Source of the DNA: Kiritimatiellota bacterium
GTDB lineage: Bacteria; Verrucomicrobiota; Lentisphaeria; Oligosphaerales; JAADHN01
Reading direction: 5' to 3'
Length of the DNA: 49,030 nt
Assembly: GCA_013151865.1 (NCBI GenBank)
Contig: JAADHN010000004.1
Span: 1 to 49,030 of the forward strand
In this document: one piece after another, positions 1 through 49,030 of the stretch
Layout of the letters: each line of letters opens with the position of its first letter
How positions within the stretch are numbered: the first letter of the stretch is position 1
The notes under the pieces: model-generated
The model's database searches: none
What the model saw: the letters and a program-made list of their open reading frames with translations, nothing else
What the model was told of the DNA's origin: nothing
Program-made: the position numbers and the translations under genes

Positions 1-1
1 G

Positions 2-586
2 CTGGCCGAGGTCCTCCCTTCCGTGTTGGCGGCCCACCTGACAACCGGGCGGGCGGGCGGGATCACCACAGCGCTCTCCGTCGGCTTTTCGCGGCTCCAG
101 GCCATCGCACTGGGGTCGTTGATCGAGGGAGCGGTGGTATGTCTGTTTTTTCCGATTTTCTCCCTCTCGTTCAAGCGCCTGATCCGTTTGCCGTTTTTGG
201 ACGAAACGTTGGACCGTATGCATCGTTCAGCCGAGGCCCAGCGCCAGCGCGTTTTGCATTGGGGGGTTCCCGGGCTGCTGGCTTTCGTCTGGTTCCCGTT
301 CTTCATGACCGGGCCGTTGGTCGGCAGCGTGATCGGGTTTCTCTTGGGGATGCGGCCTGCGGTGGTCGTAGGGGTAGTCCTTTCCGGCACGATCCTGGCC
401 ATCGTTTCCTGGACTTACGCCCTGGGTCATGTCATCGAGTGGGCCCGGCGTATCGGCGAAGTCCTTCCCTTGATGGTGGTGTTGATTCTGGTGCTGCTTG
501 TCGCGGCCTACCGCCTTCGTCAAATGGCCGCTGCCGCTCACCGCCGCGACGAGGCGGGAACCGAAGATCGTGATGGTCGCACCTGA
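2..586 (+). CDS. Small multidrug-export-family membrane protein (5' partial)
   Basis: The reading frame is open to the left edge, so the N-terminus is missing; a GTG at 23 is inside the frame and is probably not the true start. What remains is about 194 residues with hydrophobic segments near visible residues 25-50, 80-100, 105-130 and 155-175, and a basic, charged tail. The spacing of segments and the Gly/Pro-rich turn (FMTGPLVGSVIG) resemble the small multidrug export protein family (COG2426), integral inner-membrane proteins of about 160-220 residues with poorly defined substrates. The assignment rests on overall resemblance only, since the conserved N-terminal region lies outside the window. 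No terminator is visible behind it, and the next gene starts 165 bases downstream on the same strand. Confidence 0.6.
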   Translation: MAEVLPSVLAAHLTTGRAGGITTALSVGFSRLQAIALGSLIEGAVVCLFFPIFSLSFKRLIRLPFLDETLDRMHRSAEAQRQRVLHWGVPGLLAFVWFPFFMTGPLVGSVIGFLLGMRPAVVVGVVLSGTILAIVSWTYALGHVIEWARRIGEVLPLMVVLILVLLVAAYRLRQMAAAAHRRDEAGTEDRDGRT

Positions 587-751
587 TCGCGTTGCGGTCC
601 GCCGTACAGCGCTTTCGGAGTCCATCGCGGGAGCCGTTTCCCGCCCGAGCCGGGCGAATCGATCGCGGGACGCGACTGCGATGGACGGGAAAGTACATTC
701 AGGGAAGCGGGCGTGTGGCGCAGAATCCGGGGACGAATCGGGAAAGAAACC

Positions 752-2329
752 ATGGCGCCAACATTCCGAATATGGTCTGCATCGGTCACTGCGGTTGTCT
801 ATCTCGGCGTTCTGGCGACGGAGATGGTTGCGGGGGGCGGTATGGAACGCAGGGACGGAACCATGACAAGAGCGGACGGAGCGGAAACGGGGGCGCCGGC
901 ACAAGGACTGGAGCGGCGGGGCGACTTGACGGCGCGTGACAGTCGGTGGCCCATGTTGCTGGTGGATACGGCGCTCATTGCCGGGAACGAGGGCGTCAGC
1001 CTCACGGTTTGCGAAGCGGTGAAGTATTCCGGGAACCCGGTGATTCGCTTGGGCGGCGCCGGAAGCGTGGATGAAGTTCGGGCGCAGCTGACCGGGTCGG
1101 TGCTCTACCACGATGGACGCTTCCGGATGTGGTATTGGTCCGTGCCGGGCGGTCCGGCGTACGCGGAGAGCGCGGACGGGCTTCGCTGGACCAAGCCGAA
1201 CCTGGGTCTGGTCCGCTTCCGCGGCAGCACGGCCAACAATCTGATTGCGGTCCCGGGCGGTTTGCTCTGCCCTATCCACTTCGATCCGGAGGACAAAGTG
1301 CGCCCGTACAAAATGGCGGTCCCCAAGCCCAACCCGCACGCCGGTTCGCGTCATTCCCTCTGGAGCTGGGCCTGGAGCAAAGACGGTTTTCGCTGGAACG
1401 TGGTTCCGCGTCCGACACCGTCCAAATGGCTCGACGCCGAACAGCAGGTGTTGACGCGCGTGGGGGCGCAATGGGTGATTTATGCGCAGGGCCTCGATTC
1501 CCGCGGCCGGGTGGTGATGGCGTCGCGCTCGTCGTCGTTGGATGTTCCGATCTGGAAATGGGATCGGTCGCCGGTGTGGTCGCTCACGGACAAGTACCGT
1601 CTCTACCAGTCGCACGGCGGCATGGCGCCCTGGCCCCGACCGGGACTCACGCTGGGCGTGTTCGGCATTTTTCTGGACCGCCACGAACTGGCGGATACGC
1701 GCGTAGACCTGGGATTGGTCCTGAGTCGGGACGGGTTCAACTGGCGCGAGCCCTGGCCGCTTGCCACGATCCTGCGCCGCGGCAACGCCGGGGAATGGGA
1801 CTCGACGTTTCTGTTGCAGAGCAGTCCCGGGTTCGTCAACGTGCGCGACAAGACCTACATGTACTACAGTGGGACCGACACCGGAAACGAGGGCGAGAAC
1901 ATGCAAATCGGTGTCGCCATGCTCCGCCGGGACGGCTTCGGGTTCCAGGGCATCGACATCGGCTGGAGCTACGCCAGGCGCCGCGGTCCGCGCACCGGTG
2001 GTTTTGTGACCGTGCCCATCCGTTTGCACGACAAAACGCGGGAGCGCGTGTTGCTCAACGTCGCCAACGTCAATCGGGACGACCGGAACGTGCAGGTCGA
2101 GCTGTTGGACCGGGCCGGGAAACCGATCCCGGGTTTCTCGTTGGCGGACGCAGATCGGATTGCCGTGCCGGGGATTGCCGTGCCGGCGTCTTGGCGCCGG
2201 GACACGTCGCTTGCAGGTCTGCCCGGCGACGTCATTCGCCTGCGGGTTCGGCTGCACGGCGGCCGCAAGCGTCTGGAAAGCCCCCGGGTCTACGCAATCT
2301 ATTTCAATCCCCCCGAACCGATCCGGTGA
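752..2329 (+). CDS. Secreted GH32/GH43-like beta-propeller protein
   Basis: The protein has 525 residues. I chose the ATG at 752 because a GGAAAG ribosome-binding site lies just upstream and the first 30 residues read as a signal peptide; an upstream in-frame GTG (713) lacks both. After the leader, blades of a five-bladed propeller are recognisable from repeated aromatic strands such as FRMWYWS, YAESADG-WTKP and TYMYYSG. The LGLVRFRGS-NN signature is common in hypothetical glycosyl hydrolase family 32-type proteins of planctomycetes and verrucomicrobia. The last 100 residues form a beta-sandwich-like tail, as in GH32 enzymes. The likely role is exported glycan binding or hydrolysis; I see no canonical catalytic triad that would fix a substrate. 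It is followed after 63 bases by the serine hydrolase fusion and is probably co-transcribed with it. Confidence 0.7.
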   Translation: MAPTFRIWSASVTAVVYLGVLATEMVAGGGMERRDGTMTRADGAETGAPAQGLERRGDLTARDSRWPMLLVDTALIAGNEGVSLTVCEAVKYSGNPVIRLGGAGSVDEVRAQLTGSVLYHDGRFRMWYWSVPGGPAYAESADGLRWTKPNLGLVRFRGSTANNLIAVPGGLLCPIHFDPEDKVRPYKMAVPKPNPHAGSRHSLWSWAWSKDGFRWNVVPRPTPSKWLDAEQQVLTRVGAQWVIYAQGLDSRGRVVMASRSSSLDVPIWKWDRSPVWSLTDKYRLYQSHGGMAPWPRPGLTLGVFGIFLDRHELADTRVDLGLVLSRDGFNWREPWPLATILRRGNAGEWDSTFLLQSSPGFVNVRDKTYMYYSGTDTGNEGENMQIGVAMLRRDGFGFQGIDIGWSYARRRGPRTGGFVTVPIRLHDKTRERVLLNVANVNRDDRNVQVELLDRAGKPIPGFSLADADRIAVPGIAVPASWRRDTSLAGLPGDVIRLRVRLHGGRKRLESPRVYAIYFNPPEPIR

Positions 2330-2392
2330 ATTCGGCGCCGTTTGCGGCGGCCCGTTCTTGCCGGCGTCGGGGAATGCCTCGAGGTGTCTCGG

Positions 2393-4498
2393 ATGCTGAC
2401 TGCGGCAATCACAACATTACTGGGCGCGGTCGCGGCGACGGCGCCGGGATCGGGGGCGTGGCCGGCTCGGAGTTGGTCTGCGGCGGCGCCGGCCGACTTC
2501 GGACTCGACGGCAAGGCGTTGCGACGGGCAAGGGACTACGCGCTCCGGGGCGGCGGCGCGGGGATGATCGTGGTCCACGGTCGGGTTGTCATGGCCTGGG
2601 GCGATCTCGACAAACGCTTCGAACTCAAGTCGACCACCAAGTCCATCGGCGTCACAGCCCTGGGCTTGGCGCTGGGGGATGGTAAACTCCGGTTGACCGA
2701 CCGGGCCGCGGACCGGCATCCGTCTTTCGGCGTGCCGCCGGCGAGCAACACCGAAACAGGATGGCTCGGCAAGATCACGTTGCTCGAATTGGCCACGCAG
2801 ACGGCGGGGTTCGCCAAGCCCGGCGGATACGAAAAGCTCCTGTTCGTCCCGGGGAGACGCTGGTACTACAGCGACGGCGGTCCCAACTGGTTGGCGGAGA
2901 TCGTCACGCTTGCCTATCGGCGCGACCTCCGGGACCTGCTGTTCGAACGCGTGTTCTCGAGAATCGGCATTACCGGTCGGGACCTGACATGGCGGCGGAA
3001 CATCTATCGGCCGCACGAGATCGAGGGCATTCCGCGCCGCGAATTCGGGTCCGGCATCCAGGCCAACATGAACGCACTCGCCCGGATCGGGTATCTGTAT
3101 CTGCGGGGTGGCGTCTGGCGCGGCCGGCGCCTCCTGCCCGCGTCATTCGTCGAACGTGCCGGCCGGCCGGACCCCACGGTCGCGGGGCTCCCGGAATGGA
3201 ATTCGAAGTCGGCAGGCTCCGCCGCGAACCACTACGGCCTGCTCTGGTGGAACAATGCGGACGGAACGCTGCACAACGTACCTGCGGACGCGTTCTGGGC
3301 CTGGGGGTTGTACGACAGCCTGATCCTGGTGGTCCCGAGCCTGGACCTCGTCGCGGTGCGTGCGGGCAAAGCGTGGCAACGACACGGCTGGCAGTCGCAT
3401 TACGCGGTGCTCGAGCCGTTTTTCGAGCCGATCGCGGCGGCATTCTCGGGTGAAGCCGAGGTGGCGCGCCGGGCAAGTGGCGGCGCGAATTCGGCAGATC
3501 GGCGCGCTGCGGGCGATCCGCCGCCCAGTCCTGTGATTGCCGGGCTGCGCTGGGCCCCGGAGTCCACGATCCTGCGCTTGGGAAAAGGCAGCGACAACTG
3601 GCCGCTCACCTGGGGCGCCGACAATGCGTTGTATACGGCATGGGGGGACGGCCGGGGTTTCGAGCCGCGGACTCCGCAAAAACTGAGTTTGGGGTTTGGG
3701 CGCGTGGACGGCCATCCGCCCGACCTGCACGCCGTCAATATCCGCTCCGCGAACGGCGAGGCCGTCGGAGACGGCCGCAAAGGCCGCAAGGCGAGCGGCA
3801 TTCTCATGGTGAACGGGGTGCTCTACCTCTGGACCCGGAACGTGCGGAGTTCGCAACTGGGTTGGTCTGCGGATCGCGGAAAAACCTGGCAGTGGGCGCC
3901 GTGGAGAATCAGCGGGACTTTCGGCTGTCCCACCTTTCTGAATTTCGGTCGAAATTATGCCGGCGCCCGCGACCGATACGTCTATACTTACTCGCCTGAC
4001 GCCCCGGACGCATACACCCCCGCGGACCGAATGGTGCTGGCACGTTGCCCTCGGGACGGAATCACGGACCGAAACGCGTACGAATTCTTCGTCCGACTCG
4101 ATGGTTCCGGCGTCCCGGAATGGAGCGGCGACATTCGGGAGAGAGGAGCGGTCTTTCGCCGCGCACGCGGCTGCTGGCGTTCGGGGATTTCCTGGTGTGC
4201 GCCGTTGAAACGCTATCTTTGGTGTCAGACATTCCCTGGCAAAGCGCCGCGGTTTGGGGGAGGGTTTTGCGTGCTGGACGCCCCCGAGCCCTGGGGTCCC
4301 TGGACCTTGGTCTGGGAGAACCGGAGCTGGGACGTGGGGCCGGGAGAAACCTCCTCGTTCCCGACCAAGTGGATGCAGGCGGACGGCCGGGCCATGTATC
4401 TGGTCTTTTCCGGAGACGATTGTTTTTCCGTCCGCCGGGCCGAGGTGTTGCTGCGCTCGGATCGTCCGTCTCTCGGCCGCGGCGGACCGACACCGTGA
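2393..4498 (+). CDS. Beta-lactamase-like serine hydrolase fused to a DUF4185-like propeller
   Basis: The protein has 701 residues. The ATG at 2393 is preceded by GAGGTG at a good distance and opens a signal peptide (LTAAITTLLGAVAATA). Residues about 35-345 are a class C beta-lactamase / penicillin-binding-type serine hydrolase: S80-T-T-K83 is the SxxK nucleophile motif, and Y159-S-D is at the place of the usual YxN, with Asp replacing Asn. From about residue 375 to the end a second domain follows, rich in Trp and short strands (WSADRGKTW, YVYTYSPDAPDAY, MYLVFSGDDCFS), like the DUF4185 or sialidase-type propellers. Such hydrolases cleave small esters, amides or peptides; the propeller would bind or cleave a glycan. 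The fusion suggests one exported enzyme that removes an ester or acyl group from a sugar polymer. The substrate is not inferable. Confidence 0.75.
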   Translation: MLTAAITTLLGAVAATAPGSGAWPARSWSAAAPADFGLDGKALRRARDYALRGGGAGMIVVHGRVVMAWGDLDKRFELKSTTKSIGVTALGLALGDGKLRLTDRAADRHPSFGVPPASNTETGWLGKITLLELATQTAGFAKPGGYEKLLFVPGRRWYYSDGGPNWLAEIVTLAYRRDLRDLLFERVFSRIGITGRDLTWRRNIYRPHEIEGIPRREFGSGIQANMNALARIGYLYLRGGVWRGRRLLPASFVERAGRPDPTVAGLPEWNSKSAGSAANHYGLLWWNNADGTLHNVPADAFWAWGLYDSLILVVPSLDLVAVRAGKAWQRHGWQSHYAVLEPFFEPIAAAFSGEAEVARRASGGANSADRRAAGDPPPSPVIAGLRWAPESTILRLGKGSDNWPLTWGADNALYTAWGDGRGFEPRTPQKLSLGFGRVDGHPPDLHAVNIRSANGEAVGDGRKGRKASGILMVNGVLYLWTRNVRSSQLGWSADRGKTWQWAPWRISGTFGCPTFLNFGRNYAGARDRYVYTYSPDAPDAYTPADRMVLARCPRDGITDRNAYEFFVRLDGSGVPEWSGDIRERGAVFRRARGCWRSGISWCAPLKRYLWCQTFPGKAPRFGGGFCVLDAPEPWGPWTLVWENRSWDVGPGETSSFPTKWMQADGRAMYLVFSGDDCFSVRRAEVLLRSDRPSLGRGGPTP

Positions 4499-4630
4499 GC
4501 CCTTTTCGGCCCCAGGCGACGAGTCTTCGAAGAACCCCGCATTCCGCGGCTCACGGAGGAACGCGCCGCATCGGGGTGACGATCCCGATGGCGGGCCGCG
4601 ACGGACCGCACGGCGGCAAGTCGGGCGAGA

Positions 4631-5608
4631 TCAGGCGATATGCAGCGATTCCGCCCGGGTGAATGCCTCCGCCATGGCCCGGATGCGTTCGTCAGTATGA
4701 CCGGCAGCCTTGGGAGACGGATACCACTTCGAGATGAAACCGCCGCCGAAACGACCGAAGGTCTCGACCAGGCGACGAGCGTATGCGCGGACGTCGTCGA
4801 GACTGCCTTGATTCATGGTCGCCTGAATGTCCACCGGACACCAGAAGGCGAGTCGGCCGCCGAAGCGCTCCGCGAGCAGGTCGATGCCCATGTTCTCCTG
4901 TTGATCCATCTGGATCACCTGCAGTCCGGCGTCTATGAAGTCGTCGAGGATTTCGACAATGTGGCCGCAACTGTGCAGGAAGGTCAGCAGCCCGAGATCG
5001 TGAGCGCGTTGGTAGACCCGGGCATAACGCGGCTTGAAAAAACGGCGGAAGATTTCCGGCGACATCATAACGCGGTCCTGCAGGCCCCAGTCGTCGCAGG
5101 ACAAGATTCCGTCCACGCCGCACTCCGCCAGATTCTCAACAGCGGCAAGTGCTATGTCCGCCTGAATGTCAAGCAGCCTCTCGAATTCTTTGGGACAGAG
5201 GTAGGGATCCATCATCAGGTTCTCGAAACCGCGGAGATAATCCGTGCGGTGGTTCAGGGACAGAGGAATACTTCCCAGGACGAATTTTTCGTCCGCATTG
5301 CTGTCGACCGCCTTGCGCGCGCTTTCGTAGCGACGCGGGTTACGGTAGTCCGGGAACGGATACGCGTCCAACAGCGAGTAATCGGTCAACGGATGGCATT
5401 TCACTTGTCCCATGCTGGCGTCATCGTCCCCGGATTTTTCCCACACGCAGCCCCATTCGTCTTCTCCGGGGCGAGTTGGTGCGAAATCCGGATCGGCGCT
5501 TGCCCCGGTCCCGAGAAAGTCGTTCTGCCAGGGAGAAGGCAGCGAATGGGCGATCCTGGGGGGATTCCGAAACAGAACGGCGGCTCTGACGATCTCCCGG
5601 CTGGTCAT
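4631..5608 (-). CDS. Uroporphyrinogen decarboxylase (UroD)-family methyltransferase-like protein
   Basis: The protein has 325 residues. The ATG at 5608 has an excellent AAGGAGC site 8 bases upstream; a longer reading from 5719 has no such site. The C-terminal half carries the HSCG motif (LTFLHSCGHIVEILDDF) typical of the MtaA/CmuA branch of the UroD family, whose members bind zinc through His and Cys and move methyl groups between corrinoid proteins and thiols. Other family marks are GVDGILSCDDWGLQ, PEIFRRFFKP and the late GGF-S. True haem-pathway HemE proteins lack the HxCG zinc motif, so haem synthesis is unlikely. No corrinoid protein gene is adjacent, so the methyl donor is unknown. UroD-type paralogues are numerous in PVC genomes and often sit near sugar-utilisation genes. 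It converges with the gene ending at 4498. Confidence 0.8.
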   Translation of the reverse strand: MTSREIVRAAVLFRNPPRIAHSLPSPWQNDFLGTGASADPDFAPTRPGEDEWGCVWEKSGDDDASMGQVKCHPLTDYSLLDAYPFPDYRNPRRYESARKAVDSNADEKFVLGSIPLSLNHRTDYLRGFENLMMDPYLCPKEFERLLDIQADIALAAVENLAECGVDGILSCDDWGLQDRVMMSPEIFRRFFKPRYARVYQRAHDLGLLTFLHSCGHIVEILDDFIDAGLQVIQMDQQENMGIDLLAERFGGRLAFWCPVDIQATMNQGSLDDVRAYARRLVETFGRFGGGFISKWYPSPKAAGHTDERIRAMAEAFTRAESLHIA

Positions 5609-6008
5609 GCTTCTTGCTCCTTGGTCTGAATGGGGGGGCACGGCCGCGACTCCCGTTGTCCTCCGTTGTTGGGAGGCAGGGAATACCGCAGTCCATGCCA
5701 AAAGTACCCCGGCGGACAAGGTTTCGCAAAGAACCGAAAAACAGTTCGCAAGCGTCCCGCAGGAAAACTGCCGGCGCGACGTGAAAAGACCGAGAGGCGG
5801 CCTTTGCCGCAGGAAGCGGGGGAGCGCGCCGAGGAAAGACGGAGAAGCGGGGACGGGCTTCGCACGCCCGGTTGGGACCGAGTTCCGGGGACACGCAGGG
5901 CGCGGGGCATACTGATCGTCTCGAGATTATCTGGAACGCACGCCAACCCGCAGACTCTGCAACGTTTCCCAGACCAGGCTGAGACGCCTTGCAATTGGCG
6001 AGTCGGGG
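5609..6008. other. Gap between the UroD-family gene and folK
   Basis: About 400 bases upstream of the UroD-family gene and downstream of folK, both on the minus strand. Several frames are open, but the translations are Arg/Pro/Ser-rich and lack a start with a convincing ribosome-binding site, so I see no gene. No terminator with a T-run was found behind folK. The promoter of the UroD-family gene should lie here, but I could not identify convincing -35/-10 boxes. Confidence 0.4.
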
Positions 6009-6530
6009 TCAGAGTTCGTCCCGTTGTCCCAACGGTTGGATGCCGACGGCGCGGGCATCCGGCCCCAGTTCTCGAACCAGGTGCTCGAGAAGCTGGAGGA
6101 CGGTCGTGCCTTGAGGCGGGACGCGCCAGTCGCCGGCGATTTCCGCCAGTGGAGCCAGCACGAACAACCGCCTGCCGAGACGTGGATGAGGCACGTTCAA
6201 GCCTTCATCCCGCAGGACACGATCTCCGAACAACAGGAGATCGAGGTCGATCGTCCTGGCTTCGCGCGAAGAGTGGACGCGCGGGCGCCCCAACCGGCGC
6301 TCGATTCTTTTGCACAACGCCAGGAGTTCGCCCGCGTTTTTCTTCCAGCGGCCGGTTACCGCACCGTTCAGAAACGGCGGGGTCCCCGGTACGCAATCCA
6401 CGGGGACGGTCCTGTACAAGGTGGAAACCCGGCACGCCTCAAGCCCCCCCTGCTCAAGCATCTCGAGCGCACGCCGGATAAGCGCCGGCGAGTCGCCCAA
6501 GTTCGATCCGATTCCGATCGCTGCGTTCAT
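6009..6530 (-). CDS. folK: 2-amino-4-hydroxy-6-hydroxymethyldihydropteridine pyrophosphokinase
   Basis: The protein has 173 residues, normal for HPPK (about 160-180). It transfers pyrophosphate from ATP to 6-hydroxymethyl-dihydropterin in folate synthesis, in the cytoplasm. The N-terminus has the family's opening (AIGIGSNLGD), then FLNGAV near residue 54, and the HPPK signature with the two magnesium-binding aspartates (REARTIDLDLLLFG) followed by the VPHPRL-RRFVL-type stretch (VPHPRLGRRLFVLAPLAE). It starts at the ATG at 6530; the sites upstream (GAGAG) are acceptable. It stands alone: folP and folB are not adjacent. It is divergent from the nrdD operon, with about 310 bases between its start and the NrdR boxes of that operon. 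Confidence 0.93.
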   Translation of the reverse strand: MNAAIGIGSNLGDSPALIRRALEMLEQGGLEACRVSTLYRTVPVDCVPGTPPFLNGAVTGRWKKNAGELLALCKRIERRLGRPRVHSSREARTIDLDLLLFGDRVLRDEGLNVPHPRLGRRLFVLAPLAEIAGDWRVPPQGTTVLQLLEHLVRELGPDARAVGIQPLGQRDEL

Positions 6531-6844
6531 TGAGATCTCTCACGCACGTTTCGACGCGCCACATGGAAGGGGCCCGGGGAATGAAGACTACCATTCGAGA
6601 AGAGGTTGTCAAGCGAAACGCCGGCCTGACCGTCGACCTCCGCCCCGCCCGCAGCCGCCCGCGAGCCGGGAGAAGAAAGTGCACCCGGAAGGTGGGAAAG
6701 AGGTGATCGTGGCGGCGTTCGGCCGCCGCCAGGGCCTCCCATCCCCTTCGTCCGGCGCGAAGAATCTCTTCCGTTCCCCGGCCTTCGAAAGCGACCGACA
6801 CGATTCTCGCAGGCCCCAAACAAGTTACAGAAAAAATGAAAAAA
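6531..6844. other. Divergent intergenic region folK / nrdD
   Basis: This stretch separates the folK start (minus strand) from the nrdD control region (plus strand). I found no reading frame with a supported start. Its right end becomes A/T-rich just before the NrdR boxes, unlike the surrounding high-GC DNA, which marks the beginning of the nrdD promoter. No clear folK promoter could be assigned. Confidence 0.4.
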
Positions 6845-6860
6845 ATCCCATATATTGTGG
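6845..6860 (+). promoter_or_regulatory. NrdR box 1 (upstream)
   Basis: Compared with the known NrdR consensus ACACWATATATWGTGT, this 16-base site matches at 12 positions, with an almost perfect right half (ATATATTGTG). It lies immediately before the -35 hexamer of the nrdD promoter. NrdR is an ATP-cone repressor that senses dATP/ATP and binds paired boxes in front of RNR operons. The second box is offset by 32 bases, three helical turns, as is usual for functional pairs. Confidence 0.8.
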
Positions 6861-6890
6861 TTGACACGGAAGAAAAGCACAACATATAGT
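6861..6890 (+). promoter_or_regulatory. Sigma-70-type promoter of the nrdD operon
   Basis: A perfect -35 hexamer TTGACA (6861-6866) is followed after 18 bases by TATAGT (6885-6890), one mismatch from the -10 consensus. The -10 is inside NrdR box 2, so bound NrdR would block RNA polymerase. Transcription should begin near 6896-6898, leaving a leader of roughly 210 bases before the nrdD ATG at 7108. Confidence 0.75.
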
Positions 6891-6892
6891 GT
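6877..6892 (+). promoter_or_regulatory. NrdR box 2 (overlaps -10)
   Basis: This 16-base site matches the NrdR consensus at 14 positions (core ACAACATATAGTGT) and is the stronger box of the pair. It covers the -10 hexamer of the promoter. It indicates that this anaerobic RNR operon is repressed when deoxynucleotides are plentiful. The nrdR gene itself is not in the window. Confidence 0.88.
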
Positions 6893-6896
6893 AAGC

Positions 6897-7107
6897 CGGA
6901 CTCAACGGGAATATTCCGGGAGGCAAGGGGTTTGGTGGGAAAACCACGTTACCGGTCGTCGCGGAAGAACTTGGAGTGCAGATCGGCTCGCCGGCCCCGA
7001 GGGGGTTTTCCGGACAATTCCGAGACGCTCTGCGACTTTTTGAAAAACAGCCCTGGGACCCGACCGCTGTTTCGACGGTCGGAGACGGGAAACCGGAGGA
7101 TGAATTC
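6897..7107 (+). other. Long 5' leader of nrdD
   Basis: About 210 bases lie between the predicted transcription start and the nrdD ATG. The leader has a 10-base palindrome GGAATATTCC (6908-6917), a small GTGG/CCAC hairpin with a GAAAA loop (6935-6947), and a CGACCG/CGGTCG stem (7061-7081) just ahead of the ribosome-binding site. A GTG at 6976 opens the nrdD frame early and would add 44 residues without family resemblance. I did not recognise a known riboswitch; the cobalamin B12 box was looked for and not seen. Confidence 0.4.
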
Positions 7108-9816
7108 ATGGCCATCGCCCCACGTTTTGACGGGTTCCGGAAACGCAACCGGATGGTAGTGCCCTTTCACGCGGAAAAGATAGAGACCGCGGTGTTTCGC
7201 GCCGCGGAAGCGGTCGCTCGGCAGGAAGGTCTCATGCCGGACCGTGCCTTGTCCCAGCGTATCACCGACCGGGTCATCGAAGAATTGAACAATCCGTTAT
7301 GCGAGTATTACGTGCAACCCGACGAGTCGGGCAGGCGCATTCCGGAGATCGAGGACGTGCAGGACTTGGTGGAGATCGTTTTGGCCGAGGAAGGTTTGCC
7401 GAATATTGTGGCTGCGTACAAGCGGTATCGGAAGCAGCGGGAAGTGGCCCGGCGCCGGATTCGGGTGCGGGACGCGGGCGGGGATGGCGAGGTGGACGTG
7501 ACCGACGCCAGCCTGCTGCTTGTGGAGTCCGCGACCCAGAACGTGACCCTGCCCTGGGACCGCCAGCGAGTCACCCGCCAGTTGCTGGAACGCACCGACC
7601 TCGCGCCCGAAGCGGCCATCAGCATTGCGAAGGCGGTCGAGAATCAGGTCATCGCAGGCAATTTCGAGAGTGTCAACACCACTTTGATCCGTGAACTGGT
7701 CAACAACGAGTTGAGTGCGCGGGGCTATCACGAGCAGCTTCGCGATCTTTCGTTGTACGGCGCGCCGCGCGACTACGTCGACCGGCTGATGTTCAGCAAG
7801 TCCACGGAAAACAGCAATATCGTCAATAACAACCCCGAAGCCGTGAACTTGGGCTTGGCCGAATTGATTCTGAAACAGTGGGCCTTGGACACGATTTTTT
7901 CGCCCGAAGTCAAGCGCGCCCACGACACGGGGGCGATCCATCTGCACGACCTGGGGTACCCGCACCGAGTCTACTGCTCTTCACACTCGATCGAGTACGT
8001 CAAGAAATACGGTCTGCGTGACTTGGTCAATTTGAACACCGAGTCCAGACCGGCCCGCAGCGCCTCGGTACTGACCGGGCACCTGAATACGTTCTTGGCC
8101 TCGATGCAGGCCAACTACGCCGGCGCGCTCGGGATTGCTTACATCAACATTTTCTACGCCCCGTTTCTGGTCGGCATGGACCGGAAGCACCTGAAACAGG
8201 TGGCCCAGGAGTTGATCTTCAACGGATCTCAGAATGCCTTTTCCCGGGGCGGGCAGACGCTGTTCCTCGATTTCAATGTTCACACCGGCGTGCCGCGTTA
8301 TTTGCAGAAAGTTCCGGCCATCGGGCCGGGCGGACACTACATGTTGCGGCTGGCCGACGGCCGAACAGTGGAACTCGAGGAACAGGTCCGGGACGACTGC
8401 GATGCCGACGGGAACGCTTTGATGAACCTCTACTACCGGGTGGAGGACGGCACGGATCGGCTCGTGTTGCGAGAAATCGTTGACGAGGCTCAGGGAGTCG
8501 TCCACGATCCTCAGATCCAGGCCGACTTGGAGAAGCGCGGTGAAAGCATCGTCACGTACGGGGAGTTTCTCAAGGAAGCACGGGACTTCACCAGGGCCTT
8601 GCTGGACGTGTGGGAAGAAGGTGATCGGAACGGTCGTGTCTTCGAGTTTCCCAAATGTGATTTTCATGTGAGCCAGGAGACGTTTTCCGACCCGGAGCAG
8701 TACGCTATTTTTCAACGGGCCTGCGAAGTGGCGAGCAAGAACGGTTCGACCTATTTCATTTTCGACCGTGACGAAGTTACGCTGGCGGCCTGTTGCCGAC
8801 TCCGCACCACCATCACCGACAACCGCATGCTGCGTCACCCCGAGTCGATGCGATTCTGCGGTTTTCAGAACGTGACCATCAATATCCCGCAGGCCGCTTA
8901 TCGTGCGGCGCGTGCGGGAAAAGCGGACCTCGATGGTTTATACGAAGAGCTGGACCGGACCATGGAACTGGCGGTTCAGGCCCACTTGCAGAAACGGGCC
9001 AGGATCGCGGAAATGATGAGCGGTCCGGGCCGACCGTTGCATCAGATCGGCCGAACCGCCTGCGACGGGCGTCCGTACGTGGAGCTTGACAAGTGCACCT
9101 ACATTCTCGGCCTGATCGGAATCAACGATGCGGTCAACTTCCTGATGGGCAAAGAACTGCATGAGGACGCGGCGGCCATGGAGATGGGCCTCAGGATCAC
9201 GGCCCACATGTTCCTCAAGGCCAAAAAGCTCTCAAAGAAATACAACATGAAACTCACGCTCGAGGAAAGCCCGGCCGAGAGTGCGGCGCGGCGACTGGCC
9301 AAGACGGACCTTGTTTACTTCCGGAAAGAAGCCCGGCGCGTGGTCAAAGGCGATGACGAAGACGTGGCGTATTACACCAATTCCATCCACTTGACCGCGG
9401 AAGCCGATGTTTCTCTTATCGAGCGCATACGGGAGCAGAGCAAGTTTCACAGCTTGATCGAGTCCGGGGCCATTGTCCACGCCTTTGTCGGCGAGGAACG
9501 TCCTTCGCCGGAATCCATCGCGCGTCTCGTCCGGGAGGTGTTCAACCGGACCCAGTGCGCTCAACTCACGATTTCGCCCGAGTTCACTTACTGCAACCAC
9601 TGCGGGTTCAATGATCGTGGCCTCCACGAGACTTGTCGGAAATGCGGCTCGGACGAGGTGGTGGGCGAGACGCGTGTGGTCGGTTATTTCAGCAAGATTC
9701 AGAACTGGAACAAGTCCAAGCGGTACGGGGAATTGGTCGCCCGGCAGCGCGGTCGTTATGCCGTCGAGACCGCTGCGGCATCGGCGGACCGGCCCCTCGT
9801 CGCCGCTCCAGCCTGA
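7108..9816 (+). CDS. nrdD: Anaerobic (class III) ribonucleoside-triphosphate reductase with two ATP cones
   Basis: The protein has 902 residues. It reduces NTPs to dNTPs without oxygen, using a glycyl radical made by NrdG. The ATG at 7108 has GGAGGA 8 bases upstream. Residues about 10-100 are a classical ATP-cone (VVPFHAEKIETAVF), and about 130-205 look like a second cone (TLPWDRQRVTRQLLER), an allosteric layout longer than the E. coli enzyme (712 residues). The body begins near residue 225. Marks include HDLG at 280-283, C290, the paired C562-C563 before Arg in the region of the thiyl-radical cysteine, the C829/C832/C843/C846 zinc site, and the glycyl-radical loop RVVGYF with Gly859. It leads an operon with a thioredoxin-like gene and nrdG, behind paired NrdR boxes. 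The identity is near certain; which reductant it uses is not. Confidence 0.96.
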   Translation: MAIAPRFDGFRKRNRMVVPFHAEKIETAVFRAAEAVARQEGLMPDRALSQRITDRVIEELNNPLCEYYVQPDESGRRIPEIEDVQDLVEIVLAEEGLPNIVAAYKRYRKQREVARRRIRVRDAGGDGEVDVTDASLLLVESATQNVTLPWDRQRVTRQLLERTDLAPEAAISIAKAVENQVIAGNFESVNTTLIRELVNNELSARGYHEQLRDLSLYGAPRDYVDRLMFSKSTENSNIVNNNPEAVNLGLAELILKQWALDTIFSPEVKRAHDTGAIHLHDLGYPHRVYCSSHSIEYVKKYGLRDLVNLNTESRPARSASVLTGHLNTFLASMQANYAGALGIAYINIFYAPFLVGMDRKHLKQVAQELIFNGSQNAFSRGGQTLFLDFNVHTGVPRYLQKVPAIGPGGHYMLRLADGRTVELEEQVRDDCDADGNALMNLYYRVEDGTDRLVLREIVDEAQGVVHDPQIQADLEKRGESIVTYGEFLKEARDFTRALLDVWEEGDRNGRVFEFPKCDFHVSQETFSDPEQYAIFQRACEVASKNGSTYFIFDRDEVTLAACCRLRTTITDNRMLRHPESMRFCGFQNVTINIPQAAYRAARAGKADLDGLYEELDRTMELAVQAHLQKRARIAEMMSGPGRPLHQIGRTACDGRPYVELDKCTYILGLIGINDAVNFLMGKELHEDAAAMEMGLRITAHMFLKAKKLSKKYNMKLTLEESPAESAARRLAKTDLVYFRKEARRVVKGDDEDVAYYTNSIHLTAEADVSLIERIREQSKFHSLIESGAIVHAFVGEERPSPESIARLVREVFNRTQCAQLTISPEFTYCNHCGFNDRGLHETCRKCGSDEVVGETRVVGYFSKIQNWNKSKRYGELVARQRGRYAVETAAASADRPLVAAPA

Positions 9817-9900
9817 GCGGCGGCGTCGAAGGCTGTTTCGACTTGCGCGGGGTCCGTCGGGCCATCGCCCCGAAAGTCTCACGGGAAGGAGTCGTCGAGG

Positions 9901-10290
9901 ATGAGCGCACAGTACCAGATATGGGTGTTCGGCAAGCAAGGATGTCCCAAGTGCAAGACCCTCAACAGGCGGATCGATACCATCTTGAAAAAGGAGAAGT
10001 GGGCCGGGTTCGAGAAAGTGTACTGGGACGTCGAAACCGAAGACGGTCTCATCGCTTTCTGCAGCACCGAGTGTCTGAATCCCCAGCGAATCCCCGGGTT
10101 CGTTGTGGCCTGTCGCACGGACGGCGACTGTTTTCGGCCGATTGTCAATCCGGATCCCGAAAAGGTCGACCGGGTCTGTAAAGGGGCCAGGCTCTACAAC
10201 TACTTGGGTCTGCAAACCGATTATACCGACAAAGGCGTGATTACCCCGCGCATGGTCGAAACCGTGTTGGCCGAGACCCGGGCTTTATGA
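9901..10290 (+). CDS. Thioredoxin/glutaredoxin-like protein with CPKC active site
   Basis: The protein has 129 residues. The thioredoxin-fold start (YQIWVFGKQGC) leads to the redox motif C15-P-K-C18, and a cis-proline candidate occurs in RIPGFVV. It has extra cysteines (FCSTEC and later GDC and VCK). The length exceeds NrdH-redoxins (about 75-90) because of a C-terminal helical extension. It lies 84 bases after nrdD and overlaps nrdG by four bases (ATGA), so the three are translationally coupled. Some class III reductases (NrdD2, NrdD3) are known to take electrons from thioredoxin or NrdH-type redoxins rather than formate, and the position in this operon strongly suggests that this protein is the dedicated electron donor for NrdD. 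The inference rests on gene order and the active-site motif. Confidence 0.82.
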   Translation: MSAQYQIWVFGKQGCPKCKTLNRRIDTILKKEKWAGFEKVYWDVETEDGLIAFCSTECLNPQRIPGFVVACRTDGDCFRPIVNPDPEKVDRVCKGARLYNYLGLQTDYTDKGVITPRMVETVLAETRAL

Positions 10291-10991
10291 GCGACGAACG
10301 CTCAGCCGTCTACGGTGTTCTCAAGTCCCCATCCCTGGTGGACTTTCCCGGTCGCCTCTCGGCCGTGTTTTTTGTCAGCGGCTGCAATTTCCGTTGCGGA
10401 TTCTGTCACAATGCCGAGCTGCTCGGCACGCCAAAGCCGGGAATGCCCGTCGATCAGCTCGAGGCCGCTTGCGGGCGATTCCGAGATAACTGGGTGGACG
10501 GCGCCGTGATCACCGGTGGCGAGCCCACACTGGACGATCGCCTGGCGGACCTGATTGTCCGACTGCGCAAGTGGGGCTTCAAGATCAAACTGGACACCAA
10601 CGGCTCCCGGCCCGAGTTCCTCGCGACGGTGTTGCCGCTGGTGGACTTCGTGGCTATGGACGTTAAGTGCAGCCTCGAAAGCTATCCCGAATTCGTGAAG
10701 TTCGATCACCCCGAGCGGATCGCCAGATCCGTCGAGTTGGTTCGGCGTGAAGCGCGTGCCTACGAATTCCGCACCACCGTTCTTCCCGCATTTCATTCCG
10801 ATGCGGAAATGCGCCGCATCGCCGACCTGGTTCGGGGCGCACGGCGTTTTGCGCTCCAGGCTTTCGTGCCTCGGGACAACCTGCCCGACCGCGCCCTCCG
10901 TCGCGCACCCCGCACGTCCCCGGAACGACTGCAGCAGGTCGCGGCCTTGGTTGCGGACTCCGCAAGCGAAGTGGTGGTCCGCGGCGCTTGA
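10287..10991 (+). CDS. nrdG: Anaerobic RNR-activating radical SAM protein
   Basis: The protein has 234 residues. It is a radical SAM enzyme that forms the glycyl radical on NrdD. The 4Fe-4S motif C33-NFR-C37-GF-C40 is in the family's place, preceded by SLVDFPGRLSAVFFVSG, and followed by the GGEP SAM-binding motif (ITGGEPTLDD) and the KLDTNGS strand. The length and sequence are close to the NrdG2/PflA-like activases annotated as 'anaerobic ribonucleoside-triphosphate reductase activating protein' (about 220-240) rather than the short E. coli NrdG (154). The start overlaps the stop of the redoxin gene. It is the last gene of the operon; no intrinsic terminator was seen after the TGA. Confidence 0.93.
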   Translation: MSDERSAVYGVLKSPSLVDFPGRLSAVFFVSGCNFRCGFCHNAELLGTPKPGMPVDQLEAACGRFRDNWVDGAVITGGEPTLDDRLADLIVRLRKWGFKIKLDTNGSRPEFLATVLPLVDFVAMDVKCSLESYPEFVKFDHPERIARSVELVRREARAYEFRTTVLPAFHSDAEMRRIADLVRGARRFALQAFVPRDNLPDRALRRAPRTSPERLQQVAALVADSASEVVVRGA

Positions 10992-11412
10992 GTGGAGAAA
11001 GGCGGCCCGAGCGAGGGCGACGACGGCGCAGGAAAAGGGCGTTCACCCGCATTGCTCTCCGAGCCGCAACCGCCGGATTCAAGATGCCCCGACAACGATA
11101 CGATGAGGGGCGCGAGTTTTCGAGCCTCCCCCTCCATCGACTTGATCGAATTCCGGATTTCTCTCGCCCTCCCGCTCTGCGGGATCGAGACGCGGAGACC
11201 GCAGAGAAAGCCTTGGACAGGATCAAATGAACCGGACAACATCCCATCCGGTCAATCCTGTCCCGGTTCCTTCCCTTTCCTTCCTCGGCGTTCTTTGCGC
11301 CTTTGCGAGAGTCAAGTCTTCTGGCTTCGAACAAACCCTTCTTCCCCGGCGCCCTCCCTCCCGACGAAGTCGCCGGGCTTGTGCATGACTCAGGTTGGAC
11401 ACAGCACCTGAC
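10992..11412. other. Intergenic stretch with a composite inverted repeat
   Basis: There is no supported gene in these 421 bases. The middle (about 11185-11315) is a composite of motifs (ACGCGGAGACCGCAGAG, GGACAGGAT / ATCCTGTCC, TTCTTTGCGCCTTTGCGAG) that look like the dispersed imperfect-palindrome elements found between genes in many environmental bacteria. The right end leads into the perfect promoter at 11413. Confidence 0.45.
11215..11263. repeat. Imperfect inverted repeat (nested arms)
   Basis: The outer arms GGACAGGAT (11215-11223) and ATCCTGTCC (11255-11263) are perfect complements, and inside them ACCGGA (11231-11236) pairs with TCCGGT (11247-11252). It would fold as a two-step hairpin. 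No T-run follows, so it is not a typical intrinsic terminator for nrdG, although it could protect the 3' end of the transcript. Confidence 0.55.
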
Positions 11413-11441
11413 TTGACATATTCTTCGATCCTGTTTATAAT
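11413..11441 (+). promoter_or_regulatory. Perfect consensus sigma-70 promoter
   Basis: TTGACA (11413-11418) is separated by exactly 17 bases from TATAAT (11436-11441). The surrounding 40 bases are A/T-rich in an otherwise GC-rich region. It points to the secreted protein gene at 11591, with a start of transcription near 11448 and a leader of about 140 bases. Confidence 0.8.
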
Positions 11442-11590
11442 TATTCACATGACGTAAGCTCTTCGCCTTGTGCCCCGCGGCGGCGGAAGGGGACGCCGGC
11501 GGATGCCGTTGTCGGGGCGTTTTGGCACTCGGGCCGGGGCCCTTGTCTGGAGTGCAGTGCCCGAGCGCCTGTCGACCGGGGGACGCCGGC

Positions 11591-12904
11591 ATGGTTGCAC
11601 GACACACTGTTCGGCTGTCGATTGCAGTTGTGTGTTGCGGACTGACCGTCGCGGCGGCGCGCGGTCTGGAATTGGCTCGGACCTGCGTGGCGGGAGGCGG
11701 GGCAACTGCGCTTTCCGACGGCGGCAAGTATCTGTTGGGAACCACGCTCGGCCAACCCGCGGCCGGGGTGTCGACCGGCGGCGGGTTTGCGTTGGTCTCC
11801 GGGTTTTGGGGCGGCGTCGGGAACACGGGCGAGGCGTATGATTTGTCCGGGGCCGTCCTTTACACGGGGCGCCAGCCCGGGTCCATCGTGGTTCAGGTGT
11901 TCCTGAATGCCTCGTTCGCCGGCGCTCCGGTCCGGTCCGTCGAGGTTGTTTCCTCTTCGCGCACGTCGTACACCTTCGCCAATCTCCCTGCCGCCACCTG
12001 GTATGTCCGCGCCTTCGTGGACGCCGACGGCGACTTCTCCCCCGGCCCCACCGAAGCCGCTGGAACGTATCCCTCCGCCGTCGTGCTCGATTCCGATGTG
12101 ACCGGCGTGGACATCGCGCTCACCGATCCGGACTCGGACGACGACCAACTCCCCGACTGGTGGGAGCAGGCGTGCTTCGGCAATCTCGACGCCGGTCCCC
12201 TGGACGATCCGGATGACGACGGCTCTTCGAACCTCGACGAATACGCACAGGGCAGCAACCCTCTGCTTCGGGAACTCACGCTCACTTCGGGATGGAACCT
12301 GATTTCCCTACCGTTCCGCTGCTCCGGACCGGCCGCGACCCAACTTCTCGGCGCCCACGTTGTCGGGCGGATGTGGTGTTGGAGGAACGGCTCCTATCAG
12401 CCGTCGGACGAGATCAAACCCCTGGAGGGTTACTGGGTGTATCGGACCGACCCCGCTCCGGTCCATATTCCGCTCGATACCCGCGCCCTGCCGCGTGTGC
12501 CCCGGGAACACGTTTCTCCGACACGAGAAGACACGGACGGCGACGGGATCGCCGATGCCTGGGAATTGGTCTTCTTCGACACACTCGCCGACTGTACGCC
12601 CGACGCCGACCCGGACCGGGACGGATCGACCAATGCGGATGAGTTCCGCGACGGCACCGACCCCACGCGGTACGTCCTGCGTTTGCGTCCCGGCTGGAAC
12701 TTGATCTCCCTGGCCGACGCGCGTCCCGCGGATTGTTCTCCGACCGCCGTACTGGGCGGGCGGGTGGCGGGCCCTGCGTGGGTGTGGAACGGCCGCGAGT
12801 ATCGGCCGGCGAACGCGTTGCGCCCCCGGCGCGGCCATTGGGTGTTCCATCCGGGGACCGACACGGTCGAAACGCCGGTGGTGCTCGATGCGACCGGTCC
12901 TTGA
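11591..12904 (+). CDS. Secreted protein with two Ca-binding Asp-rich repeats and two GWNLISL modules
   Basis: The protein has 437 residues. The ATG at 11591 opens a signal peptide (VRLSIAVVCCGLTVAAARG); the longer frame from 11468 adds only compositionally odd sequence. Residues about 75-175 resemble a beta-sandwich with a Ca-like loop DADGDFSP. Then a unit appears twice: an Asp-rich thrombospondin type 3 / EF-hand-like segment (DPDSDDDQLPDWWE..., later DTDGDGIADAWE...) ending in NLDEY or NADEF, followed by a GWNLISL domain of about 70 residues with WRNGSY / WNGREY and GYWV / GHWV. These repeats are frequent in exported proteins of Kiritimatiellota, Verrucomicrobiota and Planctomycetota. No enzyme motif is visible; a Ca-stabilised surface or matrix-binding role is likely. 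The strong promoter at 11413 suggests abundant expression. Confidence 0.8.
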   Translation: MVARHTVRLSIAVVCCGLTVAAARGLELARTCVAGGGATALSDGGKYLLGTTLGQPAAGVSTGGGFALVSGFWGGVGNTGEAYDLSGAVLYTGRQPGSIVVQVFLNASFAGAPVRSVEVVSSSRTSYTFANLPAATWYVRAFVDADGDFSPGPTEAAGTYPSAVVLDSDVTGVDIALTDPDSDDDQLPDWWEQACFGNLDAGPLDDPDDDGSSNLDEYAQGSNPLLRELTLTSGWNLISLPFRCSGPAATQLLGAHVVGRMWCWRNGSYQPSDEIKPLEGYWVYRTDPAPVHIPLDTRALPRVPREHVSPTREDTDGDGIADAWELVFFDTLADCTPDADPDRDGSTNADEFRDGTDPTRYVLRLRPGWNLISLADARPADCSPTAVLGGRVAGPAWVWNGREYRPANALRPRRGHWVFHPGTDTVETPVVLDATGP

Positions 12905-13065
12905 GTCGCCGGGCGAGAGACCTGGAGGGGCGTTCGCTGGGATTGCGGCAGTTGCGGAGATGAAGGCGCCTTCGTCGGGGGGATTTCGGCTCCGTGGAGC
13001 GTCGCCTTCCAGGGGGTCCGGGGCCGAATGGACGCAATGAGTTCATGGTTGAGGAGAACACGATT

Positions 13066-14598
13066 ATGAAAGAGATTCTCGGCAGCTTTGCAATGGCGGC
13101 GGTATTGATTGTCGCGCCGCGACTCGGCGCGGCAGATTTGGGTACGGCGTTTATGTACCAGGGGAGTCTCACCCTGAACGGCGCGCCCGTGACCGGCGCG
13201 TACGACATGCAGTTCAAACTTTTCGACGCCGCCTCTGGCGGGAACCAAGCGGGCGACACCGTTGCCGCGTCCGGAGTCAGCGTGGTCAACGGAGTGTTCA
13301 CCGTTTCGCTCGATTTCGGCGCGAGCGTGTTTGTCGGTGAGGCACGCTGGCTTGAAACCGCTGTTTCTCCCGCCGGCCGGCGCGAGTATACCGTCATGCA
13401 GCCGCGAGTACGCATTCATGCGGTTCCCTATGCGTTGTACGCCAAAAAGGTTGATCAGGCGGGCACAACGCCAACGGATGTCGACATTTTCGGCAAGACC
13501 TACGAGGGCGACAATGCCCAATTCGGACTCACCATCAACAACAAGGCTCCGACCGGTCCTTCGGCGGCCGTGCTCGGGACCATCGTCGCGCCGCAGAACG
13601 ATTCTGCGGCGGTCATGGGGCTTGCCCAATCGATTTCCGGAAAAGTCTTCGGTGTATGGGGAGAGACCGGCAGCACTACGGCCGGCGCCGCGGGAGTGAA
13701 GGGGACCGCGATAGGCGGTTCCGGCGCGACGGCCGGCGTGTCAGGCGAGGCCAGCAGTACCACGGACGGCGCCGCGGGAGTGACGGGATGGGCGAAGGGG
13801 GTCTCCGGCGCAACCGTCGGCGTCTACGGGCAAACCGACAGCACTACGGACGGCGCCGTGGGAGTGATGGGATTTGCGACCGGGACGACCGGCTTGATCG
13901 ACGGCGTCTACGGAAAGACCTTCAGTACCACGGCGAATTCCGCGGGCGTAAAAGGCATTGCAGCGGGCGGTCAAGCGATGGGGGTTTATGGCGTGAACCT
14001 CGATGAGACGACCGGGGCCGGGGTGGCGGGCGCCGGAGCGGTCGGCGTTTGGGGCAGGGGAGATGCCGTAGCGGTTAAAGCCAGCTCGACTTCCGGAAAT
14101 CTCTTTGAAGGATGGAGTGGGACCACCCGGCGATTCGTGGTCGAAAACGACGGAACGGTCCGGGCGAAGACGTTTAACACGTGGGCTGCGGATTTCGCGG
14201 AAATGCTGCCGGGCGAAACCGGGCTCGGTCCGGGCGATGTGTTGGCTGTGGGCGAAGACGGCAAGGTCGTGCGGGCGACCGCGGCCCGGGCCGCCGCCGT
14301 GGTTGGTGTGGTTTCGACCCAGCCCGGGTTCGTCGGCGGCAGCGGCGGCGACCTCACCGGCAAGGTGGCGGTGGCCGTTGTCGGCGTGGTTCCGGTGAAG
14401 GTGACGAACGAGAACGGTCCGGTCCGCCCCAACGACCTGCTCGCCGTTAGTCCGACGCGGGCCGGATACGCGGCCCGGGCCGTGCCTCTGTTTACGCTCG
14501 AGAACGGCCAGGCCGTGTACGGCGGCGGTACCGTCATTGGACGCGCGCTCGAGAGCATGAGAGAAGCGAGCGGGACGGTGAAGGTGCTGATTCGTTGA
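13066..14598 (+). CDS. Exported repeat protein with tail-fibre-like C-terminal domain
   Basis: The protein has 510 residues. The ATG at 13066 has GAGGAG 9 bases upstream and begins a signal peptide (EILGSFAMAAVLIVAPRLGAA). Residues 25-130 form a domain often found at the front of such proteins (FMYQGSLTLNGAPVTGAYDMQF...VRIHAVPYALYAKK). Residues about 196-305 are four Gly-rich units of 26-28 residues (GVxG-xx-STT-xxx-GV-G). From about 373 the C-terminal domain has FAEMLPGE, GPGDVLAV, AAVVGVVSTQPG, VVPVKV, GPVRPNDLL and IGRALESM. That domain is shared with the next gene. Both domains are known from large families of uncharacterised exported proteins; the Gly-repeat core recalls phage tail or adhesin fibres. 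I infer a surface fibre or matrix protein, without evidence on ligand. Confidence 0.78.
   Translation: MKEILGSFAMAAVLIVAPRLGAADLGTAFMYQGSLTLNGAPVTGAYDMQFKLFDAASGGNQAGDTVAASGVSVVNGVFTVSLDFGASVFVGEARWLETAVSPAGRREYTVMQPRVRIHAVPYALYAKKVDQAGTTPTDVDIFGKTYEGDNAQFGLTINNKAPTGPSAAVLGTIVAPQNDSAAVMGLAQSISGKVFGVWGETGSTTAGAAGVKGTAIGGSGATAGVSGEASSTTDGAAGVTGWAKGVSGATVGVYGQTDSTTDGAVGVMGFATGTTGLIDGVYGKTFSTTANSAGVKGIAAGGQAMGVYGVNLDETTGAGVAGAGAVGVWGRGDAVAVKASSTSGNLFEGWSGTTRRFVVENDGTVRAKTFNTWAADFAEMLPGETGLGPGDVLAVGEDGKVVRATAARAAAVVGVVSTQPGFVGGSGGDLTGKVAVAVVGVVPVKVTNENGPVRPNDLLAVSPTRAGYAARAVPLFTLENGQAVYGGGTVIGRALESMREASGTVKVLIR
13651..13980 (+). repeat. Four coding tandem repeats of 84, 84, 84 and 78 bases
   Basis: Inside the exported fibre-like protein, units start at 13651, 13735, 13819 and 13903 and encode GVxGxxxSTTxxxxGVxG-type segments of 28, 28, 28 and 26 residues. 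The DNA copies share runs such as ACGGACGGCGCCG, so slippage or recombination could change the copy number without shifting frame. Confidence 0.8.
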
Positions 14599-14690
14599 CA
14601 GGCGGCCACACGCCCCCTCGGGCGCTGATCCGTCCAATCGGTCGCATTGGTCTCGGTGAGCCTCCTCTTCCGGAATTGCGAGTCATGCAC

Positions 14691-16604
14691 ATGAAACGAC
14701 AACGAGCGGTCTGCAACGTTTCGTTCCCGGCGTGTGTCTGCCGAGTTGGTTTGGCTCTGGCGGCCTGGCTCTTCGCCGCATCCGTGTCTGGACAGCAGCA
14801 GATCACGTACGTCCGCGTCACGCCGGAAGGACTGTCTTCCACCTCTTCTGCTTCCACGTTCCGGCTGCTGTCGCCGGACGGGACGAAAGTGGTTTTCAAT
14901 CAAACGGGCGCGGACGGGAAATCCCACGTCTACTGCGTGCCGGCCGACGGCTCCGAATACCCGACCCACATTGGCGTTGGCGAAGATTTCGACACTCAAA
15001 GCCCGGCGGTATTCTGGGTGGATTCCGATGCTTCTGTGCTCGGCATAGACTACGAGCTGAACCCCGGCGGTCCGTTCACATACGACACGGTCGGCGGTGG
15101 GCGTTCTTATCTGTGCGGCCCAGGCCACGAAGGGACCACTGAAAGCGACGGGTGGACATTCTGGGGGTACGGCACCTCCTATTTTCTCTCCGGACCGTCC
15201 CGTACGGGGCCGCCGCTCACGGAGGACGGCTTCTACGCATTCGACCTTTCGGCCCGAAAATGGGGCTGGGAGTCGTATGTCAAAGACGGCCAGGAGTATT
15301 GGCGACCGACGGTCAATGTCGAAGGAAAAACACTGCTTTGGCGCGCCCACTTCACGGCGCCGGACCAAGACCCGGACGCCATCGTGTTCGGCGACGAGCA
15401 AACGGGATTCGACACGGACTCGGAGACCGTGCTGTTCAGCATCGCCGGCGACGGCTCGTCCGCGGTCGTGCTTTCCGGGCAACACGAAATCGAGTCGGGG
15501 TATTACGACGACTTTGGACAACCGTTTAAGAAAGTCGTATCCGACGCCTATGTCTGCCGCCCGGGCACCACAACGCAACTGTCCCTCAATGCGAACTACT
15601 GGGGCGGCGCCACAGTCAGCGGCGACGGACAGTGGGTGGCTTATACCGAGGACACCACAGTTGACTCGCATTGGCTCAATAACGAGGTGGTCGTTTCCAA
15701 GCTGGACGGCTCCCAGAAACAGGTCGTTTACACTCCCACGGAGGGTGGCCTCGACCTCTGGGGGATGGTGGACCCTGAATTTCCGGAGGAAAGTGTCTTT
15801 TGGGTTGGTACCGTAAGGGTCGTCGATATGAACGCCGACGGCAGTCGGGTTTTGTTCGAGTTCGAGGATGGTCCGATGCAACTGTACGTCGCCGACCGTG
15901 GTCGCGGTCTGACCGATACGGACTGGGGGCTGTATCGGATTCGTGCACCGGGCTTTTCCTCTGCCGCCTTCGGGATCGGCATCTCCAACGATGGCACGAA
16001 AGTGGCCTTCCTGCAGTTCGGAGATCCAAACGCGGACCCGGAAACGTCCTCAAGCAAGCTGTACATCTACGTGGCCACGATCCCGCTGCACCGTCAGGCC
16101 GGGGAGCCGGTTTTCCGGGTCGACCATCTCGGGGTGGTGACGGCCAAGGCCTACGCCACAGCACGCGCGGACTTCGCGGAGCATCTGCCGGCGGCGCCGG
16201 GCGTTTCCCTGGAACCGGGCGACGTACTGGCCCTGGCGCCGGACGGCAGCGGCGTGGTCCGGGCGGCGCGGTCGGACGCGAGCGGGGTGATCGGCGTGGT
16301 TTCCACCGCCCCGGGGATCTTGGGTGGGGTCTCCCAACAGAAAAACCGGCGGGGTACGGCGAGCGTGCGCGTCCCCGTGGCGATCGTTGGAATCGTTCCG
16401 GTGAAGGTTACGGCGGCCGACGGCCCCATCCGGCCGGGGGCGCTGCTGGGACTGTCACGGTCGGTTCCGGGTCGTCTCGGGGTGTTGAGCCCGATCTCGT
16501 TCGGCGGTCGCATGTTCGTTCCGGAGCAGGCAGTGGTCGGCAAGGCCCTCGAAGCCCTACAGGAAGGGGAGGGGACCCTCCGAGTCCGTTTGGTCGGTCA
16601 TTGA
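14691..16604 (+). CDS. Exported TolB-like propeller protein with shared C-terminal domain
   Basis: The protein has 637 residues. A start at 14691 (or 14685, two codons earlier) opens a signal peptide (VGLALAAWLFAASVSGQQ). Residues about 30-465 read as WD40/TolB-like propeller blades (LLSPDGTKVVFNQTGADGKSHVYCV, SGDGQWVAYTED, SNDGTKVAFLQF). After a strand-like linker (FRVDHLGVVTAKAYATARADFAEHLP) the C-terminal 145 residues repeat the fold of the preceding gene's tail: LEPGDVLAL, ASGVIGVVSTAPG, VPVAIVGIVPVKVT, GPIRPGALL, VGKALEALQEGEGTLRV. The two genes are 92 bases apart on the same strand, so this is a domain duplication with exchange of the front module. The role is probably extracellular display of a propeller; the ligand is unknown. 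The ribosome-binding site is weak. Confidence 0.75.
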   Translation: MKRQRAVCNVSFPACVCRVGLALAAWLFAASVSGQQQITYVRVTPEGLSSTSSASTFRLLSPDGTKVVFNQTGADGKSHVYCVPADGSEYPTHIGVGEDFDTQSPAVFWVDSDASVLGIDYELNPGGPFTYDTVGGGRSYLCGPGHEGTTESDGWTFWGYGTSYFLSGPSRTGPPLTEDGFYAFDLSARKWGWESYVKDGQEYWRPTVNVEGKTLLWRAHFTAPDQDPDAIVFGDEQTGFDTDSETVLFSIAGDGSSAVVLSGQHEIESGYYDDFGQPFKKVVSDAYVCRPGTTTQLSLNANYWGGATVSGDGQWVAYTEDTTVDSHWLNNEVVVSKLDGSQKQVVYTPTEGGLDLWGMVDPEFPEESVFWVGTVRVVDMNADGSRVLFEFEDGPMQLYVADRGRGLTDTDWGLYRIRAPGFSSAAFGIGISNDGTKVAFLQFGDPNADPETSSSKLYIYVATIPLHRQAGEPVFRVDHLGVVTAKAYATARADFAEHLPAAPGVSLEPGDVLALAPDGSGVVRAARSDASGVIGVVSTAPGILGGVSQQKNRRGTASVRVPVAIVGIVPVKVTAADGPIRPGALLGLSRSVPGRLGVLSPISFGGRMFVPEQAVVGKALEALQEGEGTLRVRLVGH

Positions 16605-17073
16605 TTCTGCACGAGTGACTCGCACGCTCGTCCGCTCCCCTCGACGGCCCTCCGCGCAATCTCCCTCCACCCCGGACGCGCGCGCTCCCCTGTCGCGCGC
16701 ATCCACACCACCGAAGCTCGTCGGAGTGCGCAAGTGGAACATGCGCATTGGACGGCTTGGGATCATTCTCCTGAGTCGCTTGCCGGGAGCTGCGGCTGTA
16801 TCGCCTGAGGAATCGCCCTCCACAAGTTGTCGCCCGGATCATCCGTTCGTTACAACTTGCGTGCCCCCGACTTTGCGCGGACGAGTACTGGGCCGCAGAA
16901 GATTTCGTCGTCGATGGGGCCGGAGTGCCGGGACTGGGTTGCGGACTTGCAAGGGCAGCGAGGATCGGTACGTTTACGGGTGGTTCGCGGCAGGCCTGTC
17001 CGGGCCCGCCGCCTTGATCGACGTCCCCGCACTCTGTGCCTGCTGGAGCGGTCGACTTTTTCGGAGATAGACC
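16605..17073. other. Non-coding stretch before the small helical gene
   Basis: About 470 bases follow the propeller gene. Frames are open here in several registers but their translations are Arg/Pro-rich and change register when compared with each other, and none has a ribosome-binding site; I see no gene. The last bases carry the GGAG (17063-17066) site of the small gene at 17074. No terminator hairpin with a T-run was found. Confidence 0.4.
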
Positions 17074-17295
17074 ATGGCCCTTTCCCCGCCAAAGAGCGGT
17101 CCGGAGCTGCTCGATCTATACTATCACGACATGCGAAGTCACCTGCTCGAGGTCGCCGCGGCCCTCGACCGAATCGAGCGTGCCGGCGGTGCGACCGACG
17201 ATCCCAGGCTCAGCCGTCTGCGGGCGGCCGGCCGGCTCGCATTGGGCGAGGACGCCGACCGCGCCCGGCGTTTTCTCGAACACCTGTCCGTGTGA
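17074..17295 (+). CDS. Small helical protein of unknown function
   Basis: The protein has 73 residues. GGAG lies 7 bases before the ATG, and the sequence is compact and protein-like: a helix with aromatic and acidic residues (LLDLYYHDMRSHLLEVAAALDRIE) followed by DDPRLSRLRAAGRLALGED and a third helix RARRFLEHL. It has no signal peptide, membrane segment or cysteine. It precedes a TatD/EboB-like hydrolase by 87 bases on the same strand and is likely co-transcribed with it. I have a vague recollection of similar small proteins next to such hydrolases but cannot name a family. Confidence 0.65.
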   Translation: MALSPPKSGPELLDLYYHDMRSHLLEVAAALDRIERAGGATDDPRLSRLRAAGRLALGEDADRARRFLEHLSV

Positions 17296-17382
17296 GCCCG
17301 TCGCAACTGCCTGCCGGCGGAATCGCAGCCCGCGCAATATCGTCCCCACAATGTCGAGCCGCCCGAAGATCCGGAGGGCCTC

Positions 17383-18198
17383 ATGCGCGTAATCGAACCG
17401 CACATCCACATGATCGCCCGAACGACGGCCGACTACGAGCGCATGGCCATGATGCACACCGTGGCATGCTGCGAGCCGGCATTCTGGGCCGGGTACGACC
17501 GGACGAGTCCCGCGGCCTTCTACGACTATTTCACGCACCTGACCACATTCGAGCCGCGCCGTGCGGCCCAGTATCTGATTCAGCACTACGCCTGGATTTG
17601 CATCAACCCGAAAGAGGCCGAAAACGTCGAGTTTTCGAAAGAGGTCATTTCCTTCATTCCCGAGTTCCTGGATAAGCCCAACGTACTGGGTGTCGGCGAA
17701 ATCGGTCTGAACCGGAACACGAAGAATGAAATGGCCGTGTTCGAAATGCAGGTCGAACTGGCCTTGGAACGGGGACAATTGATCTGGATTCACACGCCGC
17801 ACCTGGACGACAAACTCCGCGGTACTCGGATGATGCTCGATTATCTCGAGGGTCACGGCGGAATCGACCCGGAGCGGGTATGTTTCGATCATGCCGAGGA
17901 ACACACCATCGGCCCGATCCGGGACGCCGGCTTTTGGGCGGCCATGACGATTTATCCGGTGACCAAGAACTCGCCGTCCCGGGTGGTGGACGCGCTCGAG
18001 GTCTTCGGCGTGGACCGCATGTTGGTGGATGCCTCCGGAGACTGGGGGCCGTCGGACCCGGCCACGCTGCATCAGGCGTTGTTCGAGATGCGCCGCCGGG
18101 GCCACGACGAGGCCACGGTCGAGGCGGTCTTTTACGACAACCCGTGCCGTTTTCTCGGGCAGTGTCCCAAGTTCAAGCCGCGCCCGAGGACGGGCTGA
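17383..18198 (+). CDS. TatD-type metal-dependent hydrolase, EboB-like
   Basis: The protein has 271 residues. GGAGG lies 6-7 bases before the ATG. All TatD-superfamily metal ligands are visible in order: H7-I-H9, E106 in GVGEIGLNR, the histidines of WIHTPH and FDHAEEH, and the aspartate of LVDASGDWG. The sequence differs from DNA-repair TatD proteins in its long aromatic first third (YDYFTHLTTFEPRRAAQYLIQHYAWICINPKEAENVEF), which resembles the hydrolases called EboB in the ebo gene cluster that in other phyla accompanies a prenyltransferase and a dehydroquinate-synthase-like enzyme. None of those partners is in the window. A cytoplasmic hydrolase with two metal ions is expected; the substrate is unknown. 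Confidence 0.75.
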   Translation: MRVIEPHIHMIARTTADYERMAMMHTVACCEPAFWAGYDRTSPAAFYDYFTHLTTFEPRRAAQYLIQHYAWICINPKEAENVEFSKEVISFIPEFLDKPNVLGVGEIGLNRNTKNEMAVFEMQVELALERGQLIWIHTPHLDDKLRGTRMMLDYLEGHGGIDPERVCFDHAEEHTIGPIRDAGFWAAMTIYPVTKNSPSRVVDALEVFGVDRMLVDASGDWGPSDPATLHQALFEMRRRGHDEATVEAVFYDNPCRFLGQCPKFKPRPRTG

Positions 18199-18305
18199 CC
18201 ATCGAAAAACAACCGGCGGAATCATTGATGGGGGAATAAGTCGTCCGCGCACGTCCCTCCGTATTCCGCTTCGCCCCAAGCATCGGACCAGGGTCCCATA
18301 CAGTC

Positions 18306-20816
18306 ATGAAAACCTGGAAAACCATCTCGTGGCTTCTGGTGCTCGGCTTGGTTCTGTGGCTGCTGTACCCCTCTCGCACCCGCACCGCCGTCTCGGGCCG
18401 TCGAAACCGAGCCGGCGTGGTCGAGATCACCTATATGGGGCCGGGCGGGCCGATCAGCGGGGCCATGGCGGACGCGGTCCGGGCGTTCGAACGCGACAGC
18501 GAGGAAGCCCACGCCCGGGACCCGAGCCGTCCGATCTATCGCGTGGTTTCCGGGCAAAACGCCTCCCGGAACCAAACCGCCGATCCAACCCGTTTCTTGA
18601 TCAGCGTGGCCGGCGGTATGCCGCCGGACGTGATTTGGTTCGACCGGTACGCCGTTGCCGAATGGGCGGCCCGCGGCGCCTTTCAACCCCTGGACGGTTT
18701 TATCGCCAAAGACAAAGCCGCCGGGCTCGACGAAGTCCCGTGCGCCGAACGCTTTTACAAGTCCTGTTGGGATGAAGCCTGCTACCGGGGAAAGGTCTAC
18801 GGCATACCCACCTCCGTGGACGACCGTGCCCTGTTGTACAACAAGGACCTGCTCAAGCGGGCCGGACTGGTGAACGAGAACGGCGAGGCCCGTCCGCCGC
18901 GCGATTGGGACGAACTCAAGGAATACGCCGTAAGACTGACCGAGCGTGACGCTCGCGGGGAACTCAAGGTGGTGGGTTTCGCACCGCAATTCGGTAATAG
19001 TTGGCTGTATATGTACGGCTGGATGGCGGGCGGCGAGTTCATGTCTCGAGACGGGACGCGCTGCACGTTGAACTCGCCGCGAATCGTCGAGGCGCTTCGC
19101 TACATGACCGACGTCTACGACGCTATCGGCGGCTATGCCAAGGTCCAGGCCTTCCAGGCCGGTTTCCAGGGCGGCGAACTCGATCCGTTCATTCAAGGCA
19201 AGATCGCCATGAAGATCGACGGTTCCTGGCAGGTGCCTTTCCTGGCCGCTTATGGGCGCGATCTGGACTTTGGTGTGGCGCCGCCGCCGCTGCCTCGACA
19301 CGAAATCGCCAAAGGTCGCCGGACCGTCAGTTGGAACGGCGGTTGGGCGTACGCGATTCCGGCCAATGCCCTTCACAAACAGGCGGCCTGGGATTTTATC
19401 CGTTTCATGACCGGGCGAAGGGCGTTTCTGATCTGGATCGAGAGCGAACGCGAAATCGCCGAGGCCCAGGGCCGTCTTTACATTCCGCGTCAACTGCCGG
19501 TGAAAAAACTCAACGAGTTTGTGTTCGACAAGTACGTTTACAACAATCCGCGCGTCCCGGAGAACATCAAGGCGGCCTGTCGCGTTTTCAATCAACTGTT
19601 GCCGGAGGCTCGTTACCGACCCGTCACGCCGGTGGGGCAACTGTTGTGGAACGAGCACGTAACGGCCATGGAGGCCGCGCTCTACCATCGTTTGACCCCG
19701 AAAGCCGCGCTCGACCGGGGCGCCGCCGTCGTCCAACGCGAACTCGACCGCGTCCTGCACCCGGTCGAGGGCCGTCCGATCCGCTGGAAGTGGTTTTTCG
19801 CGTTTTACGCATTCTTGCTGGTCGCGGCCGGCGCGACGGTGTACGCCTGGGACACTCGGCCCCGCTTCCGCCGACGTCTCGGCAGGATGTTGGGTCTCCG
19901 CAAGCAGGCGGGTCGAGGTGTCATCGAAGGCGCCGGCGGCGGCTATCTGCGCGGACAGTGGCGGGCCGGCTGGCTGTGCGCCGCGCCGTGGATCGTCGGG
20001 TTCATTATCTTCGGAGGCGGGCCCATGCTGTTCTCGCTTTTGATCAGTTTCTGCGACTACGACATCCTGAACCCGCCCAAGTTCATCGGCCTGCACAGTT
20101 ATCGCTGGATGTTTGCCCACGACCGTCTCTTCTGGCTCTCGTTCCGCAATACGCTTTTTATGACCCTTGGCGTGCCGTTGAACATGGCCGCCGGTCTGGC
20201 CGTGGCCCTCCTGCTCAACCTGAAGATTCGCGGCATGGCCGTTTGGCGCACGTTCTTTTATCTTCCCGCCATCGTCCCCATGGTGGCTGCCAGCATCCTT
20301 TGGATCTGGATCTTCAACCCCCAGGGCGGACTCATCAACCTGGCGCTCCAGTCGGTCGGATTGAAAGGCCCGCTCTGGCTTCAATCCCCCCTTTGGAGCA
20401 AGCCGGCCATCATCGTCATGGGCTTGTGGGGCGCCGGCAGCAACATGATCATTTGGCTGGCGGGCCTCAAAGGGATTAATGAGCAGCTCTACGAAGCCGC
20501 CGCGCTCGACGGCGCCAATGCCTGGCAGCGCTTCTGCTATATCACCATTCCCCAGCTCACGCCGTACATCTTTTTCAACTTGGTGATGGGGATGATCGGC
20601 ACTTTTCAGATTTTCGGCCAGGCATTCATCATGACCCAGGGCGGCCCGGACAACTCGACCCTGTTCTATGTTTACCACTTGTTTAACAATGCGTTCCGCT
20701 ACGGGAACATGGGATACGCCGCCGCCATGGCCTGGGTCCTTTTCGTGGTGGTGCTCGGGGTCACGTTCGTGCAGCTCCGACTCTCGAAACGCTGGGTCTA
20801 CTACGAAGCGGGGTGA
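18306..20816 (+). CDS. ABC sugar transporter: solute-binding protein fused to permease (MalF-type)
   Basis: The protein has 836 residues. An N-terminal anchor helix (residues 7-20) places the next part outside the cell. Residues about 38-475 are a family 1 extracellular solute-binding domain (PPDVIWFDRYAVAEWAARGAF, KVYGIPTSVDDRALLYNKDLL, FIQGKIAMKIDGSWQV). A second membrane helix at about 495-516 returns the chain to the cytoplasm, followed by an Arg-rich linker (about 517-555) and a six-helix permease of the MalF/UgpA type with the EAA loop E730-AAALDGAN...P that docks on the ATPase. This topology is self-consistent. Separate binding protein and permease are the rule, so the fusion is unusual. 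No second permease (MalG type) and no ATPase follow, so those must be encoded elsewhere. Confidence 0.88.
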   Translation: MKTWKTISWLLVLGLVLWLLYPSRTRTAVSGRRNRAGVVEITYMGPGGPISGAMADAVRAFERDSEEAHARDPSRPIYRVVSGQNASRNQTADPTRFLISVAGGMPPDVIWFDRYAVAEWAARGAFQPLDGFIAKDKAAGLDEVPCAERFYKSCWDEACYRGKVYGIPTSVDDRALLYNKDLLKRAGLVNENGEARPPRDWDELKEYAVRLTERDARGELKVVGFAPQFGNSWLYMYGWMAGGEFMSRDGTRCTLNSPRIVEALRYMTDVYDAIGGYAKVQAFQAGFQGGELDPFIQGKIAMKIDGSWQVPFLAAYGRDLDFGVAPPPLPRHEIAKGRRTVSWNGGWAYAIPANALHKQAAWDFIRFMTGRRAFLIWIESEREIAEAQGRLYIPRQLPVKKLNEFVFDKYVYNNPRVPENIKAACRVFNQLLPEARYRPVTPVGQLLWNEHVTAMEAALYHRLTPKAALDRGAAVVQRELDRVLHPVEGRPIRWKWFFAFYAFLLVAAGATVYAWDTRPRFRRRLGRMLGLRKQAGRGVIEGAGGGYLRGQWRAGWLCAAPWIVGFIIFGGGPMLFSLLISFCDYDILNPPKFIGLHSYRWMFAHDRLFWLSFRNTLFMTLGVPLNMAAGLAVALLLNLKIRGMAVWRTFFYLPAIVPMVAASILWIWIFNPQGGLINLALQSVGLKGPLWLQSPLWSKPAIIVMGLWGAGSNMIIWLAGLKGINEQLYEAAALDGANAWQRFCYITIPQLTPYIFFNLVMGMIGTFQIFGQAFIMTQGGPDNSTLFYVYHLFNNAFRYGNMGYAAAMAWVLFVVVLGVTFVQLRLSKRWVYYEAG

Positions 20817-21091
20817 GCCGGGCCCCGTCCAACTCGACTGCACTCGTCGCTCCGTTGTACGGCTCGGACTCGCCCGTTGCGACGTGCCCATACCCGGTCG
20901 GCGTGGCTTTCGGACGGCCCCCCGAGGCCCTGCGGAGTGCGCAGTGCACAGTCGAGGGGACGGGACGACTCCCGGGACCGCGCAGAACGACGCACGAAGA
21001 GGCGGCTGGAAAACTCGGCTCGACAGATTCTCGCTCCCCGAAAATCGCGAAGCCGTTCGTCCGGTTCTGGAGCGGACTGTATTGGAGTGAC

Positions 21092-22327
21092 ATGCCCATG
21101 GCCCACATCCAGGATCGGTCCATTCCCCGGGTTTCGCCAAAAGCCCGCGAGTATGTCGGGGACGTCCTCGATTTCGGCTTCCACAATGCGCACTCGGTCG
21201 GGATGACGGCCCGGCTCGAGCAGCGCTTTGCCGAACGGATGGGCGCCAAGTACGGCATCGCCCATTGCAACGGCACAGCCACGCTCCAGTCCGCCTTGCT
21301 CGCCGCCGGCGTGGGCGTCGGCGATGAAGTCATCGTCCCGGCGTTCACGGTCTTTTCGACTCCGGCCGCGGCCCTGCAGTGCAATGCCGTGCCCGTGGTT
21401 GCCGATGTGGACCCCGAGACTTGGACCCTCGATCCGGAGGACGTCCGGCGCAAGATCACCCCCCGCACCAAGGCCGTCATTCCGGTCTCCATTTGCGGTC
21501 TCATGCCCGACATGGGTCCGCTCATGGAACTGGCCCGCGAACACGACCTGATCGTGATCGAAGACAATGCGCAGGGATACCTCTCCGAATACCATGGCCG
21601 CGTGGCCGGAGCGATCGGGCATTTCGCCAGTTTCAGTTTCCAGGCGTCGAAAACGGTCACGTGCGGCGACGGGGGCATTCTCATCTGTCGTGATCCGGAC
21701 CTGGCCTTGAAGGCGCGCCGGGCCGCGACCCTCGGCTTTCGCGACCTCTCCGTGACTCCCGGCGACAATGTGGTGGACGAGGAACTCCGCTGTCATCCCG
21801 ACTACCGTCGCCACTGTTCTCTGGGCTGGAACCAGCGCCTGCCCGAGATCGCCTGCGCCGTGGCCCTCGCCGAACTCGAGCGGGTCGAGGAACTGGTCGA
21901 GATGCGCTGTCTGTGCGCGGAGGCGTTTGCCGAGGTCGTCGACCGTTGCGACTGGCTCACCCCTCAACGCGTGCCCGAGGGATACCGGCACACGTATTGG
22001 ACATACCCGGTCAAAATCGAACGCGAGGACGTGGATTGGGCCGAGTTCCGCCGGACCTTCACGGCGTTGGGCGGCGACGGCTTTTACGGCGCCTACTGTC
22101 CCGTGCATCTGGAGGAGGTCTTCGAAAACCTGACCGTCGCCATCCGGGCCCGCCCGGAGCGCTACCCGCAGTGGACCGGAAACTGGCCCGACTACTCGCC
22201 GGGGCTGTGCCCCGCCTGGGAGCGCATCCAGCCCCGTATTGCCATGTTCAAAACCAACTACTTCGATACTGTCGAAGCCCGCCGCCAAGCTGTCGTGCTC
22301 GAACAGACCGTGCGCCGGTTCTCCTGA
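21092..22327 (+). CDS. DegT/DnrJ/EryC1/StrS-family PLP-dependent aminotransferase
   Basis: The protein has 411 residues; the ATG at 21092 (or 21098) follows GGAG at 21084-21087, whereas the longer frame from 20813 lacks a site and carries foreign-looking sequence. The fold type I aminotransferase signatures are clear: NGTATLQSALLAAGVG for phosphate binding, VIVPAFTVFSTPAAA, DVDPETWTLDPEDV, the PLP-ring Asp in VIEDNAQGY, and the Schiff-base lysine K187 in FQASKTVTCGDGG. These enzymes move an amino group to keto-sugars in nucleotide-sugar and antibiotic sugar pathways, or have PLP-dependent dehydratase roles. Here no sugar-nucleotide genes are close; the gene sits between the SBP-permease fusion and a MATE exporter, so its exact substrate is open. 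Confidence 0.9.
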   Translation: MPMAHIQDRSIPRVSPKAREYVGDVLDFGFHNAHSVGMTARLEQRFAERMGAKYGIAHCNGTATLQSALLAAGVGVGDEVIVPAFTVFSTPAAALQCNAVPVVADVDPETWTLDPEDVRRKITPRTKAVIPVSICGLMPDMGPLMELAREHDLIVIEDNAQGYLSEYHGRVAGAIGHFASFSFQASKTVTCGDGGILICRDPDLALKARRAATLGFRDLSVTPGDNVVDEELRCHPDYRRHCSLGWNQRLPEIACAVALAELERVEELVEMRCLCAEAFAEVVDRCDWLTPQRVPEGYRHTYWTYPVKIEREDVDWAEFRRTFTALGGDGFYGAYCPVHLEEVFENLTVAIRARPERYPQWTGNWPDYSPGLCPAWERIQPRIAMFKTNYFDTVEARRQAVVLEQTVRRFS

Positions 22328-22372
22328 GCCGGCGCGTTCCGCCCGCCCGCCCCCGAACCCGGAAGACCCAAC

Positions 22373-23824
22373 GTGCTTCCCAAACGCCTCAGAGCACATT
22401 TTCAGGACGACGGCGGCATCGGCGAGCTGTTGACCATCGCTTTCCCCATGTTCGTCAGTCAGGCGGCCGACACCATGATGATGTTCGCCGACCGCCTGTT
22501 CCTGGCGCGCCTGGGCAAGGAGTATATGGCTGCCGCCATGAGCGGCGGGATGACATGCTTCATGCTGCTGACCTTTTTCCTCGGGGTCATCGGCTACACC
22601 AACGCTCTGGTGGCCCAATACCTGGGCAGCGGGCGCAGGGAACGGTGCGGGGCGGCCGCGGGCCAGGGGCTGTTGTTTGCGGCGGTCGGATATCCTCTTG
22701 TACTGCTGGCCGCGCCGGCGGGAATGTGGCTGTTGCGCTCCGCCGGACACGATCCCCGCCAGTTCGTGCTCGAGACCGCCTACTTCGGCATCCTTGTCCG
22801 GTTCAGCTTCCTGTCGCTGCTGCGCTCCGCACTCGGGAGCTTCTTTTCCGGGATCGGACGCACCCGGGTCATCATGGCGGCAAGCATCACGGCCATGATC
22901 GTGAATGTTCTGTGCAACTATCTGCTCATTTTCGGCAAGTTCGGTTTCCCCGCTCTCGGCATCCGCGGTGCGGCTTACGGCACCGTGATCGGGGCGGTTG
23001 TGGGCGTGGTCATACTGGCCGCAGCCTACTTTTCCGCGAAGAATCGACGCGAATTCCGGACATGGCGCCGCCTGCGCCCGAACCTCGATATCGCCGGGCG
23101 CCTGTTGCGTTTCGGCCTGCCCTCGGGAACGGAGTTTTTCCTGAACATGACCGCATTCAACCTGTTTGTACAGATGATGTACTCTTATGGCCGGGACGTG
23201 GCCGCCGCAGTGACCATCACTTTCAATTGGGACATGGTGGCATTTATCCCCATCATCGGCATCGGCGTGGGGACCACCAGCCTTGTGGGACGCTACATGG
23301 GGGCGTGTCGTCCCCTCACCGCCGAGCGGGCCGCGTATTCCGGACTCAAGACGGCGTTGGGATACACCCTCGCCGTGTTGGTGCTGTTCGTGGCCGTGCC
23401 GGGGCTGCTCGTCGGCGTTTTCACTCCCCATGGACCGGGGCTCGACTACTCCGCCGTGGCGCCGCAGGCGGTGTTCATGGTACGCATGGCCAGTCTCTAC
23501 TTGATCAGCGACGCTCTGATGCTCGTGTTCGGCGGAGCGTTGCGCGGTGCAGGGGACACGCGCTGGGTCATGGCGGCCTCGGTCGCCTGTCATTGGCTGA
23601 TTACGGTGTCGACTTGGACGCAGATCAAAGTCCTCCGGCACCGCCCCGAGACGGTTTGGTGCGTTTTCGTCGGGCTGGTGACCGCCATGGGGCTTGTCTT
23701 CTGCCTGCGTTTCCGGGGCGGCAAGTGGAAGTCCTTGCGTGTCATCGAAGAAGTCCCATCCGCTTCGGTCCCGGTCTCCGGCGTCGCGCCGACCCTCCAC
23801 GATTTCCCGGAAACCGAGGTCTGA
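22373..23824 (+). CDS. MATE-family multidrug/antiporter
   Basis: The protein has 483 residues with about twelve hydrophobic segments, normal for MATE transporters. Translation starts at GTG 22373, with GGAAG 7 bases upstream. Family marks include FPMFVSQAADTMMMFADRLFL near residue 24, ALVAQYLGSGRR near residue 78, the mid-protein LRFGLPSGTEFFL, and the late VGTTSLVGRYMGA and GALRGAGDTRWVM. It exports cations or organic compounds in exchange for Na+ or H+. It follows the DegT gene after 45 bases and is probably co-transcribed, which hints at export of an amino-sugar-type product, but this is only inference from gene order. Confidence 0.92.
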   Translation: MLPKRLRAHFQDDGGIGELLTIAFPMFVSQAADTMMMFADRLFLARLGKEYMAAAMSGGMTCFMLLTFFLGVIGYTNALVAQYLGSGRRERCGAAAGQGLLFAAVGYPLVLLAAPAGMWLLRSAGHDPRQFVLETAYFGILVRFSFLSLLRSALGSFFSGIGRTRVIMAASITAMIVNVLCNYLLIFGKFGFPALGIRGAAYGTVIGAVVGVVILAAAYFSAKNRREFRTWRRLRPNLDIAGRLLRFGLPSGTEFFLNMTAFNLFVQMMYSYGRDVAAAVTITFNWDMVAFIPIIGIGVGTTSLVGRYMGACRPLTAERAAYSGLKTALGYTLAVLVLFVAVPGLLVGVFTPHGPGLDYSAVAPQAVFMVRMASLYLISDALMLVFGGALRGAGDTRWVMAASVACHWLITVSTWTQIKVLRHRPETVWCVFVGLVTAMGLVFCLRFRGGKWKSLRVIEEVPSASVPVSGVAPTLHDFPETEV

Positions 23825-24482
23825 CGATTCCCCGCAGGGCCTGCTGTCCGGTGCTGTCCAGTGGCGCGGGGCTGCCGGGATCGGAGTGTATTCTTCCGAA
23901 TCGCAAAACTCCGGACCCCTCGGTCAGGGCCGTCCCGAGCCACAACGTGGTTGTTCACACTCATCCTCGCCCGACCGGAATCGGCCCGGTGTCGCCGGTC
24001 GATATCCACCTTCCCATGTTTTCGGTTTGCCGCAATGGGCAGGCGCGACCGGCTCGGCGTGTCTCGGCTCGCTTGGCACGGGGCGTTGCGTGCCCGCACC
24101 GTGCACAATCTGTCGTACGCGAGTTTGTCCATGGATCAGCACGACGCCCATTCGCCCTTCGTGGTCGTCCAAAGGTTCATGCGCGGGGGCATCCATTCGA
24201 TCCACCAATCATGCTGTACGGCGGAGAAACGGACCACACCCGCGTACCCGCCGTTCTCGCCGGCCGGTTGGTAGAACCGGAATCGCAGGACGAACGGCTC
24301 GTTGAAAACGCGCCCCGCCGTGGAGTTCTCGCAGTTCCCGCTCGACGTGGCGAGATGGGACGCTCGGGAAGCACTCCCGACAACCGACCGAGGCCCGTCT
24401 GGACGCGGCGTCGGACTCGTCAGAAGGGCGAACCCGGGTTTCGCCCGGCGACCGTTTGCAACCTCGACTCTCGGGGATCGGC
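23825..24482. other. Region between MATE gene and CxxC lipoprotein gene
   Basis: About 660 bases contain no intact gene that I can support. The minus-strand frame at 24075-24350 has protein-like, aromatic-rich sequence interrupted by a stop (listed separately as a possible relic). The rest translates to Arg/Pro-rich noise. The right border is the terminator of the minus-strand lipoprotein gene. Confidence 0.45.
24075..24350 (-). pseudogene. Possible relic of a secreted carbohydrate-binding protein
   Basis: Read on the minus strand, one frame gives VFNEPFVLRFRFYQPAGE, then YAGVVRFSAVQHDWWIEWM and MNLWTTTKGEW, a strand-rich composition with many Trp, Phe and Tyr that differs from the Arg-rich noise around it. 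The frame then meets a TGA (24136-24138) and continues as MDKLAYDRLCTVRARNA. No start codon with a ribosome-binding site is present. It looks like the decayed middle of a beta-sandwich protein. The evidence is composition only. Confidence 0.3.
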
Positions 24483-24523
24483 AAAAAAAGACACCGGAGC
24501 CGGACTGAGCCCGGTTCCGGTGT
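24483..24523 (-). terminator. Intrinsic terminator of the CxxC lipoprotein gene
   Basis: On the minus strand the sequence folds into a 13-pair hairpin (arms ACACCGGAACCGG and its partner, one G-T pair, 24491-24523) with a seven-base loop, followed directly by seven Ts (plus-strand A-run 24483-24489). It lies 20 bases after the stop of the lipoprotein gene. It is the clearest intrinsic terminator in the window. Confidence 0.9.
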
Positions 24524-24542
24524 TTCCGATATGCGAAGCCTC

Positions 24543-24869
24543 TTACTTCGAGGTGCAAAGCGGGCAGGTGTTCACGACCGCTTTGCACTGGTCGCAAACA
24601 TGAACCTGCGTGGCGTCCGCCGCCTCATCCGACGTGCCCGTGTTGCGGACCGTTTTGCATTTTGGGCAAATGTGCTTGGTGTACGTCAGCCCTTTGACGG
24701 CAGTGGTTCGCGTCTCGGATTTGCACATTGGGCAAACCGTGCTCGTCGCTGTCGAGACGAGCTTGCCGGGCGTTTGGCATCCGGCCACTGCCAGGGCCAA
24801 CAACACGACCCCGCACGCAAGGGCGATTTTTCCGGTGTTCCGTCGGCTGAATAACGCTTTCATTGTCAT
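24543..24869 (-). CDS. Small lipoprotein with three CxxC motifs (zinc-ribbon-like)
   Basis: The protein has 108 residues. GGGAGAAG precedes the ATG at 24869; an ATG two codons later is also possible. The signal peptide ends in the lipobox LAVAGC, so it should be lipid-anchored outside the inner membrane. The mature part carries three CPMC / CPKC / CDQC-type pairs plus a final CPLC, spaced as in zinc ribbons (VCPMCKSETRT, HICPKCKTV, VHVCDQCKAVVNTCPLC). It probably binds zinc or another metal or is redox-active. The gene ends at a strong terminator. It lies 197 bases downstream of the HAMP protein gene on the same strand. I do not recognise a named family. Confidence 0.8.
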   Translation of the reverse strand: MTMKALFSRRNTGKIALACGVVLLALAVAGCQTPGKLVSTATSTVCPMCKSETRTTAVKGLTYTKHICPKCKTVRNTGTSDEAADATQVHVCDQCKAVVNTCPLCTSK

Positions 24870-25066
24870 CTTCTCCCATGCTCACACAATTCCGTGATTG
24901 AACAGTCACTTGACCCTCCGCAACAGACTGGCTCTGTGTGATGGTCCCGTGCCTCACCTCCTTCCCTGTCCGGCGAACGGGGACGCGCTTCCTTCCAGAA
25001 CAAGGTCGTGCCGGACAGTCTCTTCGCGTCAGGTGTCCTCGGGACGCGTCCCTTTCCGGTCATGCC

Positions 25067-25597
25067 TCACGGGGCATGTTCCCGGACCTTGATGACGTTT
25101 GTGAGTTTCTCGGAGAGTTCCAAGAGCAGGTCTTGACTTGCGGGCGTGAGATTGTTCTCCGGATTCTCGGCGACCAGTCGAACTTCTTCGGCATAGGCCG
25201 CCAACTCCCGGAGGTTCCCCGACACTCCGGTATCGCGCAACTGCTGAAGCATCATGTTGATACCGTCGGCGATTTCCCGGATCTCATCGACACGGGTGGT
25301 AATGGATACAGGAGAAAGGTCGCCTTTGGTTACGGCGTAACATTTCAGGAACAACGCCCGAATCGGTTTGACGATCTGGTGATGAAGCACGGTGTGCAGG
25401 ACCGCATAGGTCAGCCCGCCCAGAGCGAGGACGTGCCAACTGTGCTCCAAGAGCAGCCCCGACAGCGTATGGCCCGGCATGGTGAAGTACTGGAACCCGG
25501 CGTAGATCGCCATGCTGAGCGCGGTGACCACCGACGCCAGAAGCGTCACCTCGGCCGTCAGTGAGAGTTTCGGACGGCGGACTTCGCTGTGATTCAT
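25067..25597 (-). CDS. HAMP-domain membrane protein without output domain
   Basis: The protein has 176 residues. GGAGG lies 7-8 bases before the ATG at 25597; the longer frame to 25675 lacks a site. Two membrane helices (about residues 14-36 and 52-70) enclose a short outer loop of some 16 residues, then a HAMP linker (IVKPIRALFLKCYAVTKGDLSPVSITTRVDEIREIADGINMM) and a helical tail rich in Glu and Leu. There is no histidine kinase, cyclase or methyl-accepting domain. It could serve as a signal-transducing adaptor or as a membrane sensor paired with another protein. Similar short HAMP proteins occur in delta-proteobacterial and PVC genomes without known function. It is in the same direction as the CxxC lipoprotein gene downstream. 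Confidence 0.75.
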   Translation of the reverse strand: MNHSEVRRPKLSLTAEVTLLASVVTALSMAIYAGFQYFTMPGHTLSGLLLEHSWHVLALGGLTYAVLHTVLHHQIVKPIRALFLKCYAVTKGDLSPVSITTRVDEIREIADGINMMLQQLRDTGVSGNLRELAAYAEEVRLVAENPENNLTPASQDLLLELSEKLTNVIKVREHAP

Positions 25598-25882
25598 CGG
25601 TTTGCCTCCGTTCCTTCCCGATCTCGGCCCGTGCATTCTCAAAGATCCCGCACGAGATAGAATACTGCGAGTCAATGGGAATACTAACCATTAATTAGAC
25701 GCCGGCAGCCGATGGTTGTTCCGGGCGGGAAGCACCGCCCCGTCGACAGGACGGTATTCGCGGAGGCGCAGGGAGCGTAAAACGGTCCGGACGAACGCCG
25801 TATCCGCATCGGGCGCGGTCTCGCCTTCTGGGAGTTCCGACCCGCGGGACAACACTGGGGCGCGCCTGTAAGAGCATGACGG

Positions 25883-26908
25883 TCAGGAAAAGGTCGCCAC
25901 GTCTGCGGGCGCCCCGGTCCGAATCGATTCCTCGACCGCACAGATCACGGCCGTGTTGTGGAAACCTTCTTCGGGCGTGCACATGGGTTCGGTATCGGCC
26001 AGCACGGAATCGATGAAATGTCGGATGGGGCTGAGTTGCCAACCTTCGGTGCGGCCGTACATCGACTGCGCCCCACCCACCGGCGGCTGCGAGAAGGTTT
26101 TTGGGCCGGAAACTTCGATTACGGGCCCAAGTGGGTGGAATGCCATGCGTCCCCGTGTTCCCAGAAGCGTGACCTGAAAATCCACGAGCGTGGGATGCGA
26201 CTCGGGGAGGACCCAGGCCGTCTCGAGAAGTGCGGACGCCGAGTCGAACATCAGCATGGCCTGCACCGCATCGTACGCATCGACGCCCTTCGCGGTCAAC
26301 ACCCCCTTCCGCGCCCAGCCCATTACACGGCGGGCCTCTTGGCCAAAGAGCCAGCACACGAGGTCGACGATGTGAGGGAAGAGGAACCAGTGCGGGCCGC
26401 TGCGGCCGGCCCACGCGAGCATTTCGAGCGGTACGTAAAGCGTATTGGCCAAGCGCGCACTGGCCATGAACGGCTGTCCGAGGTCGCCTTGCTCAATCCT
26501 GGCCCGGGCCTCGACGAAGGGCGGGTTCCACCGGTTGTGAAAATCCACCATGAGGAAACGCCTCGCGGTGCGTGCGGTCCGTACCATGCGTCGTGCTTCC
26601 TCCACCGATGTCGACAGGGGTTTTTCCACCAGGACATGCTTGCCGGCTTCGAGCATGGCGCAGACGATGTCCGCATGGGCGAAATCGGGGGTTGCCACCG
26701 TGACCGCTTTGATGTCCCGGACCGCGGCCAGCTCGGAGGCACGTTCGAAAACCCGCACGCCGTACTTTTCGCGAACACGGGCGGCCCGTTCCGGGTTCGT
26801 TTCGCAAACGGCGGCGAGTTCGGCGCCTGCATGGCTCGCACACGCTTCGAGGTGAATGCTCCCGAAAACTCCGGCCCCGACCACGGCAAGCTTGAGTTTA
26901 TCCGGCAT
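25883..26908 (-). CDS. Gfo/Idh/MocA-family NAD(P)-dependent oxidoreductase
   Basis: The protein has 341 residues, a normal family length. The ATG at 26908 has a strong AAAGGAGG site. The Rossmann motif (LAVVGAGVFGSIH, residues 6-18) binds NAD(P), and EKPLS around residue 92 holds the catalytic Lys region found in the family; the C-terminal alpha/beta domain includes GPHWFLFPHIVDLVCWLFG. These enzymes oxidise or dehydrogenate sugars, inositols or amino-sugars in the cytoplasm. It starts 14 bases after the giant CBM9 glycosidase stops, so the two form an operon and the enzyme probably processes a sugar released by that hydrolase. The substrate cannot be read from the sequence. Confidence 0.9.
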   Translation of the reverse strand: MPDKLKLAVVGAGVFGSIHLEACASHAGAELAAVCETNPERAARVREKYGVRVFERASELAAVRDIKAVTVATPDFAHADIVCAMLEAGKHVLVEKPLSTSVEEARRMVRTARTARRFLMVDFHNRWNPPFVEARARIEQGDLGQPFMASARLANTLYVPLEMLAWAGRSGPHWFLFPHIVDLVCWLFGQEARRVMGWARKGVLTAKGVDAYDAVQAMLMFDSASALLETAWVLPESHPTLVDFQVTLLGTRGRMAFHPLGPVIEVSGPKTFSQPPVGGAQSMYGRTEGWQLSPIRHFIDSVLADTEPMCTPEEGFHNTAVICAVEESIRTGAPADVATFS

Positions 26909-26922
26909 GTCGTGTTCCTCCT

Positions 26923-29900
26923 TTACAGACCCTCCATGGCGATGGACAACCGGTAGAACCACGCTTCCGGCCGCATTGTTTCGAAAGCGACCGCGTCTGC
27001 TGTGCGCGTAAACGAGACAGGGCCGAGGCGTTCTTTCTTCGCGTCCAGCGCGGAGACGGACACACTCTTGATCGCCTTGCCCGGCAACAGCTCGGCCAGT
27101 CTCAGGCGAAGTTTTCCGCGCCTGCCGTGGGGAATGGGCATGATGAGCAGGCCGTCGTTCAGGCGGTCGATTCGGACGGCGATGTCCGTGACCAGCGTGC
27201 CGAAATCGATGGTGGCGCCGAGCGGATTGCGGCCGGGCTTTTCCCGGCTTGCCGTGTCCGTGGGAGGCGAGAACAGGAGGAGAGCGGGCGGCGTGTTCAC
27301 CTGAATCGTGCCCACCCAATAGCGATCCTGATCATGTCCGTCCCCGATCAGCTTGACCCGACCCAGGCCGCGCTTGAACAGCCCCACGCCGACCCGGTAG
27401 GTCCCGGGAACGATGCCGGGGGGGACCTCGACCGACCAGGGGCCGTCGTCGTATTGCGTGCCCGGTTGCCATTTCGATGTCGGGGTTCGGGGACTGTGAT
27501 CGTTCTGCCATAGGATGCGTTGCCCCTGGGCATCGGTGAAGTGAACGAAAACGATGTAGTCGGTATCGAGCGTTGCGTTCACCTTCCAGCGGTAGGTGAT
27601 GTCGAAGGTTCGGGGACCGGTCGCCTTGAAGTCGGCCGGCAGAGGTTCGATGTTCACGGGCGGGGTTTTGTCCGTATACATGGCCTCGTAACCGCGCGGG
27701 TCGGCGAAAATGCGTTCGGCGGTCTCGGAATAATCCCCCACCAATCCGTTCGGACTCAGCGCGGTGCGGGCTTCGACGCCCGCACCTTCGGCGACGAAGC
27801 CGTAGGCGGGCAAGGAATACCCCCGCACCCGCCAACCGGGACGTTCGTCGTTGACCCAGATTCTCAGGCCGTTGTCGTACGTCACTCGCACTTTGCGCGG
27901 GGCTTGCGTGCGGCAAGCAGTCGTCGAACTCACCCATTGCTTATCGAACAGGTAGGAGATTTCGACGGCGCGAGCCGGGACGTACCGCTCCTGGATCGGC
28001 TGTACCAGGTAGTACTCTCGCAGGACCTGGGTCAGTTTCGGGAACGCTCCGGTGTTAAGGAAACCGGCGTGACCGTAGATCAGCTCGAAGGCTCGGTACT
28101 TGTCCATCTCTTCATCGGTCAGCGTTCCCCTTCGCAGGCGATGCCAGCGGGTGTAATACCCCATGCCGTGATTGACGGTCAAGGGATGGACTTTCAGGAG
28201 ATCGAAATCCGGCAACGGCGGGTGGATTTCTCCGCCGCGTCCGTCCACCTGCGCCTCGCAGCCGTCGATTCGTCCCGCCCAAAAGGAATGGTAAGCGCCC
28301 TCGCCGAAGATGGGCCCCTCGTGCGTTTTCCGCATGAACTCGAACAGCCGCGTCAGCGTCTTGTACGCGAATCCGAAACTCGCGGCGCCTTCCGTTCCGG
28401 CGTCGTAGTCGATCTGCCACGGGAAATTCACGCTGTGGACGTCGAGATAGCCCGCGCTGGTGCGGTATCGGAGATGGGCCTGAGTCGCCTGGTCTTCGGC
28501 ATAGCGTGCGATCCAGGTGGGCTTCAGGCGATAGGCCTGCATCCGTGTCGAGGGGTTGTACCACCCCTTGATCTTGCGCCCGCCGGGATCCAGCGCCACC
28601 GCGTCGTCGGTATACTTCGGATAGTTGGGATAGTAGTCGATGTAGTTCTCGTGAAGAGCGAAGAGATAGCCCAATTCCCGAGCCGTGCCGCCGAGGATTT
28701 TCATGCCCGCGTCACCTCCCATGCTCTTCATCGCCGGAACATGTTCCGGCAGACCGTTGTCGTAGCCGTGACGTTGCCACACGTGATAAATGATGGCCAG
28801 TTCGTCCAAGCCGTAGCCTTTCAATTCGCGAAGATACCGCGCGCCGCCCTCGAAGCTGCCCGGCCACGTCCACCAGTCCAACACGACCTTTTTCGCCAGC
28901 ACGTCCATGAAGGGAGATTTGGGATTGGGAAAGTTCGGAAGCGTCTCCAACCAGTCCGGAGATACAGTGACGTAGATGCGTTCGCGAAGAGGATTGCGGG
29001 TCCCGTCGGTCTTCGCGGTGTAGCGCGTCGAGCCCAGGCGTCCCAGCGCGGTGGCGTGGGTTGTCGTCCAATCCGCATAGCTCGAGGCATATGCGTCGCC
29101 GAGGGGCAAAGGTCGCAGGCGCGGTTCCAGGTACGGCACGAAGAGCGGATCGCTCTTGAGGCCGTACAGCGGACCCCGTACCTCGGGGAAAACGGCCTGC
29201 GGAGACCGCACCTCGACCGCCAGAGTGCGGCCGTGCAGACCGACGCGGTACGACACGCGGACCCCTCCCTCGAAAATGCCCGTGTACGAGAGGCTCTTGC
29301 CGTCGAAATCCACATCTGCAAGTTTGGGGGCCGTCTCGGCGGGACAAACGGCTGTTCCAGCCCTCAGGATCATGGGGCCGTTCTTGGCGGGATCGCTCTT
29401 AAACAGGCGCCTTTCGTTCCGGAAGATCTCGAAGTCGAACCCGGGCGCCGGCCGCCAGATGTAGCGCAAGACGTTTTTCCCGTCTCGATATTCGAAACGA
29501 TAGCTGCCGTCCGCTGCCGCGGCGCGCGTCCGCGCTTGCTCGCTCGCCGACGAGGGCAGGGGCGTGACCACAGCGGGGGCGGCGAGGCGGAGCAGGTTGG
29601 GATGGCCGGGGTCCCGCAATACCGTCAGCGTTCGTTCGCGGACGATTCGGTCGTCGCCTGCCGCAAATACGTCGGAGAGCGTGGTCTGTCCCGGCCTTTG
29701 CAAGCGGGGCAACACAAGGGGCTCCCCCGAGCGCACGTTCAGCGGCCCGAAAGTCGTGATGGCCCCGCCGGACGTTTGCCGCAAGGTCCCCGACACCATG
29801 GCGGAAAGCTCACCTGTCAGGGAAAAAACGCCGACACGGGGACTCGGCGCCTCGCCGACGGCATATACGTCCCTCGTCATCTCCATCCAGGCGAAAGTGT

Positions 29901-31212
29901 TCCGGCATAGAGTGAGGCGTCCGAAGCTCACGGGCGCTTCCCAATAACGCGCCTTGGTTTTCGGTTTCCACAACAGCTCGTGGTGGCGGGCCATAGGCGT
30001 GTCCGAATCGGTGAGAAAGAGCTGAAACGCGAGATTCAGGCCGGGCTTGGGCGCGATCCCCAGAACGGAAAAGGGGACCTTGACCTCCATCACGTAGCCA
30101 TTGCTGTAGAGTACAGGAGCGACCACGACGGCACTTGCGTCTCTTTCCGGGGATTCAGGCCGGCCGTACGTCGGGAATTTGACCATGGGCTTGCCCTGTT
30201 CGCCTTCGGGGTTGACGGCGATCACGACGTCGTCCGCAGTAAGCATCGGTCCGCCGGGGGCCTTGCCGATACCGATCCGCAACGAATCGCTGCCGGAAAA
30301 ATCTTCCGTCATGGTGTCCATGAATAGGAGGGTGTCGTCCCAGCGCACTTCGGCCAGGTAGAGGTTCTCGTCGTCCCAAGCCAAAGCGACAACTGCACTG
30401 AAGTCGTCCGGCCCCCGCCAGCCCCCTTTCCAGCCCGGTTTGTGGCTGCGGATATCGACAGCCAGTTGTTTTCTCTGCCGCAACGACAGGGCGGCTCGCA
30501 TGATGTCCTTGGGCCAATCGTCGAGTGAACCGTCGATCCGAATCGGGGATTCCAAACGGAAACAGGGCGCGACCCCCAGCGGGAAAGGGGACTTTCCGGG
30601 CGGGGAGACAGGCAACGGCGGTCGCTGGGGCCCGGCGGGTCCCGGCCCGCCGACGCGAATCTTGAACTCCGCGAAACTCCGGCCGCCCACTGTCCCCGCG
30701 CGCCAGGGGGGATGCGCGAAAAAGCCGCGCCTCGCTTCGTTGCCGCATGTCAGGGTCCCGGCCAAGAAGGTGGCCCCGGTCCGACTCCGGGGCATGGGGC
30801 TGATTTCCCGGCCGGCCACCACGATCCCGGAACGCCAGATCTTGCTCTTGGTGAAGTCCAGCAATACCGTGTCCGCCTCAACAAGTCGGGGAAAACCCCA
30901 ACACGCCCAATCGTCCGTGGTCGTTTCTCCCGGATCGGTCGTGAAGCGCACAAAGATTTCCCGGCCCCGGAACGCCGACAGATCGACCGCCTGTTCCTCG
31001 CTCCAGCGCTCTTCTTTCCAGTGGGTTTCCGCTACGACGTCCCACTTCTTGCCGGTTTCGCTGAGTGCGATGCGAAAGGTTACTCCGTCGGATTTGTCCG
31101 CCCCATTGCGTAATCCGACGGAGTACAGCAGGCGAACGGGCGCGCCGATCAGCCGACCGGAGCACGTCAGGGCAAGTATGGCGACGCCACGCAACCACCG
31201 ATTCTTCGACAT
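26923..31212 (-). CDS. Giant secreted glycosidase-like protein with CBM9-type domain
   Basis: The protein has 1429 residues. A signal peptide (LRGVAILALTCSGRLIGA) opens it. Residues about 30-130 form a beta-sandwich; about 215-435 are a CBM9/DOMON-like carbohydrate-binding domain with the typical IRIDGSLDDWP start and AWDDENLYLAEVRWDD. Residues about 770-1020 are the probable catalytic TIM-barrel-like region (VVLDWWTWPGSFEGGARYLREL, LFALHENYIDYYP, SAGYLDVHSVNFPW, GPIFGEGAYHSFW), similar in layout to GH101-like / DUF5696 enzymes; D924 and E971 are candidate catalytic residues. A C-terminal sandwich follows. It likely cuts a complex, O-linked or sulfated glycan outside the cell; substrate unknown. 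It forms an operon with the oxidoreductase downstream. Confidence 0.8.
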   Translation of the reverse strand: MSKNRWLRGVAILALTCSGRLIGAPVRLLYSVGLRNGADKSDGVTFRIALSETGKKWDVVAETHWKEERWSEEQAVDLSAFRGREIFVRFTTDPGETTTDDWACWGFPRLVEADTVLLDFTKSKIWRSGIVVAGREISPMPRSRTGATFLAGTLTCGNEARRGFFAHPPWRAGTVGGRSFAEFKIRVGGPGPAGPQRPPLPVSPPGKSPFPLGVAPCFRLESPIRIDGSLDDWPKDIMRAALSLRQRKQLAVDIRSHKPGWKGGWRGPDDFSAVVALAWDDENLYLAEVRWDDTLLFMDTMTEDFSGSDSLRIGIGKAPGGPMLTADDVVIAVNPEGEQGKPMVKFPTYGRPESPERDASAVVVAPVLYSNGYVMEVKVPFSVLGIAPKPGLNLAFQLFLTDSDTPMARHHELLWKPKTKARYWEAPVSFGRLTLCRNTFAWMEMTRDVYAVGEAPSPRVGVFSLTGELSAMVSGTLRQTSGGAITTFGPLNVRSGEPLVLPRLQRPGQTTLSDVFAAGDDRIVRERTLTVLRDPGHPNLLRLAAPAVVTPLPSSASEQARTRAAAADGSYRFEYRDGKNVLRYIWRPAPGFDFEIFRNERRLFKSDPAKNGPMILRAGTAVCPAETAPKLADVDFDGKSLSYTGIFEGGVRVSYRVGLHGRTLAVEVRSPQAVFPEVRGPLYGLKSDPLFVPYLEPRLRPLPLGDAYASSYADWTTTHATALGRLGSTRYTAKTDGTRNPLRERIYVTVSPDWLETLPNFPNPKSPFMDVLAKKVVLDWWTWPGSFEGGARYLRELKGYGLDELAIIYHVWQRHGYDNGLPEHVPAMKSMGGDAGMKILGGTARELGYLFALHENYIDYYPNYPKYTDDAVALDPGGRKIKGWYNPSTRMQAYRLKPTWIARYAEDQATQAHLRYRTSAGYLDVHSVNFPWQIDYDAGTEGAASFGFAYKTLTRLFEFMRKTHEGPIFGEGAYHSFWAGRIDGCEAQVDGRGGEIHPPLPDFDLLKVHPLTVNHGMGYYTRWHRLRRGTLTDEEMDKYRAFELIYGHAGFLNTGAFPKLTQVLREYYLVQPIQERYVPARAVEISYLFDKQWVSSTTACRTQAPRKVRVTYDNGLRIWVNDERPGWRVRGYSLPAYGFVAEGAGVEARTALSPNGLVGDYSETAERIFADPRGYEAMYTDKTPPVNIEPLPADFKATGPRTFDITYRWKVNATLDTDYIVFVHFTDAQGQRILWQNDHSPRTPTSKWQPGTQYDDGPWSVEVPPGIVPGTYRVGVGLFKRGLGRVKLIGDGHDQDRYWVGTIQVNTPPALLLFSPPTDTASREKPGRNPLGATIDFGTLVTDIAVRIDRLNDGLLIMPIPHGRRGKLRLRLAELLPGKAIKSVSVSALDAKKERLGPVSFTRTADAVAFETMRPEAWFYRLSIAMEGL

Positions 31213-31605
31213 GACAACATTCCTTCAAAGGGACGAGAAGCGCCGGCTGACCGCCGGGAAAAGACGCTCAGTGGTCGGCGGGGGGTACACAATAGGCGAA
31301 TCCGACCCTCGCGGCCCCTGGGCGGGCCGGCGGCGCATTAGTCCAGGGCGAGCCATACTATAGCGCCTGCGGGCAGGAAGAGAGGAAGGCCCTGCGGGCA
31401 GGAAGAGAGGAAGGCCCTGCGGGCAGGAAGAGAGGAAGGCCCTGCGGGCAGAGGAAGGGAGGAAGGCCCTGCGGGCAGGAAGGGAGGAAGGCCCTGCGGG
31501 CAGGAAGGGAGGAAGGCCCGCTGTCGGCGCCGTCCGCGTGCTCAGGAGCACTGGGGACATGGCGCCGGCAGGAACGGAATCGTGGACTTATCGTCCGAGC
31601 CGTGG
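31213..31605. other. Intergenic region with a minisatellite
   Basis: Between the start of the giant glycosidase gene and the end of the ChrB-domain gene lie 393 bases that hold a 25-base tandem repeat at 31365-31515. Every open frame across it is a translation of the repeat and I call no gene. The promoter of the glycosidase gene should lie at the left end; no convincing boxes were found. Confidence 0.5.
31365..31515. repeat. Tandem repeat, about six copies of a 25-base unit
   Basis: The unit is CCCTGCGGGCAGGAAG plus AGAGGAAGG or GGAGGAAGG. Copies run 31365-31388, 31389-31413, 31414-31438, 31439-31465 (27 bases), 31466-31490 and 31491-31515. The last three change AGAGG to GGAGG, so the array has an internal gradient. 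Each copy contains a short GCCC/GGGC inverted repeat, and the plus strand is strongly purine-rich outside it. Confidence 0.93.
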
Positions 31606-32043
31606 TTACTTGCCGGTCCCGGCCACGTCCAATCGGCACCAGGCATAGAGTGCGTCGTACATCTCGAATTGGTGTTTGAGGTTTTCCGTGTCGTTGGGGT
31701 AACGAATGCTGTAGCCCACTGCAATGGCCTCGAAACCGGGGGCGATGGGGTCGCTGTCTCGGTCCCCGGTGTCGCCGGCGTGGATGATCCTGGCCAGTCG
31801 CAGCAGGGCGGCATCGGTCAGCTCGTACTTGTCGACAATGGCCTCGAAGGAACACTTGCCCTCGTGGTGTCCCAGTTCCACGCCCGGCGCGTCGAAGGGG
31901 ATCGCGCCCTCCCGTTCGGCGGTCTGGCTCACCTGGCTCTTGGGCACGAAAATGAATTCGGCCTCCGAGTCCACGAAACGACTGATCAGCCAGGGACATG
32001 CCACTCGGTCCACATGCACATGCGATCGCGTCACCCATTTCAT
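31606..32043 (-). CDS. ChrB-type C-terminal domain protein (orphan)
   Basis: The protein has 145 residues; the ATG at 32043 has GGAGA 9 bases upstream, while the longer frame up to 32217 gives unrelated sequence. It matches the ChrB C-terminal domain, with WVTRSHVHVDRVACPWLISRFVD at the start, then EAEFIFVPKSQVSQTAE, GAIPFDAPGVELGHHEGKCSFEA and RLARIIHAGD. In proteobacteria ChrB regulates or supports chromate efflux by ChrA; single-domain versions such as this are common in genomes without chrA and may bind a metal or oxyanion. No chrA is in the window, so chromate resistance is not inferred. It is on the minus strand just after the TIM-barrel glycosidase gene. Confidence 0.85.
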   Translation of the reverse strand: MKWVTRSHVHVDRVACPWLISRFVDSEAEFIFVPKSQVSQTAEREGAIPFDAPGVELGHHEGKCSFEAIVDKYELTDAALLRLARIIHAGDTGDRDSDPIAPGFEAIAVGYSIRYPNDTENLKHQFEMYDALYAWCRLDVAGTGK

Positions 32044-32221
32044 GCTTTTGTCTCCGTGTTGGTTATTCGTCATGGCGTTTTCATTCCGAACTTGACAGTA
32101 CCGTGTCTTGCCCGGCGAGGCCGACGTCGTGAGCGCAACTTCCGAGACACGTCCAAGGAGACCGGGGTGTTCTCCGGAAGGCGTGCAGAGGAGTTGTTGC
32201 GAACGCGCCTCTCGCACTTTC

Positions 32222-34039
32222 TCATCGTGTTGACTCAGGCCGGTCGGGTTTGACCAGGCGAACGAACCGCACGGTCACGTCCTTGTCGCCTGTCACTGCC
32301 AAACGAAAATCCATGTCCTTCAAGCCAGTGCCGGGGACCTGCAGGTCGGGGATGCTGAATGTTGCGGTCTTCCACGTTCCGCTGCCCATCGTTTCGACCG
32401 GGACCGAGGCCGCAACGCCGCGCGGGCTGGTGTAGTCGATGCGCCATGCCGTGGCGGGACCGTCGAGGTAAGTGACCCTCAAGAGCACGTGGTGGGGGCC
32501 GCCGGTGAGAAATTGCGGTTCGATGCGGAAATAAACGCAGCGCCCACCGCGGGCCAGATCGGTGCGGCGTGCGTGGAACTCATATCCCTTGCCGCTCGGG
32601 TAGTTGTATTTCAGCATCGAGATGTCGATCTTGTCTGTCGGTACGGTATTCCCGTCCGGGGCGATGTCCCGCTGCAACAACCAGCGTTCGAAGTTTTTCA
32701 CCGGCTTGGATCCAGCCCATTTGGCACGGTATCCCTCGCGCAGCCAGCACCAAGCGTCCGGAGCGGTTCCGGCGCGTTTTCCCAGTTCGTACTCGATCCA
32801 TCGAACAAACGACTCCCCACCGTAGGGCGCGAGCTGCTCCGTAATCGGGTCCATCACACGCCAGGGCACCCATTCCCACGAGCGACGCAACTGGAGCACA
32901 CGCAGACTGGCGATGAAGAATCGAATACCGTTCATGGTCGCCGGGCCGAAGCGCGGGTCGTCGCGTTTCCGGTACTCCGAATTCTCACTGTACATCATGG
33001 CGCCGTCGCGATAGGGCGGGTACGATTCGTCGAAGACCAGGTATCCGGCGTCCGTCACAGAGCATCCCCAGCCGGGTGTGATATACCGGTACCAGGCGGT
33101 GGGCATGCCGTCGCGGACGCCGCAGCCTTTGGCCAGTGCGAACTTCCAGACGTCGCGCGAGGCCGGGCCGTAGTCGAATTCCGTACCGCGTTTGCCGATG
33201 AACGTCTCTTCGCAGTTCGGCCAAATCAGCTTCCTTGCACGACCCTTGAACGCTTCGAGATAGTCACGAACGAATTGCAGGCCCCACCGCCGGAGCGTGT
33301 CGGGGGTCAGGCCGGTCTGCGTTTCGGCCTCGTGCAGGACGGCGGGGCCGTCGCGCCAGCACCATTCGCCGTAGCGAGAGTCCAGGCCGCGCATATCCAC
33401 ACCGATGAGCCTCGGATGGTCTTTGTAGCGCTTTCCGAGGGCCCGCAAGAATAGTCCGAAATACTCTTGGTATCCGCATCCCGGTTCCCAGGCCGCGACC
33501 GCGCCGTTGGACAGGAATCGGACCTTCCCTTTCTTGATCACCCATTCGGGGAGCATACAGGTTTCTCTGAGAATGCGTTTGCGTTTCTCTTCGGACCGGG
33601 CCCATTTCCATTTCGTGTAGTTGTACCGGCCGTACGCCTGGATCCAGAAAACGAACCCATCCGCGGGCGTGCCAGTCGCGCTGCGGACCTTTTGGTCGAT
33701 CAGGTCCCAGTTGTACACGCCTTCCGCGGGATTGGCCTCCGCCCACGAAAGCACGACGTAGTGCGCGATGTGCAGGCGGCCGTCCCGGAAGCGGGACAGT
33801 TCCTGCCTCTTCCGAATCCATTCTCCGCCGCCGAAGTATCCGGCGTCGGGGGTCATTCGCACCCATTTCGGCAGAGACCAGTCGTGGCCGGAGCGTATGC
33901 CCAAGAGGCGCGCCGACGGTTCGGGCTGGGCCGACGCCGAACGTCCCTCAGACAATAGCGCAAGTCCTGCGGCGAGCGCAAACGCCCACGCCCGGAAGAT
34001 ACTCATCCGCCCGTCCCGACTTTGCAGGAATCGATTCAT
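32222..34039 (-). CDS. Secreted beta-galactosidase-like TIM-barrel protein
   Basis: The protein has 605 residues. I chose the ATG at 34039 (AAGG upstream; a second start is at 34006); either gives a signal peptide (FRAWAFALAAGLALLSEGRSASA). The body reads as a (beta/alpha)8 glycosidase with substrate-pocket aromatics: AHYVVLSWAEANPAEGVYNWDLID, FWIQAYGRYNYTKWKW, IGVDMRGLDSRYGEWCW, IWPNCEETF and a Trp-rich SWEWVPWRVMD. The last 140 residues form a beta-sandwich (VYFRIEPQFLTGGPHHVLLRVTYL) often attached to such barrels. It resembles the DUF4832/beta-galactosidase-like group. E-candidates for catalysis are in YGEWCW and NCEETF, which I state as guesses. It probably cleaves an oligosaccharide outside the cell. 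Confidence 0.72.
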   Translation of the reverse strand: MNRFLQSRDGRMSIFRAWAFALAAGLALLSEGRSASAQPEPSARLLGIRSGHDWSLPKWVRMTPDAGYFGGGEWIRKRQELSRFRDGRLHIAHYVVLSWAEANPAEGVYNWDLIDQKVRSATGTPADGFVFWIQAYGRYNYTKWKWARSEEKRKRILRETCMLPEWVIKKGKVRFLSNGAVAAWEPGCGYQEYFGLFLRALGKRYKDHPRLIGVDMRGLDSRYGEWCWRDGPAVLHEAETQTGLTPDTLRRWGLQFVRDYLEAFKGRARKLIWPNCEETFIGKRGTEFDYGPASRDVWKFALAKGCGVRDGMPTAWYRYITPGWGCSVTDAGYLVFDESYPPYRDGAMMYSENSEYRKRDDPRFGPATMNGIRFFIASLRVLQLRRSWEWVPWRVMDPITEQLAPYGGESFVRWIEYELGKRAGTAPDAWCWLREGYRAKWAGSKPVKNFERWLLQRDIAPDGNTVPTDKIDISMLKYNYPSGKGYEFHARRTDLARGGRCVYFRIEPQFLTGGPHHVLLRVTYLDGPATAWRIDYTSPRGVAASVPVETMGSGTWKTATFSIPDLQVPGTGLKDMDFRLAVTGDKDVTVRFVRLVKPDRPESTR

Positions 34040-34438
34040 TTGTGCGAACCTTGCATTTTTCCCGGGCCGTAAAACTCGGAGCGGCCCCGGCCCGGGTTTC
34101 GCCTTCCGTGGCGCGCCGAATCCGCCGGTCGAACGATCCGCTGCATCGTTTGACGAATCAAGTCTTGACTCGACAGGGTCGCGAATCAACAGTCGTAGTC
34201 GATCAGTGCCGGCTCGACCTCGGCCCGGCCGGCGCCGGTGAGACCGGTCCAGAATAAGCGGCCGGCACTCAGCTCCGCCGCCCACAGATCCAATTGCCGC
34301 CGTGGTCCCCCCGCCAGAACCGCTCCCAGCGCAACGCTTTTTTGGCAAGCCCTGTCTTCGTCCGCATCATGTATGTCATGGTTGTTTCGCAAATACCCGT
34401 GATGTCTCGCCGTTCGTCACACGCTCTGCATCGGTTGT
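34040..34438. other. Gap between two minus-strand glycosidase genes
   Basis: About 400 bases lie upstream of the TIM-barrel gene and after the GH50-type gene. I found no supported gene, terminator or repeat. The GC-rich inverted runs near 34215-34265 could fold, but no T-run follows. The TIM-barrel gene promoter is expected near the left end. Confidence 0.4.
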
Positions 34439-36547
34439 TCACTTTCCGGTCGGGGCCATGGCGCGATATTCGTACATGGTGTAGCCGACTTTGCGAACCG
34501 CGTCAATGGTCTCCCTGTACGGGGTGTCGCAGATGTCGAGCAGGCCGATCTGATAGTTCTCGCCGTCCCCGCGGCCCGTGGTCGCCTGGCTGTGGAACTG
34601 GAACCAGTGCGTCCCGACGATTTGCGGATTCCGCAACGCACCCCGCACGTATCTCTCATACAACTGCGCCCGATGCTCCTGGTCTCTCGCCGGCCGCAGT
34701 CCGGTGTGAAACATGCCGCGGTCCAATGCGCCGAAGTGAAACTCGCCGATGATGATGGGGCGGTCGATTCCGTGGGGCAGGGCGAGCCCCGCCACCGAGT
34801 ACGTGTACTTGTTGTACCCCACCACGTCACAGTACTTCGCCGCAACGTCCGCAACCAGATCGTTGACCCAGGCGAATCGACAACCGAGGTAGAGTTGGTG
34901 GGGCGCGACTTCTCTCACGGCGTCCTTCACGGTCCGGAAATAGGTTTCCGCAATCCGACGGTTGAAACGGCGGAGATCGTCCCGGGCTTTGCTGTCCGCA
35001 TCGGGCGGGGTGCGGTCGGCGAGCAGTGCCTGCCATGAAGCGTACGCGGCGCCCCACGCGGCATTGAGCGCCTCGATCTTCTCGTACTTCTCCCGGAGGT
35101 CCGCCGCAAACACCCTTTTCGCCGGCTGCGTTGCCGGACTCGCCAGTGCGGCCCTCGCCAATGCGGTGGCGTCTCCCCACCCGAGTTCGTTATCCACGAA
35201 GTATCCGATGCACCACGGGTCCCCGGCGGACTTGCCCTTTTCCCGGATCATCCGTTTCCGCAACGCTTCCCGGAACTGCGGATCGAACACGTCATAGAAC
35301 TTGCCCCAATACCCTTCCGATCCCGCGATTCTGGGCGCGTTGTAATGGATGGCCACCACGTACGGCGTCCGCCGTTGGGTATAGATGCGTCCGTCGGACC
35401 AGTTGCCGATGGTGTTCATCCCCCAACTCCGCAACCGTCTATGACAAAGATCGCTGTAGGTTTCGAGCCAGACCTTGCCGTATTTTCGGAACAGGTTGGC
35501 CCGAAGAAAGTCGTACGTTCGGTAAGGGGAATGGTCCTTGTAGTACCCGTGCGGGGCCCAGGTACCCGTGCCGAAGAAGGTCGCCAGCGGACTGTCCTTC
35601 GGCGGCAAACCGGCAAAGTAGTCCTCACGGTCGCTGATCGGCGTGCCGCCGTTGAGATTGACGCAGTCCACACCGTGGGACCAGAACAACAACCCGTCCG
35701 GGTCCACCAGCCACCACTTGCCTTTGGCCTTCTCCACGCGGAAAAAGCCTGTGGCGTCGAGTCGCGGGCCGCCTTTCCACCCGCCGTACCGGTCACGGTC
35801 CGCGGGGCCGGGATGGCTCCGGAGGTCGTCCGTTTCGCGGCGCCGCGCCGCACGCAGTTCCTCGATGTTATGAACCTTGCCCGGCCAATCGGCGTGAACG
35901 AACTGACCGAATGCGTCGATGAACGGCAGGAACGTGTCGGCGTCCAGCGTTTTCAGCGTGCCGCCGACGCGGACGTTGTCGATCGTGAACGCGTGATCTT
36001 CCGTTGGTTTCGCCACGAAAACGACCAGTCCGATGACGTTGGTCGGATCCAGGGCGCCATGGCCCGGGCTGCCGCGCATGCCGATCAGTTTCAGTGGCTT
36101 CGACAACCGGAAGGGCGTCGACGACAAGTGTACCGTCAGGGTCTTGGCCGCTCCCGGATCGAGATCGATTCCCGTCTGCACGCAGTGGTTTCGACCGTCT
36201 GCGCCGGGATTGTCGACCCGACATCCGACCCACACCCGATGGGGCCCGACATTTCGCACGTCCAGCGCCAGGTATCGGAAAGCGGAGAAGTCCCATTTCC
36301 CGTCCGGGGCTTTGAGCGTGATTCCGGGCCAGTCTGTGGCGTGACCGGTCCGCAGGCGCAACGCCTGCCCCGCTGCTTCGGAGACCAGGTCCACTTTCAC
36401 GTCGCGGGCTTCTATCCGGGAGACGTCCGGACCGTTCTCGAAATCGAAAAGCACTCGCTCGGCGGCCGACGCGGCCATGGCACCCCAAAACCCCGGCAGC
36501 GTCCCCAGAAGAAAGGTCCATTTCACGGTTTGAATGGTACGGGTCAT
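34439..36547 (-). CDS. GH50-type (beta-agarase-like) glycoside hydrolase
   Basis: The protein has 702 residues. GGAGAA lies 8 bases before the ATG at 36547, and a signal peptide follows (TVKWTFLLGTLPGFWGAMAASA). Residues about 30-200 form a beta-sandwich carbohydrate-binding domain (LRTGHATDWPGITLKAPDGKW). From about 240 comes the GH50 barrel, opened by YGGWKGGPRL, with FFRVEKAKGKWWLVDPDGLLFWSHGVD, then YFVDNELGWG with the acid/base E454 and IIIGEFHFGA with the nucleophile E602. GH50 enzymes are exo- or endo-beta-agarases acting on beta-1,4 galactose chains of red-algal polysaccharides. The catalytic pair is in the expected place, but GH50-type proteins from land and freshwater bacteria may act on other galactans. 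Confidence 0.88.
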   Translation of the reverse strand: MTRTIQTVKWTFLLGTLPGFWGAMAASAAERVLFDFENGPDVSRIEARDVKVDLVSEAAGQALRLRTGHATDWPGITLKAPDGKWDFSAFRYLALDVRNVGPHRVWVGCRVDNPGADGRNHCVQTGIDLDPGAAKTLTVHLSSTPFRLSKPLKLIGMRGSPGHGALDPTNVIGLVVFVAKPTEDHAFTIDNVRVGGTLKTLDADTFLPFIDAFGQFVHADWPGKVHNIEELRAARRRETDDLRSHPGPADRDRYGGWKGGPRLDATGFFRVEKAKGKWWLVDPDGLLFWSHGVDCVNLNGGTPISDREDYFAGLPPKDSPLATFFGTGTWAPHGYYKDHSPYRTYDFLRANLFRKYGKVWLETYSDLCHRRLRSWGMNTIGNWSDGRIYTQRRTPYVVAIHYNAPRIAGSEGYWGKFYDVFDPQFREALRKRMIREKGKSAGDPWCIGYFVDNELGWGDATALARAALASPATQPAKRVFAADLREKYEKIEALNAAWGAAYASWQALLADRTPPDADSKARDDLRRFNRRIAETYFRTVKDAVREVAPHQLYLGCRFAWVNDLVADVAAKYCDVVGYNKYTYSVAGLALPHGIDRPIIIGEFHFGALDRGMFHTGLRPARDQEHRAQLYERYVRGALRNPQIVGTHWFQFHSQATTGRGDGENYQIGLLDICDTPYRETIDAVRKVGYTMYEYRAMAPTGK

Positions 36548-36648
36548 GTTGTGGTTCTCCGACTGGTTGCCCAAGGGGCCGAGGAACTCTTGGGGTTCGA
36601 CGATCCCATTTTACCCTCAATTCCACAAGTCACGAGAATGCGAGGCAC

Positions 36649-37752
36649 TCACGGTGTTGCGGGTTTTGCCGAGTTGGCGCGGAGAGCTTCCAGGAACGCC
36701 AGCGCCGCCTGAGTGACGTTGTCGTCCGGGTCCCCGAAGCCCCGGTTGATATCGCTGTGGCTGCGGTCGGAGGCGTCGATTACCCGGCTGGGAATACCCG
36801 CTTTCCTGAGCGTTTCGGCGAACCGCCGAGCAATCACGGCGCGGTTTGGGTTCGGCCGCCGGCCCATGCCTCGACTGTAGCAAATGAGGAACGGCGGGAT
36901 GCCTTTCCCGGGCGCCACGTGGTGGATGGGAGAGCAGGCTTTCTGTTCTTCTTCTTCCCCGGCGAACACGTTGCGGTACAATCGTGTTCCGCGCGCGACT
37001 CGCTCGAGCACATCATACGCCTGGGTGTCGAGTGAAATGACGCCGCGAAGGATCCCGAGGGGCTTGCCGGCGTTCTTCAGAAAACGCTCGTTGGTCGCCA
37101 CGAGCGCCACCAGGTGAGCCCCGGCCGAGTGCCCCATGAGGAACAGTTGTCCCGGATCGCCGCGGTACTCTGCAATGTGGTCGTGCACCCAGGCGACGGC
37201 GTCGGCCACGTCACGGGCCTGAGACAGAACGTTCACGTCCGGGAAGAGTCGATAATTGACGCTGACAAACACATAACCCCGCTCGGTGAAAAACGGCACT
37301 TTCCGGCCGGTGACCCGTTTGTCGCCGCGCTGCCAGCCGCCTCCATGGACGTAGATCATTACCGGATGGTCCCGCCCCTGTTCCGGCGCGTAGACGTCGA
37401 GGCGCTGGAGGTCAGACCCAGGGCCGTCGATTCTCGTGTAGGGAATGTCGAGACGCCTCCGGACCCCGGCCGGCACGGTGGCGGAAGGCGGCGGCGTACG
37501 GTCTTCGGTCCGGCGGCGGGAAACGGCCCGGGCCTCCTCCAAGGTCACGACCCCGTCTTTGTCGGCGTCCAGGCGGTCGAACAGACGGGGGGCCTCGTCG
37601 CGGGTGAGTTTGCCGTCGCCGTTCCGGTCGAAGCGTCGAAACCGCTGTCCGATCCTCGTCCCGTCCTGCCCCCCCCGGGCAACAACTGCCGCTGCAAAAG
37701 TGGTCAGGATGGCCGTCAAACTCAGTTGTCGCGACAGGACCCGTGGAAGCAT
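36649..37752 (-). CDS. Secreted EF-hand alpha/beta-hydrolase (carboxylesterase)
   Basis: The protein has 367 residues. A signal peptide (LSLTAILTTFAAAVVARG) leads to two EF-hand loops, DRNGDGKLTRDE and DADKDGVVTLEE, at about residues 41-75, and then an esterase domain from about 100. The oxyanion-hole motif HGGGW and the nucleophile elbow G-H-S209-A-G, together with a late Asp and SHSD histidine, form the expected Ser/Asp/His triad of hormone-sensitive-lipase/carboxylesterase-type enzymes. It likely removes acetyl or other ester groups from saccharides in the presence of calcium, outside the cytoplasm. It is next to the GH50-type gene and the double esterase, all on the minus strand. Confidence 0.88.
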   Translation of the reverse strand: MLPRVLSRQLSLTAILTTFAAAVVARGGQDGTRIGQRFRRFDRNGDGKLTRDEAPRLFDRLDADKDGVVTLEEARAVSRRRTEDRTPPPSATVPAGVRRRLDIPYTRIDGPGSDLQRLDVYAPEQGRDHPVMIYVHGGGWQRGDKRVTGRKVPFFTERGYVFVSVNYRLFPDVNVLSQARDVADAVAWVHDHIAEYRGDPGQLFLMGHSAGAHLVALVATNERFLKNAGKPLGILRGVISLDTQAYDVLERVARGTRLYRNVFAGEEEEQKACSPIHHVAPGKGIPPFLICYSRGMGRRPNPNRAVIARRFAETLRKAGIPSRVIDASDRSHSDINRGFGDPDDNVTQAALAFLEALRANSAKPATP

Positions 37753-37924
37753 GATCTTGGATTCCTTGCAGAGTGTTTCAGATTGTGCCGGACGATTCCC
37801 GGGAAGCTGCGGATTCTCCCGCGGTCCAAACGGGTCTCAAGACGGTTGTCCTCATTGGCATCCAGCCGGCTGCGTTGCCTGGCTGCATCGAGGACGGGGG
37901 CGTGGCGCCCCGGCAACGGACCGG

Positions 37925-40663
37925 TCACTTCCGGTGCCAAGTGACACGGGTTACCACGTTGCCGCACAGCGTATCGGCGACTGCCGGATTCAGCAGTTTT
38001 CCGGCTGCGGCGTCGTTTTTCAGCCACAAGTCGCAAAAGGCCGCCGTCATTACGGTCACAATGCGTTTGGCGTCGTCCCGGGCCGGCGATGGGGCCAGCT
38101 TCGCCCCGCGGGGACTGAATGCAAATGAAAGGTGGTCCGCATTCTCGAGCCAAAGCAGGAGTTTGTTTCCGGGCGGCATCAGACGGAACCCCTCGAGGCG
38201 TGCTTCGGCCGGTTGGAGCCGGCCGTCGTGGCCGAGCTGCATGTCCCGGCTGCCGCTGAAGCAGAGGAGCGGACGCCGGATCGTCCGAAAGCTTTCTTTG
38301 CCGAAACGCGAAGTGCCCGGTCCCTGCGGGGACATGGCCACGCCGATGGTGATGCGTGGGTCGCTCAGGTCCGGTCCCAGCCCTTTCCCCGGCGGCACGG
38401 GCGGGTCCAGATAGTCGAGAATGGGGCGTGCACCACAAGCGGCGAGTACGGTGTAGGCCCCGTACGAATGCCCGATCACCGCGATGCGGTCGGTCCGGAT
38501 TCTGCCTTTCAACGGGGGAAGGGTGCGGTCCCACTCGACGGCCCGGTCGATGGCGAAGCCGATGTCTCGGGGGCGTTCGAGCATGGCATTCGGGTCGGTG
38601 GTGATCCGTTTGAGAGCGACATCCAGGCGCCGGCGAAAAGTGCCGGTCGCCTCGGCAATGATTTCCCGTGTCCTTTTGCCGTTGCTGAACACGTCCTCGA
38701 CGCAGAGCGAGACGTACCCATGGCTCGCCAAGTGTTGCGCAAGGTAAATGTGCGAGTCCCAATTCCCCATGCCGCCATGGGAGAAGACGAGCAGCGGCCA
38801 GGGGCCCGGCGCTGATGGGTAATGGACCTTAATCGGAACGGGGCGTCTATCGCGTTTTGCGTCCACCAGGTTTGGGAATTCGAGCGTCTTCACGGAGAAC
38901 GGCCCCCGCGTCTCGTACTGTCGTACTTTGCGGCGGATCGCTGCCGACAACGCTTCGGCGGTCGCGTCCTGTCGGGCGGGCGGAGTTCGTGGTTTCGTCG
39001 AGTTCGAACGCGTCCCGGCGTCCTCGGCGCGCGCCCCCTGCCCGGTCTCCGTCGAGGTTCGGACGCCTTGACTCCGGGGGCCGGTGAGTTCATCAAAAAG
39101 GTCGCAGGCGTCCGCATGGAGCCGTTGGGCCACCCTGATACGGTCGCCGAATTCGAGGTAGGGTTCGTTCGCCAAGGAGTAGGCCGGCCAATGCGGCAGG
39201 CCGGGACCGTTCGGGTCGCCTGTCTCGGCGAACCGTACCCAAGCGCCACGCATCGTTTCGGACAACTTCAAGTCCCTCTCTTCGAAGCCGAAACGAGCGG
39301 CGCACGTGCCGAACACATACAGGATTTCCGCGCCATGCGTGGCGCCTGCGCCGTTGCGTCGGGCCCCGGGAGAAACCCGGGTGAAGTGGTATGCATACAC
39401 CGGCGCACGATGTCGGCGTGCCAAATCCCGGGCAAATCGCCGGGTGGGGGCAATGAACGTGCTGTCGGTGATGACCTTGGCCAATTGGACGGACGCTCGA
39501 TCATCCCGGCCGGCCGGGTACATGGCCTCCACCCTTCGTGCCCCGTCCCGTCGGAAGAAGAGCCGCAGAATGAAACGGTACCCCCTAATGCCGCGCACCG
39601 GCAACTGACGCTTGACGAACACCGTGCCCTCGTCCGCATTCGTGCCGACCATGACCGGTACGGCATGGAACCGGCCGGCCTCGAGCAGCCTGGCCGGTTC
39701 GTCTGGCAGAACATAGCCATCCACACACGGCCAGATCTTGGTCCCCTTGCCGAACAGGCCGACACGCGGGTTGGCGGCTTCGAGGAGTTTGGCGGCGGGG
39801 ATGTTTCGAAGCCGGAGTGCGGTCTGCGCCTCTGGAGTCAAGCCGAGGCGTCCGGCGATGTGGCGTCCGACCTGTTCCATGGCCGGACGACCGTGCGCGG
39901 GTTTCTTCAACCATTGCCTGATCCCGACCGCGACGCCGCTTTCGAGGACGGCGCGGTGAAACAGCCCTTTCGCCAAGGGACTCACCAGCAAACATCCGAT
40001 ACTGACGGCCCCGGCCGATTCGCCGAAGACCGTCACATTCCCTGCATCGCCGCCGAACACGGCAATATTGCTTCGCACCCATTGCAGCGCAGCGATTTGG
40101 TCCAGCAATCCGTAATTGCCCGACACACCGTGTGCGGACTCCGCACTCAAGGCGGGATGCGCAAAAAAACCGAACGGGCCGAGTCGATAATTGACGGTCA
40201 CCACGACCGCGCCTTCCGCGGCCAGTCGCCTGCCGTCGTACACGGCGTTTCCGCCGCTGCCCGTAGTGAACCCGCCGCCGTGAATCCACACCATGACCGG
40301 CAGCCTGCGGTCCTCACTTTTTGTCGGCGTCCACACGTTCAGGTAAAGACAATCTTCCTTGAAAGGGCCCGGAGGAGGCAGGAACAGAGACTTCGGCTGC
40401 GGGCAAGAGGGACCGAACCTCGTGCAGTCGCGCACCCCCTCCCACGGCTCGACCGGCTGCGGCGGCCGCCAGCGCAGCCCGCCGACCGGCGGTTTGGCGT
40501 ATGGGATGCCCAGGAAGGCCCGGACGGCGCCGGCCTCGCCTACGACTTTGCCCGAGATCGTGCCGGTTCGAATCCGTACCTGCGGCCCGGCCGGGACGCC
40601 GCGAACGACGATGACCCCCGACACAAACACTACGACGGCTGCCAACGAACGTGGAGATTTCAT
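37925..40663 (-). CDS. Double esterase: type-B carboxylesterase fused to a second alpha/beta-hydrolase
   Basis: The protein has 912 residues. The ATG at 40663 has GGAAAG upstream and begins a signal peptide (LAAVVVFVSGVIVVRGVPAG); the frame further upstream is compositionally poor. Residues about 30-525 are a type-B carboxylesterase with IPYAKPPVGGLRW, EDCLYLNVWTP, HGGGF (oxyanion) and the elbow G-E-S216-A-G. After a Pro/Thr-rich linker (about 526-580) a second hydrolase (about 590-912) follows, with FSHGGMGNWDSH, the elbow G-H-S733-Y-G and a late ENADHLSFAF with the catalytic His. The second unit resembles the PAF-acetylhydrolase / dienelactone-hydrolase group. The fusion of two esterases is unusual and suggests removal of two different ester groups from one polymer. 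Confidence 0.88.
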   Translation of the reverse strand: MKSPRSLAAVVVFVSGVIVVRGVPAGPQVRIRTGTISGKVVGEAGAVRAFLGIPYAKPPVGGLRWRPPQPVEPWEGVRDCTRFGPSCPQPKSLFLPPPGPFKEDCLYLNVWTPTKSEDRRLPVMVWIHGGGFTTGSGGNAVYDGRRLAAEGAVVVTVNYRLGPFGFFAHPALSAESAHGVSGNYGLLDQIAALQWVRSNIAVFGGDAGNVTVFGESAGAVSIGCLLVSPLAKGLFHRAVLESGVAVGIRQWLKKPAHGRPAMEQVGRHIAGRLGLTPEAQTALRLRNIPAAKLLEAANPRVGLFGKGTKIWPCVDGYVLPDEPARLLEAGRFHAVPVMVGTNADEGTVFVKRQLPVRGIRGYRFILRLFFRRDGARRVEAMYPAGRDDRASVQLAKVITDSTFIAPTRRFARDLARRHRAPVYAYHFTRVSPGARRNGAGATHGAEILYVFGTCAARFGFEERDLKLSETMRGAWVRFAETGDPNGPGLPHWPAYSLANEPYLEFGDRIRVAQRLHADACDLFDELTGPRSQGVRTSTETGQGARAEDAGTRSNSTKPRTPPARQDATAEALSAAIRRKVRQYETRGPFSVKTLEFPNLVDAKRDRRPVPIKVHYPSAPGPWPLLVFSHGGMGNWDSHIYLAQHLASHGYVSLCVEDVFSNGKRTREIIAEATGTFRRRLDVALKRITTDPNAMLERPRDIGFAIDRAVEWDRTLPPLKGRIRTDRIAVIGHSYGAYTVLAACGARPILDYLDPPVPPGKGLGPDLSDPRITIGVAMSPQGPGTSRFGKESFRTIRRPLLCFSGSRDMQLGHDGRLQPAEARLEGFRLMPPGNKLLLWLENADHLSFAFSPRGAKLAPSPARDDAKRIVTVMTAAFCDLWLKNDAAAGKLLNPAVADTLCGNVVTRVTWHRK

Positions 40664-41697
40664 GTTTCTTTCCGGCGACTGACGTCCCTTTGCGGAGAAG
40701 TCGGCGAGCCACGCTGCCGACGCACGTCCGGAACGCCCATCACGGTCTCCGCACGGACGACACGGACCGAATGGCAAACCGGTGGGCTGCCCCGAATGAG
40801 CGGCGCAACAGACCGACGGACGCCGAAGACGGACTCGCGACGCGTCTTGCTCTTTTCGCGTCGGCGGTGGTGAGAGAGAAACCGCTGCGCATCGGTATGC
40901 GGCCAGGATGGGCGCCGTCTTCACGTGCGGGAATACACTACCCGTCTGGAGCTGCTTTTCATCTTGGTCCGGAGTCGGGGCCTGCCGCTTTACTTCCCAG
41001 GCGACCCGGGGGGTCGATTTTTCCGTGGCCCGGGGCCGCACCAGGGAGCGGAAATGCGGGACGCACCCTGACCGGGCGCTTCACCGTATTCCGCCGGTGG
41101 AAGTCGGTGCACGCCGTCAGCGACCTTCCGGTCGGCGATGATTCTCCTGCGGCAGTGCCTCGGGCTGCGCTGCTGCTGCTTTATCGGGGCGCTCTTCGTG
41201 CAGTCCGAGAATCAAGCCGTCCATCAGGCGATTCTCACGAGCCGCAACAAGATCGGCGACAGCGTCCGGGGCCGAACCGCCCGGCGCAAGTTTTCGGGGA
41301 CCACAGGGGTTGCCTGGTTCGGATAACGCGGAAGCCGCCTCGAGTATTGTGAGGAACAGAAGCTGTGCCGCGATTCGCCGGGGAAAACACTCCCGGCGAA
41401 GAGTGAGACACGACGGCACGCGACCGAGAGCGTACGAAACGGGTTCGCTGTCCCGCGGTTCGGGGTTTGCGGCAGCCTTACCGGTACCTTCCGGAGCGCT
41501 TGAGTTCGTCTTGGTTCAAGTGGATCCGGTTGCGTCGGATAATATTGCCCGTTCGAACGGTGGACGTGCGTGCGCCGAGCCGAATCGCTCCCGACACGTT
41601 TGGAATCGTCGAGTACATGTGTAGACTTTCGGAGCAACAGGTTCCACCGAAGCGACCCAGACGCGGGCGGACTCGACCCGCAAGCGAGGCGCCGAAA
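40664..41697. other. Divergent intergenic region of about 1 kb
   Basis: The region separates the double esterase (minus) from the frameshifted giant glycosidase (plus). Several frames are open. A minus-strand frame at 41117-41419 has a hydrophobic run (RIAAQLLFLTILEAASAL) like a signal peptide followed by charged sequence, but it starts with GTG and has no ribosome-binding site, so I did not call it. I see no tRNA, repeat or terminator. A GATAAT box at 41538-41543 may be part of the promoter for the gene at 41698; its -35 is not convincing. Confidence 0.4.
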
Positions 41698-42636
41698 ATG
41701 CGAAAAACCGTCTTGAGCATGTCCGCTCTTGCCGTCAGTCTCCTTCTCCGGGCGGCCGACCCGGTGATGGTCGATGCGTTGGACCACCTTGAGGGCAAGC
41801 CGGGAAGGCAGACCACCTCGCCGGTGCTCGCCGGGGCCGCCGGCGCGGGAGTGACCGGACAATTGTCGGGCACGAGCGCGGTCCTCGAACCGCACGAAAA
41901 CGGGAAGGCCCTGCGCCTGCGGGAAGGGAGCGTATTGCGCTATATGAGGGTCCCCGTGCTCAATCCGGCCGGCGGCATGCTCGCTCTTCAGGTCAAACTC
42001 AATTTCGATCCCACTCTCGTCGACAAGCGGACCAGGACCGTCCTTCGCAACCAGTTCTTTGCGCAGGTTCGCACCCCGGAAGGTCATCGCGCCCTGCTTT
42101 ACACCTGCCTGAAAAATATTTGCGTATTGGTACAGAATTCCAAGCGTACCATGCTGCTGTCCAAGGCCGCCGATTTCCCTTGGCGCCAGGGAGAATGGCA
42201 CGAACTGACCCTGCGCTGGGGCAATCGGCTCGAGGTGTCGGTAGACGGCCGGCGGCGGTTCGAGGCGAATTGGAGCGGCCTCTTCGGACCGCTGCCGGTC
42301 CACCGAGTTCCCATGCGACTGACCATCGGTGCGGGACCGGGCAGCGGCATCGTCAATGAATTCAGCGTGGATGAATTGCGGATCTTCGGGCCGGAGCCTG
42401 GGCGCGTCGGGGCTCGCCCGCTGCTGTCGGTCCCCCGGCTCTCCCGGGGCCCGGTCCTGGACGGAAAGCTCGACGACAGCTTCTGGTCCCGGGCCGCGGC
42501 GGTCTCCGGTTTCGTGCAGTTCGACCGCCGTGAACTGGCCCGCAACCGCGCTTCTTCCTCGCGCAGGCGGAAAGCGCCCTTTGGGTGGGGGCGGACATCC
42601 CGCTGCCGGACGGACGTGCAGCCCGGGCGTCGCTGA
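41698..42636 (+). CDS. N-terminal fragment of frameshifted giant glycosidase (LamG and CBM9 start)
   Basis: A GAGG site lies 8 bases before the ATG at 41698, and a signal peptide (TVLSMSALAVSLLLRAADP) follows. Residues about 30-230 form a LamG/concanavalin-like jelly roll (LRLREGSVLRYM, WRQGEWHELTLRW, EFSVDELRIFGPE). At residues about 250-280 a CBM9-type domain begins (PVLDGKLDDSFW, SGFVQFDRRELA) but the frame then turns to Arg/Ser-rich sequence and stops at 42636. Reading one base back from about 42540 gives PQPRFFLAQAESALW, continuing the CBM9 fold. One missing C in GGCCCGC (42537-42543) explains the break. The intact protein would have 1511 residues together with the next entry. Confidence 0.75.
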   Translation: MRKTVLSMSALAVSLLLRAADPVMVDALDHLEGKPGRQTTSPVLAGAAGAGVTGQLSGTSAVLEPHENGKALRLREGSVLRYMRVPVLNPAGGMLALQVKLNFDPTLVDKRTRTVLRNQFFAQVRTPEGHRALLYTCLKNICVLVQNSKRTMLLSKAADFPWRQGEWHELTLRWGNRLEVSVDGRRRFEANWSGLFGPLPVHRVPMRLTIGAGPGSGIVNEFSVDELRIFGPEPGRVGARPLLSVPRLSRGPVLDGKLDDSFWSRAAAVSGFVQFDRRELARNRASSSRRRKAPFGWGRTSRCRTDVQPGRR

Positions 42637-45600
42637 CCCGTCGCGATGCCTCGGTGTGCACCGAGGATGCGGTTGAGTTGCTCCTGCAGCCCGATCCCGC
42701 GTCTGGGACGTGGTTCCAACTCATTGCCAATGCCATCGGTACTCGCATGGATCTCCGTCGCAAGGGCACGGCCCGCCCGGACATGAGTTTCGACCCGGAC
42801 TGGGAGGTAAGAACGAGTCGCAAACCCGGCGGCTGGATGTTCGAGGCGCGAATTCCGTTCCGTACCCTCGGTTCCGCCGCGCCGCCGCGTCCCGGCGCAA
42901 TCTGGCGGGGCAATCTGGTGGTGGACAGCGCCGACGGCTGGGGCAACGCCCGCACCTGGGCCCTGACCGACGGCGATTTCGTCAACCCGTACACTTTCGG
43001 CGTTTTCCATTTTACGGGCGGGCCGCGCGCCGTCCGCCAGACCGTGTTTCGCGGCACGCGCGAAGGACGCCCGGAAATCGTGTGCGAACTGACCGGCCCC
43101 TACATCCCGGCATCGACTGCCCACACCGAGATATTCGATGCGTTCGGCGAATCCGTGTTCCGCGACAGTGTGCAGCTTACGGACGGCCCCGCGGCCGCAT
43201 TCCGCGCCGGGCCGCTCGGGGGCGGGGCCTACACCGCCCGGACCGATGTCAAGGAGGAAAACGGCCCGACGTTGTTCCGGCAGGATCTGGTTTTCACGGT
43301 CGAGAAGGATTTCAATATGACGCTCGCGAATTACCCGTACGCCGGCGTGGCGGAGGCCCGGATCGATGCCCGTGGCCTGACGACGCGCGCCGCCGTTCTG
43401 AAGCTCGCAATTGTCGGCGGCACGGGGGGCGCCGCCCGCCCGCCCCGCACGGTGGCGCCCGGACCGGATGGTTTGGCCACGGTCAAGCTGTCCACCGCCG
43501 GTCTGGCCCCCGGCAAGTACATGGTCGCGGTCACGGCCGAAGACCGGGCCGGAAAAGACATCGACAGGACCGCGCGGTCGTTGCGCATCTATCCAAAACC
43601 GGTGTGGTGGCGCAACCGGATCGGGGTTGATCACAGTGTGCCGCCGCCCTTCGAGCCTGTGCGGCGCGACGGCGGCACGTTGTCCGTTTGGGGACGGCGC
43701 TTCGAATTCGGCGGCGGCGCCTTTCCCCGGGCCGTCCGCACTCGGGGCGTCGAGCTGTTCAGCGCGCCGCCCCGACTGCTGTTGCGCACCCGGACCGGCC
43801 GGACCGACCTGGCGACCGTGGACGGGGCTCGGGAAACCGCAGTTCACCCCGATGCCGTGACCCGGACTTGGCAAGGGGCTGCGGCCGGCCTCGAGGTCGC
43901 CTGCCGGAGCACACTCGAATTCGACGGCTGTCTTCGCTTCGATCTCCGTATCGAGCCCGGCAAGACCCGCTCCGTGGAAGGACTCCGACTCGAACTCCCG
44001 CTCCCGGCCGCTGTTGCGAAGTTCGCACTGATCTCGAACGGACGCAGCGGCACGGTGGTCCCGGTCGCGCCGCCGGCCCGCCTCCGCTTCGCACCGTACA
44101 TGTGGGTCGGCAACGACGATCTCGGCGTGGCGGTTTTTACCGAATCGGACCAGTACTGGACGAGTACGGAAGCGGGGGCCGTCGAGTTTGTGCGCAAAGG
44201 CGGGACGGTGGTCCTGCGCTGGAATATCGTCACCGCCCGGACAGTTCTGTCCGGCCCCATGTCCCTCAGCATCGGACTCATGCCCAGCCCGGTGCGGCCG
44301 GTCGTCGAAGGCGATCCGTTCCAGCCGATCCTTTACTCGGGACCGGCCAAGGTGGTGTTCCCGGAACGGCTCGATTACCCCCACCCGGAGCGCCTCGCCG
44401 CGACCGGTACGCTCGAGTGCCTGCTCAAACGACCGGCGGATGCCGGCCGCGGGGTGGCCGAACTGCTGTACCTGGCGCCTGGGAAAGGCGCAGCCCTGTC
44501 CGTGCGCTGGGCGCCAAGCGGCGAATTCCTCCTTATGCAGGGCCGGAAGGTTCTGGCCAAAGCGCCGGGCAGGCTGCCCGCCGACCGGTTCGTTCATGTC
44601 GCCCTCTGCTGGGACAACGAGGTCGTGGCCCTCTACATCGGAGGCCGTAGGACCTTCGAGCAGCCCATGACCGACGCCGTGCGCGCCATCCTGGCCGACA
44701 CCGACCCCAAAGCCCATCTCGGCATCGGTTGCGCTTCCGACTATCGCGGCTGGACCGCCCTGATCGTGGACGAGGTGCGAGTGTCGGCCGTCCGGCGGTA
44801 TCGTGGGGAACGCAGTGCCGTCCCTGCTTCTCCCGCCGGGCTGCGATCAAAGGAGAACGGGGACCGGGGTGGGACCAAAGGAGGACGGAAGAAAGAAAAA
44901 GCCGAACGGAGTGCACGATGGGCTCGGTTAAGTCATGATGCGGACACGCTCCTCTTGGACCATTTGGACCGGGCGTTCCGGCCGGATGGAGAGGACGGGC
45001 GCACTCGAGCGGGCGGGGTCCCGTCACTGGGCTGTACGTTCACCGACGGCGCCGTGGATCGCGGACTCCGCATCCAAGTCGGACCGGCCAGGAGCGCCGC
45101 CGAATTGGTGCGGGAGCAGGGCGGCAGCATCGGTTTTGAATGGACTTGGGTGGAAGACGTGAAGAAAACGGGCTGGCCGCCCGATCTGTTCGATCCCGGC
45201 AGAATCGGACTGGCCGCCCATGTCGAGCGTCTGCAGGGATACGGCCTCAAAGTCCTGCCGTACGCGGTGTATCCGGCCATCGGCGCGCCGTCCGACCTAG
45301 CCGACCGATTCGGGGAGGAATGGGCCTGCAAGCCGGTCTCCACCCTGCCGTCGCCCCCGCCGCCCGGACACGTCATGCTCAACTGCTCCCTGGCCGCACC
45401 CGGATACGCCGACTATCTGGCCGCCGGGACCCGGCGCCTGATGACCGAGTTCGGCATGGACGGCATCTACACCGACGGCGCCTGCAACGTGCGTTCTTCG
45501 CAAAACGGTTTTGCCGGAGCTGGTTATATCGATAGACAAGGTAAACGCCGGCCGACCGTCCCCATCTGGGGCACGCGCGAGACCATGAAACGACTCTACC

Positions 45601-46232
45601 GCGTTGTGAAAAGCATCAAGCCCGACGGTGTGGTCATGAATCACGTCTCGTTCAACCTGTTGCTGCCCGTGCTCTCCTTTTCTGATTACCACTACACCGG
45701 GGAGCATGAGAACTACGAGGACCTCTCGCAAACGCGGTTGCGTTTCAGCAGTCGCCCCTGGGGGCTGCAGATCACTCTGCTCGGGTCGAGCCTGCACGTT
45801 TACTCCTCTACTCACACCCTGATCGCCCTGCTGCACGGCACGTCCATTTTCGGACACGGCATCATGGGTCGGCGTGATCTCGGCCGTAAGTGGATCAACC
45901 TGCGTCGGGTGTACCGCAAAGCACGGACGCGCAGTGCGCAGTGGTTCCCTTATTTCCGGGCGGGGAATCCGGTTACGGTGCGGAACAATGACGCCGTGCA
46001 CGTCAGTTCATACGTGCATCCGGGGCAAGACGCCTTCCTCGTTGTCGGCAACCTGTCCCGGCGAGACGTGGAGGCCGAGTTGGCGCTGGATCTGGCGAAG
46101 ATGCGGCTGGGCGGGCGGCGATTGACGGCCGCGAACGCCCTGACAGAAGTCGCTCTGCCGCCCCCGGACCACGGCCGCCTGCGCGTCCCCGTACGCGCCA
46201 AGAGCTTCACTCTGGTGTCTCTGGCGCCTTGA
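42585..46232 (+). CDS. C-terminal part of frameshifted giant glycosidase (DUF6067-like)
   Basis: The GTG at 42585 has no ribosome-binding site and lies in the middle of the CBM9 strand WVGADIPLPDG, so it is not a natural start; the true frame comes from the preceding fragment. The 1215 residues visible here complete the CBM9 domain (to about 145), then two long beta-sandwich regions, a LamG-like domain at about 600-740, a charged linker (about 755-780), and a glycoside-hydrolase-like barrel from about 845 to the end (GFEWTWVEDVKKTGWP, GLKVLPYAVYPA, GIYTDGACNVRSS with D964, DGVVMNHVSFNLLL). The arrangement fits the DUF6067 group of uncharacterised enzymes. It is probably secreted and acts on a complex glycan. 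Confidence 0.78.
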   Translation: MGADIPLPDGRAARASLTRRDASVCTEDAVELLLQPDPASGTWFQLIANAIGTRMDLRRKGTARPDMSFDPDWEVRTSRKPGGWMFEARIPFRTLGSAAPPRPGAIWRGNLVVDSADGWGNARTWALTDGDFVNPYTFGVFHFTGGPRAVRQTVFRGTREGRPEIVCELTGPYIPASTAHTEIFDAFGESVFRDSVQLTDGPAAAFRAGPLGGGAYTARTDVKEENGPTLFRQDLVFTVEKDFNMTLANYPYAGVAEARIDARGLTTRAAVLKLAIVGGTGGAARPPRTVAPGPDGLATVKLSTAGLAPGKYMVAVTAEDRAGKDIDRTARSLRIYPKPVWWRNRIGVDHSVPPPFEPVRRDGGTLSVWGRRFEFGGGAFPRAVRTRGVELFSAPPRLLLRTRTGRTDLATVDGARETAVHPDAVTRTWQGAAAGLEVACRSTLEFDGCLRFDLRIEPGKTRSVEGLRLELPLPAAVAKFALISNGRSGTVVPVAPPARLRFAPYMWVGNDDLGVAVFTESDQYWTSTEAGAVEFVRKGGTVVLRWNIVTARTVLSGPMSLSIGLMPSPVRPVVEGDPFQPILYSGPAKVVFPERLDYPHPERLAATGTLECLLKRPADAGRGVAELLYLAPGKGAALSVRWAPSGEFLLMQGRKVLAKAPGRLPADRFVHVALCWDNEVVALYIGGRRTFEQPMTDAVRAILADTDPKAHLGIGCASDYRGWTALIVDEVRVSAVRRYRGERSAVPASPAGLRSKENGDRGGTKGGRKKEKAERSARWARLSHDADTLLLDHLDRAFRPDGEDGRTRAGGVPSLGCTFTDGAVDRGLRIQVGPARSAAELVREQGGSIGFEWTWVEDVKKTGWPPDLFDPGRIGLAAHVERLQGYGLKVLPYAVYPAIGAPSDLADRFGEEWACKPVSTLPSPPPPGHVMLNCSLAAPGYADYLAAGTRRLMTEFGMDGIYTDGACNVRSSQNGFAGAGYIDRQGKRRPTVPIWGTRETMKRLYRVVKSIKPDGVVMNHVSFNLLLPVLSFSDYHYTGEHENYEDLSQTRLRFSSRPWGLQITLLGSSLHVYSSTHTLIALLHGTSIFGHGIMGRRDLGRKWINLRRVYRKARTRSAQWFPYFRAGNPVTVRNNDAVHVSSYVHPGQDAFLVVGNLSRRDVEAELALDLAKMRLGGRRLTAANALTEVALPPPDHGRLRVPVRAKSFTLVSLAP

Positions 46233-46341
46233 CCGACTGTTGCAGCCTTCCCTCGGGGCCGTTCGGTTTGGTCCCCCCGTCCGAACGGGGTCCCTTTGCC
46301 GCGGAACGCCGGTCGAGGCGCGACCGTCTGGACGGTCCAAA

Positions 46342-48171
46342 TTACTCCCGCCTCGGTTGCGTCGGCACCTCCAAGAGAAATAGGCGGGTTTGCGCGTCGG
46401 CCGGGACCGTGACGTCGAGGCCGGTGCGGCCGGCGAAGTCGCGGAGGAGCACGTTTCTCCCCCGGCCGCTTGCGAACGCCTTGGGATCGTACGAAGCGAT
46501 CAGATACCACGGGCCGTACCGGACGCATCGCACGACGGGCAGATCTTCCTTGAAGGACGCCGCCGCGTTGGGGGCAAGAGGGATGGCCGTCCCGAACTTG
46601 AGAAGGGCCTCGAACGGTTTCACGACAACCAGACCCTCGACGACTCCCCGAACGGCTTCGGACTTGGGGCGCAGGCGGTCGCGGAGGTCTTCGGCCGGAA
46701 GCCGGTACACCGTTTTTTTCGACCCCGTCCCGTACTTCCCCCGTGGGTCTTCCTTGTCGATCCGCTGGAAGCGAACCGATCCGTCCGGGCCGGGACCGAG
46801 AATGTGCAGTACGTCGTACCGGCGGAATTCGCGGGCCGGCGGCGCGGGCCCTGCGGCGTTTTCCGGGCGGGCGCGGAACGGTCGACCGACCATGACGTCG
46901 GTGTCCGGTTTCAGCGGCGGCGGGCGATGGTGGTTTCCGGTCCCGGACCAGTTCCACTGCACGATGCCGTCGATGCCGGTAAAAAAAGCCAGGGTGGTCA
47001 TGGCTCGGACGTCCTCGGTGGGCAACGGCTGATTCCTCCACCAGCGCCGCCCGCCCCCGCCGCCATGCAAGAGGGTCCAAAAGTACGGGCGTACGGGTTT
47101 GGTATTCGGCATTTCACGCACCAAGTCCATATTCCGGTCGATGTTGACCAGCGTGTAGGCCACATTCTTGGAGGACCAGTAGAAGCAGTACACTGATGGA
47201 TTGATGATGTCGACGGCCCGGTAGACGGACTGTCCGAACTTGTCCCACTGCCAGGGGCGGGCCCCTTTTTTCGCTTTGGCAATTCCCCAGTAAGTGCGGG
47301 GAAACGGCTGCCATCCGTAGAGGCTGATGTTCCGCCATCCCAGCGCGCGGGCCGCCTCGACCGGTGCAGTATACGACCGAGCGTAGCCCCGGTAATAGGC
47401 CTGTTCGAACTCGGCCCGCTGCGCCGTACCGGCTTTCCGAGGATACCACGGCTGTTGACGGAGTTTCTCAGGGGGTAGAACGCCGTGTTCGATGTCGATC
47501 ATGAGTTGGGCATAGGCCGGATCGAACTTCGGCAGGGCCTGTTCCTTGCGCAGGATGTCGGCAAGCGGCATTTGCGCGAGCCGGTCGAAACGCCCTTCGG
47601 GAATGTCGTGACTCGCCATCCACTTTTCCCAGTTCACGAAACCGCCCCATTTTATCCAACGGGTGTCGGGAGGTTCGTGCCGCCAGGTTTCCGGGGTGTG
47701 ATTGTAGGCGGAGAGCACGTCGAAGCCGTGGAGTGCCGCGTAATCCGTCATTCCCCAATTGTGCCATCCGCCGTAATTGAACTCGTTGTGGAACCACTTG
47801 AACCGAAACGGACGGATGCCCGGAGCGATATACGGCGCTTTGCCGGATGGATATGAATCGGTCATGCGCGAAGGGTACGGTTTGGCGGGCCGGGCGCCGG
47901 CGTGCGGCGGAGCGGGATCGACCGGCTTGTCGCGAAGCGCTTCCGCCGTCACCGCTTGATCGGGGGTCAAAACGAGATCGCCGCGGGCCGGCAGGAGAAT
48001 CGAGTGAAAACCGGGAAGGATCTGTTCCAAGTGCCCGATCCCGGCACGCACGCCCGGCGCAGCGTCCGGGGCCGAAGCGCCGGCCGCAGCAGGGACTTGG
48101 ATCGGCAGGAATGAAGTCAGCAGAAAGAGCAATGCTCCCGAGGCCGATCCGAAGAAGGATGTAGTTCGCAT
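46342..48171 (-). CDS. Secreted protein of unknown family, barrel-like
   Basis: The protein has 609 residues; the ATG at 48171 starts a signal peptide (GSASGALLFLLTSFLPIQVPAAAG). Residues about 120-460 read as a TIM-barrel-like domain: FKWFHNEFNYGGWHNWGMTDYAALHG, FDVLSAYNHTPETW, MIDIEHG, NISLYGWQPF, INPSVYCFYWSS and MTTLAFFTGIDGIVQWNWSG. A C-terminal beta domain of about 130 residues follows (LVVVKPFEALLKFG, VRCVRYGPWYLIASYDPK). Conserved Asp/Glu in the strand ends (IDIEHG) would suit a glycosidase, but no known family signature is clear to me. It converges with the giant glycosidase (109 bases between them) and belongs to the same saccharide-related region. Confidence 0.72.
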   Translation of the reverse strand: MRTTSFFGSASGALLFLLTSFLPIQVPAAAGASAPDAAPGVRAGIGHLEQILPGFHSILLPARGDLVLTPDQAVTAEALRDKPVDPAPPHAGARPAKPYPSRMTDSYPSGKAPYIAPGIRPFRFKWFHNEFNYGGWHNWGMTDYAALHGFDVLSAYNHTPETWRHEPPDTRWIKWGGFVNWEKWMASHDIPEGRFDRLAQMPLADILRKEQALPKFDPAYAQLMIDIEHGVLPPEKLRQQPWYPRKAGTAQRAEFEQAYYRGYARSYTAPVEAARALGWRNISLYGWQPFPRTYWGIAKAKKGARPWQWDKFGQSVYRAVDIINPSVYCFYWSSKNVAYTLVNIDRNMDLVREMPNTKPVRPYFWTLLHGGGGGRRWWRNQPLPTEDVRAMTTLAFFTGIDGIVQWNWSGTGNHHRPPPLKPDTDVMVGRPFRARPENAAGPAPPAREFRRYDVLHILGPGPDGSVRFQRIDKEDPRGKYGTGSKKTVYRLPAEDLRDRLRPKSEAVRGVVEGLVVVKPFEALLKFGTAIPLAPNAAASFKEDLPVVRCVRYGPWYLIASYDPKAFASGRGRNVLLRDFAGRTGLDVTVPADAQTRLFLLEVPTQPRRE

Positions 48172-48468
48172 GATCTGTGATCTCGATCCTGTCCAGTGCA
48201 CTCGATCGAAGAGAGTTCCGGTCGCTTCCGCCACGATACCGCCAGCTTGTGCGACGAGCCTTCGAGGGCGCGACTCGCGGGGTCTGCGACGTGAGGCTGC
48301 ATGATTTGTGCCGCTTCGACTCGACAACAATGTACACCTTCATTGGGTAGTCCGGGGTCGGACCGTCCGAAGTTGTTGGGCCTTAGAATGATATCTTGTA
48401 TCGAGTATGGCTAAGATGCGTTAGACAGGGCATTTTCACCGCGCAATTGACGTGCCAAGGTGTTCGTC
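48172..48468. other. Gap before the transposase relic
   Basis: These 297 bases lie between the divergent starts of the barrel-like protein gene and the transposase remnant. The sequence is lower in GC than its surroundings after 48300. A perfect inverted repeat TCGGAC-C-GTCCGA is present at 48358-48370. I see no supported gene or clear promoter. Confidence 0.4.
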
Positions 48469-49030
48469 ATGCCACGAGCAAATCGATATTTCATCCCTGG
48501 ATGTGTTTGGCACCTGACGCACCGTTGCCACGGTCGCGACTTTCTTCTCAAATTCGTCCGCGACCGGCGCCGATGAACCACATGGCTGTTCGAGGCCCGC
48601 AAGCGCTACGGATTGACCATTCTCAACTACGTCGCGACCTCCAATCATGTCCACCTCCTGGTTTACGCCGACGCCGATCGTATGACGATTCCCCGTTCCA
48701 TGCAGCTTCTTGCCGGGCGAGTTGCCCAGGAGTTCAACATGCGCAAACAGCGCAACGGTGCGTTCTGGGAGGACAGGTACCATGCCACTGCGGTGATGAG
48801 CGGGAAACATCTGCGGCGCTGCATGACCTACATCGACCTCAACATGGTCCGTGCGGGAGCTGTCCGGCATCCTGGGGAATGGGAATGCTGCGGATATTGC
48901 GAAATTCAGGAACCGCCTCGGCGATACCGGAGAATTGATCAGGAGATTCTCACCCGACTTCTCGAGCTGCGCACGGTCGGTGAACTCCGCGCATGGCAGC
49001 GACGAACCGTTCGCGAGTGCCTGGAGACGA
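48469..49030 (+). pseudogene. RAYT-type Y1 (HUH) transposase with in-frame stop, 3' partial
   Basis: From the ATG at 48469 the frame begins MPRANRYFIPGCVWHLTHRCH, the typical opening of Y1-transposase-family RAYT proteins, and runs to FLLKFVRDRRR. A TGA at 48574-48576 then stops it where relatives usually have Trp. In the same frame the family continues without interruption: LFEARKRYGLTILNYVATSNHVHLLV with the HUH motif (HVH), FWEDRYH with the probable catalytic Tyr, and TYIDLNMVRAGAV, up to the window end. The single stop (probably TGG to TGA) marks a nonsense-inactivated copy; TGA is a normal stop elsewhere here, so recoding is unlikely. These proteins mobilise REP-type palindromes. Confidence 0.88.

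Follow-up and report, generated by a model that had tools for sequence, protein, structure and literature searches.

Within a 49,030-nucleotide stretch of the draft genome of a Kiritimatiellota bacterium (contig JAADHN010000004.1; hereafter, the window), a single reading frame encodes both a family-1 solute-binding protein (SBP) and a MalF-type permease. Such a gene raises two questions: whether the two proteins are genuinely joined, and where the remaining subunits of the importer are encoded. The answer set out below is that the gene most probably (a probability of about 0.83) specifies one part of a split-gene, tethered CUT1 oligosaccharide importer, the other parts being a MalG-type permease encoded on contig C116 and an ATPase encoded on contig C48. 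This reading starts from what the sequences themselves hold, i.e., the fusion, its conservation, the identity of its partner and the co-occurrence of the two, and a single MalK-type ATPase.

Structure of the SBP-MalF Fusion

The reading frame begins with ATG and runs for 836 codons with no internal stop (Table 1). Pfam SBP_bac_1 matches residues 96-371 (E 6e-32) and BPD_transp_1 matches residues 629-830 (E 3e-15), both above cut-off, and the NCBIfam models for MalF, UgpA and GlcT match the permease below their equivalog cut-offs. The EAA-type loop of the permease (YEAAALDGANAWQRF) has a core, Y-E-A-A...D-G-A, which has been kept in all 25 aligned sequences. An AlphaFold2 (AF2) model built on this 25-sequence alignment (mean pLDDT 77.5, about 90 in the SBP) predicts, in order, a helix (3-20), an SBP fold to residue ~484, a helix (494-517), a basic linker (~520-546), where confidence is low, and the permease helices (547-828). 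By Foldseek, the SBP most resembles oligosaccharide-binding proteins, the best match being the mannooligosaccharide-binding protein CpMnBP1 (4r9f; E 6e-22, 25% identity). A profile of the fusion family matched solved SBPs or solved MalF/SugA permeases in the PDB, separately; no PDB chain spanned both.

Table 1. Features of the fusion gene and its immediate neighbors (positions in the window)
Feature	Position	Strand	Evidence
SBP-MalF fusion gene, 836 aa	18306..20816	+	single ORF; Pfam SBP_bac_1 and BPD_transp_1; 24 single-ORF homologues aligned
N-terminal anchor / uncleaved signal helix, residues 3-20	18312..18365	+	sequence; AF2 helix 3-20
Extracytoplasmic family-1 solute-binding domain, residues ~38-485	18417..19760	+	Pfam; Foldseek
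Second transmembrane helix, between SBP and permease, residues 496-514	19791..19847	+	hydropathy peak 496-514; AF2 helix 494-517
Arg-rich cytoplasmic linker, residues 515-546, RPRFRRRLGRMLGLRKQAGRG	19848..19943	+	sequence; low pLDDT; length variable among homologues
MalF-type (CUT1) permease domain, residues 547-836	19944..20813	+	Pfam BPD_transp_1; sub-cut-off UgpA/GlcT/MalF NCBIfam; SugA, MalF in PDB
EAA loop / NBD coupling helix, residues ~727-750	20484..20555	+	Y-E-A-A...D-G-A invariant, 25 sequences
TatD-like metal hydrolase, upstream neighbor, link to the system not shown	17383..18198	+	Pfam TatD_DNase 1.9e-8
DegT/DnrJ aminotransferase, likely start 21092, where relatives have MalG	21092..22327	+	Pfam DegT 5e-74; sequence

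Pfam and AF2 agree with the one-chain topology proposed in an earlier note on this DNA (anchor helix, SBP, second helix, Arg-rich linker, MalF-type permease with EAA loop), and the two Pfam domains and the oligosaccharide-binding matches bear out its assignment of the chain to the sugar (CUT1/MalF) type. Two hallmarks of CUT1 importers are present in the chain: a family-1 SBP, recognized by Pfam and Foldseek, and a MalF-type permease with an EAA loop. The covalent link between them, found in importers with tethered SBPs, lies within one reading frame in all 25 sequences.

Conservation of the Fusion

The 24 aligned homologues are all encoded in a single frame and are 49-73% identical to the window's chain over its length. 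A scan of species genomes found their hosts among the Lentisphaeria/Victivallales, Kiritimatiellae, Verrucomicrobia, Planctomycetes, Hydrogenedentes and a few others; these names are the titles of draft genomes, which can be wrong, although separate assemblies concur. In a sample of 388 genomes across the phylum, the window's fusion family is present in 14, and internal stops occur in none. An assembly or sequencing error that joined separate SBP and MalF genes might be considered for a draft genome, given that canonical operons keep the two genes apart. This is so in more distant Chloroflexi relatives (L103-L106), which have an unfused SBP, MalF and a normal MalG of ~300 aa, an arrangement likely to be ancestral. 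However, 24 homologues from separate assemblies also have SBP and MalF in one frame, joined at the second transmembrane helix, so the fusion is real; the error reading, whose probability is negligible, was dropped. The earlier note had named as refuting evidence any relatives in which a stop codon divides two genes; none was seen among the close relatives, all of which are single-frame.

The MalG Partner

In relatives, a MalG-type permease directly follows the fusion at 21 of the 23 loci where the sequence extends 800 bp or more beyond it, and carries an extracytoplasmic insert of ~290 aa between TM1 and TM2. Two loci (L093, L097) have the fusion and no linked MalG. At one locus (L088 10602-12310) the MalG homologue is broken across reading frames, i.e., a frameshift or sequencing error. 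In the window, Pfam identifies a DegT aminotransferase and then a MATE exporter after the fusion, as previously described; tblastn found no MalG remnant there (best E 0.16), and BPD_transp_1 has only one match on this contig. Thus, the earlier statement that no partner subunits are nearby holds locally but not for the genome, in which the suggested search for a lone MalG and a shared MsmK-type ATPase recovers, by sequence, a lone MalG ortholog (C116) and just one OB_MalK ATPase (C48).

The MalG ortholog, the second permease expected of a CUT1 importer, lies outside the window as an open frame at C116:47691-49322, and is 64% identical to residues 7-549 of the MalG of a linked relative. It falls in the same clade of relatives as the fusion in the respective trees, and the identity matrices of fusion and MalG are correlated (Spearman 0.87). 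The insert domain was found in 12 of the 388 genomes, all of them among the 14 fusion carriers, and the two genes are adjacent in 11 of these 12, being unlinked only in the window's genome. Of the two carriers without an insert match, one (G326) has its fusion ~200 bp from the downstream end of a contig. Co-occurrence, adjacency in relatives and matching trees are therefore good evidence from sequence that the fusion and the insert-bearing MalG are a dedicated pair, the operon of which has been split in this genome unless both contigs are mis-joined.

Such mis-joining would leave the importer as proposed, with fusion and MalG adjacent in the real chromosome. Every other linked case is adjacent, and the assembly is a draft (176 contigs, 97% complete); however, each gene is well within its contig (at 18-21 kb of 49 kb and at 47.7-49.3 kb of 58 kb), neither place has a partial copy of the partner (no fusion remnant was found at the C116 locus), and two mis-joins would be required, which makes this explanation unlikely.

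The lack of a MalG beside the fusion also admits the idea of a MalG-free homodimer, in which two SBP-MalF chains and an ATPase would work together like OpuA or GlnPQ. The two relatives' loci without MalG are in keeping with this, as are eight of the 20 loci sampled from a second fusion family (see below). Yet the same genome encodes an orthologous MalG which phylogenetically tracks the fusion, and the fusion is present in every genome with the MalG insert; a homodimer is thus improbable. Still less probable is that the fusion is a sensor or a scavenging receptor rather than a transporter: its position in the window, isolated from transport genes and beside a DegT aminotransferase and a MATE exporter, could be read in this way, but the EAA loop and the permease core are invariant, and relatives keep the fusion in a two-gene permease unit.

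For the MalG insert, AF2 predicts a beta-sandwich alongside a helical portion, for the most part at pLDDT 80-93; a Foldseek search of the PDB with the model of the MalG partner, the permease part of which is poor, gave nothing significant. From topology, the insert would face the SBP side of the membrane. The C116 MalG lies between a PfkB sugar kinase (identified by Pfam; L036 4104-5390, minus strand) and a frame (~7400-9380 of L036, plus strand) that appears arabinofuranosidase-like by eye, for which Pfam has no match at these coordinates.

A Single MalK-Type ATPase

The MalK-type ATPase with an OB/regulatory domain that CUT1 importers use is present in the window's genome, unlinked to the fusion: one OB_MalK-bearing gene, an orphan on C48, lying between what are presumably leuA-like and ribBA-like genes (neighbors named by reading the sequence). 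It alone matches the query over its full length; the other nucleotide-binding domains (NBDs) match the nucleotide-binding part only. None of about ten MalF/MalG loci inspected in this genome, as counted from sequence searches of its contigs, has an ATPase/NBD gene close by. One OB_MalK gene stands against about ten permease loci, in a draft 97% complete from which a second MalK could be missing. Across the order, OB_MalK is found in 32 of 41 genomes, and 31 of these 32 have exactly one. Because no MalF/MalG locus examined has an ATPase gene nearby, it is likely that the C48 ATPase is a shared, MsmK-like motor which serves the fusion importer among others, an assignment that we infer. A shared ATPase of the MsmK type has been demonstrated experimentally in Streptococcus suis (PMC4519317).

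Proposed Mode of Action

In the proposed importer, the binding protein would be held to the permease by a helix instead of diffusing. The tethered SBP would capture substrate and then dock on the MalF/MalG surface, where the MalG insert may aid docking or capture, and two copies of the shared C48 MalK/MsmK-type ATPase would drive the cycle. The assembly of the three proteins, the use of a shared ATPase, the import of sugar and a role for the insert are all deduced from the gene content. Tethering would fix the ratio of SBP to permease and concentrate binding sites locally, close to the pathway, as has been described for GlnPQ (PMC8025302).

A Second Fusion Family

Fusions of SBP to MalF are not confined to the family of the window. 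A second set comprises two genes in the window's genome (on C22, L029 2761-5658, and on C78, L028 2191-4920) and all 20 of 20 further loci sampled from relatives (L174-L193), and is widespread in the phylum. Several of these fusions precede a MalG 600-840 aa long, whose TM1-TM2 insert accounts for 360-540 aa; eight of the 20 loci (L182-L189) have no linked MalG. The permeases of the two families are 28-36% identical. Since the two fused sets sit on different branches of the permease tree with unfused permeases between them (branch support 0.59 for the window's family and 0.99 for the other), and parsimony gives two changes, the SBP-MalF fusion probably arose at least twice. Thus, the view that a sugar-type fusion is rare fits the window's own family (14 of 388 genomes), but not the second, separately fused CUT1 family, which is common in the phylum.

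A large MalG insert goes with each origin of the fusion, and in these sequences the link is strong, though not exclusive. The stricter rule that confines MalG inserts to fusion systems was rejected: the unfused C8 operon of the window's genome has a smaller one, its MalG having a gap of ~200 residues between the first two helices. It can be suggested, tentatively, that fused SBP-MalF and large-ectodomain MalG form a distinct CUT1 subclass, arisen at least twice, in which the insert would be a fixed domain for docking or for capturing substrate, so that no diffusible binding protein is needed; the odds are somewhat against this wider claim.

Two peculiarities of the second family were seen in the window's genome. 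In the C22 system, the insert of MalG (L029 5658-7661, residues 248-303) matches Glyco_hydro_42 significantly, though in part (E 6e-10), over an apparent repeated motif; it would be odd for a permease to contain a glycosidase-like segment. The SBP of the C78 fusion (L028 2191-4920, residues ~259-330) has CxxC pairs like those of zinc ribbons, with a weak DZR match below cut-off, which is unusual for an extracytoplasmic binding protein.

Comparison with Known Importers

MalEFGK2 and other CUT1 importers (E. coli MalF, 2r6g; LpqY-SugABC, 7cae) share with the proposed system the SBP family, the MalF-type permease with its EAA loop, a MalG partner and a MalK-type ATPase. They differ in that their SBP is separate, whereas here it is joined to MalF, and in that here MalG bears the TM1-TM2 insert of ~290 aa. 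In the E. coli maltose system, the large loop P2 sits in MalF. GlnPQ and OpuA belong to amino-acid and osmolyte families and have identical transmembrane-domain (TMD) halves. Their SBP is covalently joined to the permease as here, and in GlnP it is N-terminal, as in the fusion (PMC8025302). The window's system, in contrast, belongs to the sugar-type CUT1 importers and has two different permeases, one of them a separate MalG. Thus, the fusion would work like GlnPQ and OpuA, yet by its sequence families it is not a member of that group. In MsmK-type systems, one ATPase encoded apart serves several sugar importers, which is suggested here by the single OB_MalK gene. The second SBP-MalF family has the same domain order and is often accompanied by a MalG with a large insert between TM1 and TM2, but forms a separate branch, with its own presumed origin of fusion and a different, larger insert.

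No published CUT1 SBP-permease fusion of either family was found in a search that lay outside most subscription journals, which is weak evidence of novelty. As tethered SBPs are already known from GlnPQ and OpuA, a tethered CUT1 form is a variant on that theme. A conserved and widespread tethered importer of the maltose type would extend a design of amino-acid and osmolyte importers to the main family for oligosaccharide uptake among glycan-degrading relatives of Lentisphaeria and Kiritimatiellae. Its steady pairing with an enlarged MalG makes co-evolution of tethering and the extra domain testable. There is also a warning for annotation: the halves of a transporter may be split across a genome, and an absent neighbor does not mean a broken transporter.

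Genomic Neighborhood

Besides MalG, no gene is common to the relatives' loci; the neighbors differ from one relative to another, with mixed hints of pectin and esterase functions, and point to no one substrate. The window also encodes GH123-like and CBM9-domain proteins (42585-46232, plus strand, and 26923-31212, minus strand), in keeping with a glycan-degrading organism.
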